Assembly: GCA_015058295.1 (NCBI GenBank)
Contig: SVCP01000007.1
Location: 1-54,916, forward strand
DNA from: Anaerofustis stercorihominis
GTDB lineage: Bacteria; Bacillota; Clostridia; Eubacteriales; Anaerofustaceae
Reading direction: 5' to 3'
DNA length: 54,916 nt
In this document: one piece after another, positions 1 to 54,916 of the stretch
How the letters are laid out: each line of letters starts with the position of its first letter
How positions within the stretch are numbered: position 1 is the stretch's first letter
Translations under genes and position numbers: made by a program
Notes under the pieces: generated by a model
Database searches by the model: none
The model's input: the letters and a program-made list of their open reading frames with translations, nothing else
Told to the model about the DNA's origin: nothing

Positions 1-1
1 A

Positions 2-253
2 AAAGGCACAGATATTGAAACTACAGCTTCGCTCATCGAAAGCGGTAAACTCAGCTACCTCCTGTCAACAAGCTCAAAAGGCAGAATCCCCACACAGGAC
101 AGCGTAATCATCAGAAGAAAAGCTATCGAAAGAAGTGTTCCGTGTCTTACTGCTATTGATACGGCTGATGCGGTTGCGGAAAGCCTTCTCTGCGGTTACA
201 CACAGCAGAACACAACACTCGTTGATGTAACAACACTTCACAATAATAAATAA
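2..253 (+). CDS. carB: Carbamoyl-phosphate synthase large subunit, C-terminal fragment
   Basis: The window opens inside a gene; 83 codons remain before the TAA stop. The fragment matches the end of the C-terminal methylglyoxal synthase-like allosteric domain of CarB, with the pattern S-T-S-S-K-G-R, then a D-x-V-I-I-R-R-K-A-I stretch, then V-P-C-L-T-A-I-D-T-A. In the family this domain binds effectors such as UMP and ornithine, while the enzyme makes carbamoyl phosphate for pyrimidine and arginine synthesis. The start and catalytic domains lie outside the window. Identification from a short tail is good but not absolute; other proteins carrying this domain (methylglyoxal synthase, PurH) lack this ending. 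Confidence 0.82.
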   Translation, partial: KGTDIETTASLIESGKLSYLLSTSSKGRIPTQDSVIIRRKAIERSVPCLTAIDTADAVAESLLCGYTQQNTTLVDVTTLHNNK

Positions 254-268
254 ATTAAATAAATAATA

Positions 269-296
269 GAGTGTCGCATTTGCGGCACTCTTGTGT
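269..296 (+). terminator. Intrinsic terminator after carB
   Basis: Arms GAGTGTCGCA and TGCGGCACTC pair over about nine base pairs with one G-T pair around a short T-rich loop, then a weak T-rich tail TTGTGTT. The tail merges with the extended -10 of the next gene. Confidence 0.7.
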
Positions 297-302
297 TATA
301 AT
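294..302 (+). promoter_or_regulatory. Extended -10 promoter for nadE
   Basis: TGTTATAAT is a TGn extended -10 followed about 38 bases later by the nadE start. No -35 match is visible; the -35 zone would fall inside the preceding terminator hairpin. The same TGTGTTATAAT block recurs before other genes in the window. Confidence 0.55.
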
Positions 303-339
303 CGATAAAAAGGCAAATATATGAAATGAGGAATATATT

Positions 340-1080
340 ATGTTAAGAGATTACGAAAAAGAGCTTCAGCTTCGTGTTGAATATATCAGGGAAATGCTTA
401 AAAACGCGAACTCAAAAGGGATCGTGTTCGGAAATTCAGGAGGAAAAGACAGCGCTCTTGTAGGCATACTTTGTAAAAAAGCGTGTGAGAATACCACAGG
501 CATCATTATGCCTTGTCAGTCAAGACGAAATTATGAAGAAGACACTGTCGATGCTATGGAAGTAGCGGATAAATTCGGTATAAAGACTTTAACCGTAGAT
601 ATCACAAATGCAAAAGAAGCAATTTCCTCAGAACTGAGTAAAGTTACGGAGCTTTCGCAGATGGCTTCCGCAAACATCAATCCCAGACTCAGAATGATCA
701 CGCTTTATGCATATGCCCATGCCAACAATCTTCTCGTTGCGGGAACAGGCAACAGAAGCGAAACATATGTGGGATATTTCACAAAATGGGGTGATGGTGG
801 ATTCGATTTCAACCCGATCAGAGACCTTACTGTTACGGAAGTATACGAGTTCCTTGAATATCTCGATGCTCCTCTCTGTGTAAGAACAAAAGCACCCAGC
901 GCTGCTCTCTTCGACGGACAGACAGATGAAAAAGAAATGGGAATGACATATGCTCAGATAGACGAATATCTGTTTAACGGGCCGGATAATCTCCCGAAAG
1001 AAATCGTTGAAAAGATCGAAAGAATGCACAGAAACTCTCAGCATAAGATGACAATGCCTTCAGAATATAAAGCAAAATAG
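340..1080 (+). CDS. nadE: NAD synthetase, ammonia-type (NadE)
   Basis: This enzyme converts nicotinic acid adenine dinucleotide to NAD with ATP and ammonia, the last step of NAD synthesis, in the cytosol. The protein is 246 residues, the usual size of the ammonia-dependent form without a glutaminase domain. The ATP pyrophosphatase P-loop SGGKDS lies at 33-38 and the family motif GTGNRSE at 135-141, followed by a Y-F-T-K-W-G-D-G-G stretch that contacts substrate. An AUGAGGA-like ribosome site precedes the ATG. It appears to be a single-gene unit between two hairpins, with its own extended -10 promoter. ExsB- or GuaA-type relatives share the P-loop but not the GTGNRSE region, so the call is firm. 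Confidence 0.95.
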   Translation: MLRDYEKELQLRVEYIREMLKNANSKGIVFGNSGGKDSALVGILCKKACENTTGIIMPCQSRRNYEEDTVDAMEVADKFGIKTLTVDITNAKEAISSELSKVTELSQMASANINPRLRMITLYAYAHANNLLVAGTGNRSETYVGYFTKWGDGGFDFNPIRDLTVTEVYEFLEYLDAPLCVRTKAPSAALFDGQTDEKEMGMTYAQIDEYLFNGPDNLPKEIVEKIERMHRNSQHKMTMPSEYKAK

Positions 1081-1130
1081 TTATATTGATTATATAAAAG
1101 ACCCTTATTATGCTTATAATTAAAAATACA

Positions 1131-1150
1131 AGACCTGATTATTCAGGTCT
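1131..1150. terminator. Bidirectional terminator between nadE and the arc operon
   Basis: Perfect arms AGACCTGA and TCAGGTCT around TTAT, with a T-run on the plus side and an A-run on the left that becomes a T-run on the minus strand. It ends both nadE and the convergent antiporter gene, whose stop codon begins five bases away. Confidence 0.85.
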
Positions 1151-1154
1151 CGTT

Positions 1155-2555
1155 TTATATTACAGCCCCTGCTGCGATAGCTAAAACTGAGACAGCAAAT
1201 AACACAATAAGTGGTACAGACATAAATTTAACCCATTTGCCGTAGGATATTCTTCCTATACTCAGTGCCCCCATTACAACACCGCTTGTCGGCGTTATAA
1301 GGTTCACAAGTCCGCAGGCACACTGAAATGCAGTGATGATGAGGCTTCTCGCAACTCCCGAAAAGTCGCCCAACGGTGCGATGATAGGCATCGAGAGCGT
1401 TGCAAGTGCAGATGTTGACGGAATGAGCAGTGACAAAGGAAGATAAAATATATAGCATAATACTGCAAAGACTGATCTTCCCACTCCTGAAAGAAGATTT
1501 TCGCCATAATTCAGAATAGTATCCGTTATCATTGCGTTGTTCATTATTACCGTTATGGCCCTTGAAAGTCCGATGATAAGTGCTACGCCGATGAGATCCG
1601 AGGCACCGGCAACGAAATTATCTACAATATCCTTTTCATTCATCCTTGCAACAAGTCCGATGACTATCCCCATTACAAGAAATAAAGCACTCAGTTCCAT
1701 AAACCACCACGAAAGTGTCGGCAGGAATGTGATTCCAAGATCGGAAAACGGAATTACTGAATATATCATTATGATAAATGTCAGTGCGAATAAAGCGAGA
1801 ACAAGCTTGTCTTTTTTTGTGAAACTCAGCTTTTCTTCTCCTGAATCCATTGAAAAATGTTTATCGTTTTCGGCTCTTTGTTCATAGACGATTGATTTTG
1901 ACGGATCCTGCTTTATTTTTTTCGCATATCTCAGAATATAAGTTACGGCAAATACCGTAAATCCTATGAACAGGACCAGTCTGAGAAGTATCCCTTCACC
2001 GAGGGCAACTCCTGCAAACCCTGAGGCAATTCCTGTTGCAAACGGGTTGACTGTAGAAGCAAGAACCCCCACGCCGGAACCGAAAAGGATTACCGCAACA
2101 GCTGTCACTGTGTCATATCCTGCCGCAAGCATTACAGGTATAAGAAGCGGATAAAATGCCATTGTCTCTTCCGCCATACCGAATGTTGTGCCTCCTATGG
2201 CAAACAGGATGGTCAGAATGATTATCATGAGACTTTCACGGCCTTTGAATTTTTCTGTTATTCTCCTTATACCTACAGATATTGCGCCGGTCTGCATAAC
2301 TATTCCGAGAAATCCGCCGACCATCAGAATAAACGCCGCAACATCTATAGCATCATAAAGCCCTTCAAACGGGGAGGTCAGAACTTCTGCTATTCCCTGA
2401 GGGTTACTTTCTACCCTATGATATGTTCCCACAATCGGGCTGTCGTTTTCATCAAGCTCATAACTTCCTGCGGGAACAAAATATGTGGCAATGCTGATAA
2501 GGGCGATGAGCACAAACAGAATTGTAAATGATGATGGTATTTTTCTCTTTTTCAT
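1155..2555 (-). CDS. YfcC/ArcD2-type basic amino acid antiporter
   Basis: A 466-residue polytopic membrane protein with about 12 hydrophobic segments, of the YfcC (C4-dicarboxylate anaerobic carrier-like) family. Family features include the N-terminal K-K-R-K-I-P-S-S-F-T-I segment, the Y-F-V-P-A-G-x-Y stretch after the first membrane helix, and the conserved G-T-T-F-G-M-A-E-E-T and V-N-P-F-A-T-G loops. Members encoded with arginine deiminase genes exchange arginine for ornithine. It is the last gene of the operon: the carbamoyltransferase stop and this ATG are separated by one base (TGACATG), implying translational coupling. The arginine/ornithine assignment rests on context; the fold alone would also allow other substrates. 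Confidence 0.85.
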   Translation of the reverse strand: MKKRKIPSSFTILFVLIALISIATYFVPAGSYELDENDSPIVGTYHRVESNPQGIAEVLTSPFEGLYDAIDVAAFILMVGGFLGIVMQTGAISVGIRRITEKFKGRESLMIIILTILFAIGGTTFGMAEETMAFYPLLIPVMLAAGYDTVTAVAVILFGSGVGVLASTVNPFATGIASGFAGVALGEGILLRLVLFIGFTVFAVTYILRYAKKIKQDPSKSIVYEQRAENDKHFSMDSGEEKLSFTKKDKLVLALFALTFIIMIYSVIPFSDLGITFLPTLSWWFMELSALFLVMGIVIGLVARMNEKDIVDNFVAGASDLIGVALIIGLSRAITVIMNNAMITDTILNYGENLLSGVGRSVFAVLCYIFYLPLSLLIPSTSALATLSMPIIAPLGDFSGVARSLIITAFQCACGLVNLITPTSGVVMGALSIGRISYGKWVKFMSVPLIVLFAVSVLAIAAGAVI

Positions 2556-2556
2556 G

Positions 2557-3549
2557 TCAGATCATCGCTGTCATTACAGCTTTGATCGTGTGCATTCTGT
2601 TCTCGGCTTCATCGAATACCACCGATTGTCTGCTGTAGAATACTTCGTCACTTACTTCTCTTATATCGAAGCCTCTTTCCTTACATTCTTTGGCAAAACT
2701 CGTCTCAAAATCATGGAAAGCAGGCAGGCAGTGCATAAATATCGTGTCTTTGTTGCCTGTAAGTGCCATAAGGGATTCATCTACCTTATATGGTGAAAGA
2801 AGTTTTGTTCTCTCCTCAACAATATCTTCTTCTCCCATTGATGCCCAGATGTCTGTGTATATTACATCAGCACCTTTTACGCAGTTTCTGTCTTCGCTGA
2901 ATTCGATTTTTGCACCGCTTGTTTTGCATATTTCATCAAGCTTGGTAAGAATTTCTTTATCAAGTTGATCGGAAAGACTCTTAGGGCCGAATCCCACAAA
3001 ATGCATACCCATTTTTGCCGCACCGTAAAGCCACGCATAGCACATATTGTTTCGAAGGTCTCCTGCAAAGACTATTTTTATTTTGTTGAGTGGTTTTGCA
3101 ATATGCTCTTCAATTGTCATCATATCTGCAAGAATCTGTGTCGGGTGGTCATAATCTGTGAGGCCGTTGAATACGGGCACTCCACTGTATCTGGCCAGAT
3201 CTTCAACTACACGCTGTTCGTATCCACGGTATTCTATACCGTCATAAAATCTTCCGAGGACATTTGCCGTATCCCTGATAGATTCTTTTTTGCCCATCTG
3301 TGAACTTTTCGGATCGAGAAAGGTTACATTTGCTCCTTCTTCAGTTGCCGCAACTTCAAATGCGCAACGTGTTCTCGTTGATGTTTTTTCAAAGAGAAGT
3401 ACGATGTTTTTTCCTTTGAGCAACTGACAGTCAACGCCCATTTTCTTTTTTGCCTTCAGGGCGTGTGAAAGATCAAGTAAATATCTGATTTCCTCATGTG
3501 AAAAATCCATGAGTGAAAGAAAGCTTCTGCCTTTTAAATTAAGTGCCAT
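2557..3549 (-). CDS. arcB: Ornithine carbamoyltransferase, probably catabolic
   Basis: A 330-residue enzyme joining or splitting ornithine plus carbamoyl phosphate and citrulline. The carbamoyl-phosphate site S-T-R-T-R is at 57-61, HPTQ at 135-138, and the ornithine-side HCLP at 273-276, all intact. It lies between arcA (16-base gap, AGGAG ribosome site) and the antiporter. That order argues for the phosphorolytic role in arginine breakdown, where citrulline yields ornithine and carbamoyl phosphate. Anabolic ArgF has the same fold, so arcB versus argF is a context call. No carbamate kinase gene follows to recover ATP from the carbamoyl phosphate. Confidence 0.93.
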   Translation of the reverse strand: MALNLKGRSFLSLMDFSHEEIRYLLDLSHALKAKKKMGVDCQLLKGKNIVLLFEKTSTRTRCAFEVAATEEGANVTFLDPKSSQMGKKESIRDTANVLGRFYDGIEYRGYEQRVVEDLARYSGVPVFNGLTDYDHPTQILADMMTIEEHIAKPLNKIKIVFAGDLRNNMCYAWLYGAAKMGMHFVGFGPKSLSDQLDKEILTKLDEICKTSGAKIEFSEDRNCVKGADVIYTDIWASMGEEDIVEERTKLLSPYKVDESLMALTGNKDTIFMHCLPAFHDFETSFAKECKERGFDIREVSDEVFYSRQSVVFDEAENRMHTIKAVMTAMI

Positions 3550-3565
3550 GTTTATACTCCTGTAT

Positions 3566-4771
3566 TTATATTTTTTCTCTTATAAGCGGCATACTCATAC
3601 ATCTCGGGCCGCCTCTTCCACGGGAAAGCTCGCAGGAAGGGATTTCGTGTACCTTGATACCATGTTCCTCAAGTACCCTGTTTGTAACATAGTTTCTTGA
3701 ATACACGATTACTTCTCCCGGAGATACCGCAAGGGTATTTGACCCGTCATTCCATTGTTCCCTTGCGGCATCTACTATACTTGTACCGCCGCAGCGTATC
3801 AGATCGACTTTATCAAGATCAAGATGCTTCTTGAGTGTATCTTCAAGAGAAAGGTGTTCTTCGTGGATCTGTGTGTTACCTCCGGGATTTGTGATAATGA
3901 ACTGTGTCATTTCACCACGTATATTCGGATGCACCGTGAATTTATCACGATCCACCATTGTGAATACCGTATCAAGATGCATAAAGCTTCTGTTTTTCGG
4001 GATATTTATGGCGATTACTTTTTTGAAACCTGCTTCTTTTCCGAGAATTTCCGATGCGAAATGTTCTACTGCGGAAGGATGTGTTCTCTGAGAAATGCCG
4101 ACAGCCACCACATCTTCGTTCAGTACAAGAATATCGCCTCCCTCTATGGAATGCGGATAGTTTCTTTCATACCACAATGGTGTGTCCTTATATAATGGAT
4201 GGTAAGTGAAAATATATTTTGCAAAAAGTGTTTCCCTGCTTCTTGTGATGGAATGCATCTTGTGAAGGGATACGCCGTTTCCGATTGCTGCAAACGGATC
4301 CCTTGTGAAATACAGGTTTGGCATCGGATCAATAATAAACGGATAATCACTTTCGAGATAATCGGAAAGTGAGCGCTTTGTGTAGTCAGATTTTCTGATG
4401 CCTGCGATCATCGTATCGATCATATCTGTAATTTTCATGGACAGAAGATAATCCACAAGTCTGTTTTTGTCAATTTCTTCTGCGATTCTCGCTTCATCTA
4501 CAAATTCCCTGACAAATTCTTCCCTGATATTTTCATCTCCCATAACACGGGCGAGAAGGTTTGTCAGATATACTACTTCCACCCCTGAGTTTGTAAGAGT
4601 TTTGCAGAATTCATCGTGTTCTTCTGCTGCTATTTTTAAATAGGGTATATCATCAAACAATAATCTTTCCAGAGCTTCCGGCATAAGATTTTCAAGCTCT
4701 TTTCCCGGTCTGTGAACGAGTACCTGCTTGAGCCTTCCTATTTCGCTGTGCACATCAATAGTTGAAAGCAT
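3566..4771 (-). CDS. arcA: Arginine deiminase (ArcA)
   Basis: It hydrolyses arginine to citrulline and ammonia in the cytosol, the first step of the arginine deiminase pathway. I place the start at the ATG ending at 4771, not at an upstream in-frame ATG, because a strong AAAGGAGG site sits six bases before it and the protein then begins with the usual S-x-I-G-x-L-K-x-V-L-V-H region. That gives 401 residues, near the usual 405-410. Active-site elements are present: F-T-R-D-P-F at 155-160, E-G-G-D at 210-213, H-L-D at 265-267, and the nucleophilic Cys391 in G-G-P-R-C-M-S-M-P. It leads a three-gene operon. No convincing sigma-A promoter was found on the minus strand. Confidence 0.96.
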   Translation of the reverse strand: MLSTIDVHSEIGRLKQVLVHRPGKELENLMPEALERLLFDDIPYLKIAAEEHDEFCKTLTNSGVEVVYLTNLLARVMGDENIREEFVREFVDEARIAEEIDKNRLVDYLLSMKITDMIDTMIAGIRKSDYTKRSLSDYLESDYPFIIDPMPNLYFTRDPFAAIGNGVSLHKMHSITRSRETLFAKYIFTYHPLYKDTPLWYERNYPHSIEGGDILVLNEDVVAVGISQRTHPSAVEHFASEILGKEAGFKKVIAINIPKNRSFMHLDTVFTMVDRDKFTVHPNIRGEMTQFIITNPGGNTQIHEEHLSLEDTLKKHLDLDKVDLIRCGGTSIVDAAREQWNDGSNTLAVSPGEVIVYSRNYVTNRVLEEHGIKVHEIPSCELSRGRGGPRCMSMPLIREKI

Positions 4772-4855
4772 AATTCCTCCTTTTGTGTTTTGGATATATG
4801 ATTTGCACCTGACAGAAAAATATTCACATGACAGCAATGATTTTATTTATCAGTA

Positions 4856-4884
4856 TTGACAAACGAAAAGAATTTATTTACAAT
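4856..4884 (+). promoter_or_regulatory. Sigma-A promoter of the sdpR operon
   Basis: TTGACA at 4856-4861 and TACAAT at 4879-4884 are spaced by exactly 17 bases. The element lies just upstream of a perfect inverted repeat. Confidence 0.8.
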
Positions 4885-4908
4885 ACATTTAACAATTAAG
4901 TTAAATGT
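4885..4908. promoter_or_regulatory. Palindromic operator candidate for the ArsR-type repressor
   Basis: Perfect nine-base arms ACATTTAAC (4885-4893) and GTTAAATGT (4900-4908) around AATTAA. It starts one base after the -10 box, where a bound dimer would block transcription. ArsR-family repressors commonly bind AT-rich dyads at their own promoters; the link to this regulator is inferred. Confidence 0.65.
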
Positions 4909-4927
4909 TAAGTGTTAAGTGTTGATG
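4900..4927 (+). repeat. Four tandem 7-base units in the sdpR leader
   Basis: GTTAAAT, GTTAAGT, GTTAAGT, GTTGATG run head to tail and share their first unit with the right arm of the operator palindrome. They end just before the ribosome site of the next gene. Confidence 0.7.
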
Positions 4928-4940
4928 GGGGAGGTGTATC

Positions 4941-5216
4941 TTGTCATTACAAACAACCCTTAAAGCTTTGTCAGATCCTACAAGGCGCGAAATTCTGAAT
5001 ATGCTCAGAACAAGGAGTATGTCTGCAGGTGAAATATCCGATATGTTTGATATTACATCTGCGGCAATATCAAGGCATCTTTCCGTTCTGAAAGATGCTC
5101 AGCTGATTTCCGACAGAAGGGAAGGAAAGTTCATATTTTACGAACTTAACACATCTGTTCTCGAAGAAATAATGCTCTGGATAAAAAATCTGAGAGGTGA
5201 TGATGATGAAAAATGA
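4941..5216 (+). CDS. sdpR: ArsR/SdpR-family transcriptional repressor
   Basis: A 91-residue winged-helix regulator. The N-terminal L-K-A-L-S-D-P-T-R-R-E-I-L is the hallmark of the ArsR superfamily, with a helix-turn-helix at about residues 28-52 (I-S-D-M-F-D-I-T-S-A-A-I-S-R-H-L) and a beta wing near F-I-F-Y-E-L. No metal-binding CxC-type motif is seen. It resembles Bacillus subtilis SdpR in length and sequence style, and the next gene is SdpI-like. The start is TTG, supported by a GGGGGAGGTG ribosome site; no ATG or GTG alternative keeps the conserved N-terminus. It overlaps the next gene and probably represses its own operon through the palindrome at 4885-4908. Confidence 0.85.
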   Translation: MSLQTTLKALSDPTRREILNMLRTRSMSAGEISDMFDITSAAISRHLSVLKDAQLISDRREGKFIFYELNTSVLEEIMLWIKNLRGDDDEK

Positions 5217-5850
5217 TAAATCAAAGCTTATTATAAGCAGTGCGGTGATTCTCATGCCTGCATTGTACGGAGTTTTGATGTGGGATAAACTTCCGGCGAG
5301 AATTCCCACACATTTTGATGTAAACGGAAATGTCGACGCCACAAGCTCTAAAGCTTTTACGGTGTTCTTTATTCCCGTATTTTTGCTTTTACTGCATCTT
5401 TTCTGCATTTACGCAACGAAAAATGATCCGAAGCAGAAAAGTATAAGTGAAAAAATATTTTCACTGTTGTACGCCATATGTCCGTCAATAAGCATACTTT
5501 GCTACGTACTTATATACAGTTATGCATTTGGCGTAAAAGTTCCGGTGAATGTATGGGCGTCATTTTTTACGGGAGGACTGTTTATCGTAGTAGGAAATTA
5601 TCTACCAAAATGCAGGCTGAATTATACCGTAGGTATAAAAATCCCGTGGACTCTTGCAAGCATCGAAAACTGGAACAATACACACCGTTTTGCAGGAAGA
5701 GTATGGGTGGCAGGAGGATTATTTATATTAGCTTCCGGTATCGGAAACAATATCTTTATAATGCTTGCATCTGCACTTATTACAGCATTTTTGCCCATTA
5801 TATACTCATTTATGTACTTTAGAAAATACGAACAAGGAGAACAACAATGA
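5206..5850 (+). CDS. sdpI: SdpI-like integral membrane protein (DUF1648 plus SdpI domain)
   Basis: A 214-residue protein with about six membrane segments. The DUF1648 signature (L-P-A-R-I-P-T-H-F-D then G-N-V-D) lies at about 29-44, and the SdpI signature runs from N-Y-L-P at 131 through the W-N-x-T-H-R-F-A-G-R-V-W region at 155-167. In B. subtilis, SdpI gives immunity to the SdpC peptide toxin and, with SdpR, forms a signalling pair at the membrane. Four consecutive possible starts exist (one GTG and three ATG, 5197-5208); the last best fits the GAGAGGTG site and gives an 11-base overlap with sdpR. No sdpC-like toxin gene is adjacent, so the protected target is unknown. Confidence 0.85.
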   Translation: MKNDKSKLIISSAVILMPALYGVLMWDKLPARIPTHFDVNGNVDATSSKAFTVFFIPVFLLLLHLFCIYATKNDPKQKSISEKIFSLLYAICPSISILCYVLIYSYAFGVKVPVNVWASFFTGGLFIVVGNYLPKCRLNYTVGIKIPWTLASIENWNNTHRFAGRVWVAGGLFILASGIGNNIFIMLASALITAFLPIIYSFMYFRKYEQGEQQ

Positions 5851-7172
5851 AAAAATTTTTGTGTATCATATTGATAATGCTTATGTTTATGCCGCTTTTT
5901 TCCTGCGGCGATTCATCACAGACGGATTTCAGGGTGCTTGCGGATGAATATATGGCGGATTTTGTCGCAGGCGATTACGAAAAAATGATGGAATATGAAA
6001 TGACTCCCATAATTGCTTCGCAGATGAGTGTTGAAATGATAAAGCAGATAAAAGAAGAAACCCTTCCATCGCAGTACGGAGATTATCTAGGGGAATACTC
6101 ATTTTCTGAAATTGTTGAAAGCAGCGGTATGAATCTTTACTGTTATGTTTTTTCGTATGATACTGCAGATGTAACAATAGCCGTCGGAATAAACAATAAA
6201 GGTCAGATAGCTTCATTTGTCATACTCGATGTGAAAAGCAAAGTCAGCATTGACTTTTCGGAAAATGTAAAGGAGACTCCCGTAACATTCGGAAATGATC
6301 CTTACATAATCAGTGGCTCGGTAATCAGTTCTTCTGATGAAAATTCTCCTGCAGTAGTTATTCTTGCAGGTAGCGGTGCTTCCGACAGATATGGAAGGGT
6401 AGGCGCAAATGCCATATACGCCAATATTGCAGATAACCTGGCCAAGCAAGGTATCAAAGTGTTGATCTTCGACAAAAGAACATTCACTTATGGTACTGAA
6501 ATATCCACAAAAGAAGATATGTCCATATATGATGAATATCTCTATGACGCGAAAGATGCAGTTGAATTTATGAAAAATTATCCGGGCGTTGAAAGAGATA
6601 AAGTATATGTCCTTGGACATAGTCTCGGGGCGTATATCCTCGGAATGGTGAATGAATACCTTGTTCAGGATGTTGCAGGATATATTTTCCTGTGCCCGCC
6701 TTCGGACAGTATGCATGAACTGATGATTTATCAGCTTGAATATCTTGCAGGCCTTGACGGAGAAATAAGTAAAGAAGAACAAATGAATATAGCTCTTTAC
6801 GAAGCACAGGCAGACAACATCAAAAATCTTACAGAAGAAAACAAATCTGAGTATAATTCTGCGGTGCTTCTGAATGCACCTGCAAGCTACTGGTTGTCTA
6901 TGAAAAACTATGATCCGGCACTTTCCGCAGAGGCAATAAAATCCGAAATGTTCCTCGCGTTTGGAGGAAGAGACTATCAGGTGCCTATTTCTCAGAAAAA
7001 AGCATGGTATGATTCCCTTGGCGGAAGAAGCGATGTAATAATAAATGTATATGAAAATATGAACCATATGCTGTTTGATTATACAGGCACACCTTCTCCC
7101 GATGAGTATAATATCAAAAGCGAAATAAACTCACAACTTATAGATGATATAGTTGATTTTATTGAAAAGTAA
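5847..7172 (+). CDS. Lipoprotein with DUF3887-like and alpha/beta hydrolase domains
   Basis: A 441-residue protein with a lipoprotein signal peptide (L-F-S-C-G; lipidated Cys20), so it should be anchored outside the membrane. Residues about 25-140 look like a DUF3887-type domain (D-Y-E-K-M-M-E-Y start). Residues about 150-441 are an alpha/beta hydrolase: G-S-G-A-S-D-R-Y near 175, nucleophile elbow G-H-S-L-G with Ser259, likely acid Asp376 in G-G-R-D, and His407 in N-M-N-H-M. Substrate is not predictable; related proteins are annotated as acyl esterases or peptidases. Its ATG overlaps the sdpI stop (ATGA), so it is translationally coupled to the regulator/immunity pair. A strong terminator follows. 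Confidence 0.83.
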   Translation: MKKFLCIILIMLMFMPLFSCGDSSQTDFRVLADEYMADFVAGDYEKMMEYEMTPIIASQMSVEMIKQIKEETLPSQYGDYLGEYSFSEIVESSGMNLYCYVFSYDTADVTIAVGINNKGQIASFVILDVKSKVSIDFSENVKETPVTFGNDPYIISGSVISSSDENSPAVVILAGSGASDRYGRVGANAIYANIADNLAKQGIKVLIFDKRTFTYGTEISTKEDMSIYDEYLYDAKDAVEFMKNYPGVERDKVYVLGHSLGAYILGMVNEYLVQDVAGYIFLCPPSDSMHELMIYQLEYLAGLDGEISKEEQMNIALYEAQADNIKNLTEENKSEYNSAVLLNAPASYWLSMKNYDPALSAEAIKSEMFLAFGGRDYQVPISQKKAWYDSLGGRSDVIINVYENMNHMLFDYTGTPSPDEYNIKSEINSQLIDDIVDFIEK

Positions 7173-7180
7173 GTATGATT

Positions 7181-7206
7181 GACCGCATTTTTGCGGTCTT
7201 TTTTGT
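7181..7206 (+). terminator. Intrinsic terminator of the sdpR operon
   Basis: GACCGCA and TGCGGTC arms around TTTT, followed by six T residues. Confidence 0.92.
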
Positions 7207-7230
7207 ATTCGGTCATAAACAGTCATGTTC

Positions 7231-7242
7231 ATACATATGTAT
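7231..7242. promoter_or_regulatory. Palindrome and possible sporulation-type -10 upstream of spoIVA
   Basis: ATACATATGTAT is a perfect 12-base palindrome. It overlaps CATACATA (7230-7237), which resembles a sigma-E -10. No well-spaced -35 was found, so the promoter assignment is weak. No sigma-A promoter is visible between the terminator and the gene either. Confidence 0.3.
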
Positions 7243-7273
7243 AAACCAAAACAAGCGTTATTCGGAGGGTATC

Positions 7274-8746
7274 ATGGCTGACACATCTATATATCAGGAT
7301 ATTTCCGCAAGAAGCGGAGGCGATATTTATATTGGGGTGGTGGGCGCTGTCAGAAGCGGCAAATCCACATTTATAAAGAAATTTATGGAACTTACCGTAA
7401 TCCCGTCAATAGAAAACAAATATAAAAAGCAGCGTGCGGTCGACGAGCTTCCGCAAAGTGGTTCTGGGAAGAGTATAATGACCTGTGAACCGAAATTTGT
7501 TCCCAATGAAGCTGTGAATGTAAGTATAGAAGAGGGCGTATCATTTAATGTAAGGCTTATCGACTGCGTGGGATATGTGGTTGAAGGTGCTATAGGAGAC
7601 AAAGAAGACGGAAAGGTAAGAATGGTACGTACTCCATGGAGTGAAAATGAGATTCCATTTGAAAAAGCTGCGGAAATCGGGACAAAAAAAGTCATTTCCG
7701 AACATTCCACAATCGGTATTGTAATGACTACTGACGGTTCTTTTACAGATATTCCGAGAGAAAATTATTTGCCTGCGGAAGAAAGGGTCATTTCCGAACT
7801 GAAAGAGCTGGCAAAGCCTTTTGTAATTGTTCTTAATACAAAAAATCCTTACTCTGCAGATACCAAGAAAATGCAGGAGGAAATGCAGGAGAAATACGGA
7901 TATCCCGTCATAGTCACGGATGTTGCCCATATGACATTAGATGACATAGAAAATATTCTTGGAAAAGTGCTCTATGAATTTCCTGTAACCAAAGTTGAGT
8001 ATAAAGTTCCCAGATGGGTGGCAAAGCTCCCGGAAAAGCATTATATCATCGAACAGATCAACGATTTTCTGTCATATCTGTCTCTTGCGGGACGGCAAAT
8101 AAGGTGCGTAGTCGATGCATGCAGGAATAATGTATGTGAAAATTTTGATATTAATATCGATAATATCGATCTTTCCTGTGGTGTTGTGTATGGTTCTGTA
8201 AATATTGACAAAAGTGTATTTTATAAGATTATCGGTGAAGAAAATAACATCTCTATAAAGAATGAAAGTGATCTTTTCAACCTTCTGACTTCTCTTCTTG
8301 AGAAGAAAGGCTCAACGGAAGCTCTTCTGTTTGCGATGGGGAATGCTTCATCTTCGGGATACGGGATCGTATATCCCACACTTGAAAATTTTACTCTTTC
8401 GCCTCCGGCAATGACAAACGACAGCGGCAGATATGGAATAAAACTCACGGCCAAAGCTCAGGCAATGCACATAATAAACAGCGAAATAATATCGGAAATA
8501 AATCCGCTTATCGGTCAGGAAAGTGAATGTGAGAATTTTTACAACAGACTGCTTGAAATGTATGAAAATGAACCATCGAAGCTGTGGGAAACAGAAATAT
8601 TCGGAAGAAGTATTTCGGATATGTTTACCGATGATATCCGTAACAAGCTTACATCCATTCCAAACGAAACAAGACAAAAACTTCTCAGACTTATCGGAAA
8701 AGTCAGTAATTCGGGAAAAGGCGGGCTTGTGGTGTTCTGGATATGA
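7274..8746 (+). CDS. spoIVA: Stage IV sporulation protein A (SpoIVA)
   Basis: SpoIVA is an ATPase that polymerises on the forespore outer membrane and forms the base layer of the spore coat. The ATG at 7274 is preceded by a strong GGAGGG site; an upstream in-frame ATG lacks one and would start inside the previous terminator. The 490 residues match the family length of about 492. The Walker A motif G-A-V-R-S-G-K-S is at 24-31, the switch region R-L-I-D-C-V-G-Y follows near residue 96, and the I-P-R-E-N-Y and V-L-N-T-K-N-P stretches typical of SpoIVA come later. It is a single-gene unit. Presence of this gene argues for endospore formation. Confidence 0.95.
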   Translation: MADTSIYQDISARSGGDIYIGVVGAVRSGKSTFIKKFMELTVIPSIENKYKKQRAVDELPQSGSGKSIMTCEPKFVPNEAVNVSIEEGVSFNVRLIDCVGYVVEGAIGDKEDGKVRMVRTPWSENEIPFEKAAEIGTKKVISEHSTIGIVMTTDGSFTDIPRENYLPAEERVISELKELAKPFVIVLNTKNPYSADTKKMQEEMQEKYGYPVIVTDVAHMTLDDIENILGKVLYEFPVTKVEYKVPRWVAKLPEKHYIIEQINDFLSYLSLAGRQIRCVVDACRNNVCENFDINIDNIDLSCGVVYGSVNIDKSVFYKIIGEENNISIKNESDLFNLLTSLLEKKGSTEALLFAMGNASSSGYGIVYPTLENFTLSPPAMTNDSGRYGIKLTAKAQAMHIINSEIISEINPLIGQESECENFYNRLLEMYENEPSKLWETEIFGRSISDMFTDDIRNKLTSIPNETRQKLLRLIGKVSNSGKGGLVVFWI

Positions 8747-8779
8747 GAAGGGGACATACGAATTGAAATATGTAACGAA

Positions 8780-8803
8780 AAAAGGGCGGATGTCCGCCCT
8801 TTT
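8780..8803. terminator. Bidirectional terminator between spoIVA and gatB
   Basis: AAAAGGGCGGA and TCCGCCCTTTT form an 11-pair stem with a two-base gap and run into T tracts on both strands. Confidence 0.9.
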
Positions 8804-8807
8804 GCTT

Positions 8808-10244
8808 TTATATTGATTTGAGTGCTTTATCAACAAGTTCGTTTACTACTTTCGGATTCGCCTTTCCCTTTGATGCTTTCATTACCTGTCCTACGATAAA
8901 ACCGACAGCTTTGGTTTTTCCTGCTTTGAAGTCCTCGACCGATTTAGGGTTATTTTTGATCGTTTCAATTACAAGAGATTCGATAGCATCTGTATCGCTG
9001 ATCTGAGCGAGCCCTAATTTATCCACGAGAACTTTCGCCTCTTCGCCTGTTTCAAACATTTCCGCAAGCACTTTCTTTGACGCTGAAAGGCTGATGGTGT
9101 TGTCTGCAACGAGATTGATAAGATCCGCAAGCTGTTTTGCTGTAAATTTTACAGCTGAGAAGCCTTCTTCCGAATTCTTTATAAGTGCGAATATATCCCC
9201 TATAATGAAGTTTGCGCATGTTTTTGCATCGGCAGATTTGCTTGCTTCTTCGAAAAATTCGCAGACCTCAGGATCGAGAGTTATCTGTTTTGCATCATAT
9301 TCCGTCAACGAAAGATCATTCACATATCTTGCAAGTTTAGCATCAGGCAGCTCCGGAAGAGTATCTTTCATATTCTGAATGTATTCATCAGTAAGGACGA
9401 TCGGAACAAGATCAGGATCCGGGAAATAACGATAATCATGAGCGTCTTCCTTGGAGCGCATCGTTATCGACATGCCTTTAGTATCGTCCCAGCGTCTTGT
9501 TTCCTGATATATTTCTCCTCCGTCATTCAGGACATCTTCCTGTCTTCTTGATTCATAACCAATGGCACGGATGAGTGAACGGAATGAGTTGAGGTTTTTC
9601 ATCTCTGTTCGTGTTCCGAATGTGTCGCTGCCTTTGGGCATGATCGAAAGGTTTACATCAAAACGGATAGAACCTTCCTGCATCTTGCAGTCTGATGATT
9701 TCGTCGCCTGAATGATAGAGCGTACCTTTCTTGCAAACGCTTCCGCTTCAAAAGCGCTTCTCATATCAGGTTCCGTCACGATTTCAATAAGTGGAACACC
9801 ACAGCGGTTGTTGTCAAGAAGTGTAGAGCGGTATGAGTGAATGAGCTTACCTGCATCTTCTTCAATGTGTATTCTGGTGATACCGATGCGTTTTGTGTTG
9901 CCTTGTTCATCTTCAATATCAAGATATCCATTCTGGCAGATTGGTTGTTCGTACTGGCTTATCTGATATGCTTTGGGAAGGTCCGGATAGAAATAATTCT
10001 TTCTGTCCATTTTTGAGTAGTTGGCGATCTCGCAGTTGAGAGCGATTCCCACCCTTACAGCAAAATCCACTACACTTTTATTGAGTACCGGAAGTGTTCC
10101 GGGCATGCCGAGGCATACAGGGCATACATTTTCGTTTTCTTTTGCTCCGAATGTAGTAGGGCAGGAGCAGAAAATTTTTGTTTTTGTGGCGAGTTCACAA
10201 TGAATCTCAAGCCCGATGACTGTTTCGTATTCTTTATATACCAT
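8808..10244 (-). CDS. gatB: Aspartyl/glutamyl-tRNA amidotransferase subunit B
   Basis: GatB is the kinase and transamidase subunit that turns Glu-tRNA(Gln) or Asp-tRNA(Asn) into the amide form using ammonia channelled from GatA. The 478-residue protein starts with E-T-V-I-G-L-E-I-H-C-E-L, has zinc-type cysteines at 26, 28, 41 and 44 (F-C-S-C and C-P-V-C-L-G-M-P-G), and keeps the family's M-K-N-L-N-S-F core and C-terminal YqeY-like tail. The GGAGGAGAAAATGG start overlaps the gatA stop region (10-base gap), so the two are co-transcribed. It shares its terminator with spoIVA. Confidence 0.96.
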   Translation of the reverse strand: MVYKEYETVIGLEIHCELATKTKIFCSCPTTFGAKENENVCPVCLGMPGTLPVLNKSVVDFAVRVGIALNCEIANYSKMDRKNYFYPDLPKAYQISQYEQPICQNGYLDIEDEQGNTKRIGITRIHIEEDAGKLIHSYRSTLLDNNRCGVPLIEIVTEPDMRSAFEAEAFARKVRSIIQATKSSDCKMQEGSIRFDVNLSIMPKGSDTFGTRTEMKNLNSFRSLIRAIGYESRRQEDVLNDGGEIYQETRRWDDTKGMSITMRSKEDAHDYRYFPDPDLVPIVLTDEYIQNMKDTLPELPDAKLARYVNDLSLTEYDAKQITLDPEVCEFFEEASKSADAKTCANFIIGDIFALIKNSEEGFSAVKFTAKQLADLINLVADNTISLSASKKVLAEMFETGEEAKVLVDKLGLAQISDTDAIESLVIETIKNNPKSVEDFKAGKTKAVGFIVGQVMKASKGKANPKVVNELVDKALKSI

Positions 10245-10254
10245 TTTCTCCTCC

Positions 10255-11712
10255 TTATAATTCTGCTTTTATTGTGTGATAATTCGTCGCTAGCTGGAAA
10301 TTATATATAGCCTTTATAAGCTGATCTTCCCTGAGGCTCTTTGCGCTGAGCTGCATACCTACAGGCAGGCCTGCTCTTGTAAATCCTGCAGGGAAGGCTG
10401 CCGCCGGTGTTCCTGTAAGGTTTGCCGTTACGGTAAAGATATCTGCAAGGTATAAGCTCATGGGATCGTCATTCTTTTCCCCGATTTTATATGCAGGATC
10501 CGGTGTTGTCGGACAAAGGAATACATCACATTCGCTGAGAGTATTCATGAAATCTTCGTATATAAGCCTTCTTACTTTCAGTGCCTGATTGTAATACATA
10601 TCGTAATATCCTGCACTGAGAGCATATGTTCCCAACATGATTCTGTTTTTTACTTCACCTCCGAAACCTTTTGTTCTGGAGTTTGTGATGACTTCTTCAA
10701 GTGTTTCTCCGTATTCCCTTACACCATAGCGGATTCCGTCAAAACGGGCAAGGTTACTTGAAGCTTCGCTGCATGCAACAAGATAATATACAGGTACAGC
10801 GTATTTCTGCATCTTAAAGCTTACATCTATGATTTCAGCACCCAGCGAGCGGAATGTTTCGATTGTATTAAGATATATCTGCTTTACTTCTTCGTCAAGG
10901 CCTGTGGCGACACTTTCATAGTCAACACCGATCTTCAATCCTTTTATTCCTTCTGTAAGGAATGATGTGTAATCGGGATGAGATATATCAAGGGATGTGG
11001 AATCCTTCTTGTCATTTCCTGCTATTATGTTCATTATCATTGCCGCATCGGTAATATCACGGCATACAGGCCCGATCTGATCAAGTGAAGATGCATAAGC
11101 AATAAGTCCGTAACGTGATACAGCTCCGTATGTTGGCTTTATTGCTGTGAGTGAACAGTATGAAGCAGGTGTTCTTACACTTCCGCCTGTATCGCTTCCC
11201 AGAGAGAATGAACTGGTCTGCGCTGCAACGCTTGCTGCACTTCCTCCTGAGCTTCCTCCGGGGACTCTTTGCAGGTCGAATGGATTTCTTACCTTTCCGT
11301 ATGCGGAATTTTCACAGGTAGAACCCATTGCGAATTCATCCATGTCAACTTTGCCGAGAAGTATGGCTCCCGCATCCTGCAGCTTTTCGTATACATGAGC
11401 AGAATAGGTCGGTTTGAAGCCGTCCAGAAGCTTTGATGAACAGGTTGTAGCTATTCCTTCTGTGCAGATATTGTCTTTTAAAGAATACGGGACTCCCTGA
11501 AGATAATTCAATTCTTCACCCTTTGATATTTTTTCGTCTGATATTTTTGCATTATCAAGTGCCGAATCAAAGCACTTCGTCAAATATGCATTGACGAGAG
11601 CATCCTTGTCGTTTATGCGGTCGATGTACGAATTTACTGCATCAACGCAACTTAACTCTTTATTTTTTATGGCATTTTTCAGCTGTGCCACCGTCATTTC
11701 ATAGGGTTGCAT
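10255..11712 (-). CDS. gatA: Aspartyl/glutamyl-tRNA amidotransferase subunit A
   Basis: This amidase-signature subunit releases ammonia from glutamine for the GatCAB complex. The protein has 485 residues with the catalytic triad visible: Lys79 (S-L-K-D-N), Ser154 in the G-G-S-S-G-G-S loop, and Ser178 in G-S-D-T-G-G-S-V-R. These positions match the triad numbering known for Staphylococcus aureus GatA. The ATG is preceded by GGGAGG. It is the first gene of the unit; gatC, which usually precedes gatA, is not present upstream (141 bases of intergenic DNA, then a divergent gene). Confidence 0.96.
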   Translation of the reverse strand: MQPYEMTVAQLKNAIKNKELSCVDAVNSYIDRINDKDALVNAYLTKCFDSALDNAKISDEKISKGEELNYLQGVPYSLKDNICTEGIATTCSSKLLDGFKPTYSAHVYEKLQDAGAILLGKVDMDEFAMGSTCENSAYGKVRNPFDLQRVPGGSSGGSAASVAAQTSSFSLGSDTGGSVRTPASYCSLTAIKPTYGAVSRYGLIAYASSLDQIGPVCRDITDAAMIMNIIAGNDKKDSTSLDISHPDYTSFLTEGIKGLKIGVDYESVATGLDEEVKQIYLNTIETFRSLGAEIIDVSFKMQKYAVPVYYLVACSEASSNLARFDGIRYGVREYGETLEEVITNSRTKGFGGEVKNRIMLGTYALSAGYYDMYYNQALKVRRLIYEDFMNTLSECDVFLCPTTPDPAYKIGEKNDDPMSLYLADIFTVTANLTGTPAAAFPAGFTRAGLPVGMQLSAKSLREDQLIKAIYNFQLATNYHTIKAEL

Positions 11713-11755
11713 ATCTTTTCCTCCCGTTATGGTTTATTTCTGTATAATAAGTTAC

Positions 11756-11764
11756 ATTATAACA
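11756..11764 (-). promoter_or_regulatory. Extended -10 promoter of gatAB
   Basis: On the minus strand TGTTATAAT (within TTTTGTGTTATAATG) is a TGn extended -10 about 45 bases before the gatA start. No clear -35. Confidence 0.5.
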
Positions 11765-11859
11765 CAAAATCTTCAGAATTATCAGAAAAAATGTATTTTC
11801 TATAGATTTTTTTTCCTCGTCTGATATAATTAATATACAAGGCTTACGGAGGTGTGATT

Positions 11860-12465
11860 ATGAAAGATAAAAAGGCTCTGAGAAAAGAAATTTTGGCCGA
11901 AAGGGAGAAGTTTACCTATGAAGAAATTGATCTTATGAGCGATCTGATTTTTAAAAAGATCAAACAGCTCTATTGCTTTCAGCAGGCCGATACCATTATG
12001 ATCTATGTTTCCTATGGAAAAGAATTAAATACATATGATTTTATAAAGGATTGCATAGATATGGGGAAAAGAGTAGTTACCCCTATCTGTAATCCGGACA
12101 AAACCATGAGCCTTGCTCTTACAGAAACTTTTCCCGAAGGTTTTGAAAAAACAAAAATGGGTATACGTGAGATTCCGATAGAAAAGGCTGAACTCGTACA
12201 CTATAGTGAACTTGATCTTATTATAACTCCGGGTCTTGCATTTACGTATTCCGGAGAACGTCTCGGATATGGCGGCGGATACTACGACAGATTGTTTGAA
12301 AAACTTTCGCCTAATGTAGTAAAGCTATGCCCGTCATATGACAGTTTTTTATTGGATGAAGTTCCTGTAGATTTGCATGATACGCCTGTTGATGTTATAA
12401 TAACTCCTACGAAAAGTATATTCTGCGGAGTTTCAAGAAAAGAAAATTTTGACTTTATGGACTGA
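11860..12465 (+). CDS. 5-formyltetrahydrofolate cyclo-ligase
   Basis: It converts 5-formyl-THF to 5,10-methenyl-THF with ATP, salvaging folate in the cytosol. The start is taken as the ATG at 11860, seven bases after a CGGAGG site; an in-frame GTG six bases upstream is too close to that site. The 201-residue protein has the basic N-terminus K-K-A-L-R-K-E typical of the family and the ATP-binding signature G-Y-G-G-G-Y-Y-D-R at 136-144. A TATAAT lies at 11825-11830 without a good -35. It is followed by a hairpin and then the ftsE promoter, so it is probably monocistronic. Confidence 0.93.
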   Translation: MKDKKALRKEILAEREKFTYEEIDLMSDLIFKKIKQLYCFQQADTIMIYVSYGKELNTYDFIKDCIDMGKRVVTPICNPDKTMSLALTETFPEGFEKTKMGIREIPIEKAELVHYSELDLIITPGLAFTYSGERLGYGGGYYDRLFEKLSPNVVKLCPSYDSFLLDEVPVDLHDTPVDVIITPTKSIFCGVSRKENFDFMD

Positions 12466-12474
12466 CATATTTGG

Positions 12475-12510
12475 TAAACGCTGTATTTATATGGCGTTTA
12501 TTTCCTTTTG
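12475..12510 (+). terminator. Probable terminator after the folate cyclo-ligase gene
   Basis: TAAACGC (12475-12481) pairs with GCGTTTA (12494-12500) around a 12-base AT-rich loop, followed by TTTCCTTTT. Confidence 0.6.
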
Positions 12511-12544
12511 GGGATAATAAAATATATGTTTTTCTGCAGATTTA

Positions 12545-12573
12545 TTGTTGTTGATGCCGAAATATGGTATACT
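12545..12573 (+). promoter_or_regulatory. Sigma-A promoter of ftsEX
   Basis: TTGTTG at 12545-12550, 17-base spacer, TATACT at 12568-12573 preceded by TGG (extended -10). The ftsE start lies 43 bases downstream. Confidence 0.7.
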
Positions 12574-12616
12574 TTAGTGAACTATGTAATTAAGAAAGCA
12601 AAAGAGAGACAGAATA

Positions 12617-13327
12617 ATGATAGATTTCAATAATGTATCTGTGAAATACAGAAACGACGACAGATTTTGTATCCTGAAGGATCTTGAACTACATATAGAA
12701 GACGGAGCATTTGTATTTATTGTGGGAAAGAGCGGTGCCGGTAAGTCGACCCTTATCCGTTCTCTTCTCAGAGAAACTGATGTGACAAGCGGTAGTATTG
12801 TTGTTGACGGAGAGGATATTTCCGGTATTAAAAACAGTAAACTTCCGTATTACAGAAGAAAAGTCGGAGTTGTGTTTCAGGACTATAAGCTTATTGATAC
12901 AAAGACCGTATACGAAAATGTTGCATTTGCTATGCAGGCAGTCAGAGCAAATAAAAAGGATATTCAAGCGAGGGTAACGGAAGTACTTAGAATGGTGGGG
13001 CTTCTCGAGTATGCGGATAAGTTTCCTAATACCCTTTCAGGTGGTGAGCAACAAAGAGTAGCTATTGCAAGAGCTATTGCAAACAAACCGAAGATTCTCA
13101 TTTGCGATGAGCCGACAGGAAACCTTGATGAAATAACAGGAAATGAAATAATGGATATTCTCCTTTCTGTGAATGAAGAGGGGACAACTGTTATAATTGC
13201 CACACATGATACGGAAACTGTAAATCGTCTCAAGAAAAGAGTAATCGTTATCAAACATGGCGAAATGATCGATGATATAAGAAACGGAGAGTATAAGGCA
13301 GATGAATACGATAGTGACATTTTTTAA
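12617..13327 (+). CDS. ftsE: Cell-division ATP-binding protein FtsE
   Basis: The ATPase of the FtsEX complex, which does not transport but transmits ATP-driven motion across the membrane to activate septal peptidoglycan hydrolases. It has 236 residues: Walker A G-K-S-G-A-G-K-S-T at 37-45, Q-loop V-F-Q-D-Y near 87, signature L-S-G-G-E-Q-Q-R at 140-147, Walker B I-L-I-C-D-E-P at 160-166. The R-R-K-V-G-V-V-F-Q-D-Y-K-L-I segment is characteristic of FtsE among ABC ATPases. The reading frame overlaps ftsX by 26 bases, which fixes the pair as one unit with the M23 gene after it. Confidence 0.95.
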   Translation: MIDFNNVSVKYRNDDRFCILKDLELHIEDGAFVFIVGKSGAGKSTLIRSLLRETDVTSGSIVVDGEDISGIKNSKLPYYRRKVGVVFQDYKLIDTKTVYENVAFAMQAVRANKKDIQARVTEVLRMVGLLEYADKFPNTLSGGEQQRVAIARAIANKPKILICDEPTGNLDEITGNEIMDILLSVNEEGTTVIIATHDTETVNRLKKRVIVIKHGEMIDDIRNGEYKADEYDSDIF

Positions 13328-14198
13328 AGATTCGTTCAACAGCATAAAGAGAAACTCCGTAATGTCTGTAGCGTCAGTTTTTTCAGTTGTTTGTTCATTG
13401 GTAATTGTTGGTGTTATACTCATGCTTACATTAAACGTGAATTATATAACAGAAAATATAGAAAACAGCCTGGAAGTAAAGGTCTATCTGGAAAATTTTG
13501 CAAGTGATGCCCAGAAAGATTCCATCGAATTGGGACTGTATTCCAATGAAAATGTAGTGAGTGTCAGGTATGAATCGAAAAGTCAGGCACTTACAAACTT
13601 TAAAAATACACTGTCAACAAGTGCTTATCTGCTTGATGGATATACTGACGACAATTCTCCTATTCCGGATTCTTTTATTGTCAAAGTATCATCTGCAGAT
13701 CATCTTTCTGATGTCGCAGAATTTTCTCTCGGGTACGATGGTGTGAAGGATGCGGTTTATGGAAAAGAAACAATTGATGCTCTCATTAAATTCAATAAAT
13801 TTATGAATGCATTGAGTATTGTCGCTCTTATTGTTATGAGTATAATCGCTGTAATGATAATTTATAATACGATTAAGCTTACAGTGTATTCCAGAAGTAA
13901 TGATATCATCATTATGAGATATATCGGAGCTACAAATTTTTACATAAGCAGCCCGTTTGTTATTGAAGGCGCATTCCTCGGCATAATAGGGGCAGTTGTA
14001 TCGCTGATGCTGATGGCAAATATTTATTATGTGCTTCTTGGTACAATGGGGACTTCACTGAGTATCCTTCCTCTTGGAGGAGGGCTCGCTCCGGCATCTA
14101 TGGTAATGATTCGTCTGAGTATAGTGTTTATTATATACGGAATACTTCTCGGTGCTGTGGGAAGTATGTTCTCCGTTAAAAAATATCTGAAATTCTGA
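13302..14198 (+). CDS. ftsX: Cell-division permease-like protein FtsX
   Basis: The 298-residue membrane partner of FtsE. One membrane helix lies at about 22-44 (K-R-N-S-V-M-S-V-A-S start), then an extracytoplasmic domain to about residue 165, then three helices and the C-terminal L-G-A-V-G-S-M-F-S-V tail. This is the standard FtsX layout with the large external loop that contacts its hydrolase partner. It begins inside ftsE (26-base overlap) and ends eight bases before the M23 peptidase gene, which is the likely partner. It resembles MacB/FtsX-fold permeases generally, but gene order makes FtsX secure. Confidence 0.94.
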   Translation: MNTIVTFFKDSFNSIKRNSVMSVASVFSVVCSLVIVGVILMLTLNVNYITENIENSLEVKVYLENFASDAQKDSIELGLYSNENVVSVRYESKSQALTNFKNTLSTSAYLLDGYTDDNSPIPDSFIVKVSSADHLSDVAEFSLGYDGVKDAVYGKETIDALIKFNKFMNALSIVALIVMSIIAVMIIYNTIKLTVYSRSNDIIIMRYIGATNFYISSPFVIEGAFLGIIGAVVSLMLMANIYYVLLGTMGTSLSILPLGGGLAPASMVMIRLSIVFIIYGILLGAVGSMFSVKKYLKF

Positions 14199-14206
14199 GG
14201 ATAATT

Positions 14207-15361
14207 ATGGATAAAGCAAAAAGAATAATTGCATTGTTGCTGGCATTGATGCTTATTGTCGGTATTCTTGCATCAACAATTTCTGTCGTATTTGCTTCCA
14301 CAACAGAGGAACAGATCGAAGACCTTAACCAACAGGTGCAGGACGCAACATCAAACGCCGCAGAATATGAAAAGAAAGCTAAGGCTTTGCTGGATGAGAT
14401 TGCAGATATTGATAAAGAGATATCTGAAATAAACGACAGGATCAGGATGTATAATGATGATCTGAACGAGACTCAGGTTCTTCTTGATGCAGCTCAGGAA
14501 GAGTTGGACCAGGCTATTGCAGACAGGGCAAGATACCAGAAGCTCCTTGAAGAGCGGCTTGCTGTAATGTATATGTACGGGGATGTAGGATATCTTGAGA
14601 TTCTCTTCAGTTCAGAAAGCCTTACGGATCTGATTTCTCGTATTGAAGTTATTACATCTGTAGCAAGATACGACAGAGAAATAAAAGAAGAACTTGTGAA
14701 GCTCGAGGCAAAGATCCAGAAGAAAGCCGATGAGATTGCTGAAAAGAAGGCAAAGATCGAAGAATTGATTGCAGATCTTGAAGCTGAAGAGTCAAGACTT
14801 GAGCGTAAAAAATCATCCAAAAGCAGTCTTTATGATTCCGCAAGAGCTGATGCGGCGATGTGGGCTGCTGTCACGAAGACACTTCAGGATGATCTGGCGG
14901 AATTGTATGCTGCGGCCGGTGGAGATTATACCGGAACAACAATGGGTAATAACCTCAATAATCTGTTGTGGCCCACTCCCGGATATACATATATCACCGA
15001 CAGATATGGAATGAGAGATCACCCGATTGATGGTATTTATACCATGCATTACGGCCTTGATATTGGTGCACCATCTAATGCCAAGATCATCGCTCCCGGA
15101 AACGGATATGTCAGCTATGCGAGATATCACTACAGTTTCGGTAACTGTATTAAGCTCGAAATCGGTGAACATGATGGTAAAGAATATCAACTTCTTTTTG
15201 CTCATGCGAACAGACTTGTCGTCAAAGAAGGGGAATATGTTACAAGGGGACAAGTCATTGCATATGTAGGTTCCACCGGTGACTCGACAGGTCCGCATCT
15301 CCATCTTGAGGTAAGACGTGACGGAGACAGAATCAATCCGGAGTTGTATTTTAAGAGATAG
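14207..15361 (+). CDS. Coiled-coil M23 (LytM) peptidase, FtsEX-linked
   Basis: A 384-residue exported protein: signal peptide to about residue 31 (cleavage near V-F-A-S), long coiled coils at about 33-105 and 150-230, then a LytM-type M23 zinc endopeptidase domain from about 265. Zinc ligands His281, Asp285 and His366 and catalytic His333 and His364 (H-L-H) are all present, so it is likely active and not a degenerate EnvC-like activator. In the family such enzymes cut peptide cross-links in peptidoglycan. It lies eight bases after ftsX, matching the EnvC/PcsB arrangement in which FtsEX holds a coiled-coil partner and switches it on at the septum. Confidence 0.9.
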   Translation: MDKAKRIIALLLALMLIVGILASTISVVFASTTEEQIEDLNQQVQDATSNAAEYEKKAKALLDEIADIDKEISEINDRIRMYNDDLNETQVLLDAAQEELDQAIADRARYQKLLEERLAVMYMYGDVGYLEILFSSESLTDLISRIEVITSVARYDREIKEELVKLEAKIQKKADEIAEKKAKIEELIADLEAEESRLERKKSSKSSLYDSARADAAMWAAVTKTLQDDLAELYAAAGGDYTGTTMGNNLNNLLWPTPGYTYITDRYGMRDHPIDGIYTMHYGLDIGAPSNAKIIAPGNGYVSYARYHYSFGNCIKLEIGEHDGKEYQLLFAHANRLVVKEGEYVTRGQVIAYVGSTGDSTGPHLHLEVRRDGDRINPELYFKR

Positions 15362-15407
15362 TTGTTACATTATTGTTGAAATTCTGTTACAAAAAAGTTG
15401 AAAGTCC

Positions 15408-15436
15408 TTGACTTTAAGCCGGTTATATTGTAAAAT
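15408..15436 (+). promoter_or_regulatory. Sigma-A promoter of the 15480 gene
   Basis: TTGACT at 15408-15413, 17-base spacer, TAAAAT at 15431-15436, 43 bases before the start codon. Confidence 0.7.
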
Positions 15437-15479
15437 GTAACTAAGCTGTAACACATATTACAAGAACGGAGTTTTGACA

Positions 15480-16016
15480 ATGTCTAAAAAAAGAATTATT
15501 TCGATAATATGCATTTTGCTCGTTGCCGTAACTGTCATTATGGGAGCAGGAAAAATTTCAAGGGAATCAGAAGCATTTGCCGTGAATTTTCTTGAGAAGT
15601 ATTATAATATAACAGATTATGAAACATATAACTATATAAGATCGAATCCTTTATCCAATGAATTCACAACAGAACGCCTTTCGAATGAGATTTATGGTGA
15701 ATATTTTACGGAAAAAGGTATGAAAGAATTTGTTGAAGATGGTATGCTTGGTCTTCTTGAAGAGCTTTCATTCTCAAATAGTTGCACGGTAGCGCTCGAC
15801 AAGGTTTCTTTGGAGAAGGTTATTGATGAAAGGGATAATTTTGAGATTGCCTATGACTATGATGCGAGTGTTGTGGTTACGGATGCAGAAGGAAAATCAC
15901 ATTCGGTATCTCAGCACGGCAGAGTTGTTATAGATACCAAGGATGAACTTAAGATAAGTTCATTTAAGGTTATAGACAGTTATTCTGTTATCAGTGCAGT
16001 GAGTAGCATGTATTAA
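15480..16016 (+). CDS. Exported protein of unknown function, single N-terminal anchor
   Basis: I do not recognise a family. The 178-residue protein starts with three lysines and a hydrophobic stretch (about 6-24) that would act as signal or anchor; there is no lipobox. The rest is hydrophilic and acidic, with a mixed alpha/beta look (S-E-A-F-A-V-N-F-L-E-K-Y-Y near residue 30, later V-V-V-T-D and V-V-I-D-T strands). It may be an NTF2-like or DUF4878-like extracellular domain, but this is a guess. The ATG at 15480 follows a GGAG site; a TTG two codons upstream is possible. It has its own promoter and a strong terminator. Confidence 0.75.
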   Translation: MSKKRIISIICILLVAVTVIMGAGKISRESEAFAVNFLEKYYNITDYETYNYIRSNPLSNEFTTERLSNEIYGEYFTEKGMKEFVEDGMLGLLEELSFSNSCTVALDKVSLEKVIDERDNFEIAYDYDASVVVTDAEGKSHSVSQHGRVVIDTKDELKISSFKVIDSYSVISAVSSMY

Positions 16017-16023
16017 GTATACA

Positions 16024-16052
16024 CAGGCACCATAAAACGGTGCCTGTTTTAT
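16024..16052 (+). terminator. Intrinsic terminator after the 15480 gene
   Basis: CAGGCACC and GGTGCCTG around ATAAAAC, then TTTTAT. Confidence 0.9.
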
Positions 16053-16079
16053 GTGTAAAATATTTATTATGTCAATATC

Positions 16080-16108
16080 TTGAAATCATTCTGAAATTGA
16101 TATAAAAT
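16080..16108 (+). promoter_or_regulatory. Probable promoter of the 16138 lipoprotein gene
   Basis: TTGAAA at 16080-16085, 17-base spacer, TAAAAT at 16103-16108, 29 bases before the start. Confidence 0.55.
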
Positions 16109-16137
16109 ATATATGTATTAAAGCATCGGGAGTTTTT

Positions 16138-16731
16138 ATGAAAAAAATATACGCAGCGTTATTATGTGTCCTTATGGTGATGTCCTTGGGCGCGTGTTCG
16201 ACTGACGAAATACAGATAAACAATTATCCTGTTACCTCTTTTGAGGCAGCGGAACTTCAGACGAAAGTATACGATAAGTTTACATTCCAGTATCCATCTT
16301 CATGGAGCGTGGAAATCGATGTTGATATGTCTATGGTTACAGATTCTGCAACTGTATTTGCGGCTTTTGCCCCACCGGGAGAGACCGGTTATATGGCAAG
16401 CTTCTCTGTGTTAATGGCAATGAACCAACAGGTTCAGACGATGGACATAAAAAAGGAGTATGTACAGTCTCTTATGGATGATATGCAGGCAGAAACAGGA
16501 TATTCATTTGAAATTTCTGAGTTTGGATATTACAACATAGGGGGCGAAACTGTTGCTATCTATACGGCATTGACAAATATCGATGGTGTCAGTGCAGAAG
16601 TTACTCAGGCGATGACTGTAATTGACCGGACATTGTATTTGTTTAATATAAACTGTTACGGTGAAGAAAATCATGCGGATGCTTACGCAATACTCTCATC
16701 ACTTGTATTTAAAGATGTACAGGCTGAGTAG
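16138..16731 (+). CDS. Lipoprotein with PsbP/DcrB-like fold
   Basis: A 197-residue lipoprotein: M-K-K start, hydrophobic core and lipobox L-G-A-C with lipidated Cys20. The mature part contains F-T-F-Q-Y-P-S-S-W-S-V near residue 50, the pattern seen in PsbP- and DcrB-like proteins (a strand followed by Y-P-x-x-W), then alternating strands and a C-terminal A-Y-A-I-L-S-S-L-V-F. Such proteins are surface-exposed and mostly of unknown role. It has a candidate promoter of its own and a bidirectional terminator after it. Fold assignment is by pattern only. Confidence 0.75.
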   Translation: MKKIYAALLCVLMVMSLGACSTDEIQINNYPVTSFEAAELQTKVYDKFTFQYPSSWSVEIDVDMSMVTDSATVFAAFAPPGETGYMASFSVLMAMNQQVQTMDIKKEYVQSLMDDMQAETGYSFEISEFGYYNIGGETVAIYTALTNIDGVSAEVTQAMTVIDRTLYLFNINCYGEENHADAYAILSSLVFKDVQAE

Positions 16732-16771
16732 GACTACTGATTGTAATGAAAATTTTAATATGTTGAAATAA

Positions 16772-16803
16772 ATAACTCCGAAGGCAATCCCATTCGGAGT
16801 TAT
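16772..16803. terminator. Bidirectional terminator
   Basis: ATAACTCCGAA (16772-16782) and TTCGGAGTTAT (16793-16803) are perfect 11-base arms, with T-rich sequence on both outer sides. It serves the lipoprotein gene and the convergent deoxyribosyltransferase-like gene. Confidence 0.88.
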
Positions 16804-16834
16804 ATTTTTATGAAACCACTATCATTATCTGTGA

Positions 16835-17248
16835 TTACTTCATTTCTGTGATTATCTGTCCGAGCGCATCGGAAATATCGTCGTAATATATGACTTTATA
16901 ATATTCATTTCCTTCGATCATTGCGGAAAGTCTTTTATTCGGAGCATTTTTGAACAGTACAAACGAAGGTTTGCCTATTTTTTCGGCATAACAGAGCTCA
17001 TATCCGACGCCCAATGATGGTGTAGAGCATTCTGCGATAACAAAATCACAGTTATTAAGATAATCAATATCTCTTTCATAGATCTCCTTGCGTGTGAGAT
17101 CGTTTTCTCCCATTGATGTAAGATTTTTGTTGGCAAGGTGTTCTGTCAGGATAATAAAGTGTTCTTTCAGTATATTTACAGCATCATAGTATATATTTGC
17201 GTTGTCTCTGCCTCCTGTTACAGATGCACAAAAGTATATTTTCTTCAT
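16835..17248 (-). CDS. Nucleoside 2-deoxyribosyltransferase / DNPH1-like hydrolase
   Basis: A 137-residue cytosolic protein of the nucleoside 2-deoxyribosyltransferase family. The N-terminal I-Y-F-C-A-S-V-T-G-G-R-D loop and the later D-F-V-I-A-E-C-S-T-P-S-L-G-V-G-Y-E-L stretch closely resemble DNPH1 (Rcl), which splits deoxynucleoside 5'-monophosphates into base and deoxyribose phosphate; the Glu of G-Y-E-L fits the catalytic position. The role would be nucleotide-pool cleaning. The ordinary transferases of this family differ around the S-L-G-V-G motif, so the hydrolase reading is preferred but not certain. It stands alone, divergent from the (p)ppGpp synthetase gene. Confidence 0.82.
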   Translation of the reverse strand: MKKIYFCASVTGGRDNANIYYDAVNILKEHFIILTEHLANKNLTSMGENDLTRKEIYERDIDYLNNCDFVIAECSTPSLGVGYELCYAEKIGKPSFVLFKNAPNKRLSAMIEGNEYYKVIYYDDISDALGQIITEMK

Positions 17249-17403
17249 TTTTTCACCTCAGCAGGATTATATCATTATTCATTTTGCGTGTAAAGACATA
17301 TAATTTTAAGAATTATTAAAATACCATTAGTTTTCGGCAATTTGTTTTTTATGTTTCGCAATTAAAGTATAATGTATCTGCAACATAGATAGAGAGGACA
17401 GAT

Positions 17404-18090
17404 ATGCAGTTTAATAATGAATCAAAGAATAACATAATGGAAGAATTTAACAAGGCGGCTGACAGCGACGAAGTAAGGGATATTATGCAAGGTTTTTTAT
17501 CTATGCAACATTTGTATAATGCCGGAATAAAAGAAGTCAAAACAAAGCTTGAGATACTTGATGGGGAATTCAGTGTGAAGTATGACAGGAATCCAATCCA
17601 TCATATAGAGCATAGACTGAAAAAGCCCGGAAGTATTATAGAAAAGCTTAAAAGAAAAGGCCTTGATGTTTCTGTGGAGTCTATCAGAAATAATCTGTTT
17701 GATATAGCGGGAATAAGAGTGATATGCAGTTACATAGATGACATTTACAGGATTGCGGATTTTCTTGCTTCGCAGGATGACATTGAAATCATCAGAGTAC
17801 GCGACTATATCAAAAATCCGAAACCGAGTGGCTACAGGAGTCTGCATCTCGTTGTCAAGATTCCCGTTTTTTTGTTCGGAGGTAAAGAATATGTATATGT
17901 TGAGGTTCAGATAAGAACTATTGCTATGGATTTCTGGGCAAGTCTTGAGCATCAGCTTAAATATAAATCTGGTGTTAAAGATTCTCCTGCTATTCTGGAA
18001 CAACTCAGAGAATGCTCATGCGAGATAAATAATATCGATGTGAAAATGCAGAATATACATAAGGAACTGTTTAACGATGAAAACTCGTAA
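17404..18090 (+). CDS. relQ: Small (p)ppGpp synthetase, RelQ/YjbM type
   Basis: A 228-residue single-domain alarmone synthetase that transfers pyrophosphate from ATP to GTP or GDP without a hydrolase domain. The RelA/SpoT synthetase region is clear: R-L-K-K-P-G-S-I-I-E-K-L-K-R-K-G at 71-86, D-I-A-G-I-R at 100-105, K-P-S-G-Y-R-S-L-H at 140-148, then V-E-V-Q-I-R-T. No HD, TGS or ACT domain is present, and the length fits RelQ better than RelP, though the two are not safely separated by eye. A TATAAT lies at 17368-17373. It is followed by a terminator, so it is monocistronic and can answer stress independently. Confidence 0.92.
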   Translation: MQFNNESKNNIMEEFNKAADSDEVRDIMQGFLSMQHLYNAGIKEVKTKLEILDGEFSVKYDRNPIHHIEHRLKKPGSIIEKLKRKGLDVSVESIRNNLFDIAGIRVICSYIDDIYRIADFLASQDDIEIIRVRDYIKNPKPSGYRSLHLVVKIPVFLFGGKEYVYVEVQIRTIAMDFWASLEHQLKYKSGVKDSPAILEQLRECSCEINNIDVKMQNIHKELFNDENS

Positions 18091-18167
18091 TAATAGGAAA
18101 ATCTAAATGTTTGATGCCCGGATATTTTGTTGTTACATATGTACATTGTTAACGCAAGACTGAAAAA

Positions 18168-18203
18168 AATAACCTGCTATTGATTTCAGGCAGGTTATTT
18201 TTG
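18168..18203 (+). terminator. Intrinsic terminator after relQ
   Basis: AATAACCTGC and GCAGGTTATT arms around a 12-base loop, followed by TTTTG; an A-run lies on the left side. Confidence 0.88.
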
Positions 18204-18253
18204 TGGAATTATTTTCTGAACAATAATACATACTAATGATAACGGAGGGTGTT

Positions 18254-19621
18254 ATGGAAACTTTATGGAAGATGCAATCGTGCGATATAAAAGATAAAAA
18301 TGAATTTCGTAAAGATGTATTCAAACATCTGCATTGGGATGCTGTCGTTGTCGGAGGCGGGATAGCAGGAATACTGATTGCATATTATTTACAGGAAGCC
18401 GGAAAAAGTGTACTCGTCCTGGAATCCAACGAGATCGCATCGGGACAGACAGCAGGAACAACTGCAAAGATAACAAGTCAGCATGATTTGAAATATGCAG
18501 ACTTGATCAGAAAAGTCGGCAGAAAAAAAGCAAGACTTTATGCCGACTCAAATGAATGTGCTATTGACGAATATGAAAAACTCATTAAAGAAAAAAATAT
18601 AGATTGTGATTTTGTCAGATGTTCATCGTATCTTTATTCTGTAAAAGACAGTGATGTTCTGAAAAGAGAAGCGAATGCCGCATCTTCTCTTGGTATAGAT
18701 GCTTTTTTTACCGATGAAACTGAGCTTCCGTTTGATACTGCCGGTGCGGTTTGCTTTAAAAATCAGGCAAAGTTTTCACCACTGAAATTTATAAGACACC
18801 TTGCATCTGAGTTGAATATAAAAGAGCACACAAAAGTCCTAAAAGTAAGCGGAAAATCTGTGTATACAAATGATGGAGTGTTTACAGGCGATAAAGTGAT
18901 TATCGCTACCCACTATCCAATTCTCAACATTCCCGGATTGTACTTTATGAGACAACATCAGCAGCGAAGTTATGTGCTGGCTCTTTCAGGTTGTGATAAA
19001 ATAAATAGCGTATACAAAGGTATAGAAAAAGACAGCATTTCAGTAAGGCAGGCCGGTGAATACATTCTTGTTGGAGGAGTTTCTCACAGAAGTGGGATAC
19101 ACAATTGCAGTAGCGCATATAATAAGCTTATAGATACCGCAAAAAAGTACTTTCCAAAAGGAGATGTCAAAATGATGTGGTCTGCTCAGGATTGTATGCC
19201 TCACGATGGGATACCGTTTATCGGAAGATATTCTGTGTTTACGCCGAATATGTATGTTGCAACAGGCTTTCAGAAATGGGGAATGACGACATCAATGACA
19301 TCGGCACTCATTATAAGAGACATGATTTTGGGAGTAAAAAATCCATATACGAAACTGTATACTCCGCAAAGAATAAACATTCGTGCAGGATATAAAGCTT
19401 TTTTTATAGATTTGGTTGAAAGTATAAAAGGTCTGACGAAGGGTTTGTTTACAAAAGAACACAGATGTACACATCTGGGATGTGAACTTTCGTGGAATCC
19501 TGATGAAAATACATGGGACTGTCCTTGTCACGGTTCCAGATTTAAAGATAATGGCGTACTCATCTGTGCTCCGTCAAAGCTGGATCTGAAAATCAGGAGA
19601 AAACGAAAAAGACGAAAGTAA
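18254..19621 (+). CDS. FAD-dependent oxidoreductase with C-terminal Rieske domain (YhfW-like)
   Basis: The start is the ATG after a GGAGGG site; an upstream ATG lies before that site. The 455-residue protein begins with a Rossmann dinucleotide motif (V-V-V-G-G-G-I-A-G-I at about 31-40) of the DAO/glycine-oxidase family. It ends with a Rieske [2Fe-2S] domain whose four ligands are intact: Cys405 and His407 in C-T-H-L-G-C, Cys423 and His426 in C-P-C-H. The extra Cys410 and Cys425 could form the stabilising disulfide known in Rieske proteins. The same domain order is found in B. subtilis YhfW. Substrate and electron partner are unknown. It ends with a very basic tail and is a single-gene unit. 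Confidence 0.9.
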   Translation: METLWKMQSCDIKDKNEFRKDVFKHLHWDAVVVGGGIAGILIAYYLQEAGKSVLVLESNEIASGQTAGTTAKITSQHDLKYADLIRKVGRKKARLYADSNECAIDEYEKLIKEKNIDCDFVRCSSYLYSVKDSDVLKREANAASSLGIDAFFTDETELPFDTAGAVCFKNQAKFSPLKFIRHLASELNIKEHTKVLKVSGKSVYTNDGVFTGDKVIIATHYPILNIPGLYFMRQHQQRSYVLALSGCDKINSVYKGIEKDSISVRQAGEYILVGGVSHRSGIHNCSSAYNKLIDTAKKYFPKGDVKMMWSAQDCMPHDGIPFIGRYSVFTPNMYVATGFQKWGMTTSMTSALIIRDMILGVKNPYTKLYTPQRINIRAGYKAFFIDLVESIKGLTKGLFTKEHRCTHLGCELSWNPDENTWDCPCHGSRFKDNGVLICAPSKLDLKIRRKRKRRK

Positions 19622-19647
19622 TTTTTTTATTTATGACATATTCATAC

Positions 19648-19674
19648 AACGCCGTAATATATTGGCGTTTTTTA
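19648..19674 (+). terminator. Intrinsic terminator after the Rieske oxidoreductase gene
   Basis: AACGCC and GGCGTT around a 10-base AT-rich loop, followed by a run of T. Confidence 0.85.
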
Positions 19675-19774
19675 GTTTATGGTTAATAAAAAGAGGTGTA
19701 ATGCAGTAAATGGTATTTACATAAAAGCACATATAATGTAAAATATAAACATAATCCCCAAAAAGGAGAGAGTT

Positions 19775-20854
19775 ATGAAAGAACAAAGAATTCAGACGGT
19801 CCTTGAAAAGATGGATAAAATGGGACTTTCACAGATGATAGTATCTGATCCGATCGCAATATTTTACCTTACAGGACATTATGTTGATCCCGGAGAAAGA
19901 TTTAATGTATTGATGCTTGATGCAAAAGATGGTTGTAAATTATTTATGAACAGCCTTTTTAAAGATCAGGGAGACCACTGTATAGAAACGTTTTATCATA
20001 CAGATATGGATGAACCGACAGATGACATATCCAAGTTTATAAAAACTTCGCCGCTCGGTGTGGATAAGAACCTTCAGGCAAAATTTTTGCTTCCGATCAT
20101 TAAAAAGGGTATTGCCCCTGATATTGTAGTTTCATCGACTTGTGTAGACGAAGCAAGGGCCGTAAAGGATATGGAGGAAAGAGCTCTTATGAGAGAAGCT
20201 TCTCTTGTCAACGATGCAGCAATGGCAAAGTTCAGATCACTTCTTAAAGAAGGTATCACAGAAAAAGAACTTGCCGATGAGATGCTCGGAATCTATCGTA
20301 GCCTCGGTGCACAGGATTTCTCTTTTGATCCTATTGTTGCGTTCGGAAAAAGAAACACGGTTCTTGGACATCATGTTCCGGATGATACTCCTCTCAGGGA
20401 AGGAGATGTTGTTCTGCTTGATGTGGGATGTAAAAAAGACTGGTACTGTGCAGATATGACAAGAGTATTTTTCTATAAGCACGAACCACAGGGAGAAATA
20501 AGAAAGGCATATGAAACCGCACGCCGCGCAACAGAAGCTGCAGAAGATATCTGCGCTCCTGGAGTATTGTTCTGCGATATAGACAAAGCTGCAAGAGATG
20601 TTGTTACAGAGGGAGGGTACGGAAAGAACTTTACACATCGTACAGGTCATTTTATCGGCCTTGAAGATCACGATTTCGGTGATGTGTCAGCGAATAACAA
20701 GACACCTGCCGTACCGGGAAACTGCTTCTCCATTGAGCCGGGCGTTACCATAGCCGGAGAGATCAGCCTTTATGTGGAAGATATCGTTATGATTACGGAA
20801 GATGGAAGGGAAGTTCTGAATAAATTCAGCCATGATATAGATGTGGTGGAATAA
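19775..20854 (+). CDS. M24-family aminopeptidase (Xaa-Pro type)
   Basis: A 359-residue cytosolic metallopeptidase that removes N-terminal residues before proline. It has the creatinase-like N-terminal domain (about 1-125) and the pita-bread catalytic domain. All five metal ligands are visible: Asp216 (L-L-D-V-G), Asp227 (A-D-M-T-R), His292 (G-H-F-I-G-L), Glu321 (S-I-E-P-G) and Glu335 (Y-V-E-D). A AAAAAGGAG site precedes the ATG; a TATAAT lies at 19732-19737 with no good -35. PepQ, PepP and YpdF-type enzymes share this layout, so exact specificity is open. It stands between a terminator and the promoter of the HD gene. Confidence 0.92.
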   Translation: MKEQRIQTVLEKMDKMGLSQMIVSDPIAIFYLTGHYVDPGERFNVLMLDAKDGCKLFMNSLFKDQGDHCIETFYHTDMDEPTDDISKFIKTSPLGVDKNLQAKFLLPIIKKGIAPDIVVSSTCVDEARAVKDMEERALMREASLVNDAAMAKFRSLLKEGITEKELADEMLGIYRSLGAQDFSFDPIVAFGKRNTVLGHHVPDDTPLREGDVVLLDVGCKKDWYCADMTRVFFYKHEPQGEIRKAYETARRATEAAEDICAPGVLFCDIDKAARDVVTEGGYGKNFTHRTGHFIGLEDHDFGDVSANNKTPAVPGNCFSIEPGVTIAGEISLYVEDIVMITEDGREVLNKFSHDIDVVE

Positions 20855-20878
20855 ATGTAGTTGATAATTACATATAAG

Positions 20879-20908
20879 TTGATAGAATTAATAAATATGT
20901 GTTATAAT
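20879..20908 (+). promoter_or_regulatory. Promoter of the HD-domain gene
   Basis: TTGATA at 20879-20884, 18-base spacer, TATAAT at 20903-20908 within TGTGTTATAAT (TGn extended -10). Another copy of the recurrent extended -10 block. Confidence 0.6.
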
Positions 20909-20967
20909 TACTCAGGGTATATCAGTTTTTTCGCACAGCATATATGTATTTATTTTGCGGAGGAAAA

Positions 20968-21456
20968 ATGCTTACAGCAAAAATAACAGAAAAAATGATT
21001 TCATTTTACGAGGGTAGTCTGCACGATATATCTCATTTTATGAAAGTATATGCGTATGCACAGACTATCGGCAGACTTGAAGGGCTGGACGAAAAAACTC
21101 AGCTTGCACTGGAGATTTCAGCTGTGGTTCATGACATAGCGTGTCCCCTCTGCAGGCAAAAATACGGCAATGCTTCCGGCACACATCAGGAACAAGAAAG
21201 CGAAGCACTGCTTCTGCCGTTTCTTGAAGAATTCGGGCTTGAAAAAGATATTCTCGACAGGATAGTGTATCTTGTGACGCATCATCACACATATGAAAAT
21301 ATTGATGGAGTTGATTACAGGATACTTCTTGAAGCAGATTATCTTGTAAATGCAGTAGAATCCGGATATTCCACAGAAGCAATAAAGACATTTGTGGATA
21401 CTGTGTTTTTAACGCAGAGTGGACTCAGGATTGCAAAGAGTATGTTTGGTTTATAA
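20968..21456 (+). CDS. HD-domain phosphohydrolase family protein
   Basis: A 162-residue HD-superfamily protein. The start is the ATG eight codons into the longest frame because GCGGAGG lies just before it. Candidate metal ligands are His19 or His23 (L-H-D-I-S-H), the His55-Asp56 pair in V-V-H-D-I-A, and a later Asp in L-E-A-D-Y-L; a T-H-H-H-T-Y stretch lies between. Such proteins hydrolyse phosphate from nucleotides or related small molecules; the substrate cannot be read from sequence. The gene is 20 bases upstream of the aldo/keto reductase and could be co-transcribed with it. Confidence 0.85.
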   Translation: MLTAKITEKMISFYEGSLHDISHFMKVYAYAQTIGRLEGLDEKTQLALEISAVVHDIACPLCRQKYGNASGTHQEQESEALLLPFLEEFGLEKDILDRIVYLVTHHHTYENIDGVDYRILLEADYLVNAVESGYSTEAIKTFVDTVFLTQSGLRIAKSMFGL

Positions 21457-21476
21457 AATAAAAAGGAGATATAACT

Positions 21477-22445
21477 ATGAATTACACATATCTGAAAGGT
21501 ACGGGGCTTAAAGTTTCAAAATGCTGCCTCGGAACAATGACATTCGGCGGACAAGCAAACGAAGAAGACAGTATCAGGATCATTGATTATGCAATCGACC
21601 ACGGTGTAAACTTCATCGACACAGCCAACATCTATACAGGCGGACAGAGTGAAACTATAGTCGGCAAAGCGCTCAAAGGCAAAAGAGACGACATCGTTCT
21701 CGCAACGAAAGTATGCGGCGGTATGAGCAGAAAAGCAAACGACAGCGGACTTGGCAGAAAGCATATTATGAAGAGCGTTGATGAAAGCCTTAAGAGGCTT
21801 GATACAGATTACATCGATCTTTATTACATGCATTTCCCGGATGAAAATACTCCCATGGAGGAAGCTATTGAAACAATGACAAATCTTGTCAGAAGTGGGA
21901 AAATCCGCTATTACGGAGTGAGTAACTTCTCCGCATGGCAGTTCTGCAGTCTCATTCATAAGGCAAAAGAAATGAACGCTGTTGCTCCTGTAGTAACGCA
22001 GAGTGTGTACAATGCCGTGACAAGAGGTCTTGATGATGAAATGGTTCCGTTCCTCAAAGAATACAACAGGGGCCTTGCAGTATTCAATCCTCTCGCAGGT
22101 GGCCTTCTTACAGGCAAACACACAAAAGCAGGTGCGGCTGAAGGCAGCAGACTTTCCGGAGACGGCGGATACGCCAAGAGATACTGGAAAGACGGCAACC
22201 TTGATGCTATGGAAACACTCAGAACTATTGCCGAAGAAAACAATATGTCCATGAGCACACTCTGCCTCAAATGGCTCCAGACAAAAGACTTCATTGACAG
22301 CGTTATCTGCGGCGTAAGTAAATTCAACCATGCAGAAGAAAATATCGCAGCATTTGACGGCGATATGCTCGCACCTGAAGTTGTTGCGAAGATCGATTCT
22401 CTCTGGGACGGTCTCAAAGGCGACTACTTCAACTACCACAGATAA
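21477..22445 (+). CDS. Aldo/keto reductase
   Basis: A 322-residue NADPH-dependent oxidoreductase with a TIM barrel. The catalytic tetrad is intact: Asp48, Tyr53, Lys78 and His119 (D-T-A-N-I-Y, A-T-K-V, Y-Y-M-H). The Y-G-V-S-N-F-S-A-W-Q segment near 150 and the C-terminal cofactor-binding I-C-G-V-S-K-F region are typical of the YdjG/YajO-like group. Substrate is unknown. The gene uses noticeably more C-ending codons (ATC, GAC, TTC, AAC) than its neighbours, similar to ftsZ and gatB, suggesting strong expression or a different history. A AAAAAGGAG site precedes the ATG and a terminator follows. Confidence 0.92.
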   Translation: MNYTYLKGTGLKVSKCCLGTMTFGGQANEEDSIRIIDYAIDHGVNFIDTANIYTGGQSETIVGKALKGKRDDIVLATKVCGGMSRKANDSGLGRKHIMKSVDESLKRLDTDYIDLYYMHFPDENTPMEEAIETMTNLVRSGKIRYYGVSNFSAWQFCSLIHKAKEMNAVAPVVTQSVYNAVTRGLDDEMVPFLKEYNRGLAVFNPLAGGLLTGKHTKAGAAEGSRLSGDGGYAKRYWKDGNLDAMETLRTIAEENNMSMSTLCLKWLQTKDFIDSVICGVSKFNHAEENIAAFDGDMLAPEVVAKIDSLWDGLKGDYFNYHR

Positions 22446-22461
22446 ATAATATATTTTCAGT

Positions 22462-22487
22462 CCCCTTGTGAATGCAGGGGGATTTTG
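22462..22487 (+). terminator. Terminator after the aldo/keto reductase gene
   Basis: CCCCT and AGGGG around a nine-base loop, followed by a T-rich tail that continues into TGTTATAAT. The hairpin and the next promoter share bases. Confidence 0.65.
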
Positions 22488-22494
22488 TTATAAT
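22466..22494 (+). promoter_or_regulatory. Promoter of the 22525 gene, inside the preceding terminator
   Basis: TTGTGA at 22466-22471 lies at the end of the left arm and in the hairpin loop; a 17-base spacer leads to TATAAT at 22489-22494 with TGT extended -10. The start codon is 30 bases downstream. Confidence 0.6.
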
Positions 22495-22524
22495 TATGCA
22501 AGACTGATACAAAGAGGTGAGAAA

Positions 22525-23064
22525 ATGCTATCTGTATTGCTCAAACTTAATGCAAAACTTCTTCCTATGCACAGAGGAATGATTTTTGAAGATCCCATTG
22601 ATGATATACTTAAAAAGAATAACATCGGCGAAGTAACCGGAGGTGGAACCCTTACGGACAAGAATGGCGAAGTACTGGAGTGCGACATAGAATTCAGCAT
22701 ATCCGAAGACAGGATAGACGATTTTGTGGATTTTCTGGATAATATAGACATAATACCAAAAGGAAGCAGTCTCGTTGCAGACGGAAAAGAATTTGCTATA
22801 GGCAAGGCCGAGGGACTTGCTCTTTATCTCGACGGAACTACGCTTCCTGCAAAAGTATATGAAAGCTACGACATAAATGAGCTCATTGATCTTATAGATA
22901 CATCCCTCGTAGACATCGGTGAGCGGCTGAGTCATTGGGAAGGAAATACTCATACAGCGTTATATTATTATGGAAGAAGTTTTGAAGAAATGAAAAGAAT
23001 GATTCTGCAGATTACTGAAAGATATCCGTTGTGTGAAAATTGTATGATTGTACAGATTGCATAA
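22525..23064 (+). CDS. Uncharacterised cytosolic protein
   Basis: I do not recognise this 179-residue protein. The start is the ATG at 22525, after an AGAGGTGAGA site; an upstream in-frame ATG would overlap the promoter. There is no signal peptide or membrane segment. The N-terminal half has a G-E-V-T-G-G-G-T-L stretch followed by G-E-V-L-E-C-D-I-E-F, a pattern of short strands; residues 63-90 predict as an acidic helix and strand region, and the C-terminus has a Y-Y-Y-G-R-S-F-E-E-M helix and a C-E-N-C pair. Small alpha/beta proteins with a similar look include immunity-type proteins, but nothing nearby supports that. The next gene follows after 15 bases, so the two are probably one unit. Confidence 0.7.
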   Translation: MLSVLLKLNAKLLPMHRGMIFEDPIDDILKKNNIGEVTGGGTLTDKNGEVLECDIEFSISEDRIDDFVDFLDNIDIIPKGSSLVADGKEFAIGKAEGLALYLDGTTLPAKVYESYDINELIDLIDTSLVDIGERLSHWEGNTHTALYYYGRSFEEMKRMILQITERYPLCENCMIVQIA

Positions 23065-23079
23065 AATACGGAGGAATAT

Positions 23080-23556
23080 ATGTTCAGAGAACTTATAAGA
23101 AAAAATAAACAGCTGTCTATGGAAGATTGTGTACAGGTTTTGAAAAATGAGACAAGGGGAGTTTTGTCCGTTCTCGGAGACAATGATTATCCATATGGAT
23201 CTCCGATGAATCATTTTTATAACGAAGATGATGGATGTGTATATTTCCATTGCGGAAATATAGGGCACAGACTGGATTCCCTGAGAAAACATGATAAAGT
23301 TTCATTCTGTGTTTTCGACAAAGGGGAGAAAGTCGAAGATGACTGGGCACTCAGGGTTAAAAGTGTTATTATTTTCGGAAAAATAGAGATTATCGATGAT
23401 ATGGACACGATTATTGATATAGTTACCAGACTTAGCTATAAATTTATTCAGGATGATGAGTATATAAAAAAAGAAATAGAAGGACATGCGCATAGAACGC
23501 TTCTTCTGAAACTCATTCCTGAAAACATCTGTGGAAAACTTGTTACAGAGTCATAA
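23080..23556 (+). CDS. Pyridoxamine 5'-phosphate oxidase-family flavin protein
   Basis: A 158-residue split-barrel protein of the pyridoxamine-phosphate-oxidase-like family, resembling the NimA/nitroimidazole-resistance group. Features are the G-V-L-S-V-L strand followed by Y-P-Y-G-S-P-M-N-H at about 37-45, V-Y-F-H-C-G-N-I-G-H at about 54-63 (the flavin phosphate-binding loop) and V-S-F-C-V-F. Members bind FMN, sometimes heme, and reduce small molecules; a true PdxH would be longer and carry other residues. It is preceded by a GGAGG site, 15 bases after the uncharacterised gene, and followed by a strong terminator. Confidence 0.85.
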   Translation: MFRELIRKNKQLSMEDCVQVLKNETRGVLSVLGDNDYPYGSPMNHFYNEDDGCVYFHCGNIGHRLDSLRKHDKVSFCVFDKGEKVEDDWALRVKSVIIFGKIEIIDDMDTIIDIVTRLSYKFIQDDEYIKKEIEGHAHRTLLLKLIPENICGKLVTES

Positions 23557-23560
23557 TTTA

Positions 23561-23596
23561 CAAGCCGATGCTGAATGCATCGACTTGTTTTTTTTA
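23561..23596 (+). terminator. Intrinsic terminator
   Basis: CAAGCCGATGC and GCATCGACTTG pair with one mismatch, followed by eight T residues. It lies between convergent genes. Confidence 0.88.
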
Positions 23597-23606
23597 TATA
23601 AATTTG

Positions 23607-24482
23607 CTATAAATCAAACAGACTGAGCTGTTCTCCTCCGAATTTATCTTCAAATGTATTCAAATAAGCAAAAATTGCGTCATTGTCGTGGACAATCCCG
23701 TGTTCCTCGCATCTTCTGTGAAATAACTCCATAAGTTCATTGTTTTTCGGACTGTCAGCCACATATCTGTTGCCGAATGTTCTTGCGTACTTTTCCTTTA
23801 AACCGGGGAAATTTTTATCAAGCTGTCTGTAAAAATACTCTCTGTTTCCTTCTCTTAAAGTCACTCCCATTCCAAAGCATATAATACCGTATACTTTTGC
23901 TTCGATGCACATATCAATTATTCCGTTGATATTTTCTTCTGTATCGTTAATGAACGGAAGTATGGGACATAGCCATACTACGGTGGGGATTCCTGCATCA
24001 CGGAATATCTTCAGCGTTTCAAATCTCTCCTTTGTCGTGCTGACATTCGGTTCAATTTTTTTGCAGAGTTCTTCATTGTACGTGGTCAGTGTCATCTGTA
24101 TGACGCATTTGCTTCTGTCGTTTATTTTTTTCAGCAGGTCAATATCCCGTAATATTCTGTCAGATTTTGTGATTATCGTAACCCCGAAGCCGTATTCGTA
24201 TATGATCTCCAGAGATTTCCTTACATTTTGTATATTCTCCTCTAAAGGAATATACGGATCTGTCATAGAACCTGTGCCGATCATGCATTTTTTCCTTTTG
24301 CTTCTCAGACTTTCACGAAGTAATTCTATAGCATTTTCTTTTACTTCAATGTCCTCAAAATCATGATTCATGTTGTAACATTTGCTTCGGGAATCACAAT
24401 AGATGCACCCATGAGTACATCCTCTGTAAAGATTCATTCCGTTTTGTGCGGAAAGTATACTTCCGGCTTTCACATAATGCAT
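23607..24482 (-). CDS. Radical SAM protein, spore photoproduct lyase-like group (COG1533)
   Basis: A 291-residue radical SAM enzyme with the cluster motif C-T-H-G-C-I-Y-C (Cys22, Cys26, Cys29) in the R-G-C-x-H-G-C-x-Y-C-D context typical of the SplB-related Rv2578c group. The S-M-T-D-P-Y-I-P-L-E segment near 72-81 and the L-T-T-Y-N-E region also fit. It generates a 5'-deoxyadenosyl radical; the substrate is unknown and true SplB is not claimed because the C-terminal residues of that enzyme were not recognised. It is the last gene after whiA, ftsK, rimO and pgsA, separated from pgsA by 45 bases containing a perfect hairpin. Confidence 0.85.
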   Translation of the reverse strand: MHYVKAGSILSAQNGMNLYRGCTHGCIYCDSRSKCYNMNHDFEDIEVKENAIELLRESLRSKRKKCMIGTGSMTDPYIPLEENIQNVRKSLEIIYEYGFGVTIITKSDRILRDIDLLKKINDRSKCVIQMTLTTYNEELCKKIEPNVSTTKERFETLKIFRDAGIPTVVWLCPILPFINDTEENINGIIDMCIEAKVYGIICFGMGVTLREGNREYFYRQLDKNFPGLKEKYARTFGNRYVADSPKNNELMELFHRRCEEHGIVHDNDAIFAYLNTFEDKFGGEQLSLFDL

Positions 24483-24497
24483 TTTTCACCTGTTTTT

Positions 24498-24523
24498 AAG
24501 GCACTCCATAAACGGAGTGCCTT
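24498..24523. other. Perfect hairpin between pgsA and the radical SAM gene
   Basis: AAGGCACTCC and GGAGTGCCTT form a perfect 10-pair stem with a six-base loop. On the transcribed minus strand it is followed by AAAAACAGG, not by T residues, so it is not a canonical terminator. It may protect or process the mRNA or reduce read-through. Confidence 0.7.
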
Positions 24524-24527
24524 GAGA

Positions 24528-25058
24528 TTACATAGTTTTTATGAGATTTTTGTTTTTTATAAAATAGTTTACTCCTGAGATGATCGTCATCAGTATGGAG
24601 AAATAGTAGACAACATTAACTATCGGCGCAACAGGCACAAATCCTTCAAAATGCATAGCACTTATAGCGAGCATTTGCGTGATTGTCTTTATCTTTCCGT
24701 ATTTGTCAGCGGCCATTACAGTGCCTTCCAGTGCAGCCATTGTTCTGAGAGAAGTAATGGCAAGTTCTCTTGCGATTACTATGACAACCCCCCACGCTGC
24801 GATCCTGCCGTTGGCACAGAAAATAACGAGAGAGGTTATTACAAGAAGCTTATCTGCAAGAGGATCCATAAACTTGCCGAAATCCGTTACGAGATTGTGT
24901 TTTCTTGCAATATATCCGTCAATTGAATCTGTTATGGATGCAAGTATGTATATTACTCCCGCAATGTATATGGCCGCACTGAAGTCCATATACATAAACG
25001 CAAAATATACGGGTATCAGAATAACTCTGAAAAGGGTAATCTTATTGGGCAAATTCAT
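24528..25058 (-). CDS. pgsA: CDP-diacylglycerol--glycerol-3-phosphate 3-phosphatidyltransferase
   Basis: It makes phosphatidylglycerol phosphate, the committed step to phosphatidylglycerol and cardiolipin, in the membrane. The 176-residue protein has several membrane helices and the full CDP-alcohol phosphotransferase motif: Asp44, Asp47, Gly48, Ala51, Arg52, Gly61, Asp65 and Asp69. The N-terminal M-N-L-P-N-K-I-T-L-F-R is the usual PgsA start. Its ATG overlaps the rimO stop by four bases (ATGA), so the two are translationally coupled. The rimO-pgsA order is common in Firmicutes. Confidence 0.95.
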   Translation of the reverse strand: MNLPNKITLFRVILIPVYFAFMYMDFSAAIYIAGVIYILASITDSIDGYIARKHNLVTDFGKFMDPLADKLLVITSLVIFCANGRIAAWGVVIVIARELAITSLRTMAALEGTVMAADKYGKIKTITQMLAISAMHFEGFVPVAPIVNVVYYFSILMTIISGVNYFIKNKNLIKTM

Positions 25059-26383
25059 ACTAACCTCCCTATTAAATCGTATTCCATGCTGTCTTCGATT
25101 ATTACATCTACAATATCTCCGCTATGGAGGACATTGTCTGTGTATACATACACGCAACCGTCAATTTCCGGGCAGTCGAGGTAGCTTCTTGCAGAGTAGA
25201 CACCGTCATTTTCCTTGTCTTCAATAATTACCTGCATAGTGGTATCTATTCTTTCCTCGAGTTTGTTGTCGCTGATCTGTTCAAGTACGCCCATCAGGTA
25301 TTCATATCTGCGCATCTTTTCGTCATCATCAATCTGTCCCTGCATTTTTGCGGCAGGAGTTCCTTCTTCCGCCGAATATGGGAATACGCCAACTCTGTCG
25401 AGACGATATTCTCTGAAAAATTCCGCAAGTTCGTCTGTCTCAAGTTCTGTTTCCGTAGGGAACCCTGTAATGAATGTTGAACGGATCGCAATATCCGGGA
25501 TGGCATTTCTCAGTCGGTTGATTATGTCGATTATACCATCTTTTGTAATATGCCTGTTCATAAGACGGAGTATTCTGTCGTTGATGTGCTGAAGAGGTAT
25601 GTCGATGTAATTCAGTACTTTTTCACACTCTTTAATTGAAAGTATCAATTCATCACTTACTGTTTCCGGATATACATACATAAGTCGGATCCATCTGAGA
25701 GAATCTATCTTGTTAAGTTCCCTCAGGAGTTCGGGTAACTTTCTTTCTCCATAAAGATCAACGCCGTATTCTCCTGTATCCTGTGCTACGAGAATGATTT
25801 CTTTCACTCCGCCATCTGCTATCTGAGTGACTTCATAGACGATATCTTCCATGCTTCGGCTTCTCTGTTTTCCTCTCAGCTTAGGTATTATACAATACGA
25901 ACAGCGTTTATTGCAACCCTCAGCTATCTTTACATATGCATAATGCTCCGGAGTTGACAAAATTCTGCCTGTTTCCTCAATAGGAGAATTGATATTTTCC
26001 GTTGAGCATTTTTCACCCGAAAGGATTATCTTGTCAATATTGTATATCTGCCCTGTACCGATGATATGGTCTATTTCAGGTATCTCTTCGAGAAGTTCTG
26101 CGCTGTAACGCTGAGCAAGGCATCCTGTTACTACGATTTTTATTTCCGGGTTGGAAATCTTTTCGGAAACAGCCTGCATTATGGCTTCTACAGATTGCTC
26201 TTTTGCATCATTTATAAAGGCGCAGGTGTTTACTACGATGATGTCGGCTTCGTCGATATCGTATACGGATTCTATACCCGCTTCATCTAAAATATAACTC
26301 ATATTCTCACTGTCTACTGTGTTTTTATCACAACCGAGTGTGAGAAAATATACTTTTTTATTCAATGTCTGTAAACTCCTCAT
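25055..26383 (-). CDS. rimO: Ribosomal protein S12 methylthiotransferase RimO
   Basis: RimO adds a methylthio group to an aspartate of ribosomal protein S12 with two iron-sulfur clusters. The 442-residue protein has the UPF0004 domain with cluster cysteines 18, 54 and 88 (T-L-G-C-D-K-N, V-N-T-C, V-T-G-C), the radical SAM motif C-N-K-R-C-S-Y-C at 157-164, and a C-terminal TRAM domain. The L-G-C-D-K-N form distinguishes RimO from MiaB. The ATG gives a 26-base overlap with ftsK; a TTG at 26365, nearer the conserved K-K-V-Y-F-L-T-L-G-C and downstream of GAGGAG, is an alternative start. Confidence 0.93.
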   Translation of the reverse strand: MRSLQTLNKKVYFLTLGCDKNTVDSENMSYILDEAGIESVYDIDEADIIVVNTCAFINDAKEQSVEAIMQAVSEKISNPEIKIVVTGCLAQRYSAELLEEIPEIDHIIGTGQIYNIDKIILSGEKCSTENINSPIEETGRILSTPEHYAYVKIAEGCNKRCSYCIIPKLRGKQRSRSMEDIVYEVTQIADGGVKEIILVAQDTGEYGVDLYGERKLPELLRELNKIDSLRWIRLMYVYPETVSDELILSIKECEKVLNYIDIPLQHINDRILRLMNRHITKDGIIDIINRLRNAIPDIAIRSTFITGFPTETELETDELAEFFREYRLDRVGVFPYSAEEGTPAAKMQGQIDDDEKMRRYEYLMGVLEQISDNKLEERIDTTMQVIIEDKENDGVYSARSYLDCPEIDGCVYVYTDNVLHSGDIVDVIIEDSMEYDLIGRLV

Positions 26384-28865
26384 TTCCGTTTAATATTCTT
26401 GAAAATTCATCTCTGCCTATAAGTACGTTTCTTGGCTTTGAACCATCCGCAGCTGAGATAAATCCCCTGTCTTCCATTTCGTCAATAATTCTTCCTGCTC
26501 TTGCATATCCGATTCTGAGGCGTCTCTGAATGGTAGAAGTTGAAATTATCATCTTTTCAAAGGCAACTTCCATCGCTTTTGGAAGAAGTTCGTCTTCGAA
26601 TGCAGTAGTTTCTCCGGTGCTGTTTGTAATGGTCTGTTCTGCAGAAGACTTGATGTCTTCATATACCTCATCATCGTATTTGGCTACAGACTGCTGTTTG
26701 ATAAATTCCACAACCCGTTCCACATCTTCTTCGGACACATATGCACACTGAGCTCTCATTGCTTTTGAATTGTTTGGTGCAAACAACATATCTCCTCTTC
26801 CGACAAGCTTGTCCGCACCCGACGCATCGAGTATTGTTCGTGAGTCTGTCTGCGATGTGACAGAGAATGCGATTCTTGAGGGAATATTCGCTTTGATAAG
26901 ACCTGTGATTACGTCTACGGAAGGTCTCTGTGTTGCAACCACGAGGTGTATGCCTGCTGCCCGGGCAAGCTGAGCAAGCCTGCAGATGGACGCTTCCACA
27001 GACTGCTTGTTTGACATCATAAGGTCATTGAGCTCGTCAATGATTATGATTGTATGATACATCTTTTCTTCGCCGGATTCTTCCGCTTTCTTATTGTATC
27101 CTGCAATATTTTTTGTCTTGTGTTCTGCAAATTTCTCATATCTCTGCTGCATTTCGCTTACGGCCCAGTTAAGAGCGCCAGCGGCTTCTTTCGGGTCTGT
27201 CACGACAGGTACAAGCAACTGAGGAATATCATTATACATGCTCAGTTCTACCATCTTCGGATCTATGAGTATCATTCTTACATCATCAGGAGATGAGTGA
27301 TAAAGAATGGACATTATGATCGTATTGATACATACACTTTTACCTGATCCGGTCTGACCTGCAATGAGAAGGTGCGGCATTTTTGTTATATCAGCAATAA
27401 GAGGTTCGCCCGTAATTGTTTTGCCGAGTGCTACAGCAAGAGGGGATTTGCTGTTTATGAAGTCTTCACTCTGCAAAAGTTCTGATAAGTGTACTGTGGT
27501 CGGGTTTGGGTTTGGGACTTCCACACCTATTGCGCTTTTGCCGGGAATAGGCGCTTCTATTCTTACGCCTGTAGAAGCAAATGCAAGGGCAAGATCATCG
27601 GCAAGATTAAGGATCTTACTTACTTTTGTTCCCGCCTGAATAGTCAGTTCGTATCTTGTTACAGTCGGCCCCATACTTACCTGTATTACTTTTGACTCTA
27701 TGCCGAAATCAGCCAGTGTCTTTTCAAGCAGTGCGGCATTTTTTAAAGAATCTTCTTTGACTGATCGTTTGGTGTTGTTTTCAGGTTTTGTGAGGAGATC
27801 AATGCTCGGGAACACATATTGTCCCGGCAATTCAGCCTCATTAGACGGCGTATTTATATCTACTGTTTTTACTTTGGCAGGCTCGTTGATGATCATTTCT
27901 GCGTTTTTGTCATCTTCGTCGGGAACATATCCTCCGATATCCGTAATGTTGTCTTTCTTTATCTCTTCAATTGTGGCAGGTTCATGCTGTTCTTTTTTAT
28001 TTCTTTGTCTTTTTGCAGGAGGGAAGAATTCTTCTGTCTTTTTGTCAGGAGTACTTTCTATTGTTATGACATTCTCAGACACACCCTTTTTGACAGGATT
28101 GTGGTTTACAAAGTCACTGATATCTTTTGATAATTGCTTTTTTTCCTGCTCCATAAGTTCAAGGGCGTTTTGTGCGACATCTTCGGGCGGTAGTTTTTTC
28201 TGCTTCTGAAGATTTTTTTCAGTGATTTTGTGCTCACTCATTTCCTTGATTTGTGAAGCTTTGTTTTTCAGAGATGCGGAAATGCTTTTTCTGAATACCA
28301 TTATGAAAGAAATAATGCTTACCGCAATTATGAACAGTATGGCTCCCGTTTTTGATAATAACAGGCATAATACTTTCGCCGTAAACACCCCAACGAATCC
28401 GCCGTTTGTTTTTGTGTTCCACATTTCGGCAATCATTCCGAATGAGAGAGGACTATTATCAAAAATTCCAATACTGAGACTCATCAATACAAGCACGTTT
28501 ACAAAGATAATATAAACATACATTCCTGCTTTGTGCTGCGTGAATGACTCTATATTCATAAGCTTGCAACCACCGTGCAATATCAATATAACGGAAAATA
28601 TAACACTTCCGGAAGTTCCGAGTAATGGTACGAGAATAGCAGATGTCAGTGCCGGCAGTAAAGCCTCGCTTTTGGATAATACACTGTACAGTGCGAATAT
28701 ACCCACAAAAAGAAATATAACGCCCGCCACTTCATTTCTGAGCTGAAGGGGCATGCTTTCTTTTGTCTTTGCTGTATTTGATTTATTATTTGTCTTCTTT
28801 GCAGAAGCAGTTGTTTTTGCTGAACCGGCCTTACCGGAACTTTGCTTTGTCTTAGTGTTTGCCAA
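26358..28865 (-). CDS. ftsK: DNA translocase FtsK/SpoIIIE
   Basis: An 835-residue septal DNA pump that moves chromosomal DNA during division or into the forespore. Layout: Lys/Ser/Thr-rich N-terminus (1-40), four to five membrane helices (about 45-190), an acidic/basic linker to about 350, the alpha-beta motor with Walker A G-Q-T-G-S-G-K-S at 503-510 and I-I-I-I-D-E-L-N-D Walker B, and a winged-helix gamma domain at about 755-825 (S-T-I-Q-R-R-L-R-I-G-Y). The start codon is TTG, not ATG: it is preceded by AAGATGGTGAT, an extended ribosome-binding match. It lies 15 bases after whiA and overlaps rimO. Confidence 0.94.
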   Translation of the reverse strand: MANTKTKQSSGKAGSAKTTASAKKTNNKSNTAKTKESMPLQLRNEVAGVIFLFVGIFALYSVLSKSEALLPALTSAILVPLLGTSGSVIFSVILILHGGCKLMNIESFTQHKAGMYVYIIFVNVLVLMSLSIGIFDNSPLSFGMIAEMWNTKTNGGFVGVFTAKVLCLLLSKTGAILFIIAVSIISFIMVFRKSISASLKNKASQIKEMSEHKITEKNLQKQKKLPPEDVAQNALELMEQEKKQLSKDISDFVNHNPVKKGVSENVITIESTPDKKTEEFFPPAKRQRNKKEQHEPATIEEIKKDNITDIGGYVPDEDDKNAEMIINEPAKVKTVDINTPSNEAELPGQYVFPSIDLLTKPENNTKRSVKEDSLKNAALLEKTLADFGIESKVIQVSMGPTVTRYELTIQAGTKVSKILNLADDLALAFASTGVRIEAPIPGKSAIGVEVPNPNPTTVHLSELLQSEDFINSKSPLAVALGKTITGEPLIADITKMPHLLIAGQTGSGKSVCINTIIMSILYHSSPDDVRMILIDPKMVELSMYNDIPQLLVPVVTDPKEAAGALNWAVSEMQQRYEKFAEHKTKNIAGYNKKAEESGEEKMYHTIIIIDELNDLMMSNKQSVEASICRLAQLARAAGIHLVVATQRPSVDVITGLIKANIPSRIAFSVTSQTDSRTILDASGADKLVGRGDMLFAPNNSKAMRAQCAYVSEEDVERVVEFIKQQSVAKYDDEVYEDIKSSAEQTITNSTGETTAFEDELLPKAMEVAFEKMIISTSTIQRRLRIGYARAGRIIDEMEDRGFISAADGSKPRNVLIGRDEFSRILNGNEEFTDIE

Positions 28866-28880
28866 TCATATCACCATCTT

Positions 28881-29876
28881 TCAAATTTCGTCTGCAAGCT
28901 GAATAAGCTTTCTTAATCTTTTATCAAGAGTTGAGCGGCTGACAGGGGGAGACGATATCTTAGCCAGTTCACTGAGTGATTCTTCCGGGTTGTCAAGCCG
29001 TAGTTGCGCTGTCTGGATCAGTTTTTCGGGGAGCTTCTGAAAACGCCCCGAATTAATCAGTTTGTTTATTGCGGATATCTGTGCTATAGACGCTTCCACA
29101 GTTTTTTGTATATTTGCCGTATCGCAGTTTACTTTGCGGTTCATTGTATTGTTCATATCCTTGAGAGTTTTCTCTTCCTGAAACAACAGTACCGCGCTGT
29201 AAGCCTCACAGAATGCCATCAGATCAGAAATGTCTTCTGCTTTTCTTATGGTTATGACATGATAAGAATCTTTCTGTCTCAGATTTACAGACAAACCAAG
29301 CTTTTTAAGAATATCTTTCATATCTTCGGCGATGCTTTTGTGCCTGATACTGAACTGCACCATATAAGATGATCTGGGATCGTTCAGGTATCCGCAGCAA
29401 AGGAATGCTCCTCTCACAAAATGACGCAATGACTGTTCGTTCTGCAGTATGCTTCTGTCAATGTTGTTGTTCAGACTGAATGTCGGATAAAATTCAGCTA
29501 TTGAAAAATAGTGAAGTATTTCCTTCGATACAGCGCTGTCCTCAATGAGGGCAATATATATAGTCCGGCCTCCGAATTCACTTTTCTGCGAAGATACCTT
29601 CGCCACATCGGCAGAAAAAAGTTTTTCACACAAATATGCAAATCTCTCTGTCAGCAGGTCGAGTTCACTTTCAAATCTTATGTTGATTCTGCCCGAGCCT
29701 TTGAAAATTATTGATGCGGACAGGTTCAGATATGCAGCCAATTCAGCCTCCAGAGACAGATTGTCTGTCAGGGGTATTGTTTCTTCCGGGAGGTTATCAT
29801 CATATGCAATGTCTGTATTTCCGATACTATTGATTCTGTTTATAATACTTTCCTTTATCTTTGTATTAAAGTTCAT
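28881..29876 (-). CDS. whiA: Sporulation/division regulator WhiA
   Basis: A 331-residue DNA-binding protein with the WhiA layout: a degenerate LAGLIDADG homing-endonuclease-like domain (L-R-H-F-V-R-G-A-F-L-C-C-G-Y-L-N-D-P near 150-170) and a C-terminal helix-turn-helix ending in P-V-S-R-S-T-L-D-K-R-L-R-K-L near 310. In Firmicutes WhiA affects division and chromosome segregation. A AAGGAGG site lies 10 bases before the ATG; a minus-strand TATAAT lies at plus positions 29902-29907 with a poor -35. It heads the operon with ftsK, rimO, pgsA and the radical SAM gene, divergent from the dcw cluster. In many Firmicutes whiA follows yvcK; here it does not. Confidence 0.9.
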   Translation of the reverse strand: MNFNTKIKESIINRINSIGNTDIAYDDNLPEETIPLTDNLSLEAELAAYLNLSASIIFKGSGRINIRFESELDLLTERFAYLCEKLFSADVAKVSSQKSEFGGRTIYIALIEDSAVSKEILHYFSIAEFYPTFSLNNNIDRSILQNEQSLRHFVRGAFLCCGYLNDPRSSYMVQFSIRHKSIAEDMKDILKKLGLSVNLRQKDSYHVITIRKAEDISDLMAFCEAYSAVLLFQEEKTLKDMNNTMNRKVNCDTANIQKTVEASIAQISAINKLINSGRFQKLPEKLIQTAQLRLDNPEESLSELAKISSPPVSRSTLDKRLRKLIQLADEI

Positions 29877-30013
29877 TCTGCAGATACCTCCTTAAAATAT
29901 CATTATACTTAACTATCGAAAATAAATAAAGAGAAAAATAAGAAAATATTCTTTTTTTGATTACTGCTGTTGCCTGAAATTTGTGTTTTTTATGTGATTT
30001 TTACAATTAATGC

Positions 30014-30042
30014 TTGTCAAAGTCTCTATGTGGTGTTAGAAT
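30014..30042 (+). promoter_or_regulatory. Sigma-A promoter of the dcw operon (Pmra)
   Basis: TTGTCA at 30014-30019, 17-base spacer, TAGAAT at 30037-30042. The mraZ start lies 72 bases downstream, with a TGGT repeat array between. Confidence 0.75.
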
Positions 30043-30097
30043 GTATGCAGTGGTAATTTTAAGAAAAAAATGGTAACTAAAAGGTAATAATTGGTGG
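30031..30097 (+). repeat. Helically phased TGGT repeats, candidate MraZ operator
   Basis: TGGTGT at 30031, TGGTAA at 30051, TGGTAA at 30071, AGGTAA at 30082 and TGGTGG at 30092 are direct repeats spaced 20, 20, 11 and 10 bases, all on one helix face. The first overlaps the spacer and -10 of the promoter. MraZ in other bacteria binds short G-rich direct repeats at about 10-base spacing upstream of its own gene, which fits this array. Confidence 0.65.
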
Positions 30098-30114
30098 TAG
30101 AAAGGAGGTTCCCG

Positions 30115-30534
30115 GTGGCTGGAGACAATGTTTATACAATGGACGACAAGGGAAGGGTGATGATTCCCGTAAAATACCGTGCAAAGCTCGGCGAAGTGGT
30201 GCATATTGCCAAAGGCGTCGGTGAACCGTGCCTTTATCTATATTCCGACGAAGCATGGGAAGAACAGTGCAAGCTGATCATTTCCAAAGGCTCATCAAGA
30301 AGCGGAAGAAAGCTCCAGAGATACTTCATCGGGGATTCTGCCACGAGCGCTATGGATAAACAGGGAAGAATTACCATTCCTCAGAAACAGAGAGATCATG
30401 CATCTCTTATAAAATATCTCGCTATCGCAGATGTGGGAACGCACATCGAAGTGTGGGATGCTGACAGATGGGATGAGGAACTTGAAATTTCTCCGGAAGA
30501 AATTGATGATATCTGGCAGAATTTCGGACTTTAG
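30115..30534 (+). CDS. mraZ: Transcriptional regulator MraZ
   Basis: MraZ is an AbrB-like, ring-forming DNA-binding protein that regulates its own dcw operon. I choose the GTG at 30115: it follows AAAGGAGG with six bases of spacing and gives 139 residues, close to the usual 143; the upstream TTG and GTG codons lie within or before the ribosome site. Two copies of the family D-x-K-G-R-(V/I)-x-I-P motif are visible, near residues 10-18 and 80-88. It is the first gene of a twelve-gene cluster and ends 14 bases before rsmH. Codons here are relatively rich in C and G. Confidence 0.94.
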   Translation: MAGDNVYTMDDKGRVMIPVKYRAKLGEVVHIAKGVGEPCLYLYSDEAWEEQCKLIISKGSSRSGRKLQRYFIGDSATSAMDKQGRITIPQKQRDHASLIKYLAIADVGTHIEVWDADRWDEELEISPEEIDDIWQNFGL

Positions 30535-30548
30535 CTCAGGAGACAAAA

Positions 30549-31493
30549 ATGAAGTTTGAAGGACATATACCTGTAATGTACGAAGAGTGTCTTCAGGCAC
30601 TTAATATAAAACCTGACGGGGTTTATCTTGATATGACCCTCGGTGGTTTCGGCCACGGCAGAGGCATTTGTGAAAGACTAAGCGAAAATGGAATATATAT
30701 CGGTCTTGATCTCGATAAAGATGCTATAGAAAGAGGATATCAGAGAAGTTCGGATCTGAAAAACAAATGTCATTTCGTTCACAGTAACTACAAAGATTTT
30801 GATAAAGTGCTCGATTCGCTTGAGATTCCGTATGTTGACGGGATTCTGGTAGACCTTGGGGTATCATCATTTCAACTCGATGAAGGTGACAGGGGGTTTT
30901 CTTTCCGAAATGACGGACCGCTCGATATGAGAATGAATACAGATGCTCCTCTCAGCGCGAAAGACGTTGTCAATGAATACGACGAGACTGAACTGAAAAG
31001 GATCATTTTTGAATATGGTGAAGAACGTTTTGCTCCTCAGATAGCAAGAAGGATTATTGCAGAAAGAGCAAAAGCTCCTTTTGAAAGAACATGTCAGCTT
31101 GCTGAACTTGTCTATGATACTATTCCCAGAAAGTTTCATCAGAAGGGCAGACATCCCGCCACAAAAACATTCCAGGCGATAAGGATAGAAGTTAACAGCG
31201 AGCTCGAAGGACTTGAAGAGTGTATTGAGAAAGCAATAGGACGGCTTAACCCTGCGGGCAGAATATGTATCATATCTTTCCATTCCCTTGAAGATAAAGC
31301 AGTCAAGAAGGCGTATAAAAAGATGAGTACAGGTTGCATTTGCCCGAAAGATTTTCCGGTATGTGTCTGCAATAACAAGCCGAAAATAAAACTCATCAAT
31401 AAGTCGGTTTATACTCCAAAAAACAAAGAAACAGAAGAAAATGCCCGTTCCAGAAGTGCAAAACTCAGAGTTGCGGAAAAATTAGAAGAATAA
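30549..31493 (+). CDS. rsmH: 16S rRNA (cytosine(1402)-N4)-methyltransferase RsmH
   Basis: It methylates N4 of C1402 in the ribosomal P site; the window also encodes RsmI (43850-44674), which methylates the 2'-O of the same nucleotide. The 314-residue protein begins H-I-P-V-M, has the SAM site L-D-M-T-L-G-G-F-G-H-G near 27-37, D-L-G-V-S-S-F-Q-L-D near 102-111, and the C-terminal family motif I-S-F-H-S-L-E-D near 243-250. A CAGGAGA site precedes the ATG. Confidence 0.96.
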   Translation: MKFEGHIPVMYEECLQALNIKPDGVYLDMTLGGFGHGRGICERLSENGIYIGLDLDKDAIERGYQRSSDLKNKCHFVHSNYKDFDKVLDSLEIPYVDGILVDLGVSSFQLDEGDRGFSFRNDGPLDMRMNTDAPLSAKDVVNEYDETELKRIIFEYGEERFAPQIARRIIAERAKAPFERTCQLAELVYDTIPRKFHQKGRHPATKTFQAIRIEVNSELEGLEECIEKAIGRLNPAGRICIISFHSLEDKAVKKAYKKMSTGCICPKDFPVCVCNNKPKIKLINKSVYTPKNKETEENARSRSAKLRVAEKLEE

Positions 31494-31533
31494 GAAAAAG
31501 ATTTAAGAATAGATATAAAGCAGGAGAAATAAT

Positions 31534-31989
31534 ATGAACAACACGGTAAACTATCAGACAGTAACGACACCCGGCTCAATAAGCCTGAGAAGAGGAAAGA
31601 TCCGCATCGGAGAGATAGCATCGAAGTTTACCATTTCAAACATAAATGCATCGCAGATCGTTGCATTCCTGTTTGCGATGTTCCTTATCTCGGCTGTAAC
31701 ATTGTGCTCACTGAGTGCGCAGATTTATCAGCTGAATAATGAAGTTGCTGCATTGCAGGCGGAATACGAAAGTATTCTCACAGTAAATGATGAGCTTGAA
31801 GGAAAGATTATGGCGCAGTGCAGTCTCGGAGAGGTTGAGTCGTATGCAAGCAGTGTTCTTGGTATGCGTAAAGCGACTCAGGAAGACTATGAATACATCA
31901 GATATGCAACTCCGTCTGCAAATGAAAATATTCAGCAGGATTCCGAAGGTGGATTTGTGTCTGCGATTCTGGAAAAGCTTGGATTCTGA
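31534..31989 (+). CDS. ftsL: Cell-division protein FtsL (septum-formation initiator-like)
   Basis: A 151-residue single-pass membrane protein: cytoplasmic basic region (about 18-41), one membrane helix at about 42-63, then a coiled coil at about 64-95 with heptad leucines. FtsL bridges FtsQ/DivIB and DivIC in the septal complex. The sequence is poorly conserved, so the call rests on topology and on position between rsmH and the penicillin-binding protein. The C-terminal tail (about 110-151) is longer than the coiled coil needs and ends F-V-S-A-I-L-E-K-L-G-F. A GCAGGAGA site precedes the ATG. Confidence 0.83.
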   Translation: MNNTVNYQTVTTPGSISLRRGKIRIGEIASKFTISNINASQIVAFLFAMFLISAVTLCSLSAQIYQLNNEVAALQAEYESILTVNDELEGKIMAQCSLGEVESYASSVLGMRKATQEDYEYIRYATPSANENIQQDSEGGFVSAILEKLGF

Positions 31990-32009
31990 TTTTTTTAAGA
32001 GGTATTATT

Positions 32010-34181
32010 ATGAGAACTAAAAACTCAAGAGTAGCGGAGAGGCGTATTCTTGGAGCATTCGGCATTATATGCTTTGTGTTTATGCTTCTCATTATAAGAC
32101 TCGTGTATATTCAGATTATTCAGGCCGATGAATATACACAAAAACAAAAGGATTTAATTACATACAGTTCTTCTATAACTGCTAGCAGAGGAGATATATA
32201 TGATAGGAACATGAATATTCTGGCAAAGGATGCAACCTGTGCCAGAATTGTTGTGTATCCGGCGAATATTGAGTATCCGGAAGATATTGCCGGCGAGTTA
32301 AGTGAAGCACTTCAAATGAATTATGATGATGTGTATAAAATGGTAACGTCAGATTCGTCAGAAGTGACCATAAAAAGAAGAGTCGATTACATGACAGCTC
32401 TTGAACTCGATAAAAAATACAATTCCGATACGAAATCAAAACAGTTCCTCGCAGTCTTTGAGGATAAGAAAAGGTACTATACAGATCCGGAATTTGCGCA
32501 GTATATTCTTGGTTTTACTAATGTGGATCATGAAGGGGCATACGGTGTGGAGGCGGAGTATAATTCTGTGCTTAAAGGTATCGATGGAGTTGAAACTGTT
32601 ATAAAAGATGCCAACGGAAGAGAAATTGAATCTCTCACTCAGACAAAAGTAGAAGCAATTCAGGGCAGCAATCTCGTTTTGACCATTGACAGCATAATGC
32701 AATATTATGTTGAGAATATCGTTTATGAAGCATATCTTGAAAATAAGCCGAAACGTGTTATTGTTGCTGTATCTGATCCTGATACCGGAGAGATTCTTGC
32801 GTACTCTGTATACCCGGGATATGATCTTTCCGATCCGTGGACAGTAACAGAAGATTTCAAGAAAGCAATGCTGTCAAAAACTGATAATGATCTGAGTGAT
32901 AATCAGCTTGAAATGTGGAAAAATCCATTGACATCATACATATACGAGCCGGGATCTACATTTAAGATTATCACGACAACAGCAGCTCTTGAAGAAAATA
33001 TTTCTTCAACTTCAAGATACTATAACTGTGCGGGGTATCTGACCGTAGGTGGTGTCCGCATCAAATGTGATGTTTATCCGGGGAGACACGGCAGTCAAAA
33101 TCTTGCAGATGCTGTAAGTAACTCCTGTAACCCGGCTATGATGAAAATAGCAATGGAAATGGGGCCTGATATTTTTTATAAATATATTTACAATTATGGT
33201 TTTGCCATGCCTACAGGTATTGACCTTGATGGAGAAGAAAGTGGTATCCTGTCTGTAAATCAGGATGTCAATTTGGTTGATTTTGTAACCCTTGCATTTG
33301 GTCAGGGACTTGGTGTTACTCCAATTCAGATGCTTCAGGCACTTAATACTGCCGTAAACGGTGGGGAGCTTCTTGTTCCGAGAGTTGCGAAATATGTTGT
33401 GGACAGTGAAACAAATGAGGTGACAACGGAATTTGGCAGGGAAGTAATCCGCAGAGTTATAAGTGAAAGTACGTCTGCAACTATACGTGATATAATGCAC
33501 TATACTGCAGGCAATAATAATACAATCGGCAGGTACTACAAGGGTATGAAGATTGGTGGGAAGACCGGTACTGCTCAGAAATTTGAGAACGGGGCATACC
33601 TTTCGGGTAAATACGTTGCAAGCTTTTACGGTATGATCCCATATGATGATCCGGAACTTTCTGTTATGGTCATAGTTGACGAACCATCAGGTACGTTTAC
33701 TATGGGGGGCTCTGTAGCTGCTCCATTGGGCGCAAAGATACTCAAAAGCTGTTATGAGTACCTATGCAGTCTGGATATTAATGAAACTACTTCCGATTCA
33801 GCCGAAATGTCGGCTAAAGTTCTTATTCCGGATTTGCGCGGGAAAGAACTTGCCGATGCAAAAGAACTCCTTGATGCCTTGGGAATAAAATTTGAAATAC
33901 AGGGTAGTGAGAATGGGGTTATTACGTCTCAAAGTCCGATGCTTGTAGAGTATACGGAAGGCACTGAAATTAAACTTGTTGTGTCCGAAGATAGCAATGC
34001 CCCCGTGGAAATGCCTGATCTGAAAGGAATGAGCGTTTCGCAGGCAAGCCGGCTTTTGGATTCTATCGGTCTTGTATGTAATGTCAATGGCGGCGGGATA
34101 GTAAAATCCCAGAGCGTTAAAGCCGGAACTCCGGTTGAAAGAGGTTCTGTTATTGATGTTTATTTTGAATATTTAGAGTGA
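32010..34181 (+). CDS. spoVD: Class B penicillin-binding protein with PASTA domains (SpoVD/FtsI-like)
   Basis: A 723-residue septal transpeptidase. Order: short cytoplasmic tail, membrane helix at about 15-37, dimerisation domain (R-G-D-I-Y-D-R near 60-66), transpeptidase with Ser316-x-x-Lys319 (P-G-S-T-F-K), S-C-N at 372-374 and K-T-G at 518-520, then two C-terminal PASTA domains (about 600-662 and 664-723; P-D-L-R-G-K and P-D-L-K-G-M starts). It cross-links septal peptidoglycan. SpoVD (spore cortex) and PBP2B (vegetative) have the same layout; as the only such gene here, it could serve vegetative division. The spoVD symbol is therefore tentative. Confidence 0.9.
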   Translation: MRTKNSRVAERRILGAFGIICFVFMLLIIRLVYIQIIQADEYTQKQKDLITYSSSITASRGDIYDRNMNILAKDATCARIVVYPANIEYPEDIAGELSEALQMNYDDVYKMVTSDSSEVTIKRRVDYMTALELDKKYNSDTKSKQFLAVFEDKKRYYTDPEFAQYILGFTNVDHEGAYGVEAEYNSVLKGIDGVETVIKDANGREIESLTQTKVEAIQGSNLVLTIDSIMQYYVENIVYEAYLENKPKRVIVAVSDPDTGEILAYSVYPGYDLSDPWTVTEDFKKAMLSKTDNDLSDNQLEMWKNPLTSYIYEPGSTFKIITTTAALEENISSTSRYYNCAGYLTVGGVRIKCDVYPGRHGSQNLADAVSNSCNPAMMKIAMEMGPDIFYKYIYNYGFAMPTGIDLDGEESGILSVNQDVNLVDFVTLAFGQGLGVTPIQMLQALNTAVNGGELLVPRVAKYVVDSETNEVTTEFGREVIRRVISESTSATIRDIMHYTAGNNNTIGRYYKGMKIGGKTGTAQKFENGAYLSGKYVASFYGMIPYDDPELSVMVIVDEPSGTFTMGGSVAAPLGAKILKSCYEYLCSLDINETTSDSAEMSAKVLIPDLRGKELADAKELLDALGIKFEIQGSENGVITSQSPMLVEYTEGTEIKLVVSEDSNAPVEMPDLKGMSVSQASRLLDSIGLVCNVNGGGIVKSQSVKAGTPVERGSVIDVYFEYLE

Positions 34182-34187
34182 ATTTTG

Positions 34188-34214
34188 TGCGTAGTATGTT
34201 TTTTATGCTACGCA
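34188..34214 (+). terminator. Hairpin between spoVD and murF
   Basis: TGCGTAGTAT and ATGCTACGCA pair over 10 positions with one G-T pair around a T-rich loop. The tail is only weakly T-rich and runs into TTGTGTTATAAT. It may be a partial terminator that tunes read-through within the operon. Confidence 0.6.
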
Positions 34215-34215
34215 G

Positions 34216-34227
34216 TTGTGTTATAAT
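34216..34227 (+). promoter_or_regulatory. Extended -10 promoter of murF, internal to the dcw cluster
   Basis: TTGTGTTATAAT (TATAAT at 34222-34227, TGT extended -10) lies directly after the hairpin and 47 bases before murF. It is identical over 12 bases to the block before nadE (291-302). Confidence 0.55.
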
Positions 34228-34274
34228 TACACGATGTAACGTGACAAGTCATCGTTTGTTATTGGGGGGAGAAT

Positions 34275-35639
34275 ATGCTCAGATTTACTGTGAAAGAAAT
34301 AGCGTCTATGATGAACGGGCAAATTGTATGCGGGGATGAAAATACAATTGCCGAAGGGGTTTGTGTGGATTCGAGAGTCGCAAAAGAAAAAATGATATTT
34401 TTTGCTCTCAAGGGCGAAGTTACAGATGGTCATAGGTTTATTCGTTCTGCCGTTGAAAATGGTGCTTGTGCAGTGGTTGTCAGCGAGAAACAAGATATTG
34501 ATGTATGTCAGATCCTTGTTGAAGACACATTTACCGCTTTACAGGCACTGACCAAAGCATACATTGCAATGTTTCCTATAAAGTATATTGCTGTAACGGG
34601 AAGCAGTGGAAAGACAACGACAAAAGATATAATCGCAGCTGTTCTTTCGGAAAAATACAATGTTCTGAAAACTCAAGGGAATCTCAACAGCACTACGGGT
34701 GTTCCTCTTACGTTATTTGATCTTGATCATGCTCATGAGATCGGAGTTATTGAAATGTCTATGAGCAGTCGTGGAGAAATATACGGAAATTGCGATATTG
34801 TAAGGCCGGATACGGTGGTTATTACAAATATCGGTCTTTGTCATATAGAATATCTTGGTACGCAGGATAATATATTTGCCGCAAAAACAGAAGCATTCGC
34901 ATTTCTTGGAAAAGAAAATACAGCGATTCTGAACGGTGAAGATAAGTATTTCATTCATTATGAAAATGATAATTTTAATGTAGTCAAAGTGGGTATTGAT
35001 AACGGAGACCTTCAGGCGAAAGATATCGTTTACGAGAGTGACAGAATGTTCTTTACTGTAAAAATAAACGGAAAAGATGAGCGATTTGAATTTTTGTATC
35101 CGGGCAGACATAATGTTCTTAATTGTCTCAGTGCAATAGCAGTTGCTCTTAAATATGGACTTAGCTGCGATCAGATAAGAAGTGGACTAAAAAAATTTGT
35201 TCCCAGTAAAAACAGAATGGATATTTCCAGAAGTGAATTTGCAACACTTATAAATGACACATATAATGCTAACCCGGATTCAATGAGAGCTGCTATGGAT
35301 GTTCTTGGTCATATGGCAAAAGGAAGGAAGATAGCTGTTGTGGGTGATATGCTTGAGCTTGGAGAGCAGTCAAAAGAACTTCACAGACAGTGCGGAGAAT
35401 ATGCGGCAACAAAAGATATTGATTTTGTGTACTCTGTAGGCGAATATGCAAATGACTATAAAGAAGGCTTCGATTCGATACAGTCTTCGGGGATATGTAT
35501 TGCATTTGTCGATAAAATTTCTCTCTCAAAATACCTTAATGAAACCACTGTGAAAGATGACTGTATATTATTTAAAGCTTCGAGAGGCATGGAACTTGAA
35601 CATGTGTATTTTTCACTTAAGGAGGCTATTGAGAAGTAA
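34275..35639 (+). CDS. murF: UDP-MurNAc-tripeptide--D-Ala-D-Ala ligase (MurF)
   Basis: It adds D-Ala-D-Ala to complete the UDP-MurNAc-pentapeptide in the cytosol. The 454-residue Mur ligase has the ATP P-loop G-S-S-G-K-T-T-T at 109-116, N-x-x-x-G-V-P-L-T just after it (the MurF form), H-N-V-L-N-C near 279 and the N-D-T-Y-N-A-N-P-D-S motif near 329-338 that marks MurF rather than MurE. It follows spoVD without a murE gene. The stop overlaps the mraY start by one base (TAATG). Confidence 0.94.
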   Translation: MLRFTVKEIASMMNGQIVCGDENTIAEGVCVDSRVAKEKMIFFALKGEVTDGHRFIRSAVENGACAVVVSEKQDIDVCQILVEDTFTALQALTKAYIAMFPIKYIAVTGSSGKTTTKDIIAAVLSEKYNVLKTQGNLNSTTGVPLTLFDLDHAHEIGVIEMSMSSRGEIYGNCDIVRPDTVVITNIGLCHIEYLGTQDNIFAAKTEAFAFLGKENTAILNGEDKYFIHYENDNFNVVKVGIDNGDLQAKDIVYESDRMFFTVKINGKDERFEFLYPGRHNVLNCLSAIAVALKYGLSCDQIRSGLKKFVPSKNRMDISRSEFATLINDTYNANPDSMRAAMDVLGHMAKGRKIAVVGDMLELGEQSKELHRQCGEYAATKDIDFVYSVGEYANDYKEGFDSIQSSGICIAFVDKISLSKYLNETTVKDDCILFKASRGMELEHVYFSLKEAIEK

Positions 35640-36640
35640 TGAACAGACCAATAATTGCGACGCTGATCTCATTTTTCATCGTGATAATCATATGTCCTAA
35701 GTTGATTCCTGTTCTGGCCAGTCTCAAATTCGGACAGCCGGTGAGAGGGTTGGGGCCAAAAACTCATTATAAGAAAGCGGGAACTCCAACCATGGGTGGG
35801 ATATCATTCCTTGTGGCAATAATCGTAACCTGTATATTGTTTTCCGGAGGAACTGACTTTACACTTCTGTTCGCGGTACTCCTTACGGTTATTTTTTCGC
35901 TTATCGGATTCCTTGATGATTACGTTAAGATCGCACAGAAAAATGCGGTGGTTTATGAACAGGGGATTTCATCGGCATCTCTCGGTCTAGGTATGGGACA
36001 TAAGATAATACTGCAGATTGTAGTTTCTGCAGCGCTTGCAATATACACAGCATATCACCCTGATCTTGGTACAGATATTATCATTCCGTTTTTTAACGTA
36101 AATTTTGATCTGGGTATATTCTTTATTCCGTTTGTTATATTCGCCGTTGTAGGTATTCTGAATGCGGTAAACTTCACAGATGGTCTTGATGGACTTGCAA
36201 GCGGCGTTACGATGATCGTTATGACGTTCTTTCTTTTCGCATGTATATCAGACGGATATACATCGATGAGTATTTTCGGTGCATCTGTTATAGGTGGATG
36301 TCTGGGATTTTTGTGTTATAATTTCAACCCGGCAGGAGTGTTTATGGGGGATACCGGATCTATGGCGCTTGGCGGTGCAGTCTCTGTGATTGCGGTACTG
36401 AGCAAGACGGAATTGTTTGTAGTGATCGCAGGGCTTATATATGTTATCGAAGCACTTTCTGTTGTTCTTCAGATAGGATATTTCAGACTGACTCACGGAA
36501 AGAGACTGTTTAAAATGGCACCGATACACCATCATTTTGAGCTGATTGGATATGAAGAAACGAAAATAGTAATTTCATTCTGGGTATTCACCGCAGTTTG
36601 TGTAATGATCGCTATGTTGTCATTGAATATAACATTTTAA
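35639..36640 (+). CDS. mraY: Phospho-MurNAc-pentapeptide transferase (MraY)
   Basis: The integral membrane enzyme that transfers phospho-MurNAc-pentapeptide to undecaprenyl phosphate, forming lipid I. The 333-residue protein has about ten membrane helices and the family motifs: G-T-P-T-M-G-G near 46-52, L-D-D-Y-V-K near 93-98 (catalytic aspartates), N-F-T-D-G-L-D-G-L near 178-186, and the histidine motif M-A-P-I-H-H-H-F-E near 293-301. It is translationally coupled to murF. Confidence 0.96.
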   Translation: MNRPIIATLISFFIVIIICPKLIPVLASLKFGQPVRGLGPKTHYKKAGTPTMGGISFLVAIIVTCILFSGGTDFTLLFAVLLTVIFSLIGFLDDYVKIAQKNAVVYEQGISSASLGLGMGHKIILQIVVSAALAIYTAYHPDLGTDIIIPFFNVNFDLGIFFIPFVIFAVVGILNAVNFTDGLDGLASGVTMIVMTFFLFACISDGYTSMSIFGASVIGGCLGFLCYNFNPAGVFMGDTGSMALGGAVSVIAVLSKTELFVVIAGLIYVIEALSVVLQIGYFRLTHGKRLFKMAPIHHHFELIGYEETKIVISFWVFTAVCVMIAMLSLNITF

Positions 36641-36652
36641 AGGAGTAATTGC

Positions 36653-38026
36653 ATGGAATTCAAAGTTAATGGTAATAAATTTGTAATAATAGGTGCCGGC
36701 AGAAGTGGAATCTGTGTTGCTAAATTTATTGCAAAAAATGGTGGAACGGCACTTTTGTGTGATACAAAAGAGTTTGAACAACTAAAAAAAGAAGGTTTCG
36801 GCGTTGAAACTACACTTAATGTTGAGGGTATAATTACACATTTCGGTGCGAATCCCGACAGAAATGATATAAGAGGCGCTTATGCAATGATCTTGAGTCC
36901 GGGAGCACCGGATACAATACCGCCTTGTGTTGTTGCGAGAGAAGAAGGTGTGGAAATATACAGTGAGATTGAATTTGCATATTCCTTTTATAAAGGAGCT
37001 GTCGTTGCAATTACAGGAACTAACGGAAAGACAACCACAACAACTCTTACGGGTGAACTTTTCAGAAACGGCGGAAAAGAAACTTATGTGGGCGGAAATA
37101 TAGGTGATCCGTTCATTAACTACGCAAAAGATGCATCGGAAGACAGTTATATTGCTCTTGAAATAAGCTCTTTCCAGCTTTCTCAGAACAGAAAGCTTCA
37201 TCCGAAGGTTGCTGTTATCACTAATATTACTCCGGATCACCTTGACAGACATAAAACGATGGAAAATTATATTGCGGCCAAGGCGAGAGTGTTTGAAAAT
37301 ATGACAGGGGATGATGTTGTTATCCTTAATTATGACGATCCCCTTACAAGAGAACTGCATAGTCTTGTCAAATGCAAATATGTATATTTTTCTCTGAAAG
37401 AAAAAGTTGAAGGTGCATATTTGGAGAACAACGAAATCATAATAAATATGGACGGCAATAGTTTTTCATTGATCCGTCCCGATGAAATGAAGCTTTTGGG
37501 TCTGCACAATGCAGCAAATACAATGTGTGCATCTCTCGCGGCTTACATATGTGGTATAGATATTGACAGCATTAAAAATACTCTCAGAAACTTTGAGCCT
37601 GTCGAACACAGAATGGAATATGTTGCTACTAAAAATGGCGTCATTTATGTAAATGATTCAAAAGGTACGAACCCGGAAGCAACAATGGTCGCTCTTGATG
37701 CGATTCAAAGTGGACTCGTTATTATTCTCGGTGGTTATGATAAACACAGTGAATTTGATGAACTTCTTGAGATCATCAAAAATAAAGATACCCGTGCCTG
37801 TGTTGTGCTTGGTGCCACAACGCAAAAGATTGTTGACAGTGCAAATAAAGCAGGCTATGACAGAATATATAAAGTGGAAAATTACGAACAAGCAGTCGCA
37901 AAATGTGCGGAATTAGCTAAGGAAGGAGATTATGTACTTTTATCTCCTGCATGCGCGAGCTGGGATATGTTTGATAGTTATGAGACAAGGGGTAGGGTAT
38001 TTAAAGAACTTGTGAGAAACTTATAG
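36653..38026 (+). CDS. murD: UDP-MurNAc-L-alanine--D-glutamate ligase (MurD)
   Basis: The cytosolic ligase that adds D-glutamate to UDP-MurNAc-L-Ala. The 457-residue protein has the N-terminal Rossmann-like G-A-G-R-S-G-I near 14-20, P-loop T-G-T-N-G-K-T-T-T at 121-129, G-G-N-I-G near 145, S-S-F-Q-L near 175 and N-D-S-K-G-T-N near 330, all typical for MurD. A AAGGAGT site precedes the ATG. The next gene starts 31 bases after the stop. Confidence 0.96.
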   Translation: MEFKVNGNKFVIIGAGRSGICVAKFIAKNGGTALLCDTKEFEQLKKEGFGVETTLNVEGIITHFGANPDRNDIRGAYAMILSPGAPDTIPPCVVAREEGVEIYSEIEFAYSFYKGAVVAITGTNGKTTTTTLTGELFRNGGKETYVGGNIGDPFINYAKDASEDSYIALEISSFQLSQNRKLHPKVAVITNITPDHLDRHKTMENYIAAKARVFENMTGDDVVILNYDDPLTRELHSLVKCKYVYFSLKEKVEGAYLENNEIIINMDGNSFSLIRPDEMKLLGLHNAANTMCASLAAYICGIDIDSIKNTLRNFEPVEHRMEYVATKNGVIYVNDSKGTNPEATMVALDAIQSGLVIILGGYDKHSEFDELLEIIKNKDTRACVVLGATTQKIVDSANKAGYDRIYKVENYEQAVAKCAELAKEGDYVLLSPACASWDMFDSYETRGRVFKELVRNL

Positions 38027-38057
38027 TTCGGCATATATGCGGAGGTACAGACCGAAA

Positions 38058-39338
38058 ATGGGCGTAAAAAGATTTTTCAGAAATGAAATAAAGGAACTGC
38101 ATGATTTTTTTAAAGAGACACGCAGTTATATTGTAAACTTCTCTCTGGGGAGCACTTTCAGAAATGTCGGTACACATATAGAAAAAAGTTGCTCCGATAT
38201 GTGGCATACAATTCCGCTGATGATCAGAGGAATGAAAGCTGAAGCAAAAAAAAGAAGTGATCTGACGATAGTAATGCTCATACTGATACTTCTCTGTACA
38301 GGATTCGTGATGATCTGGTCAGCAAGTATGTACGAAGCAAGGCTTGCCGGAAATGAATTTTCCATTGTTACAAGTCAGATAAAATATGCTGCTGTTGGCC
38401 TTGTGTTGATGTATCTGGTATCTCTTATCGATTACAGACATACAAGAAAATATGCGGGATTCGCAGTTTTGTTGATGTTTGTTATGTTGTGTCTGATTTT
38501 TGTTGACGGTTTCAGTGGAGAGGTAAAGGGTGCCACCAGAGGTCTTTCCATAGGTCCTGTTACATTTATGCCTGTTGAACCGACAAAGATAGCTGTCTTG
38601 CTGTTTATGTCACATATAATGGATAAACGAATTTCCGAAGTTCATAAGACCAAAACATTTTTAAAGACATTGATTTTTTGCGGTGTTTTGTGCCTCATTA
38701 TAGTTTTGCAGCCGGCGCTCTCCTCAGGAATAATTGTCGCCGGACTTATCATCGGAATTTTTTTCATGGCAGGTGGAAGGCTGTCTTATATCGTAGCTCT
38801 TGGCGGTCTGGGCTGTGGTGCGGTTGCTTATTATGTCCTTTCATCACCTTGGAGAGTACAAAGATTATTCGCCTTTCTCGATCCTTTTGCAGACCTTCTG
38901 GGTTCGGGCTGGCAGCCTGCACAGTCTCTTATGGCTCTTGGCTCAGGTGGACTGTTTGGTCAGGGAATAGGAAATGGGGTTGCGAAATTAAGTTATATTC
39001 CCGAATCGCAGAATGACTATATTTTTTCGATTATAGGAGAAGAACTTGGTTTATTCGGTTGTCTTTTTGTGATATTCGGATTTTTATTCCTTGTATTCAG
39101 ACTCCTGATTCTCGGTCTCAGGGCACCGGATATGTACGGCAGACTCATATGCTCTGGCATGGGCATATTGATCGCAATTCAGGTATTTCTGAATATTGCC
39201 GTTGTAACAAACAGTATGCCTTCCACAGGAATCACACTTCCGTTTATCAGTTCAGGTGGATCTTCATTGGTCACTCTCCTGTTTGGTATGGGAATTGTAC
39301 TTAATGTATCGAGAAACATTCGGCGAAAGAATAATTAA
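38058..39338 (+). CDS. ftsW: SEDS peptidoglycan polymerase FtsW/SpoVE
   Basis: A membrane glycosyltransferase that polymerises lipid II at the septum with its partner class B PBP. I choose the ATG at 38058 because GCGGAGG lies between it and an upstream ATG at 38037 that has no ribosome site; the spacing is long at 12 bases. The 426-residue protein has ten membrane helices and the SEDS motifs: K-G-A-T-R-G-L near 163, P-V-E-P-T-K near 180, S-S-P-W-R-V-Q-R near 270, S-Q-N-D-Y-I-F-S near 318 and P-F-I-S-S-G-G-S-S near 395. About 70 residues precede the first membrane helix, a longer cytoplasmic head than in most FtsW. Confidence 0.93.
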   Translation: MGVKRFFRNEIKELHDFFKETRSYIVNFSLGSTFRNVGTHIEKSCSDMWHTIPLMIRGMKAEAKKRSDLTIVMLILILLCTGFVMIWSASMYEARLAGNEFSIVTSQIKYAAVGLVLMYLVSLIDYRHTRKYAGFAVLLMFVMLCLIFVDGFSGEVKGATRGLSIGPVTFMPVEPTKIAVLLFMSHIMDKRISEVHKTKTFLKTLIFCGVLCLIIVLQPALSSGIIVAGLIIGIFFMAGGRLSYIVALGGLGCGAVAYYVLSSPWRVQRLFAFLDPFADLLGSGWQPAQSLMALGSGGLFGQGIGNGVAKLSYIPESQNDYIFSIIGEELGLFGCLFVIFGFLFLVFRLLILGLRAPDMYGRLICSGMGILIAIQVFLNIAVVTNSMPSTGITLPFISSGGSSLVTLLFGMGIVLNVSRNIRRKNN

Positions 39339-39362
39339 AAATAAAAAACGGAGAAGAAAAAT

Positions 39363-40484
39363 ATGAAAGTCCTTGTTGCAGGCGGCGGCACAGGCGGACA
39401 CGTTTATCCTGCTATTGCCATAGCCAATGAACTCAGACACAGACATGAAGACTGGCAGATAGAATTTGTGGGCAGACATAATCAGATTGAAGGAAGAGCT
39501 GTTCCTGCTGCAGGATATGTTATCCACAATCTGCATGTTTCGGCATTTGAACGCTTTTACGGTATTAAAGAAAAGATGGAAGTTATCGGAAGACTTTGCA
39601 TCGCTATGAAGGACTCGTTCAAACTTCTTAAAGAACTTAAACCCGATATGGTTATCGGTACAGGAGGTTACATTTCCGGTCCGATTACTATGTGTGCGGC
39701 GCTGAAAGGAATTCCGACCCTTATAAGTGAACAGAATGTGATTCCCGGTTTTACGATTAAAACATTGTCCGGATTTGTTGATACGGTATGCATTCCATTT
39801 TCCGGAGCACGTGATTATATGAAAAAGCCGGAAAAATGTGTTCTTACGGGTAACCCTGTAAGAAGAGAATTTGGTCTTTTCACGAGGGAGCTTGCCCGTA
39901 AATCACTTGGTATAAATGAAAATCAGAAATTTATCTTTTCAATGGGTGGAAGTCTTGGTGCAAAAAGCATAAATGACGCAGTTTCTGAAATGATAATGCG
40001 TAAGGCAGATAATAAGGATTTTTTCTTTATTCATATTACGGGAAAAGATGATTATGAATCGGTGATGAATTCTTTAAAAGAAAAAGGATTTGATCCTGAT
40101 ATGTATGATAATGTAAAGATCCTTTCATTTACGGAAGATATGCCTATGATGCTTAATGCTGCAGATTTAGTAATATCACGCAGTGGGGCAATGAGCCTTT
40201 CGGAAATAAATTATGTGGGTGTTCCTGCTATTTATATTCCGTATCCTTATGCGGTAAACGATCATCAGACCAAGAACGCAATGTTCTCCGTAAAAAATGA
40301 AGCAGCTGTTCTCATTGAAGATGACAGACTTACATGTGACATGCTTGTCTCTTGCGTGGAAGACATCGTTTTTGATGAGGAAAAGAGCAAAAAAATGAGA
40401 GAAAACTCCGAAAGGATAGGTATCAGAAATTCATCAGAGCTTATCGCGCAGGAAGTCGAAAAACTTTTAAAAATAACTCATTAA
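39363..40484 (+). CDS. murG: UDP-GlcNAc:undecaprenyl-PP-MurNAc-pentapeptide GlcNAc transferase (MurG)
   Basis: The membrane-associated GT28 enzyme that makes lipid II from lipid I. The 373-residue protein starts with the G-G-G-T-G-G-H-V-Y-P loop at 8-17, has a second glycine loop G-G-S-L-G-A-K near 196-202, and the donor-site S-R-S-G-A-M-S-L-S-E region near 272-281, where MurG recognises UDP-GlcNAc. A CGGAGA site precedes the ATG, 24 bases after ftsW. Confidence 0.95.
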   Translation: MKVLVAGGGTGGHVYPAIAIANELRHRHEDWQIEFVGRHNQIEGRAVPAAGYVIHNLHVSAFERFYGIKEKMEVIGRLCIAMKDSFKLLKELKPDMVIGTGGYISGPITMCAALKGIPTLISEQNVIPGFTIKTLSGFVDTVCIPFSGARDYMKKPEKCVLTGNPVRREFGLFTRELARKSLGINENQKFIFSMGGSLGAKSINDAVSEMIMRKADNKDFFFIHITGKDDYESVMNSLKEKGFDPDMYDNVKILSFTEDMPMMLNAADLVISRSGAMSLSEINYVGVPAIYIPYPYAVNDHQTKNAMFSVKNEAAVLIEDDRLTCDMLVSCVEDIVFDEEKSKKMRENSERIGIRNSSELIAQEVEKLLKITH

Positions 40485-40546
40485 GTTGAGTAACCCATAT
40501 GTGATCTCCTGAATAATATGTAACATATTCTGTTTTGGAGGTTTTG

Positions 40547-41803
40547 ATGGGGAAGTACATAATAAATGGCGGAAATCGTCTTGAAGGCGAGATTTCTCTT
40601 CAGGGATCTAAAAATGCTGCACTCCCGATAATGGCAGCATGTGTTCTGTGTGAAGGTACTGTTGTTCTGAATAATGTCCCGGATATTGCCGATGTAAGTA
40701 TAATGAAACAGATCCTTTCATCTATTGGATGCATGATCACAACAGATGGAAATTCTCTGTACATAGATGCTTCAGAGCTCAGCGGAAGTACGGTTTCAGA
40801 ATGTCTTGTCAATAAAATGCGTTCTTCAATAATCTTGATGGGAGCGCTTATTGCGAGAAACAGACAAACAAAATTTTCATATCCCGGAGGATGCGATATC
40901 GGGCTCAGGCCAATCGATATGCATCTGAAAGGTCTGAGGGATCTCGGAGCAAAAATAACCGAAGATCACGGATATATTTTGGTTGACGCCAAAGATCTTC
41001 ATTCAGGGAATATTCACCTGAATTACCCCAGTGTAGGTGCTACGGAAAATATTATGCTTGCAAGCATATTTACAAAAGGTGTTACTTCTATATCGAATGC
41101 TGCGAAAGAGCCTGAAATAGTGGATTTGCAGTATTTTCTCAATGCAATGGGAGCAAGAGTTTACGGTGCGGGAACAAATACCGTATATATCGAGGGTGTA
41201 GATAGATTAAATGGTTGCAGTTATGATATAATGAGTGATAGAATAGTTTCCGCAACGTATATGTGCGCTGTGAATATGTGTGGTGGCGATGTTTTAATTA
41301 AAAATGCATCGCTTGAACATATAAAATCACCTTATTACAAACTCATTGAAAGTGGACTGACGGTTCAGAATTATTCTGACGGTATAAGAGTTTCGTCAGA
41401 CGGAAAAGTGAACTGTATCGACAGCATAATCAGTATGCCGTATCCCGGTTTTCCTACAGATCTGCAGCCGGTATTCACTTCGATGCTCACAGTCAGTAAC
41501 TCTACGGCGATCATAAATGAAACAGTATTTGAAAACAGATACAGATTTACATCTCAGCTTGTCCGTATGGGAGCAAATATCAAAATTGAAGGCAGGATTG
41601 CAGTTGTTACCGGCGTACAGTCTCTCAGTGCCACAAGGGTATATGCTGAAGACCTCAGGGGTGGTGCAGCATTGGTTCTTGCTGGTCTTCGTGCAAACGG
41701 AAATACCATAGTGGAAGATGTCGGACACATATTCAGAGGATACGAAAATTTTCATCAGAATCTTGCAGATTTGGGTGCGGATATAAGGTACGTACCTGAT
41801 TAG
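40547..41803 (+). CDS. murA: UDP-GlcNAc 1-carboxyvinyltransferase (MurA)
   Basis: The first committed enzyme of peptidoglycan synthesis, adding enolpyruvate to UDP-GlcNAc. The ATG at 40547 follows TGGAGG with five bases of spacing; upstream TTG codons in frame overlap that site. The 418-residue protein keeps Lys22 (G-S-K-N-A-A-L-P) and the catalytic Cys116 in P-G-G-C-D-I-G-L-R-P. Having Cys rather than Asp at that position predicts fosfomycin sensitivity of this copy, following known MurA chemistry. Placement between murG and divIB, where Bacillus has murB, is a clostridial-style variation. A 62-base gap precedes it. Confidence 0.95.
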   Translation: MGKYIINGGNRLEGEISLQGSKNAALPIMAACVLCEGTVVLNNVPDIADVSIMKQILSSIGCMITTDGNSLYIDASELSGSTVSECLVNKMRSSIILMGALIARNRQTKFSYPGGCDIGLRPIDMHLKGLRDLGAKITEDHGYILVDAKDLHSGNIHLNYPSVGATENIMLASIFTKGVTSISNAAKEPEIVDLQYFLNAMGARVYGAGTNTVYIEGVDRLNGCSYDIMSDRIVSATYMCAVNMCGGDVLIKNASLEHIKSPYYKLIESGLTVQNYSDGIRVSSDGKVNCIDSIISMPYPGFPTDLQPVFTSMLTVSNSTAIINETVFENRYRFTSQLVRMGANIKIEGRIAVVTGVQSLSATRVYAEDLRGGAALVLAGLRANGNTIVEDVGHIFRGYENFHQNLADLGADIRYVPD

Positions 41804-41811
41804 AGGATAAA

Positions 41812-42606
41812 ATGGCAAAAAAGAAAAGAGTCAGATACAGGATCATTCCTAAAGAAAGAAGACGAAATATAAAAAAGACAGGGTCCCAGAAATTAATACT
41901 GGGACTGTTAGTCGTCTTTATTGTATTATCGGCTTTATACATATTCAGCAGAAGTGATTATTTTACGATAGATGAAGTTCATATTGAGGGAAATATAAAA
42001 CTTACACAAGCAGATATAATAAATACAAGCGGAATAAGGCAGGGTGATAATATTTTTTCATACAATACATCTGCTGCAGAAGAGGCGCTGAGTAAACTGA
42101 GTTTTGTTCAGAGTGTGAGTATTGTAAGGGATTACCCGTCGGAAGTATATATATATATTAAAGAGAGAAGCAGTGAAATTGCTTTTCTGAATGGTGGAAT
42201 TTATTATTACCTGGACAGTGACGGAATAATACTGAAAAGTGAAGATACGCTTACAGACTTGAATGTTATACTCGTTTCGTTTGCTTCAGATGCAGAACTT
42301 GGGGAAGTGAATATCGGTACTTCGTTTGACTTTTCTGCAGATGCACGTCTGGGAGTTGTCAAAAGCATATATGATTTTGCTCGTAAAAATGACATTGTCG
42401 ATTATATTTCCGAAATATATGTGTCTGAAAGCGGAGTTAATTATCTGTATACGGTGAAGTCAAATGTAGTGAAATTCTATACATATGCTGCATTTGAGCA
42501 AAACAAGGATTTTATAAAAGAATTTATAATGTATGAGGACAGGCATATTATGGCAGAGGTCGTTGAAGACAGCCGCCCTGTATATAAAGTAATTGAGATA
42601 AAATGA
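41812..42606 (+). CDS. divIB: Cell-division protein DivIB/FtsQ
   Basis: A 264-residue bitopic division protein. It has a very basic cytoplasmic head (K-K-K-R-V-R-Y, K-E-R-R-R-N-I-K-K), one membrane helix at about 28-46, a POTRA domain starting F-T-I-D-E-V-H-I-E-G-N near 51-61, and a beta domain to the end. It forms the septal subcomplex with FtsL and DivIC. A GAGGAT site lies just before the ATG, eight bases after murA. Confidence 0.92.
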   Translation: MAKKKRVRYRIIPKERRRNIKKTGSQKLILGLLVVFIVLSALYIFSRSDYFTIDEVHIEGNIKLTQADIINTSGIRQGDNIFSYNTSAAEEALSKLSFVQSVSIVRDYPSEVYIYIKERSSEIAFLNGGIYYYLDSDGIILKSEDTLTDLNVILVSFASDAELGEVNIGTSFDFSADARLGVVKSIYDFARKNDIVDYISEIYVSESGVNYLYTVKSNVVKFYTYAAFEQNKDFIKEFIMYEDRHIMAEVVEDSRPVYKVIEIK

Positions 42607-42624
42607 TTTTTTCTTAAAAAACAC

Positions 42625-42653
42625 TTGTTATTTTAAGCGTAAAGAATTACAAT
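42625..42653 (+). promoter_or_regulatory. Internal sigma-A promoter of ftsZ
   Basis: TTGTTA at 42625-42630, 17-base spacer, TACAAT at 42648-42653, 29 bases before ftsZ. The 76-base gap is the longest within the second half of the cluster. Confidence 0.7.
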
Positions 42654-42682
42654 AATATAAATGCACAGTTGGAGGATTACAT

Positions 42683-43798
42683 ATGGCATTCGAATTTCTG
42701 ACAGAAGATAATCTTAATGAAGCAGTAATTAAAGTTGTCGGCGTAGGCGGAGCAGGTAACAACGCAGTCAACAGAATGATAGAATCACACATGGAAGGCG
42801 TAGAATTCTATGCTGTAAATACGGATAACCAGGATCTTAACAATTCATTGGCAGAATATAAACTTAAGATCGGTGAAAAGACAACAAAAGGTCTCGGCGC
42901 CGGATCTAATCCCGAAATGGGACAGAAAAGCGCTGAAGAAAATGAAGAACAGATCAGAGAACTTCTTTCCGGAGCTGATCTTGTATTTATTACGGCAGGT
43001 ATGGGCGGTGGCACAGGAACAGGTGCTTCCCATGTAATCGCACGTATTGCAAGAGAGATGGATCTGTTGGTTGTAGGTGTTGTTACAAAGCCGTTCTCAT
43101 ACGAAGGTAAGGTGAGAAGGACAAATGCTGAGCTTGGTATCGAACTTCTCAAACAGCACGTTGATGCATTGGTTGTTATACCGAACGATAAGCTTATGCA
43201 GATGGCTACAGAAACAACAACATTTAAAGAAGCTCTCAAAATGGCCGATGAAGTTCTCCTTAAAGGTGTAAAAGGCATTACAGACCTTATTTCTACATCT
43301 GCATACATCAACCTCGACTTTGCGGATGTCCGTACCATCGTCAAAGATGCAGGACTTGCTCATATGGGTATGGGTGAAGCAAGCGGTAAGGACAAGTTCG
43401 AAGAAGCTGCTGTTCTGGCGATCAAGAGCCCGCTTCTCGAAACAGATATCACAGGAGCAACAGGTGTTCTTATCAATATTACAGGCGGCGAAAACCTTAC
43501 ACTCTTCGGTGTCAGCAAAGTTGCTGAAATCGTACGTGCAGAGGCTCATCCGGATGCAAACATTATCTTTGGTGCATGCATCGATCCGACGATGGAAGAT
43601 GATGTCAAGGTTACTGTTATCGCAACAGGGTTCACCGATGATAAAACAGATATGAGACCGTTGAATACTGCAGCATCTGCACCGAAAACCGCAGCGACAC
43701 GTACAACAAGAACAAATACAGAGAAAACAACAACGGAAAGACCCAAGAACGTATGGGAACTTCCGGAATTTCTGACAAATAACAAGAATAATAAATAA
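42683..43798 (+). CDS. ftsZ: Cell-division GTPase FtsZ
   Basis: The tubulin-like GTPase that forms the Z ring. The 371-residue protein has G-V-G-G-A-G-N-N-A near 20-28, the tubulin signature G-G-G-T-G-T-G at 108-114, the T7-loop N-L-D-F-A-D-V near 210, a Thr-rich linker (about 330-355) and the C-terminal peptide V-W-E-L-P-E-F-L that binds FtsA, SepF or ZapA-type partners. A TTGGAGG site lies before the ATG. Codon use is more C-rich than in neighbours, as expected of a highly expressed gene. No ftsA gene precedes it. Confidence 0.97.
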   Translation: MAFEFLTEDNLNEAVIKVVGVGGAGNNAVNRMIESHMEGVEFYAVNTDNQDLNNSLAEYKLKIGEKTTKGLGAGSNPEMGQKSAEENEEQIRELLSGADLVFITAGMGGGTGTGASHVIARIAREMDLLVVGVVTKPFSYEGKVRRTNAELGIELLKQHVDALVVIPNDKLMQMATETTTFKEALKMADEVLLKGVKGITDLISTSAYINLDFADVRTIVKDAGLAHMGMGEASGKDKFEEAAVLAIKSPLLETDITGATGVLINITGGENLTLFGVSKVAEIVRAEAHPDANIIFGACIDPTMEDDVKVTVIATGFTDDKTDMRPLNTAASAPKTAATRTTRTNTEKTTTERPKNVWELPEFLTNNKNNK

Positions 43799-43810
43799 AT
43801 CCGACAATTA

Positions 43811-43852
43811 AAACACCTCTATGCAACATGCACAGAGGTGTTTGTTTTTTTA
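43811..43852. terminator. Bidirectional terminator of the dcw operon and rsmI
   Basis: AAACACCTCT (43811-43820) and AGAGGTGTTT (43834-43843) form a 10-pair stem extended internally by TGCA pairs, then G and seven T; the A-run on the left serves the minus strand. Confidence 0.92.
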
Positions 43853-44674
43853 CTTTTTCATAAATCTGTCGTAAAGCTCTCTTTTTGGGATCCCTGTCTG
43901 TGCGGACAGTAACTTTAAGGCATCATTTGCTTTCATCTGCTTCGACAGTTCATTGAATTGGGCCTTTATGTCTTCATCGCTCAGGGAAGGAGTTTCTTCA
44001 CTTCCGCCATCAATGATGAGTACGTATTCGCCTTTTATATCTTCAGGCAGCATATCCATTATCTCCCTCGCAGAGCCTCTGAGAGTCTGTTCATGGAGCT
44101 TTGTAAGTTCTTTCGAAAGAGATAACGCCCTGTCAGGTAAAAGGTCGTTTACGTCCTCCAGAACGTCTGTGAGCTCATGAGGTGAAACGTAATATACACT
44201 CATAAACGGATATTTTCCGTTCTGTGTAAGTATCTCTTTTCTCTTGTTTCTTTTTTTCGGAAGAAAACCGTTGAAGAAAAATCTGTCTGTATCAAATCCG
44301 GACATTATTACAGAACTGAGTATTGCGCTTGCTCCGGGGATGACATAAAAGTCTATATTATTCTCAATTAGCTCTTTTACAAGGATATTTCCCGGATCAG
44401 AGATCAATGGTGTTCCGGCATCGGAGATCAGCGCTGCGTTTTGCCCATCAAGCAGTTTTGATATGATAAATTCACAGCTTTTGGCTTCATTAAATTTGTG
44501 GTAAGAATAAAGAGGCTTTTTTATTTCATAATAATTCAACAAAACAGCTGAATGTCTTGTATCTTCACACAATATAAAATCCACTTCTTTTAGTACTTCC
44601 AATGCTCTCAACGTTATATCCTTAAGGTTTCCGATAGGTGTAGCCACTATGAATAAATTTCCACTGTTATGCAC
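43850..44674 (-). CDS. rsmI: 16S rRNA (cytidine(1402)-2'-O)-methyltransferase RsmI
   Basis: It 2'-O-methylates C1402 of 16S rRNA, the nucleotide also modified by RsmH. I choose a GTG start at 44674: GGGAGG lies six bases before it, and the family N-terminus G-x-L-(F/Y)-I-V-A-T-P-I-G-N-L-x-D-I-T follows at once. The longer ATG frame would add 15 atypical residues. The 274-residue SAM-dependent tetrapyrrole-methylase-fold protein has C-E-D-T-R, L-I-S-D-A-G-T-P-L-I-S-D-P-G and the G-F-L-P-K-K motif. It is separated from udk by a hairpin. Confidence 0.94.
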   Translation of the reverse strand: MHNSGNLFIVATPIGNLKDITLRALEVLKEVDFILCEDTRHSAVLLNYYEIKKPLYSYHKFNEAKSCEFIISKLLDGQNAALISDAGTPLISDPGNILVKELIENNIDFYVIPGASAILSSVIMSGFDTDRFFFNGFLPKKRNKRKEILTQNGKYPFMSVYYVSPHELTDVLEDVNDLLPDRALSLSKELTKLHEQTLRGSAREIMDMLPEDIKGEYVLIIDGGSEETPSLSDEDIKAQFNELSKQMKANDALKLLSAQTGIPKRELYDRFMKK

Positions 44675-44814
44675 GATCTTCCTCCCGTATAGTTTTATAT
44701 AAGACAGAAATTTTACCATATGAAACTCTGACTCCTGAGTTTCTTTCCTGTGTAAACAAGATATATGTCATTCTAACACAAACTTTCACATTTGGCAAAC
44801 GTATAAAATGATAA

Positions 44815-44842
44815 GACCACCGGACATTATATTCCGACGGCC
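44815..44842 (-). terminator. Probable terminator after udk
   Basis: Arms GACCACCGGA and TCCGACGGCC pair over ten positions with several G-T pairs on the minus strand transcript, followed there by TTATCATTTTATA. Confidence 0.6.
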
Positions 44843-44848
44843 TTTGAC

Positions 44849-45469
44849 TCAGTCATTGTTTAATATGTAATATATTCTGTGATAAAGCATAGAAAGTGCA
44901 ACCTGATTGTGGCCGCCTTCGGGGATTATGATATCCGCAAACTTCTTGCTTGGTTCCACAAACTGCTCATGCATAGGTTTTACTGTATTTATGTATTGCT
45001 GGGTCACTGACTGAAGGTCTCTTCCTCTTTCGCCGACATCCCTCAGAATCCTTCTTATTATTCTTACATCGCTGTCAGTGTCCACATATATTTTCATATC
45101 CATGAGATCTCTGAGTTCCTTGTTTTCAAAAATAAGGATACCGTCAAGGAGAATTACTTTTTTAGATTTTACAAGCACTGTTTCACTTGTTCTCGTATGC
45201 TCCACATATGAGTAAACAGGGGAGTATATATCATTTCCTGCAAGAAGCTCATTCAGATGCGTGAGAAGGAGATCAGTATCAAATGCATTGGGATGATCGT
45301 AATTCGTCTTTACTCTGTCTTCCATTGACAGATGCGTCTGATCCTTGTAATAACTGTCGTGGCTGATAATACTCACATCATCTTTAAATTTTTCGTAAAT
45401 ATTTTTTGTCAGTGTTGTTTTTCCGCTGCCTGAACCGCCTGCGATGCCTATAATTACGGGTTTGTCCAT
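44849..45469 (-). CDS. udk: Uridine kinase
   Basis: It phosphorylates uridine and cytidine for pyrimidine salvage in the cytosol. The 206-residue protein has Walker A G-I-A-G-G-S-G-S-G-K-T-T at 8-19, the H-D-S-Y-Y-K-D motif near 38-44, Y-D-H-P-N-A-F-D near 57-64, and the D-x-R-I-I-R-R-I-x-R-D lid region near 133-143, which is standard for the Udk family. An AGAGGAC site precedes the ATG, 28 bases after the L-serine dehydratase stop, so they are probably co-transcribed. Confidence 0.93.
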   Translation of the reverse strand: MDKPVIIGIAGGSGSGKTTLTKNIYEKFKDDVSIISHDSYYKDQTHLSMEDRVKTNYDHPNAFDTDLLLTHLNELLAGNDIYSPVYSYVEHTRTSETVLVKSKKVILLDGILIFENKELRDLMDMKIYVDTDSDVRIIRRILRDVGERGRDLQSVTQQYINTVKPMHEQFVEPSKKFADIIIPEGGHNQVALSMLYHRIYYILNND

Positions 45470-45497
45470 TTTTTAGTCCTCTTAAGTTATAAAGATT

Positions 45498-46703
45498 TTA
45501 TTCTCTTGTGTAAAGCTTTGCAAGTCCGCCTTCGGATGTTTCTCTGTAAATGTGATGAAGGTCTCTGCCGGTTTCGTACATTGCCTCAACAACCATATCA
45601 AAGCTGATCTTTCGTGTCGTCGTCAAAAAGTTTGCCAGAGATACTGCATTTATCGCCCTCATTGCCGCAACAGCATTTCTTTCGATACATGGTATCTGCA
45701 CAAGTCCGTAGATCGGATCGCATGTAAGGCCGAGATGGTGTTCCATAGCAACTTCCGCTGCATATTCTATCTGATCTATCCCCATTTCATGCAGTTCTGC
45801 AAGGGCCGCAGCTGCCATTGAGCATGCTGAGCCTATTTCTGCCTGACAGCCACACTCGGCACCGCTGATAGAGGCATTTGTTTTTATGAGATTTCCCACA
45901 AGTCCGCCTACAGCAAGTGCATTGATCACTTCATCATCGGTGAATCCTTTTTTCTGTTGCATATATTTCAGTGCTGCGGGAATTACTCCGCAGGAACCAC
46001 AGGTAGGTGCCGTTACGATAATTCCTCCTGCAGCATTCTGTTCGGACACTGCATATGCATACGCACATACCATACGGTTTTCTTTTGTAGAATCAGATTC
46101 ATCAATATGACGTGCATTAAACAGGAACTGTGCTTTTCTCGCAACGTGAAGGCCTCCCGGAAGTTCCCCATCTTCGGATAGTCCCTCATCTATACTCTGT
46201 TTCATCGCTCTCCATACCTCATGCAGATAATCTTTTATGCCTTCATCTTCATACATAAAGACATAGTCACTTATTCTCATATTGTTATGTTTGCAGTATG
46301 ATGCGATCTCAGTATATGTGTCCAGCGGATAAATATCTTCTGAGGCAGAAGCTGTCTCTCCCTTTATTTCTGTAGATCCTCCGCCTACAGAATATACTCT
46401 CCTGCTGTCGGTGACTGTTCCGTCTGATACAGCAAATATATCCATTGTATTCGGATGATCGTTCTCTGAAAGTTCATCGTCTGAAAATACTATTTCGACA
46501 TTTTTCGGGGCAAAAGCTTCTCTGACAGCTTCATCAGTCATGTGTCCTTTTCCTGTTTTTGAAAGAGATCCATAAAGTATAACTTTGTACGAATCACAAT
46601 CCGGGTTGTCTGCTCTGAATTTAAGGCATGCATTGAACGGCCCCATTGTGTGTGAGCTTGAAGGACCTTTGCCTATTTTGTATAATTCTCGTAATGATTT
46701 CAT
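45498..46703 (-). CDS. sdaA: L-serine ammonia-lyase (iron-sulfur L-serine dehydratase)
   Basis: It deaminates L-serine to pyruvate and ammonia with a [4Fe-4S] cluster. I choose the ATG at 46703, after GCGGAGA; a longer frame would add 57 residues with no family match and would include the promoter. The 401-residue chain carries both the beta-type N-terminal part (G-P-S-S-S-H-T-M-G-P near 13-22) and the alpha-type part with cluster cysteines (C-G-S-C-G near 240, G-C-Q-A and S-A-C-S-M near 290-300), so it is the single-chain type. It fits energy gain from amino acids, like the arginine operon. Confidence 0.94.
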   Translation of the reverse strand: MKSLRELYKIGKGPSSSHTMGPFNACLKFRADNPDCDSYKVILYGSLSKTGKGHMTDEAVREAFAPKNVEIVFSDDELSENDHPNTMDIFAVSDGTVTDSRRVYSVGGGSTEIKGETASASEDIYPLDTYTEIASYCKHNNMRISDYVFMYEDEGIKDYLHEVWRAMKQSIDEGLSEDGELPGGLHVARKAQFLFNARHIDESDSTKENRMVCAYAYAVSEQNAAGGIIVTAPTCGSCGVIPAALKYMQQKKGFTDDEVINALAVGGLVGNLIKTNASISGAECGCQAEIGSACSMAAAALAELHEMGIDQIEYAAEVAMEHHLGLTCDPIYGLVQIPCIERNAVAAMRAINAVSLANFLTTTRKISFDMVVEAMYETGRDLHHIYRETSEGGLAKLYTRE

Positions 46704-46743
46704 TGATATTCTCCGCTGAGTATTGCTGTTATTTTTCAAATTA

Positions 46744-46772
46744 ATTATATTATCTGTCATCAGCTTTGTCAA
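46744..46772 (-). promoter_or_regulatory. Sigma-A promoter of sdaA-udk
   Basis: On the minus strand TTGACA (plus 46767-46772), 17-base spacer, TATAAT (plus 46744-46749): a near-perfect consensus, 40 bases before the sdaA start. Confidence 0.85.
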
Positions 46773-46826
46773 CTCGGAAAAACGAAGGGGATTTATCAAA
46801 TACTCATAGGTTTGCTTATAAAAATA

Positions 46827-46855
46827 TTGAAAAAAAATGACAGCTGTGGTATTAT
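46827..46855 (+). promoter_or_regulatory. Sigma-A promoter of the Ig-like surface protein gene
   Basis: TTGAAA at 46827-46832, 17-base spacer, TATTAT at 46850-46855, 60 bases before the start codon. Confidence 0.65.
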
Positions 46856-46915
46856 CATTAGGACTTTTCAGCAAATATATGAAACAGTACAGAATTTAAG
46901 ATCAGAGGTCTATAT

Positions 46916-48979
46916 ATGAAAAGAAGATTGATGTGCATATTATTGGCACTTATGCTTATTATCAGTATGCCGTTTGTCGCGTTTGCGTCCGAATCAGATG
47001 ATACGGGCTCATCCGGTGATGTTATTATTGATGATGAGACTGAAAATGAAGGTGGGGACGTCGACATCTCTGATGACGGAGGAAATGATAATCCGGACGG
47101 TAGTGAAAGTGATATTCAGGGAGACGATGAAGAAGTCTCTACTCCTGGTGATGGCGATTCGGATAATGATAAAAATACCGGAGAGGATACCATCAAAAAG
47201 GTAAAGATTATTAGTATAAGTGACAATCAGACAGTGTATGTGGGAGAAACCGCTACTTTTACAGTCGAAGCAACAGGTGATGATTTGCATTACACATGGG
47301 AAATGAAGCTTACGGGATCTACATATAAGGCTGTAGGTAGCTCTGCATCATATTCTGTTAATGTAGACAGCGATAAATATGACGGGGCGGAAATTCGGTG
47401 TATAGTATCCAATACAGTTAGTTCTGAGACTACGTCGGCTATGACAATTACAGTAAAGGAAGACGCGGAAGAGATAAAAATCACAACACACCCTAAATCT
47501 GTTTCCGTTGAAAGCGGAAAGGATTTTACTCTTTCTGCAGAGGGTGAATCAAACAAAGGAAGCGTAACTTATTCATGGTCATATCAGAAAAATGGCGAAT
47601 CTCAGTGGAGAATCCCCAGTGAAAGCAGTTCAAAGACCAATAAATTGACTATGACTGCAGATCCTTCGCTCAATGGCGCTGTTTTTCGTTGTAAAATTAC
47701 AGGGACTGATGATGATGTATTTGTATATACGAAAAATGCTACAATCAGTGTATCAATGTCTATAGTAATCCTTGAACAGCCCGGTCCGAAAATTGTAGCT
47801 CAGGAAGGTCAGCCTCTTAATCTTGTTGTTACGGCAGGCGGAGAGAACATATCTTATTATTGGTCATATAAAGATCCAAAAGCAACAGATTGGATTCTTA
47901 CCGGTGTGAAAAGCAATTCAATCACTATTGATGAGGTTACTGCCGCTATGGACGGCAGAGCTTATCGTTGTAAAGTGTATAACAGTGCCGGGGAAGTATA
48001 TACGGATGAGATTAAAATTTCGGTACTTTCAGCGGCTCCGAGGATTATTTCTCAGTCGGACGTTGTTCAGTTCGTGACTGTTGGTGATGCATTAAGTCTT
48101 TTTGTAAAAGCGGAAGGGAAAGATCTGAAGTATGAATGGGAATATATGCTTTCAGACAGTAATAAGTGGGTGTCAACAAAAATAAAGCGAAGTGAATTTG
48201 CTGAAGAAATTGACGATATGTTTTACAACGGTGCACAGTTCCGTTGCAAAATTACTAATGAAGGTGGTGAAACACTCTCTCAGGTAATCTCTGTAACAGT
48301 TTCGGAAGCCCCGATTACGCCATGTGAAGATGGCGCGCATGTATTCACATTATGGAATGTATTGTCTCCTGCAACCGATAAAATAAGTGGACTTGCTGAA
48401 AGAACATGCGATATATGCGGATTCTCCGAAAATAATGAGATTCCTGCAGGCACGGCTGCTGATGCTGACTTAGAGCTTTTGTTCTCCGGTGAAATTATTC
48501 CTTCTGATGAGGATAATGATGTCAATGACGGTGGGGGGATTGATCCCGCAATGCTGATTGTTGCGGTAATGGTTCTTTGTGCAGCAGGTATTGTAATTAT
48601 TCTTGTACTCAAAAAGAAAAACAGTGAGTCAGGCTTTTTTGATGACGATGAGGAGGAGGATGCTCCTGATATTGATGATGTATCCTCTGAGGAACTTTCT
48701 TCTGATACAAATGAATTTGTTTTTCCGGGATCAACTGAGTTTACTGAAGGAAATTCAGTTGACGGAGAATCGCAGGCTGATAAAGATGATGAAATGATGA
48801 CAAAGGTTATTCCCGAAATCGCAAGAACCGAATTTGATGATGTTTCTGATTTTGAAAGTACAAACGCAGAAGTAGCAGAGGATATAGATGATTGTGAATC
48901 GATAACAACTGTTATTCCTGTATCTGAAATTGAGAAAATGATTTCGGAAGCCGATAACGATTCTTTATCTGAAGAATAA
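46916..48979 (+). CDS. Membrane-anchored surface protein with Ig-like domains and acidic regions
   Basis: I recognise the architecture but not a named family. The 687-residue protein has a signal peptide (cleavage near V-A-F-A at 21-24), a very acidic Asp/Glu/Gly/Ser linker to about residue 93, then four Ig-like modules of 85-100 residues (about 95-178, 178-277, 280-364, 367-465). Each module has a Y-x-W-x-Y/Y-x-W-E core strand and ends G-A-x-(F/I)-R-C-(K/I)-(I/V). A cysteine module follows (about 470-515; C-E-D-G-A-H and R-T-C-D-I-C-G), of the kind often repeated in clostridial surface proteins. One membrane helix lies at about 543-566, and an unusually long, very acidic cytoplasmic tail of some 120 residues follows. 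It has its own promoter and terminator. Adhesion or sensing is possible. Confidence 0.8.
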   Translation: MKRRLMCILLALMLIISMPFVAFASESDDTGSSGDVIIDDETENEGGDVDISDDGGNDNPDGSESDIQGDDEEVSTPGDGDSDNDKNTGEDTIKKVKIISISDNQTVYVGETATFTVEATGDDLHYTWEMKLTGSTYKAVGSSASYSVNVDSDKYDGAEIRCIVSNTVSSETTSAMTITVKEDAEEIKITTHPKSVSVESGKDFTLSAEGESNKGSVTYSWSYQKNGESQWRIPSESSSKTNKLTMTADPSLNGAVFRCKITGTDDDVFVYTKNATISVSMSIVILEQPGPKIVAQEGQPLNLVVTAGGENISYYWSYKDPKATDWILTGVKSNSITIDEVTAAMDGRAYRCKVYNSAGEVYTDEIKISVLSAAPRIISQSDVVQFVTVGDALSLFVKAEGKDLKYEWEYMLSDSNKWVSTKIKRSEFAEEIDDMFYNGAQFRCKITNEGGETLSQVISVTVSEAPITPCEDGAHVFTLWNVLSPATDKISGLAERTCDICGFSENNEIPAGTAADADLELLFSGEIIPSDEDNDVNDGGGIDPAMLIVAVMVLCAAGIVIILVLKKKNSESGFFDDDEEEDAPDIDDVSSEELSSDTNEFVFPGSTEFTEGNSVDGESQADKDDEMMTKVIPEIARTEFDDVSDFESTNAEVAEDIDDCESITTVIPVSEIEKMISEADNDSLSEE

Positions 48980-48998
48980 TATGTGAAATAATTAAAAA

Positions 48999-49032
48999 CA
49001 GCTCATCGTAACTTGCGATGAGCTGCTTTTTT
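48999..49032. terminator. Bidirectional terminator
   Basis: CAGCTCATCG and CGATGAGCTG around TAACTTG, followed by C and six T on the plus strand, with AAAAA on the left for the minus strand. Confidence 0.92.
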
Positions 49033-49041
49033 ATCTCACAT

Positions 49042-49893
49042 TCAGTATATGCAGTTCTGCAACACCCATGATTCTCCCATTTTCTTTTCTCCGACATATT
49101 CAAACTTTATAGTCAGTATGCCGCAGTCCGCAGAAATTATTTTTCCTTCTCCCCATATTTTGTGGATGACGATATCCCCTGCGGAAAGTGATTTTTTAGT
49201 TTCTTCAGAAGTAAACTCCTGCATATTCTGGCGAAGAGGTTCTTTGGGAGTTTCTCCGAACATTTCTATGAACATGTCAGGATCCTTGACCTTGTCAATA
49301 AGACCGAGTTTTGATAACGAGAGAAAAACCGCCGCTGCTCTTGCCTGACAATTTATACTCTTCTGAGGATTGAATTCTATGTCAGTAAAAGCATCATACT
49401 CAAACAATGTTTTTGCAATGTCGTCATTTTCAAGCAGTGCGTTCATATATATGTAATCATAAAACATATTTACCGGTTCTGCGGGAAAGTCTTTGCCATC
49501 AAATACAAATTTTATGATTTTACCGCTGCTTTTCAACCGTTCATCGGTTTTCGCTTCTTTTGGGGAGACATTAAGCAGGTCTGTGTACGGGCCACCATTC
49601 TCAAATACTTTTCCTGCCTGATAGATATTTTCCACGCAAATACTCTTTCCGAGTGACGGTACATATTTTTTCATGTTAAATGCACTAAGCAGATCGCCGT
49701 TTTTTTGCATCGATTTGCTCGATATTTCCAGTACCTTCATTTCGGGAACCACCCTATGAAAAGCTTCGTGTATCGCAGTGATATTTTTCTTCTTTTGTGA
49801 CGGAGCCATTCCTGAATTGTAAATAAAATCAACATTACATACAGTAAAATACGGGGCTTTCTCGTTGGTAATGAAAACAGGTCTTCTTGCCAT
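49042..49893 (-). CDS. NADAR-like domain protein (DarT1-associated antitoxin-type family)
   Basis: A 283-residue cytosolic protein. The ATG at 49893 follows AGAGAGGTG; an in-frame GTG upstream lies inside that site. The start R-R-P-V-F-I-T and the central part V-E-N-I-Y-Q-A-G-K-V-F-E-N-G-G-P-Y, S-P-K-E-A-K-T-D-E-R-L and Y-D-A-F-T-D-I-E-F-N-P-Q-K-S-I-N-C-Q-A-R-A-A resemble proteins annotated as DarT1-associated NADAR antitoxins. NADAR proteins remove ADP-ribose, in known cases from guanine bases modified by DarT1. A C-terminal region (about 240-283; G-D-I-V-I-H-K-I-W-G-E-G-K-I-I) looks like a small SH3-like or CarD-like barrel. No DarT gene is adjacent. Recalled by pattern, not by search, so moderate confidence. 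Confidence 0.68.
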   Translation of the reverse strand: MARRPVFITNEKAPYFTVCNVDFIYNSGMAPSQKKKNITAIHEAFHRVVPEMKVLEISSKSMQKNGDLLSAFNMKKYVPSLGKSICVENIYQAGKVFENGGPYTDLLNVSPKEAKTDERLKSSGKIIKFVFDGKDFPAEPVNMFYDYIYMNALLENDDIAKTLFEYDAFTDIEFNPQKSINCQARAAAVFLSLSKLGLIDKVKDPDMFIEMFGETPKEPLRQNMQEFTSEETKKSLSAGDIVIHKIWGEGKIISADCGILTIKFEYVGEKKMGESWVLQNCIY

Positions 49894-49933
49894 AAAATTC
49901 ACCTCTCTTTATTTAAAAATTTGTCGGAAGGCT

Positions 49934-49962
49934 ATAATATAACTTTTGTATAATAATGTCAA
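49934..49962 (-). promoter_or_regulatory. Sigma-A promoter of the NADAR-like gene
   Basis: On the minus strand TTGACA (plus 49957-49962), 17-base spacer, TATTAT (plus 49934-49939), 40 bases before the start. The gene is therefore an independent unit. Confidence 0.78.
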
Positions 49963-49977
49963 GAAAAAAGTATATAT

Positions 49978-50009
49978 AAAATAAAAGAACAGGAATTTAA
50001 CTCCTGTTC
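49978..50009 (-). terminator. Terminator of the DUF308-like membrane protein gene
   Basis: Perfect arms GAACAGGA (49987-49994) and TCCTGTTC (50002-50009); on the minus strand the stem is followed by TTTTATTTTAT. The TAA stop lies in the loop, so the last codons are part of the stem. Confidence 0.85.
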
Positions 50010-51286
50010 GGCAGGGCATACAGTGTTTTTGATACAACAAATGAGTTTTTCCTTCTGAATTCGCTGTCCAGATAATCATAATATGTTCCCGGTGTAAGTA
50101 TTCCGGAAAAATCGAACAGACTTACTCCGATTTTAGAAGTAATTTCCTGTACCAGTGCAGCACAGTTCGTTGAAAGCCCGAAATATGTTTTGAACTTATT
50201 GTATTTTCCATCTTTGAATTTGTAGAAAAGTGCATCGGTAGCCTTATACAGCGAACTTGCATAATCCAGTTCATATTGAGTTGATGATATCAGGTCTGAT
50301 TGTGAACTCATTATCGGCGGCTCCCACGGAGTAAGGTTTTCAAAAATATCTTTCAGCTTCCATTGCATGCGCATTTTATCTTCATCGTTGAGTTTGATCC
50401 CGAAGCTTACAATATGTTTATTGCTTACCTCAAGGCAAAATCTGATATATTTGTTTCTGTCAATAACTTCGATTACTCCGTCACCAAGCATACCGTTAAG
50501 CCGATAGCTCGACTCATCATAATTTCCGTAAGACAGGACATAATTGTCAAAGCACAAATCTACATGGCCGACTTGTCCGTACAGTGTGTCTGCCATATGT
50601 ATAAATATCTCTATGTCACTTTCCGTATCATCGGACGTATGGTTTATTTTGTCTATCGGCAGCTCATTATTGTCCATAAGTTTATTTATGCTTTTAAGGA
50701 TCCTTTTGGGAATGAAAGCACAGATTATAGCCGGGAGAGGAATATGGAATTTTTTCTTTTTACGTCTGTGGAATATATTAAACGATGCCACGATATCAAG
50801 AAACACACACAATCCATATACCATAAAATACATTCCAAGCCACCTGTTTAATTGCTGCAATCGATGTTCTTTTCCAAAAAGAAGTCGCAGAGAAGAGAAA
50901 ATTTCAAACGGTATGAGAATGAAGTATCCTGTTCTTGATCCTGCATTGTCTTTTCTGCGCTGCACAATAGCAATAATATGTATGAACGCCAGTAGGGCCA
51001 TATATGCGGCGCTTATAAATTTCATCATAAACAGAAGAGATGAAGGTTTAAGTAATAAGATCAGACCGAAGGCAATGTTAACAACACTTTCTAACATAGC
51101 AGAATCTTTATCTGTCATAAGGTATGTGAGCGCAGACCTGACAGCACCAAGCATAAGTGTTGCCGTGCTGGTATAATAGACATATTTTATCAGAATGTCA
51201 AAATGGTTTCTCATGATCAGCCCTGATACTATGTATAACAGAGCAGTAATTATATCCGGAACTGCAGATCGTATTTCTTTTTTCAT
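49997..51286 (-). CDS. DUF308-like membrane protein with possible permuted papain-fold domain
   Basis: I do not know this protein as a named gene. Its 429 residues split in two. Residues 1-170 contain about six membrane helices with the look of the DUF308/HdeD family. Residues about 225-429 are soluble, with G-H-V-D-L-C-F-D at 240-247 and S-T-N-C-A-A-L-V near 372-379. A histidine strand followed much later by a cysteine helix start is the order seen in circularly permuted papain-like (NlpC/P60 or YiiX-like) enzymes; His241 and Cys375 would be catalytic. A basic K-K-K-K-F linker suggests the soluble part is cytosolic. It is a single-gene unit; a minus-strand TATAAT lies at plus 51315-51320. 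The enzyme reading is an inference. Confidence 0.72.
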   Translation of the reverse strand: MKKEIRSAVPDIITALLYIVSGLIMRNHFDILIKYVYYTSTATLMLGAVRSALTYLMTDKDSAMLESVVNIAFGLILLLKPSSLLFMMKFISAAYMALLAFIHIIAIVQRRKDNAGSRTGYFILIPFEIFSSLRLLFGKEHRLQQLNRWLGMYFMVYGLCVFLDIVASFNIFHRRKKKKFHIPLPAIICAFIPKRILKSINKLMDNNELPIDKINHTSDDTESDIEIFIHMADTLYGQVGHVDLCFDNYVLSYGNYDESSYRLNGMLGDGVIEVIDRNKYIRFCLEVSNKHIVSFGIKLNDEDKMRMQWKLKDIFENLTPWEPPIMSSQSDLISSTQYELDYASSLYKATDALFYKFKDGKYNKFKTYFGLSTNCAALVQEITSKIGVSLFDFSGILTPGTYYDYLDSEFRRKNSFVVSKTLYALPNRS

Positions 51287-51391
51287 ATACAGTGCCTTTC
51301 ATCTTTATGTGTTTATTATATCATCATATAATTATTTTGTATATTTGTTGTTACTGTATTTTTACGATTTGCAGGTATCTGACAAAATAAA

Positions 51392-51420
51392 TTGACAATT
51401 TGCCCATGAAGTGCTAAAAT
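51392..51420 (+). promoter_or_regulatory. Sigma-A promoter of tRNA-Leu
   Basis: TTGACA at 51392-51397, 17-base spacer, TAAAAT at 51415-51420, 15 bases before the mature tRNA. Confidence 0.85.
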
Positions 51421-51435
51421 TCATTCATATAAGTT

Positions 51436-51520
51436 GCGGGTGTGGCGGAATTGGCAGACGCACCAGATTTAGGATCTGGCGACAGCAGTCGTGGGGGTTC
51501 AAGTCCCTTCATCCGCACCA
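51436..51520 (+). tRNA. tRNA-Leu, anticodon UAG, CCA encoded
   Basis: The acceptor arms GCGGGTG and CATCCGC pair over seven positions, with discriminator A and an encoded CCA end. The anticodon loop reads TTTAGGA between CCAGA and TCTGG stems, giving TAG, which reads CTN leucine codons. The long variable arm (a class II trait) and GGTTCAAGTCC T-arm are both present. Length 85 with CCA. Confidence 0.96.
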
Positions 51521-51531
51521 CAATGAATGTG

Positions 51532-51557
51532 AAAACTGCGTGAAAGCAGTTTTTTTA
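51532..51557 (+). terminator. Terminator of tRNA-Leu
   Basis: AAAACTGC and GCAGTTTT around GTGAAA, followed by more T residues. Confidence 0.9.
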
Positions 51558-51680
51558 TTTGTATGTGTATACTTGTGTGACTTGAAACCACGAATATAAA
51601 GCTGTGCAACCACCGGTTGACATATAGTTGGTAGACCATATCCGGATTATCCTGTATAATTATTTCAGGAGGTAATAAAA

Positions 51681-52316
51681 ATGAGCCTTGGAGATAATAT
51701 CAGAAATAAACGACAGGAACTGAAACTGTCACAGGAATATGTCGCAGACATGCTTGGTGTAAGCAGGCAGGCTGTATCCAAGTGGGAAACTGGACAATCT
51801 GAGCCTACGGCGAGTAATCTTATTGCACTGGCCGATATTTTTCAAACAAGCCTGTCCGAGCTTGTGGATTCTCAGAAAAATTCTTCTGCGCAAGATACGG
51901 ATATAAAACAGGATAGTAAAAAACAGTCGGATTTTATCCTGCATACAAATCTTTCTCTGATTGCTATATCCATGCAGGCGGGAGCACTCTACTCCTGCAC
52001 ACAGATCTCTTACTCCATAGTCGGTGCTGAGAAAATACCTGACTATCGATTCTCTCTTTTTAAAATAGCGTTTCTTTTTTTCTGCTCTGTATGGATGTCC
52101 AGGAATCTGTTTTATGAGGAAGATCCTGACCAGCGAAAGAAAAACAGCAGGATCGAATTGCTGTACTGCATAGTTCAGGCAATTATTGCTTTATGTACAT
52201 ACCATTTCAACCTGGGCATTATCGGACTTGTTCTTCTTTCCGGAGTATTGTTTTTCTATGTGCTTTACATCAATCCGAAGTATATGAACCGTCCATTCGG
52301 TAAAAAACAATATTAA
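51681..52316 (+). CDS. XRE-type HTH regulator with C-terminal membrane domain
   Basis: A 211-residue protein. The N-terminal helix-turn-helix (about 5-60; L-S-Q-E-Y-V-A-D-M-L-G-V-S-R-Q-A-V-S-K-W) is of the Cro/C1 type. A polar linker follows, then hydrophobic segments near 95-115, 120-140 and two more near 160-205. Such one-piece membrane-bound regulators occur widely in Clostridia, and their signals are unknown. A TTCAGGAGG site lies before the ATG and TATAAT at 51655-51660, with a weak TAGACC 17 bases upstream. It is followed by a terminator; the convergent ECF transporter gene is a neighbour but not in the same unit. Confidence 0.87.
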   Translation: MSLGDNIRNKRQELKLSQEYVADMLGVSRQAVSKWETGQSEPTASNLIALADIFQTSLSELVDSQKNSSAQDTDIKQDSKKQSDFILHTNLSLIAISMQAGALYSCTQISYSIVGAEKIPDYRFSLFKIAFLFFCSVWMSRNLFYEEDPDQRKKNSRIELLYCIVQAIIALCTYHFNLGIIGLVLLSGVLFFYVLYINPKYMNRPFGKKQY

Positions 52317-52335
52317 CAACAGCAAAAAATGAAAG

Positions 52336-52364
52336 CATCCCGATAGGTTTGTCGGGATGTTTTT
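52336..52364 (+). terminator. Intrinsic terminator after the HTH regulator
   Basis: CATCCCGA and TCGGGATG around TAGGTTTG, followed by TTTTT. Confidence 0.9.
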
Positions 52365-52372
52365 GTCAGTAA

Positions 52373-52885
52373 TCAATTATTAAAATTGCTGAGAATGTGG
52401 CTCTTTGTGATTATGTTTATAATGAGTGTTCCGATGATGAGTCCTGCACCGCCTTGTACCATATTTACGGGAATGTTTACTGCTGAAGCTATGAATCCAT
52501 ATAAAAATCCTTCAAAAACGTAATATCCCAGCACCATAATTATTTCGGCAAAGATACCGCTTATTATTCTCGAGCCTAATCTGCTGTATTTTTTACTCAT
52601 TGATCCGAACACTTTATGTGCAACTGCAGCCATAGTCCCTTTTATAATAAATGTTGCCGGTATGTATGTTATGTACCCTGCATATAAATCAGCAAGGGCA
52701 GAGCCTATTCCGGCTGCAAGAAAACCGTAGGCGGGGGAGAGTATCCAACCTGAAAGCAGTACTACGCTGTCTCCGAGATTTATATAACCTTTCAATGGTG
52801 AGGGGATAACAATAACAATGGTTGCTATGCAAACAATTGCAGCAAACATTGCGGAAATAACTATGTTCAAAGTCTTTTTGTTCAT
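52373..52885 (-). CDS. ECF transporter substrate-binding (S) component
   Basis: A 170-residue membrane protein with about five to six helices. The ATG at 52885 follows AGGAG; the longer frame would add 20 polar residues. The N-terminal A-M-F-A-A-I segment, G-Y-I-N-L-G-D-S-V-V near 36-45 and G-I-G-S-A-L-A-D-L near 62-70 are typical of the ECF S-component family that includes vitamin carriers. It would capture a vitamin or related molecule and work with the shared EcfA/EcfT energising module, which is not in the window. The substrate is not readable. No riboswitch structure was recognised in the 228 bases upstream. Confidence 0.85.
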   Translation of the reverse strand: MNKKTLNIVISAMFAAIVCIATIVIVIPSPLKGYINLGDSVVLLSGWILSPAYGFLAAGIGSALADLYAGYITYIPATFIIKGTMAAVAHKVFGSMSKKYSRLGSRIISGIFAEIIMVLGYYVFEGFLYGFIASAVNIPVNMVQGGAGLIIGTLIINIITKSHILSNFNN

Positions 52886-53052
52886 AATCCGTTGCTCCTG
52901 TCTGAATATGTTACAGATAATACTCCTGAACTGATTATGTATCAATTATCAATTTGCTTTTGTTTTGCATGACCAGATAGGATTTTAATGAATGAACTTC
53001 GTAGTCATTAATAATTTATGAAGATTACACTTACTATATTGCTTATATTTTA

Positions 53053-53081
53053 TTGACGGAATTTTCTTAAAAAGATATAAT
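53053..53081 (+). promoter_or_regulatory. Sigma-A promoter of the amidohydrolase gene
   Basis: TTGACG at 53053-53058, 17-base spacer, TATAAT at 53076-53081, 32 bases before the start. Confidence 0.85.
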
Positions 53082-53113
53082 ACCTGTAAAATGACCGTAA
53101 AAGGGAGTATATT

Positions 53114-54733
53114 ATGAAAACATTATATGTAAACGGATGTGTATTTACAGGGGAGTTGCCTTTGGCAGAGGCTTTTGCTGTAGAAAATGATAAATTTATC
53201 GCAGTTGGCAGTACAGATGCAATTCTCGCTCTTTATAATGACGGAGATGAAAAGATCGATCTTGAAGGTAAATTCGTATGTGCAGGATTTAATGATTCAC
53301 ATATGCATGTTGTAAATTATGGATTTTCCATGCTGGGTTGCGACCTTGCTACAAATACGTACAGTGTCGAACAGCTCATAGGCGCATTGAAAGATTTTAT
53401 TGCAGATAATAACATACAAAAAGGCGAATGGGTAAGAGGCAGAGGATTCAATCAGGATTTCTTCTCCGGCGAAAAGGCTATTCCCACAAGAAAAGACCTT
53501 GATGAAATATCAACAGAACACCCGATCTGCATAGTCCGCTGCTGTGGACACGCTCTTGTTGTAAACAGTTATGTCCTGGATATGTTCGGTATCGACGGAA
53601 GTCAGATTCAGCCCGACGGGGGCCAGTATGATGTTGATGAAAACGGTGTCCCCACAGGCGTATTCAGAGATACTGCGATGTCCATGATATATACAAGACT
53701 TCCGAAGCATACAAAAGAGGACATCAAGAAGATGATCCTTCGTTCCTGTGAAGCTCTTAACGGCTACGGTGTAACATCTGCACAGTCTGATGATTTCTGC
53801 GTATTCGAAAGCATTGAGTACACTGAAATCCTTCAGGCATTCAAAGAGCTCGATGCAGAAGGAAAACTTACAGTACGAGTATACGAACAGAGCCAGTTTA
53901 CCACTGTCGAAGCGTTGCAGGAATTTATTGACAACGGATACAAAACAGGTGTCGGTACAGAATTTTTCCGCATAGGTCCCCTTAAATTATTGGGAGATGG
54001 TTCTCTCGGCGCACGCACAGCATATCTGAAAAATGACTATGCAGATGCTCCCGGTGAAAGAGGTCTGGCACTTTTCACACAGCAGCAGTTTGACGAACTT
54101 ATTGCATTGGCGCACAAAAATGATATGCAGGTTGCTGTTCATTCAATCGGCGATGGTATTCTTGACATGATTCTCGAAGCATATGAAAAGGCATTTAAAG
54201 CTTTCCCGAGAGATGATCACAGAAGTGGTATTGTTCATGTTCAGATTACACGTCCGGATCAGCTTCAGAAGATGAAGGAGCTTTCACTTCACGCATATGC
54301 ACAGACCATATTTATCGATTATGATGCCCATATTGTTGAGGATCGTGTAGGAAAAACTCTTGCAGATACAAGCTATGCTTTCCATACATTGAAAGAAATG
54401 GGGCTTCACGTTTCTAACGGTACAGACTGTCCTGTTGAAATGCCTGTGGCAATGAGAGGTATCCAGTGTGCGGTTACACGTCAGCCTATAGCTGAGGATA
54501 TTCCGCCATATCGTCCCGAAGAAGCTATGAGCGTTGAAGAAGCACTTCGCTCATACACTATCGAATCTGCATATGCATCTTTTGATGAAAATGTAAAAGG
54601 GCTTATAAAAGAAGGTTACCTTGCAGACTTCGTTATCCTCTCAGAGAATCCGTTTGAGACGGAAAGTAACAAACTGCATACTATTCAGGCAGAAAAGACA
54701 TTTGTTGCAGGAAAAAAAGTCTGGGAAAAATAG
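53114..54733 (+). CDS. YtcJ-type metal-dependent amidohydrolase
   Basis: A 539-residue cytosolic amidohydrolase of the Amidohydro_3 (YtcJ) family. It has the composite beta domain at both ends (K-T-L-Y-V-N-G start; A-D-F-V-I-L-S-E-N-P-F near the end) and a TIM barrel with the first metal motif D-S-H-M-H at 61-65, a large insertion, L-L-G-D-G-S-L-G-A near 293-301, H-S-I-G-D-G near 343 and the final G-T-D-C-P-V near 436. Members hydrolyse amides or cyclic amides; the natural substrate is generally unknown. A AAAAGGGAG site precedes the ATG. It is a monocistronic unit with a strong promoter and terminator. Confidence 0.9.
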   Translation: MKTLYVNGCVFTGELPLAEAFAVENDKFIAVGSTDAILALYNDGDEKIDLEGKFVCAGFNDSHMHVVNYGFSMLGCDLATNTYSVEQLIGALKDFIADNNIQKGEWVRGRGFNQDFFSGEKAIPTRKDLDEISTEHPICIVRCCGHALVVNSYVLDMFGIDGSQIQPDGGQYDVDENGVPTGVFRDTAMSMIYTRLPKHTKEDIKKMILRSCEALNGYGVTSAQSDDFCVFESIEYTEILQAFKELDAEGKLTVRVYEQSQFTTVEALQEFIDNGYKTGVGTEFFRIGPLKLLGDGSLGARTAYLKNDYADAPGERGLALFTQQQFDELIALAHKNDMQVAVHSIGDGILDMILEAYEKAFKAFPRDDHRSGIVHVQITRPDQLQKMKELSLHAYAQTIFIDYDAHIVEDRVGKTLADTSYAFHTLKEMGLHVSNGTDCPVEMPVAMRGIQCAVTRQPIAEDIPPYRPEEAMSVEEALRSYTIESAYASFDENVKGLIKEGYLADFVILSENPFETESNKLHTIQAEKTFVAGKKVWEK

Positions 54734-54748
54734 TATTATTACACAAAC

Positions 54749-54780
54749 AAGAGCCGATAGTTTTGTCGGCTCTTTTGTTT
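54749..54780 (+). terminator. Intrinsic terminator after the amidohydrolase gene
   Basis: AAGAGCCGA and TCGGCTCTT around TAGTTTTG, followed by TTGTTTT. The remaining 136 bases to the window end show no gene I can support. Confidence 0.9.
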
Positions 54781-54916
54781 TACAAAGCTCATAAAAGATG
54801 TTTTGTTTGTTTTCTTATATGACAATGAATGTGCAAGTTGCAGGCTGAATCTCTGTGATTCCCGCCGAACTGTCGCCAAATAATTGTGTATTGAATTGAA
54901 CTGAAAGAAAAATATG

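What the first reader, a model, noticed from the sequence alone, without database searches (positions are those of the whole stretch)
49042..49893. NADAR-like protein without a DarT partner, own promoter
The protein resembles DarT1-associated NADAR antitoxins (V-E-N-I-Y-Q-A-G-K-V-F and S-P-K-E-A-K patterns), enzymes that remove ADP-ribose from guanine. In known systems the DarT toxin gene is adjacent. Here both flanks are unrelated and the gene has its own consensus promoter and terminators. It also has a C-terminal SH3/CarD-like extension. It may be a housekeeping ADP-ribose remover, a solitary defence against foreign DarT, or act on another substrate.
Basis: partly seen in the sequence, partly recalled or inferred. 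Interest (0 to 1): 0.6.

Follow-up and report, generated by a model that had tools for sequence, protein, structure and literature searches.

The report
Solitary DNA-mending NADAR with Tudor tail
This gut-bacterium gene encodes an apparently intact enzyme of the kind that strips ADP-ribose from guanine in DNA, normally the antidote half of a toxin-antidote pair, but here it stands alone, belongs to a whole lineage of toxin-free relatives, and carries a tail like the one that lets the PcrA/UvrD repair helicase grip RNA polymerase or UvrB.

Summary
Confirmed. Window 49042-49893 (-) encodes a 283-aa DarT1-type NADAR: Pfam NADAR-DarT1 E=1.9e-81, AlphaFold model (pLDDT 93) matching the G. lovleyi NADAR antitoxin 8bat at Z 31. 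The four residues needed by E. coli C7 NADAR (E88, K95, K115, D171) are kept. The genome (98.9% complete) shows no DarT and no other NADAR. The gene has its own promoter and terminators. It lies in a fully supported clade of 23 solitary NADARs with no darT nearby; 21 of the 23 genomes lack any DarT, and two have only DarT2-DarG. Ten of the 23, this one included, end in a PcrA/UvrD-type Tudor domain; here RNA-polymerase-binding H, W and K are kept and L is M. DarT1-linked NADARs instead often end in a QLSLF-like, sliding-clamp-type motif (34 of 48; solitary clade 0 of 23). Best reading: a chromosomal, toxin-free guanine-ADP-ribose hydrolase, tethered by its Tudor domain to RNA polymerase or UvrB, mending ADP-ribosylated single-stranded DNA. 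Catalysis and tethering are inferred from residues and fold, not tested. New variant of a known kind.

The parts
49042..49893 (-). Solitary DarT1-type NADAR gene, 283 aa (ATG 49893, stop codon 49042-49044)
49261..49890 (-). NADAR (YbiA-like) hydrolase domain, residues 2-211; catalytic E88, K95, D171 and antitoxin residue K115
   Evidence: Pfam PF22397 E=1.9e-81; 8bat Z 31.1, rmsd 1.6, 215 aligned; alignments
49192..49254 (-). Flexible linker, residues 214-234 (low pLDDT)
   Evidence: linkers of 17-49 aa in relatives
49045..49191 (-). C-terminal PcrA/UvrD-type Tudor domain, residues 235-283; H244, W247, F264, K270, M272 align with PcrA H681, W684, F705, K712, L714
   Evidence: residue roles from PMC5397179
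49934..49962 (-). Sigma-70/A-type promoter TTGACA-17-TATTAT
   Evidence: TTGACA-17-TAATAT before the sister-species orthologue
49902..49908 (-). Ribosome-binding site AGAGAGG
48994..49030 (-). Terminator after the NADAR gene (also terminator-like on the + strand for the convergent gene, 48999-49025)
49987..50009 (-). Terminator of the upstream gene, separating it from the NADAR promoter

Best explanation
The gene encodes a chromosomal, toxin-free DarT1-type NADAR: a hydrolase that directly removes ADP-ribose from guanine in (single-stranded) DNA. Its own promoter, rather than a darT operon, drives it. A flexible linker joins the hydrolase to a PcrA/UvrD-type Tudor domain. By analogy with PcrA/UvrD, that domain docks on the beta-hairpin motif of the RNA polymerase beta lobe or the like motif of UvrB, placing the hydrolase where single-stranded DNA is exposed during transcription (bubbles, R-loops) or excision repair. 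The lesions would come from foreign guanine ADP-ribosyltransferases such as incoming DarT1, since no DarT is found in the host. Shown by computation: family, fold, conserved catalytic residues, absence of DarT, solitary clade, purifying selection, Tudor fold and its conserved contact positions. Inferred: catalysis, docking partner, source of lesions.
For: Family and fold. E88/K95/D171 invariant in 81 sequences and K115 at least 90% conserved; these residues are tied to activity or antitoxin rescue in E. coli C7 NADAR (PMC11543638), and non-cognate NADARs rescue cells from DarT1. No DarT in the own genome or in the genus sister; 19 of 21 other clade genomes have no DarT, and the two that do carry DarT2-DarG pairs. 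Clade of 23 solitary NADARs at SH-aLRT 100. dN/dS about 0.11 for L023/L025, core about 0.06 and Tudor about 0.13 (from dN and dS). Own strong promoters are a clade feature: 6 of 23 at 11+/12 against 0.1 expected. Tudor profile: all eight PDB hits at E below 0.1 are PcrA/UvrD C-termini, best 3.4e-5; 9 of 9 members match PF21196; closest folds are 5dma, 9dqs, 7egt (with UvrB) and 7egs (with the RNA polymerase lobe), Z 8.3-8.6. H and K invariant, W/F/Y and L/M conserved at the positions studied in PcrA. Host RpoB carries ATGELI at the docking motif (motif from PMC8318588).
Against: Nothing biochemical was tested. 13 of the 23 clade members show no Tudor domain, so the tether is not needed for whatever the core clade does. 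The own Tudor is only 29% identical to that of the genus sister, against 62% for the hydrolase domain, so it is less constrained. The first two positions of the docking motif in host RpoB differ from the published pattern (AQ instead of [VIL]D). No toxin or lesion source was identified.
Confidence: 0.55

Rival explanations
1. Solitary immunity or anti-addiction gene: the protein neutralises DarT1 arriving with phages, plasmids or competitors, and the Tudor domain is incidental to that. This differs from the best explanation mainly in purpose.
For: NADARs from other species rescue cells from DarT1 (PMC11543638). DarT1-NADAR pairs occur in related Clostridia (L039, L044, L053, L062, L064, L069) and on plasmids and viral contigs. 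The antitoxin-specific K115 is kept. Distribution is patchy: 4 of 391 class genomes.
Against: No placement in a defence island: the window is core chromosome (FtsZ, MurG and a tRNA). Mobile DarT1 normally brings its own NADAR. It does not explain the Tudor domain.
Confidence: 0.3
2. Relic antitoxin: the darT1 partner was lost and the antitoxin is drifting.
For: The clade groups with DarT1-linked antitoxins, so loss of a toxin partner somewhere is plausible, although the tree is unrooted.
Against: Solitude is shared by 23 diverse lineages with intact catalytic residues and low dN/dS; a further domain with a constrained surface is present; own promoters are kept.
Confidence: 0.07
3. The enzyme acts on another substrate (ADP-ribosylated RNA, a nucleotide or a protein) brought to it by the transcription machinery.
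For: NADAR superfamily members have several proposed roles, including riboflavin intermediates and RNA processing (PMC11125620). A Tudor domain at RNA polymerase would place it near RNA.
Against: It has the DarT1-type active site (D171 rather than the YbiA glutamate) and K115, traits tied to DNA guanine-ADP-ribose and DarT1 rescue.
Confidence: 0.15
4. The Tudor domain binds UvrB rather than RNA polymerase, so this is an accessory to nucleotide excision repair.
For: The UvrD Tudor binds UvrB through the same kind of motif (7egt; PMC8318588). Foldseek ranks 7egt first among Tudor domains.
Against: In PcrA both partners share one surface, so sequence cannot separate them; RNA polymerase is far more abundant in cells (general knowledge).
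Confidence: 0.3

Closest known systems
DarT1-associated NADAR antitoxin (DarG1; G. lovleyi 8bat, E. coli C7), Pfam PF22397
   Same: Fold, about 44% identity to 8bat, and the E88/K95/K115/D171 residue set
   Different: No darT1 in the locus or genome; no QLSLF-like C-terminal motif; a PcrA-type Tudor domain instead; own promoter
Stand-alone bacterial NADARs of the YbiA type (E. coli YbiA, sigma70-linked NADAR of EPEC)
   Same: Not encoded with a toxin; superfamily fold; guanine-ADP-ribose hydrolysis expected
   Different: Different subfamily (aspartate D171 rather than glutamate; N-terminal extension of the DarT1 type); PF08719 does not match in the host genome
PcrA/UvrD C-terminal Tudor domain (5dma, 7egs, 7egt)
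   Same: Fold at 1.1-1.6 A, H/W/K positions kept and L replaced by M, tethered by a flexible linker at the C-terminus
   Different: Attached to a hydrolase rather than a helicase; low sequence identity (22-26%)
DinX, a Y-family DNA polymerase with a PcrA-type Tudor tail (PMC6511836)
   Same: The same kind of Tudor tail on an unrelated DNA-repair enzyme, proposed to mean transcription-coupled repair
   Different: A translesion polymerase, not a lesion-reversal hydrolase

Membership tests
DarT1-associated NADAR protein family (PF22397, BC4488 subfamily) | Profile match above the curated cut-off over the whole domain | tested here: met
   273 bits against 27, positions 1-211 of 212
DarT1-associated NADAR protein family (PF22397, BC4488 subfamily) | Catalytic E88, K95, D171 (aspartate in place of the YbiA glutamate) and K115 | tested here: met
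   All present at the same numbers (roles)
DarT1-associated NADAR protein family (PF22397, BC4488 subfamily) | YbiA-like fold with N-terminal beta-beta-alpha extension | tested here: met
   Model m61a73768eada against 8bat Z 31.1, 215 of 219 residues
DarT1-associated NADAR protein family (PF22397, BC4488 subfamily) | Guanine-ADP-ribose hydrolase activity | not testable with these tools
   Needs an assay
DarTG1 toxin-antitoxin system | darT1 gene adjacent | tested here: not met
   Neighbours are unrelated
DarTG1 toxin-antitoxin system | DarT1 elsewhere in the genome | tested here: not met
   PF14487 and a DarT1 profile both negative; the profile rings in G016 at 3.6e-90 as positive control
PcrA/UvrD-type Tudor domain | Sequence-profile similarity | tested here: met
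   The set of 9 matches PF21196 (best 4.2e-6) and PDB UvrD/PcrA C-termini (3.4e-5); the single sequence alone is under the Pfam cut-off (20.3 against 23.9 bits)
PcrA/UvrD-type Tudor domain | RNA-polymerase contact residues H, W, K, L | tested here: met
   H244, W247, K270 identical; L replaced by M272
PcrA/UvrD-type Tudor domain | Binding to RNA polymerase or UvrB | not testable with these tools
   Needs a pull-down or co-structure

The most novel reading that the evidence does not exclude
NADAR de-ADP-ribosylases are tethered to the machines that expose single-stranded DNA: toxin-linked NADARs to the replication sliding clamp through a C-terminal QLSLF-type motif, and a solitary branch to RNA polymerase (or UvrB) through a PcrA-type Tudor domain. 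The latter would be a transcription-coupled direct reversal of DNA ADP-ribosylation, which the searched literature does not describe.
Probability: 0.3. Interest if true: 0.8.

Novelty: new variant of a known kind. Interest (0 to 1): 0.55.

Why it matters
DarT1-type NADARs are described as antitoxins. A conserved, toxin-free lineage with an RNA-polymerase/UvrB-type docking domain suggests that guanine ADP-ribosylation is a lesion cells meet often enough to keep a dedicated mending enzyme, and that mending may be coupled to transcription. The sliding-clamp-like tail of the toxin-linked relatives makes a concrete prediction about where the antitoxin works. Both can be tested with small proteins in laboratory strains.

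Tried and rejected
DarT1 hidden elsewhere: the E=0.017 PF14487 fragment in G000 has three in-frame stops and is under the cut-off; the DarT1 profile finds nothing. YarT-like HYD1 toxin as partner: no match over the cut-off in 24 genomes, best E 0.04, and control genomes such as E. coli also ring at that lax threshold. Conserved neighbour as hidden partner: all-against-all comparison of neighbours in the clade found none shared widely beyond antisense ORFs and generic ABC/HTH genes; a DUF308-type membrane gene is shared with the genus sister only. SOS control: LexA-like boxes no more frequent than in shuffles. Mobile-element origin: no match in phage records; no Tudor hit in viral-contig relatives; of 28 plasmid records only three cover 80% or more of the query, at 38-43% identity and annotated with DarT, and these were not read closely. 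CarD-like reading of the tail: CarD scores lower than PcrA/UvrD, although by only about one Z unit. Test that loss of DarT goes with loss of the clamp-like motif in independent pairs: only 3 pairs on supported branches, so no significance is possible. Motif counts treat related sequences as separate, so they are not independent events.

Full report
Observation. The ORF at 49042-49893 (-) is real. ATG 49893 follows an AGAGAGG ribosome site, and relatives start with the same M-A-x-R-P-V. Pfam NADAR-DarT1 (PF22397) matches residues 2-211 with E=1.9e-81, and the solved G. lovleyi NADAR antitoxin 8bat matches with E=6.9e-50. An AlphaFold model from an 81-sequence alignment has mean pLDDT 93 and superposes on 8bat with Z 31.1, 1.6 A over 215 residues.

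Active site. In E. coli C7 NADAR, K95 and D171 are needed for efficient hydrolysis; E88Q inactivates the enzyme while E88A has only a minor effect in vitro; E88, K95, D171 and K115 are all needed for rescue from DarT1, K115 being dispensable for catalysis (PMC11543638). All four are present here at the same numbers; E88, K95 and D171 are invariant across 81 sequences and K115 is at least 90% conserved. The aspartate at 171 marks the DarT1-type (BC4488) subfamily rather than YbiA.

Solitude. The neighbours are an Ig-domain secreted protein (convergent) and a DUF308-type membrane protein; the wider window is core chromosome with FtsZ, FtsQ, MurG and EPSP-type genes and a tRNA-Leu. PF14487 finds no credible DarT in the genome (98.9% complete) or its genus sister, and a profile of 20 DarT1 proteins finds none either while ringing at 3.6e-90 in the positive control G016. 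The host has no YbiA-type NADAR (PF08719), and PF22397 matches only this gene, so this is its only detected NADAR.

Expression. The promoter TTGACA-17-TATTAT (11 of 12) ends 40 nt upstream of the start codon, between the terminator of the upstream gene and the start; a terminator follows the gene. The genus sister G010 (same contig as L021, a sheep-gut MAG labelled Eubacteriaceae) has a syntenic orthologue, 53% identical, with TTGACA-17-TAATAT upstream. In the clade 6 of 23 upstream regions reach 11 of 12 promoter matches against 0.1 expected in simple (mononucleotide) shuffles. No SOS box enrichment was seen.

Clade. A scan of 85,000 species genomes gave 411 relatives, of which the best 80 were kept. 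Of the loci examined, 49 have a DarT ORF in the fetched stretch, nearly all directly adjacent. The query and its nearest relatives (23 rows) form one group with SH-aLRT 100, none with a DarT in the fetched stretch (a quick tree without bootstrap, root not inferred). Whole-genome PF14487 searches on 21 of these genomes found a DarT in two, each followed by a macrodomain DarG, so these are the thymidine system DarT2-DarG and not DarT1; their completeness is not told by the tool. The tree needs three changes for the Tudor label, and one origin is not excluded. Family prevalence is low and patchy: 2 of 13 genomes in the family, 6 of 67 in the order, 4 of 391 in the class. For the close pair L023/L025, dN 0.086 and dS 0.79 (ratio about 0.11; core 0.043 against 0.74, Tudor 0.083 against 0.63), so both parts are under purifying selection.

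Tudor tail. Nine clade members carry a C-terminal domain of about 50 residues behind a 17-49-residue linker, and a tenth (L027) has it behind a frameshift. Its profile matches PcrA/UvrD C-termini in the PDB (7egt 3.4e-5, 5dma 0.0014, and six more with E below 0.1), and all nine members match PF21196, best 4.2e-6. The window protein alone scores under Pfam's cut-off (20.3 against 23.9), so the assignment rests on the set and on the fold. VIA-align ranks the PcrA/UvrD domains first after 8bat (Z 8.3-8.6; CarD 7.2-7.5, other Tudor and SH3-like domains 6-7), and Foldseek likewise puts UvrD/PcrA Tudor chains next after 8bat. In Geobacillus PcrA, H681, W684, K712 and L714 were mutated to test RNA polymerase binding (PMC5397179); the matching residues here are H244, W247, K270 and M272 (the H and W pairing is seen in the 5dma alignment and the K-x-L pairing in the 7egt alignment). 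PcrA's Tudor docks on a beta-hairpin motif of RpoB and UvrB, [VIL]DxxTGE[VIL][VILT] (PMC8318588); host RpoB has AQPATGELI at this place (read by eye; the automatic pattern did not match because the first two positions differ). The host's own PcrA has a closely similar tail. A like fusion has been described for DinX polymerase, with transcription-coupled repair proposed (PMC6511836).

Toxin-linked tails. DarT1-linked NADARs frequently end in QLSLF, QGSLF or QLSIF-like sequences. By a broad pattern 34 of 48 have it in the last 12 residues, against 14 of 385 other ORFs of the same loci and 0 of 23 in the solitary clade; shuffled tails gave 7.9 of 49 expected. This resembles the bacterial sliding-clamp-binding motif (established knowledge). 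Related sequences are counted separately, and the test on independent pairs had too few pairs to be significant. A DarT1-binding role for the tail is an alternative. Searches for NADAR with 'sliding clamp' or 'Tudor' found no relevant paper in the library, and the main NADAR structure paper mentions neither.

Conclusion. The protein belongs to the DarT1-associated NADAR family by every feature that could be tested and is not part of a DarTG1 toxin-antitoxin system. The best explanation is a toxin-free guanine-ADP-ribose hydrolase that docks on RNA polymerase or UvrB through its Tudor tail. Catalysis, docking and the source of the lesions remain inferences that the listed assays would settle.

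Noticed in passing
L003, L039, L041, L043, L060, L066, L073, L074, L093, L097 and other DarT1-linked loci (C-termini of the NADAR proteins): DarT1-linked NADAR antitoxins share a C-terminal QLSLF/QGSLF/QLSIF-type motif resembling a beta sliding-clamp-binding peptide; absent from the solitary clade.
   Followed up: partly
L010:5674-7346 (G039:C23): Another, distantly related solitary NADAR lies divergently next to an ADP-ribosylglycohydrolase gene (PF03747, E=8.8e-39), a second kind of ADP-ribose remover.
   Followed up: no
L026:6655-7119 and L038:6662-7126 (similar ORF at L028:10078-10671): A small dual-specificity-phosphatase-like protein (weak PF00782 match) sits directly downstream of two Tudor-less solitary NADARs.
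   Followed up: no
L027:6600-6884: In Lachnospiraceae bacterium TWA4 the Tudor part lies in another frame behind an early stop, in an A-rich stretch; possibly a sequencing error.
   Followed up: partly
window 49997-51286 (-): DUF308-type membrane protein with a C-terminal half holding GHVDLC and TNCAALV motifs (perhaps an NlpC/P60- or LRAT-like hydrolase); it is conserved next to the NADAR gene in the sister species (50% identity).
   Followed up: no
Lactococcus lactis plasmid pIL105, NC_000906.2 703-2068 (L130): A small plasmid carries a DarT-NADAR pair whose NADAR is annotated only as a hypothetical protein.
   Followed up: no
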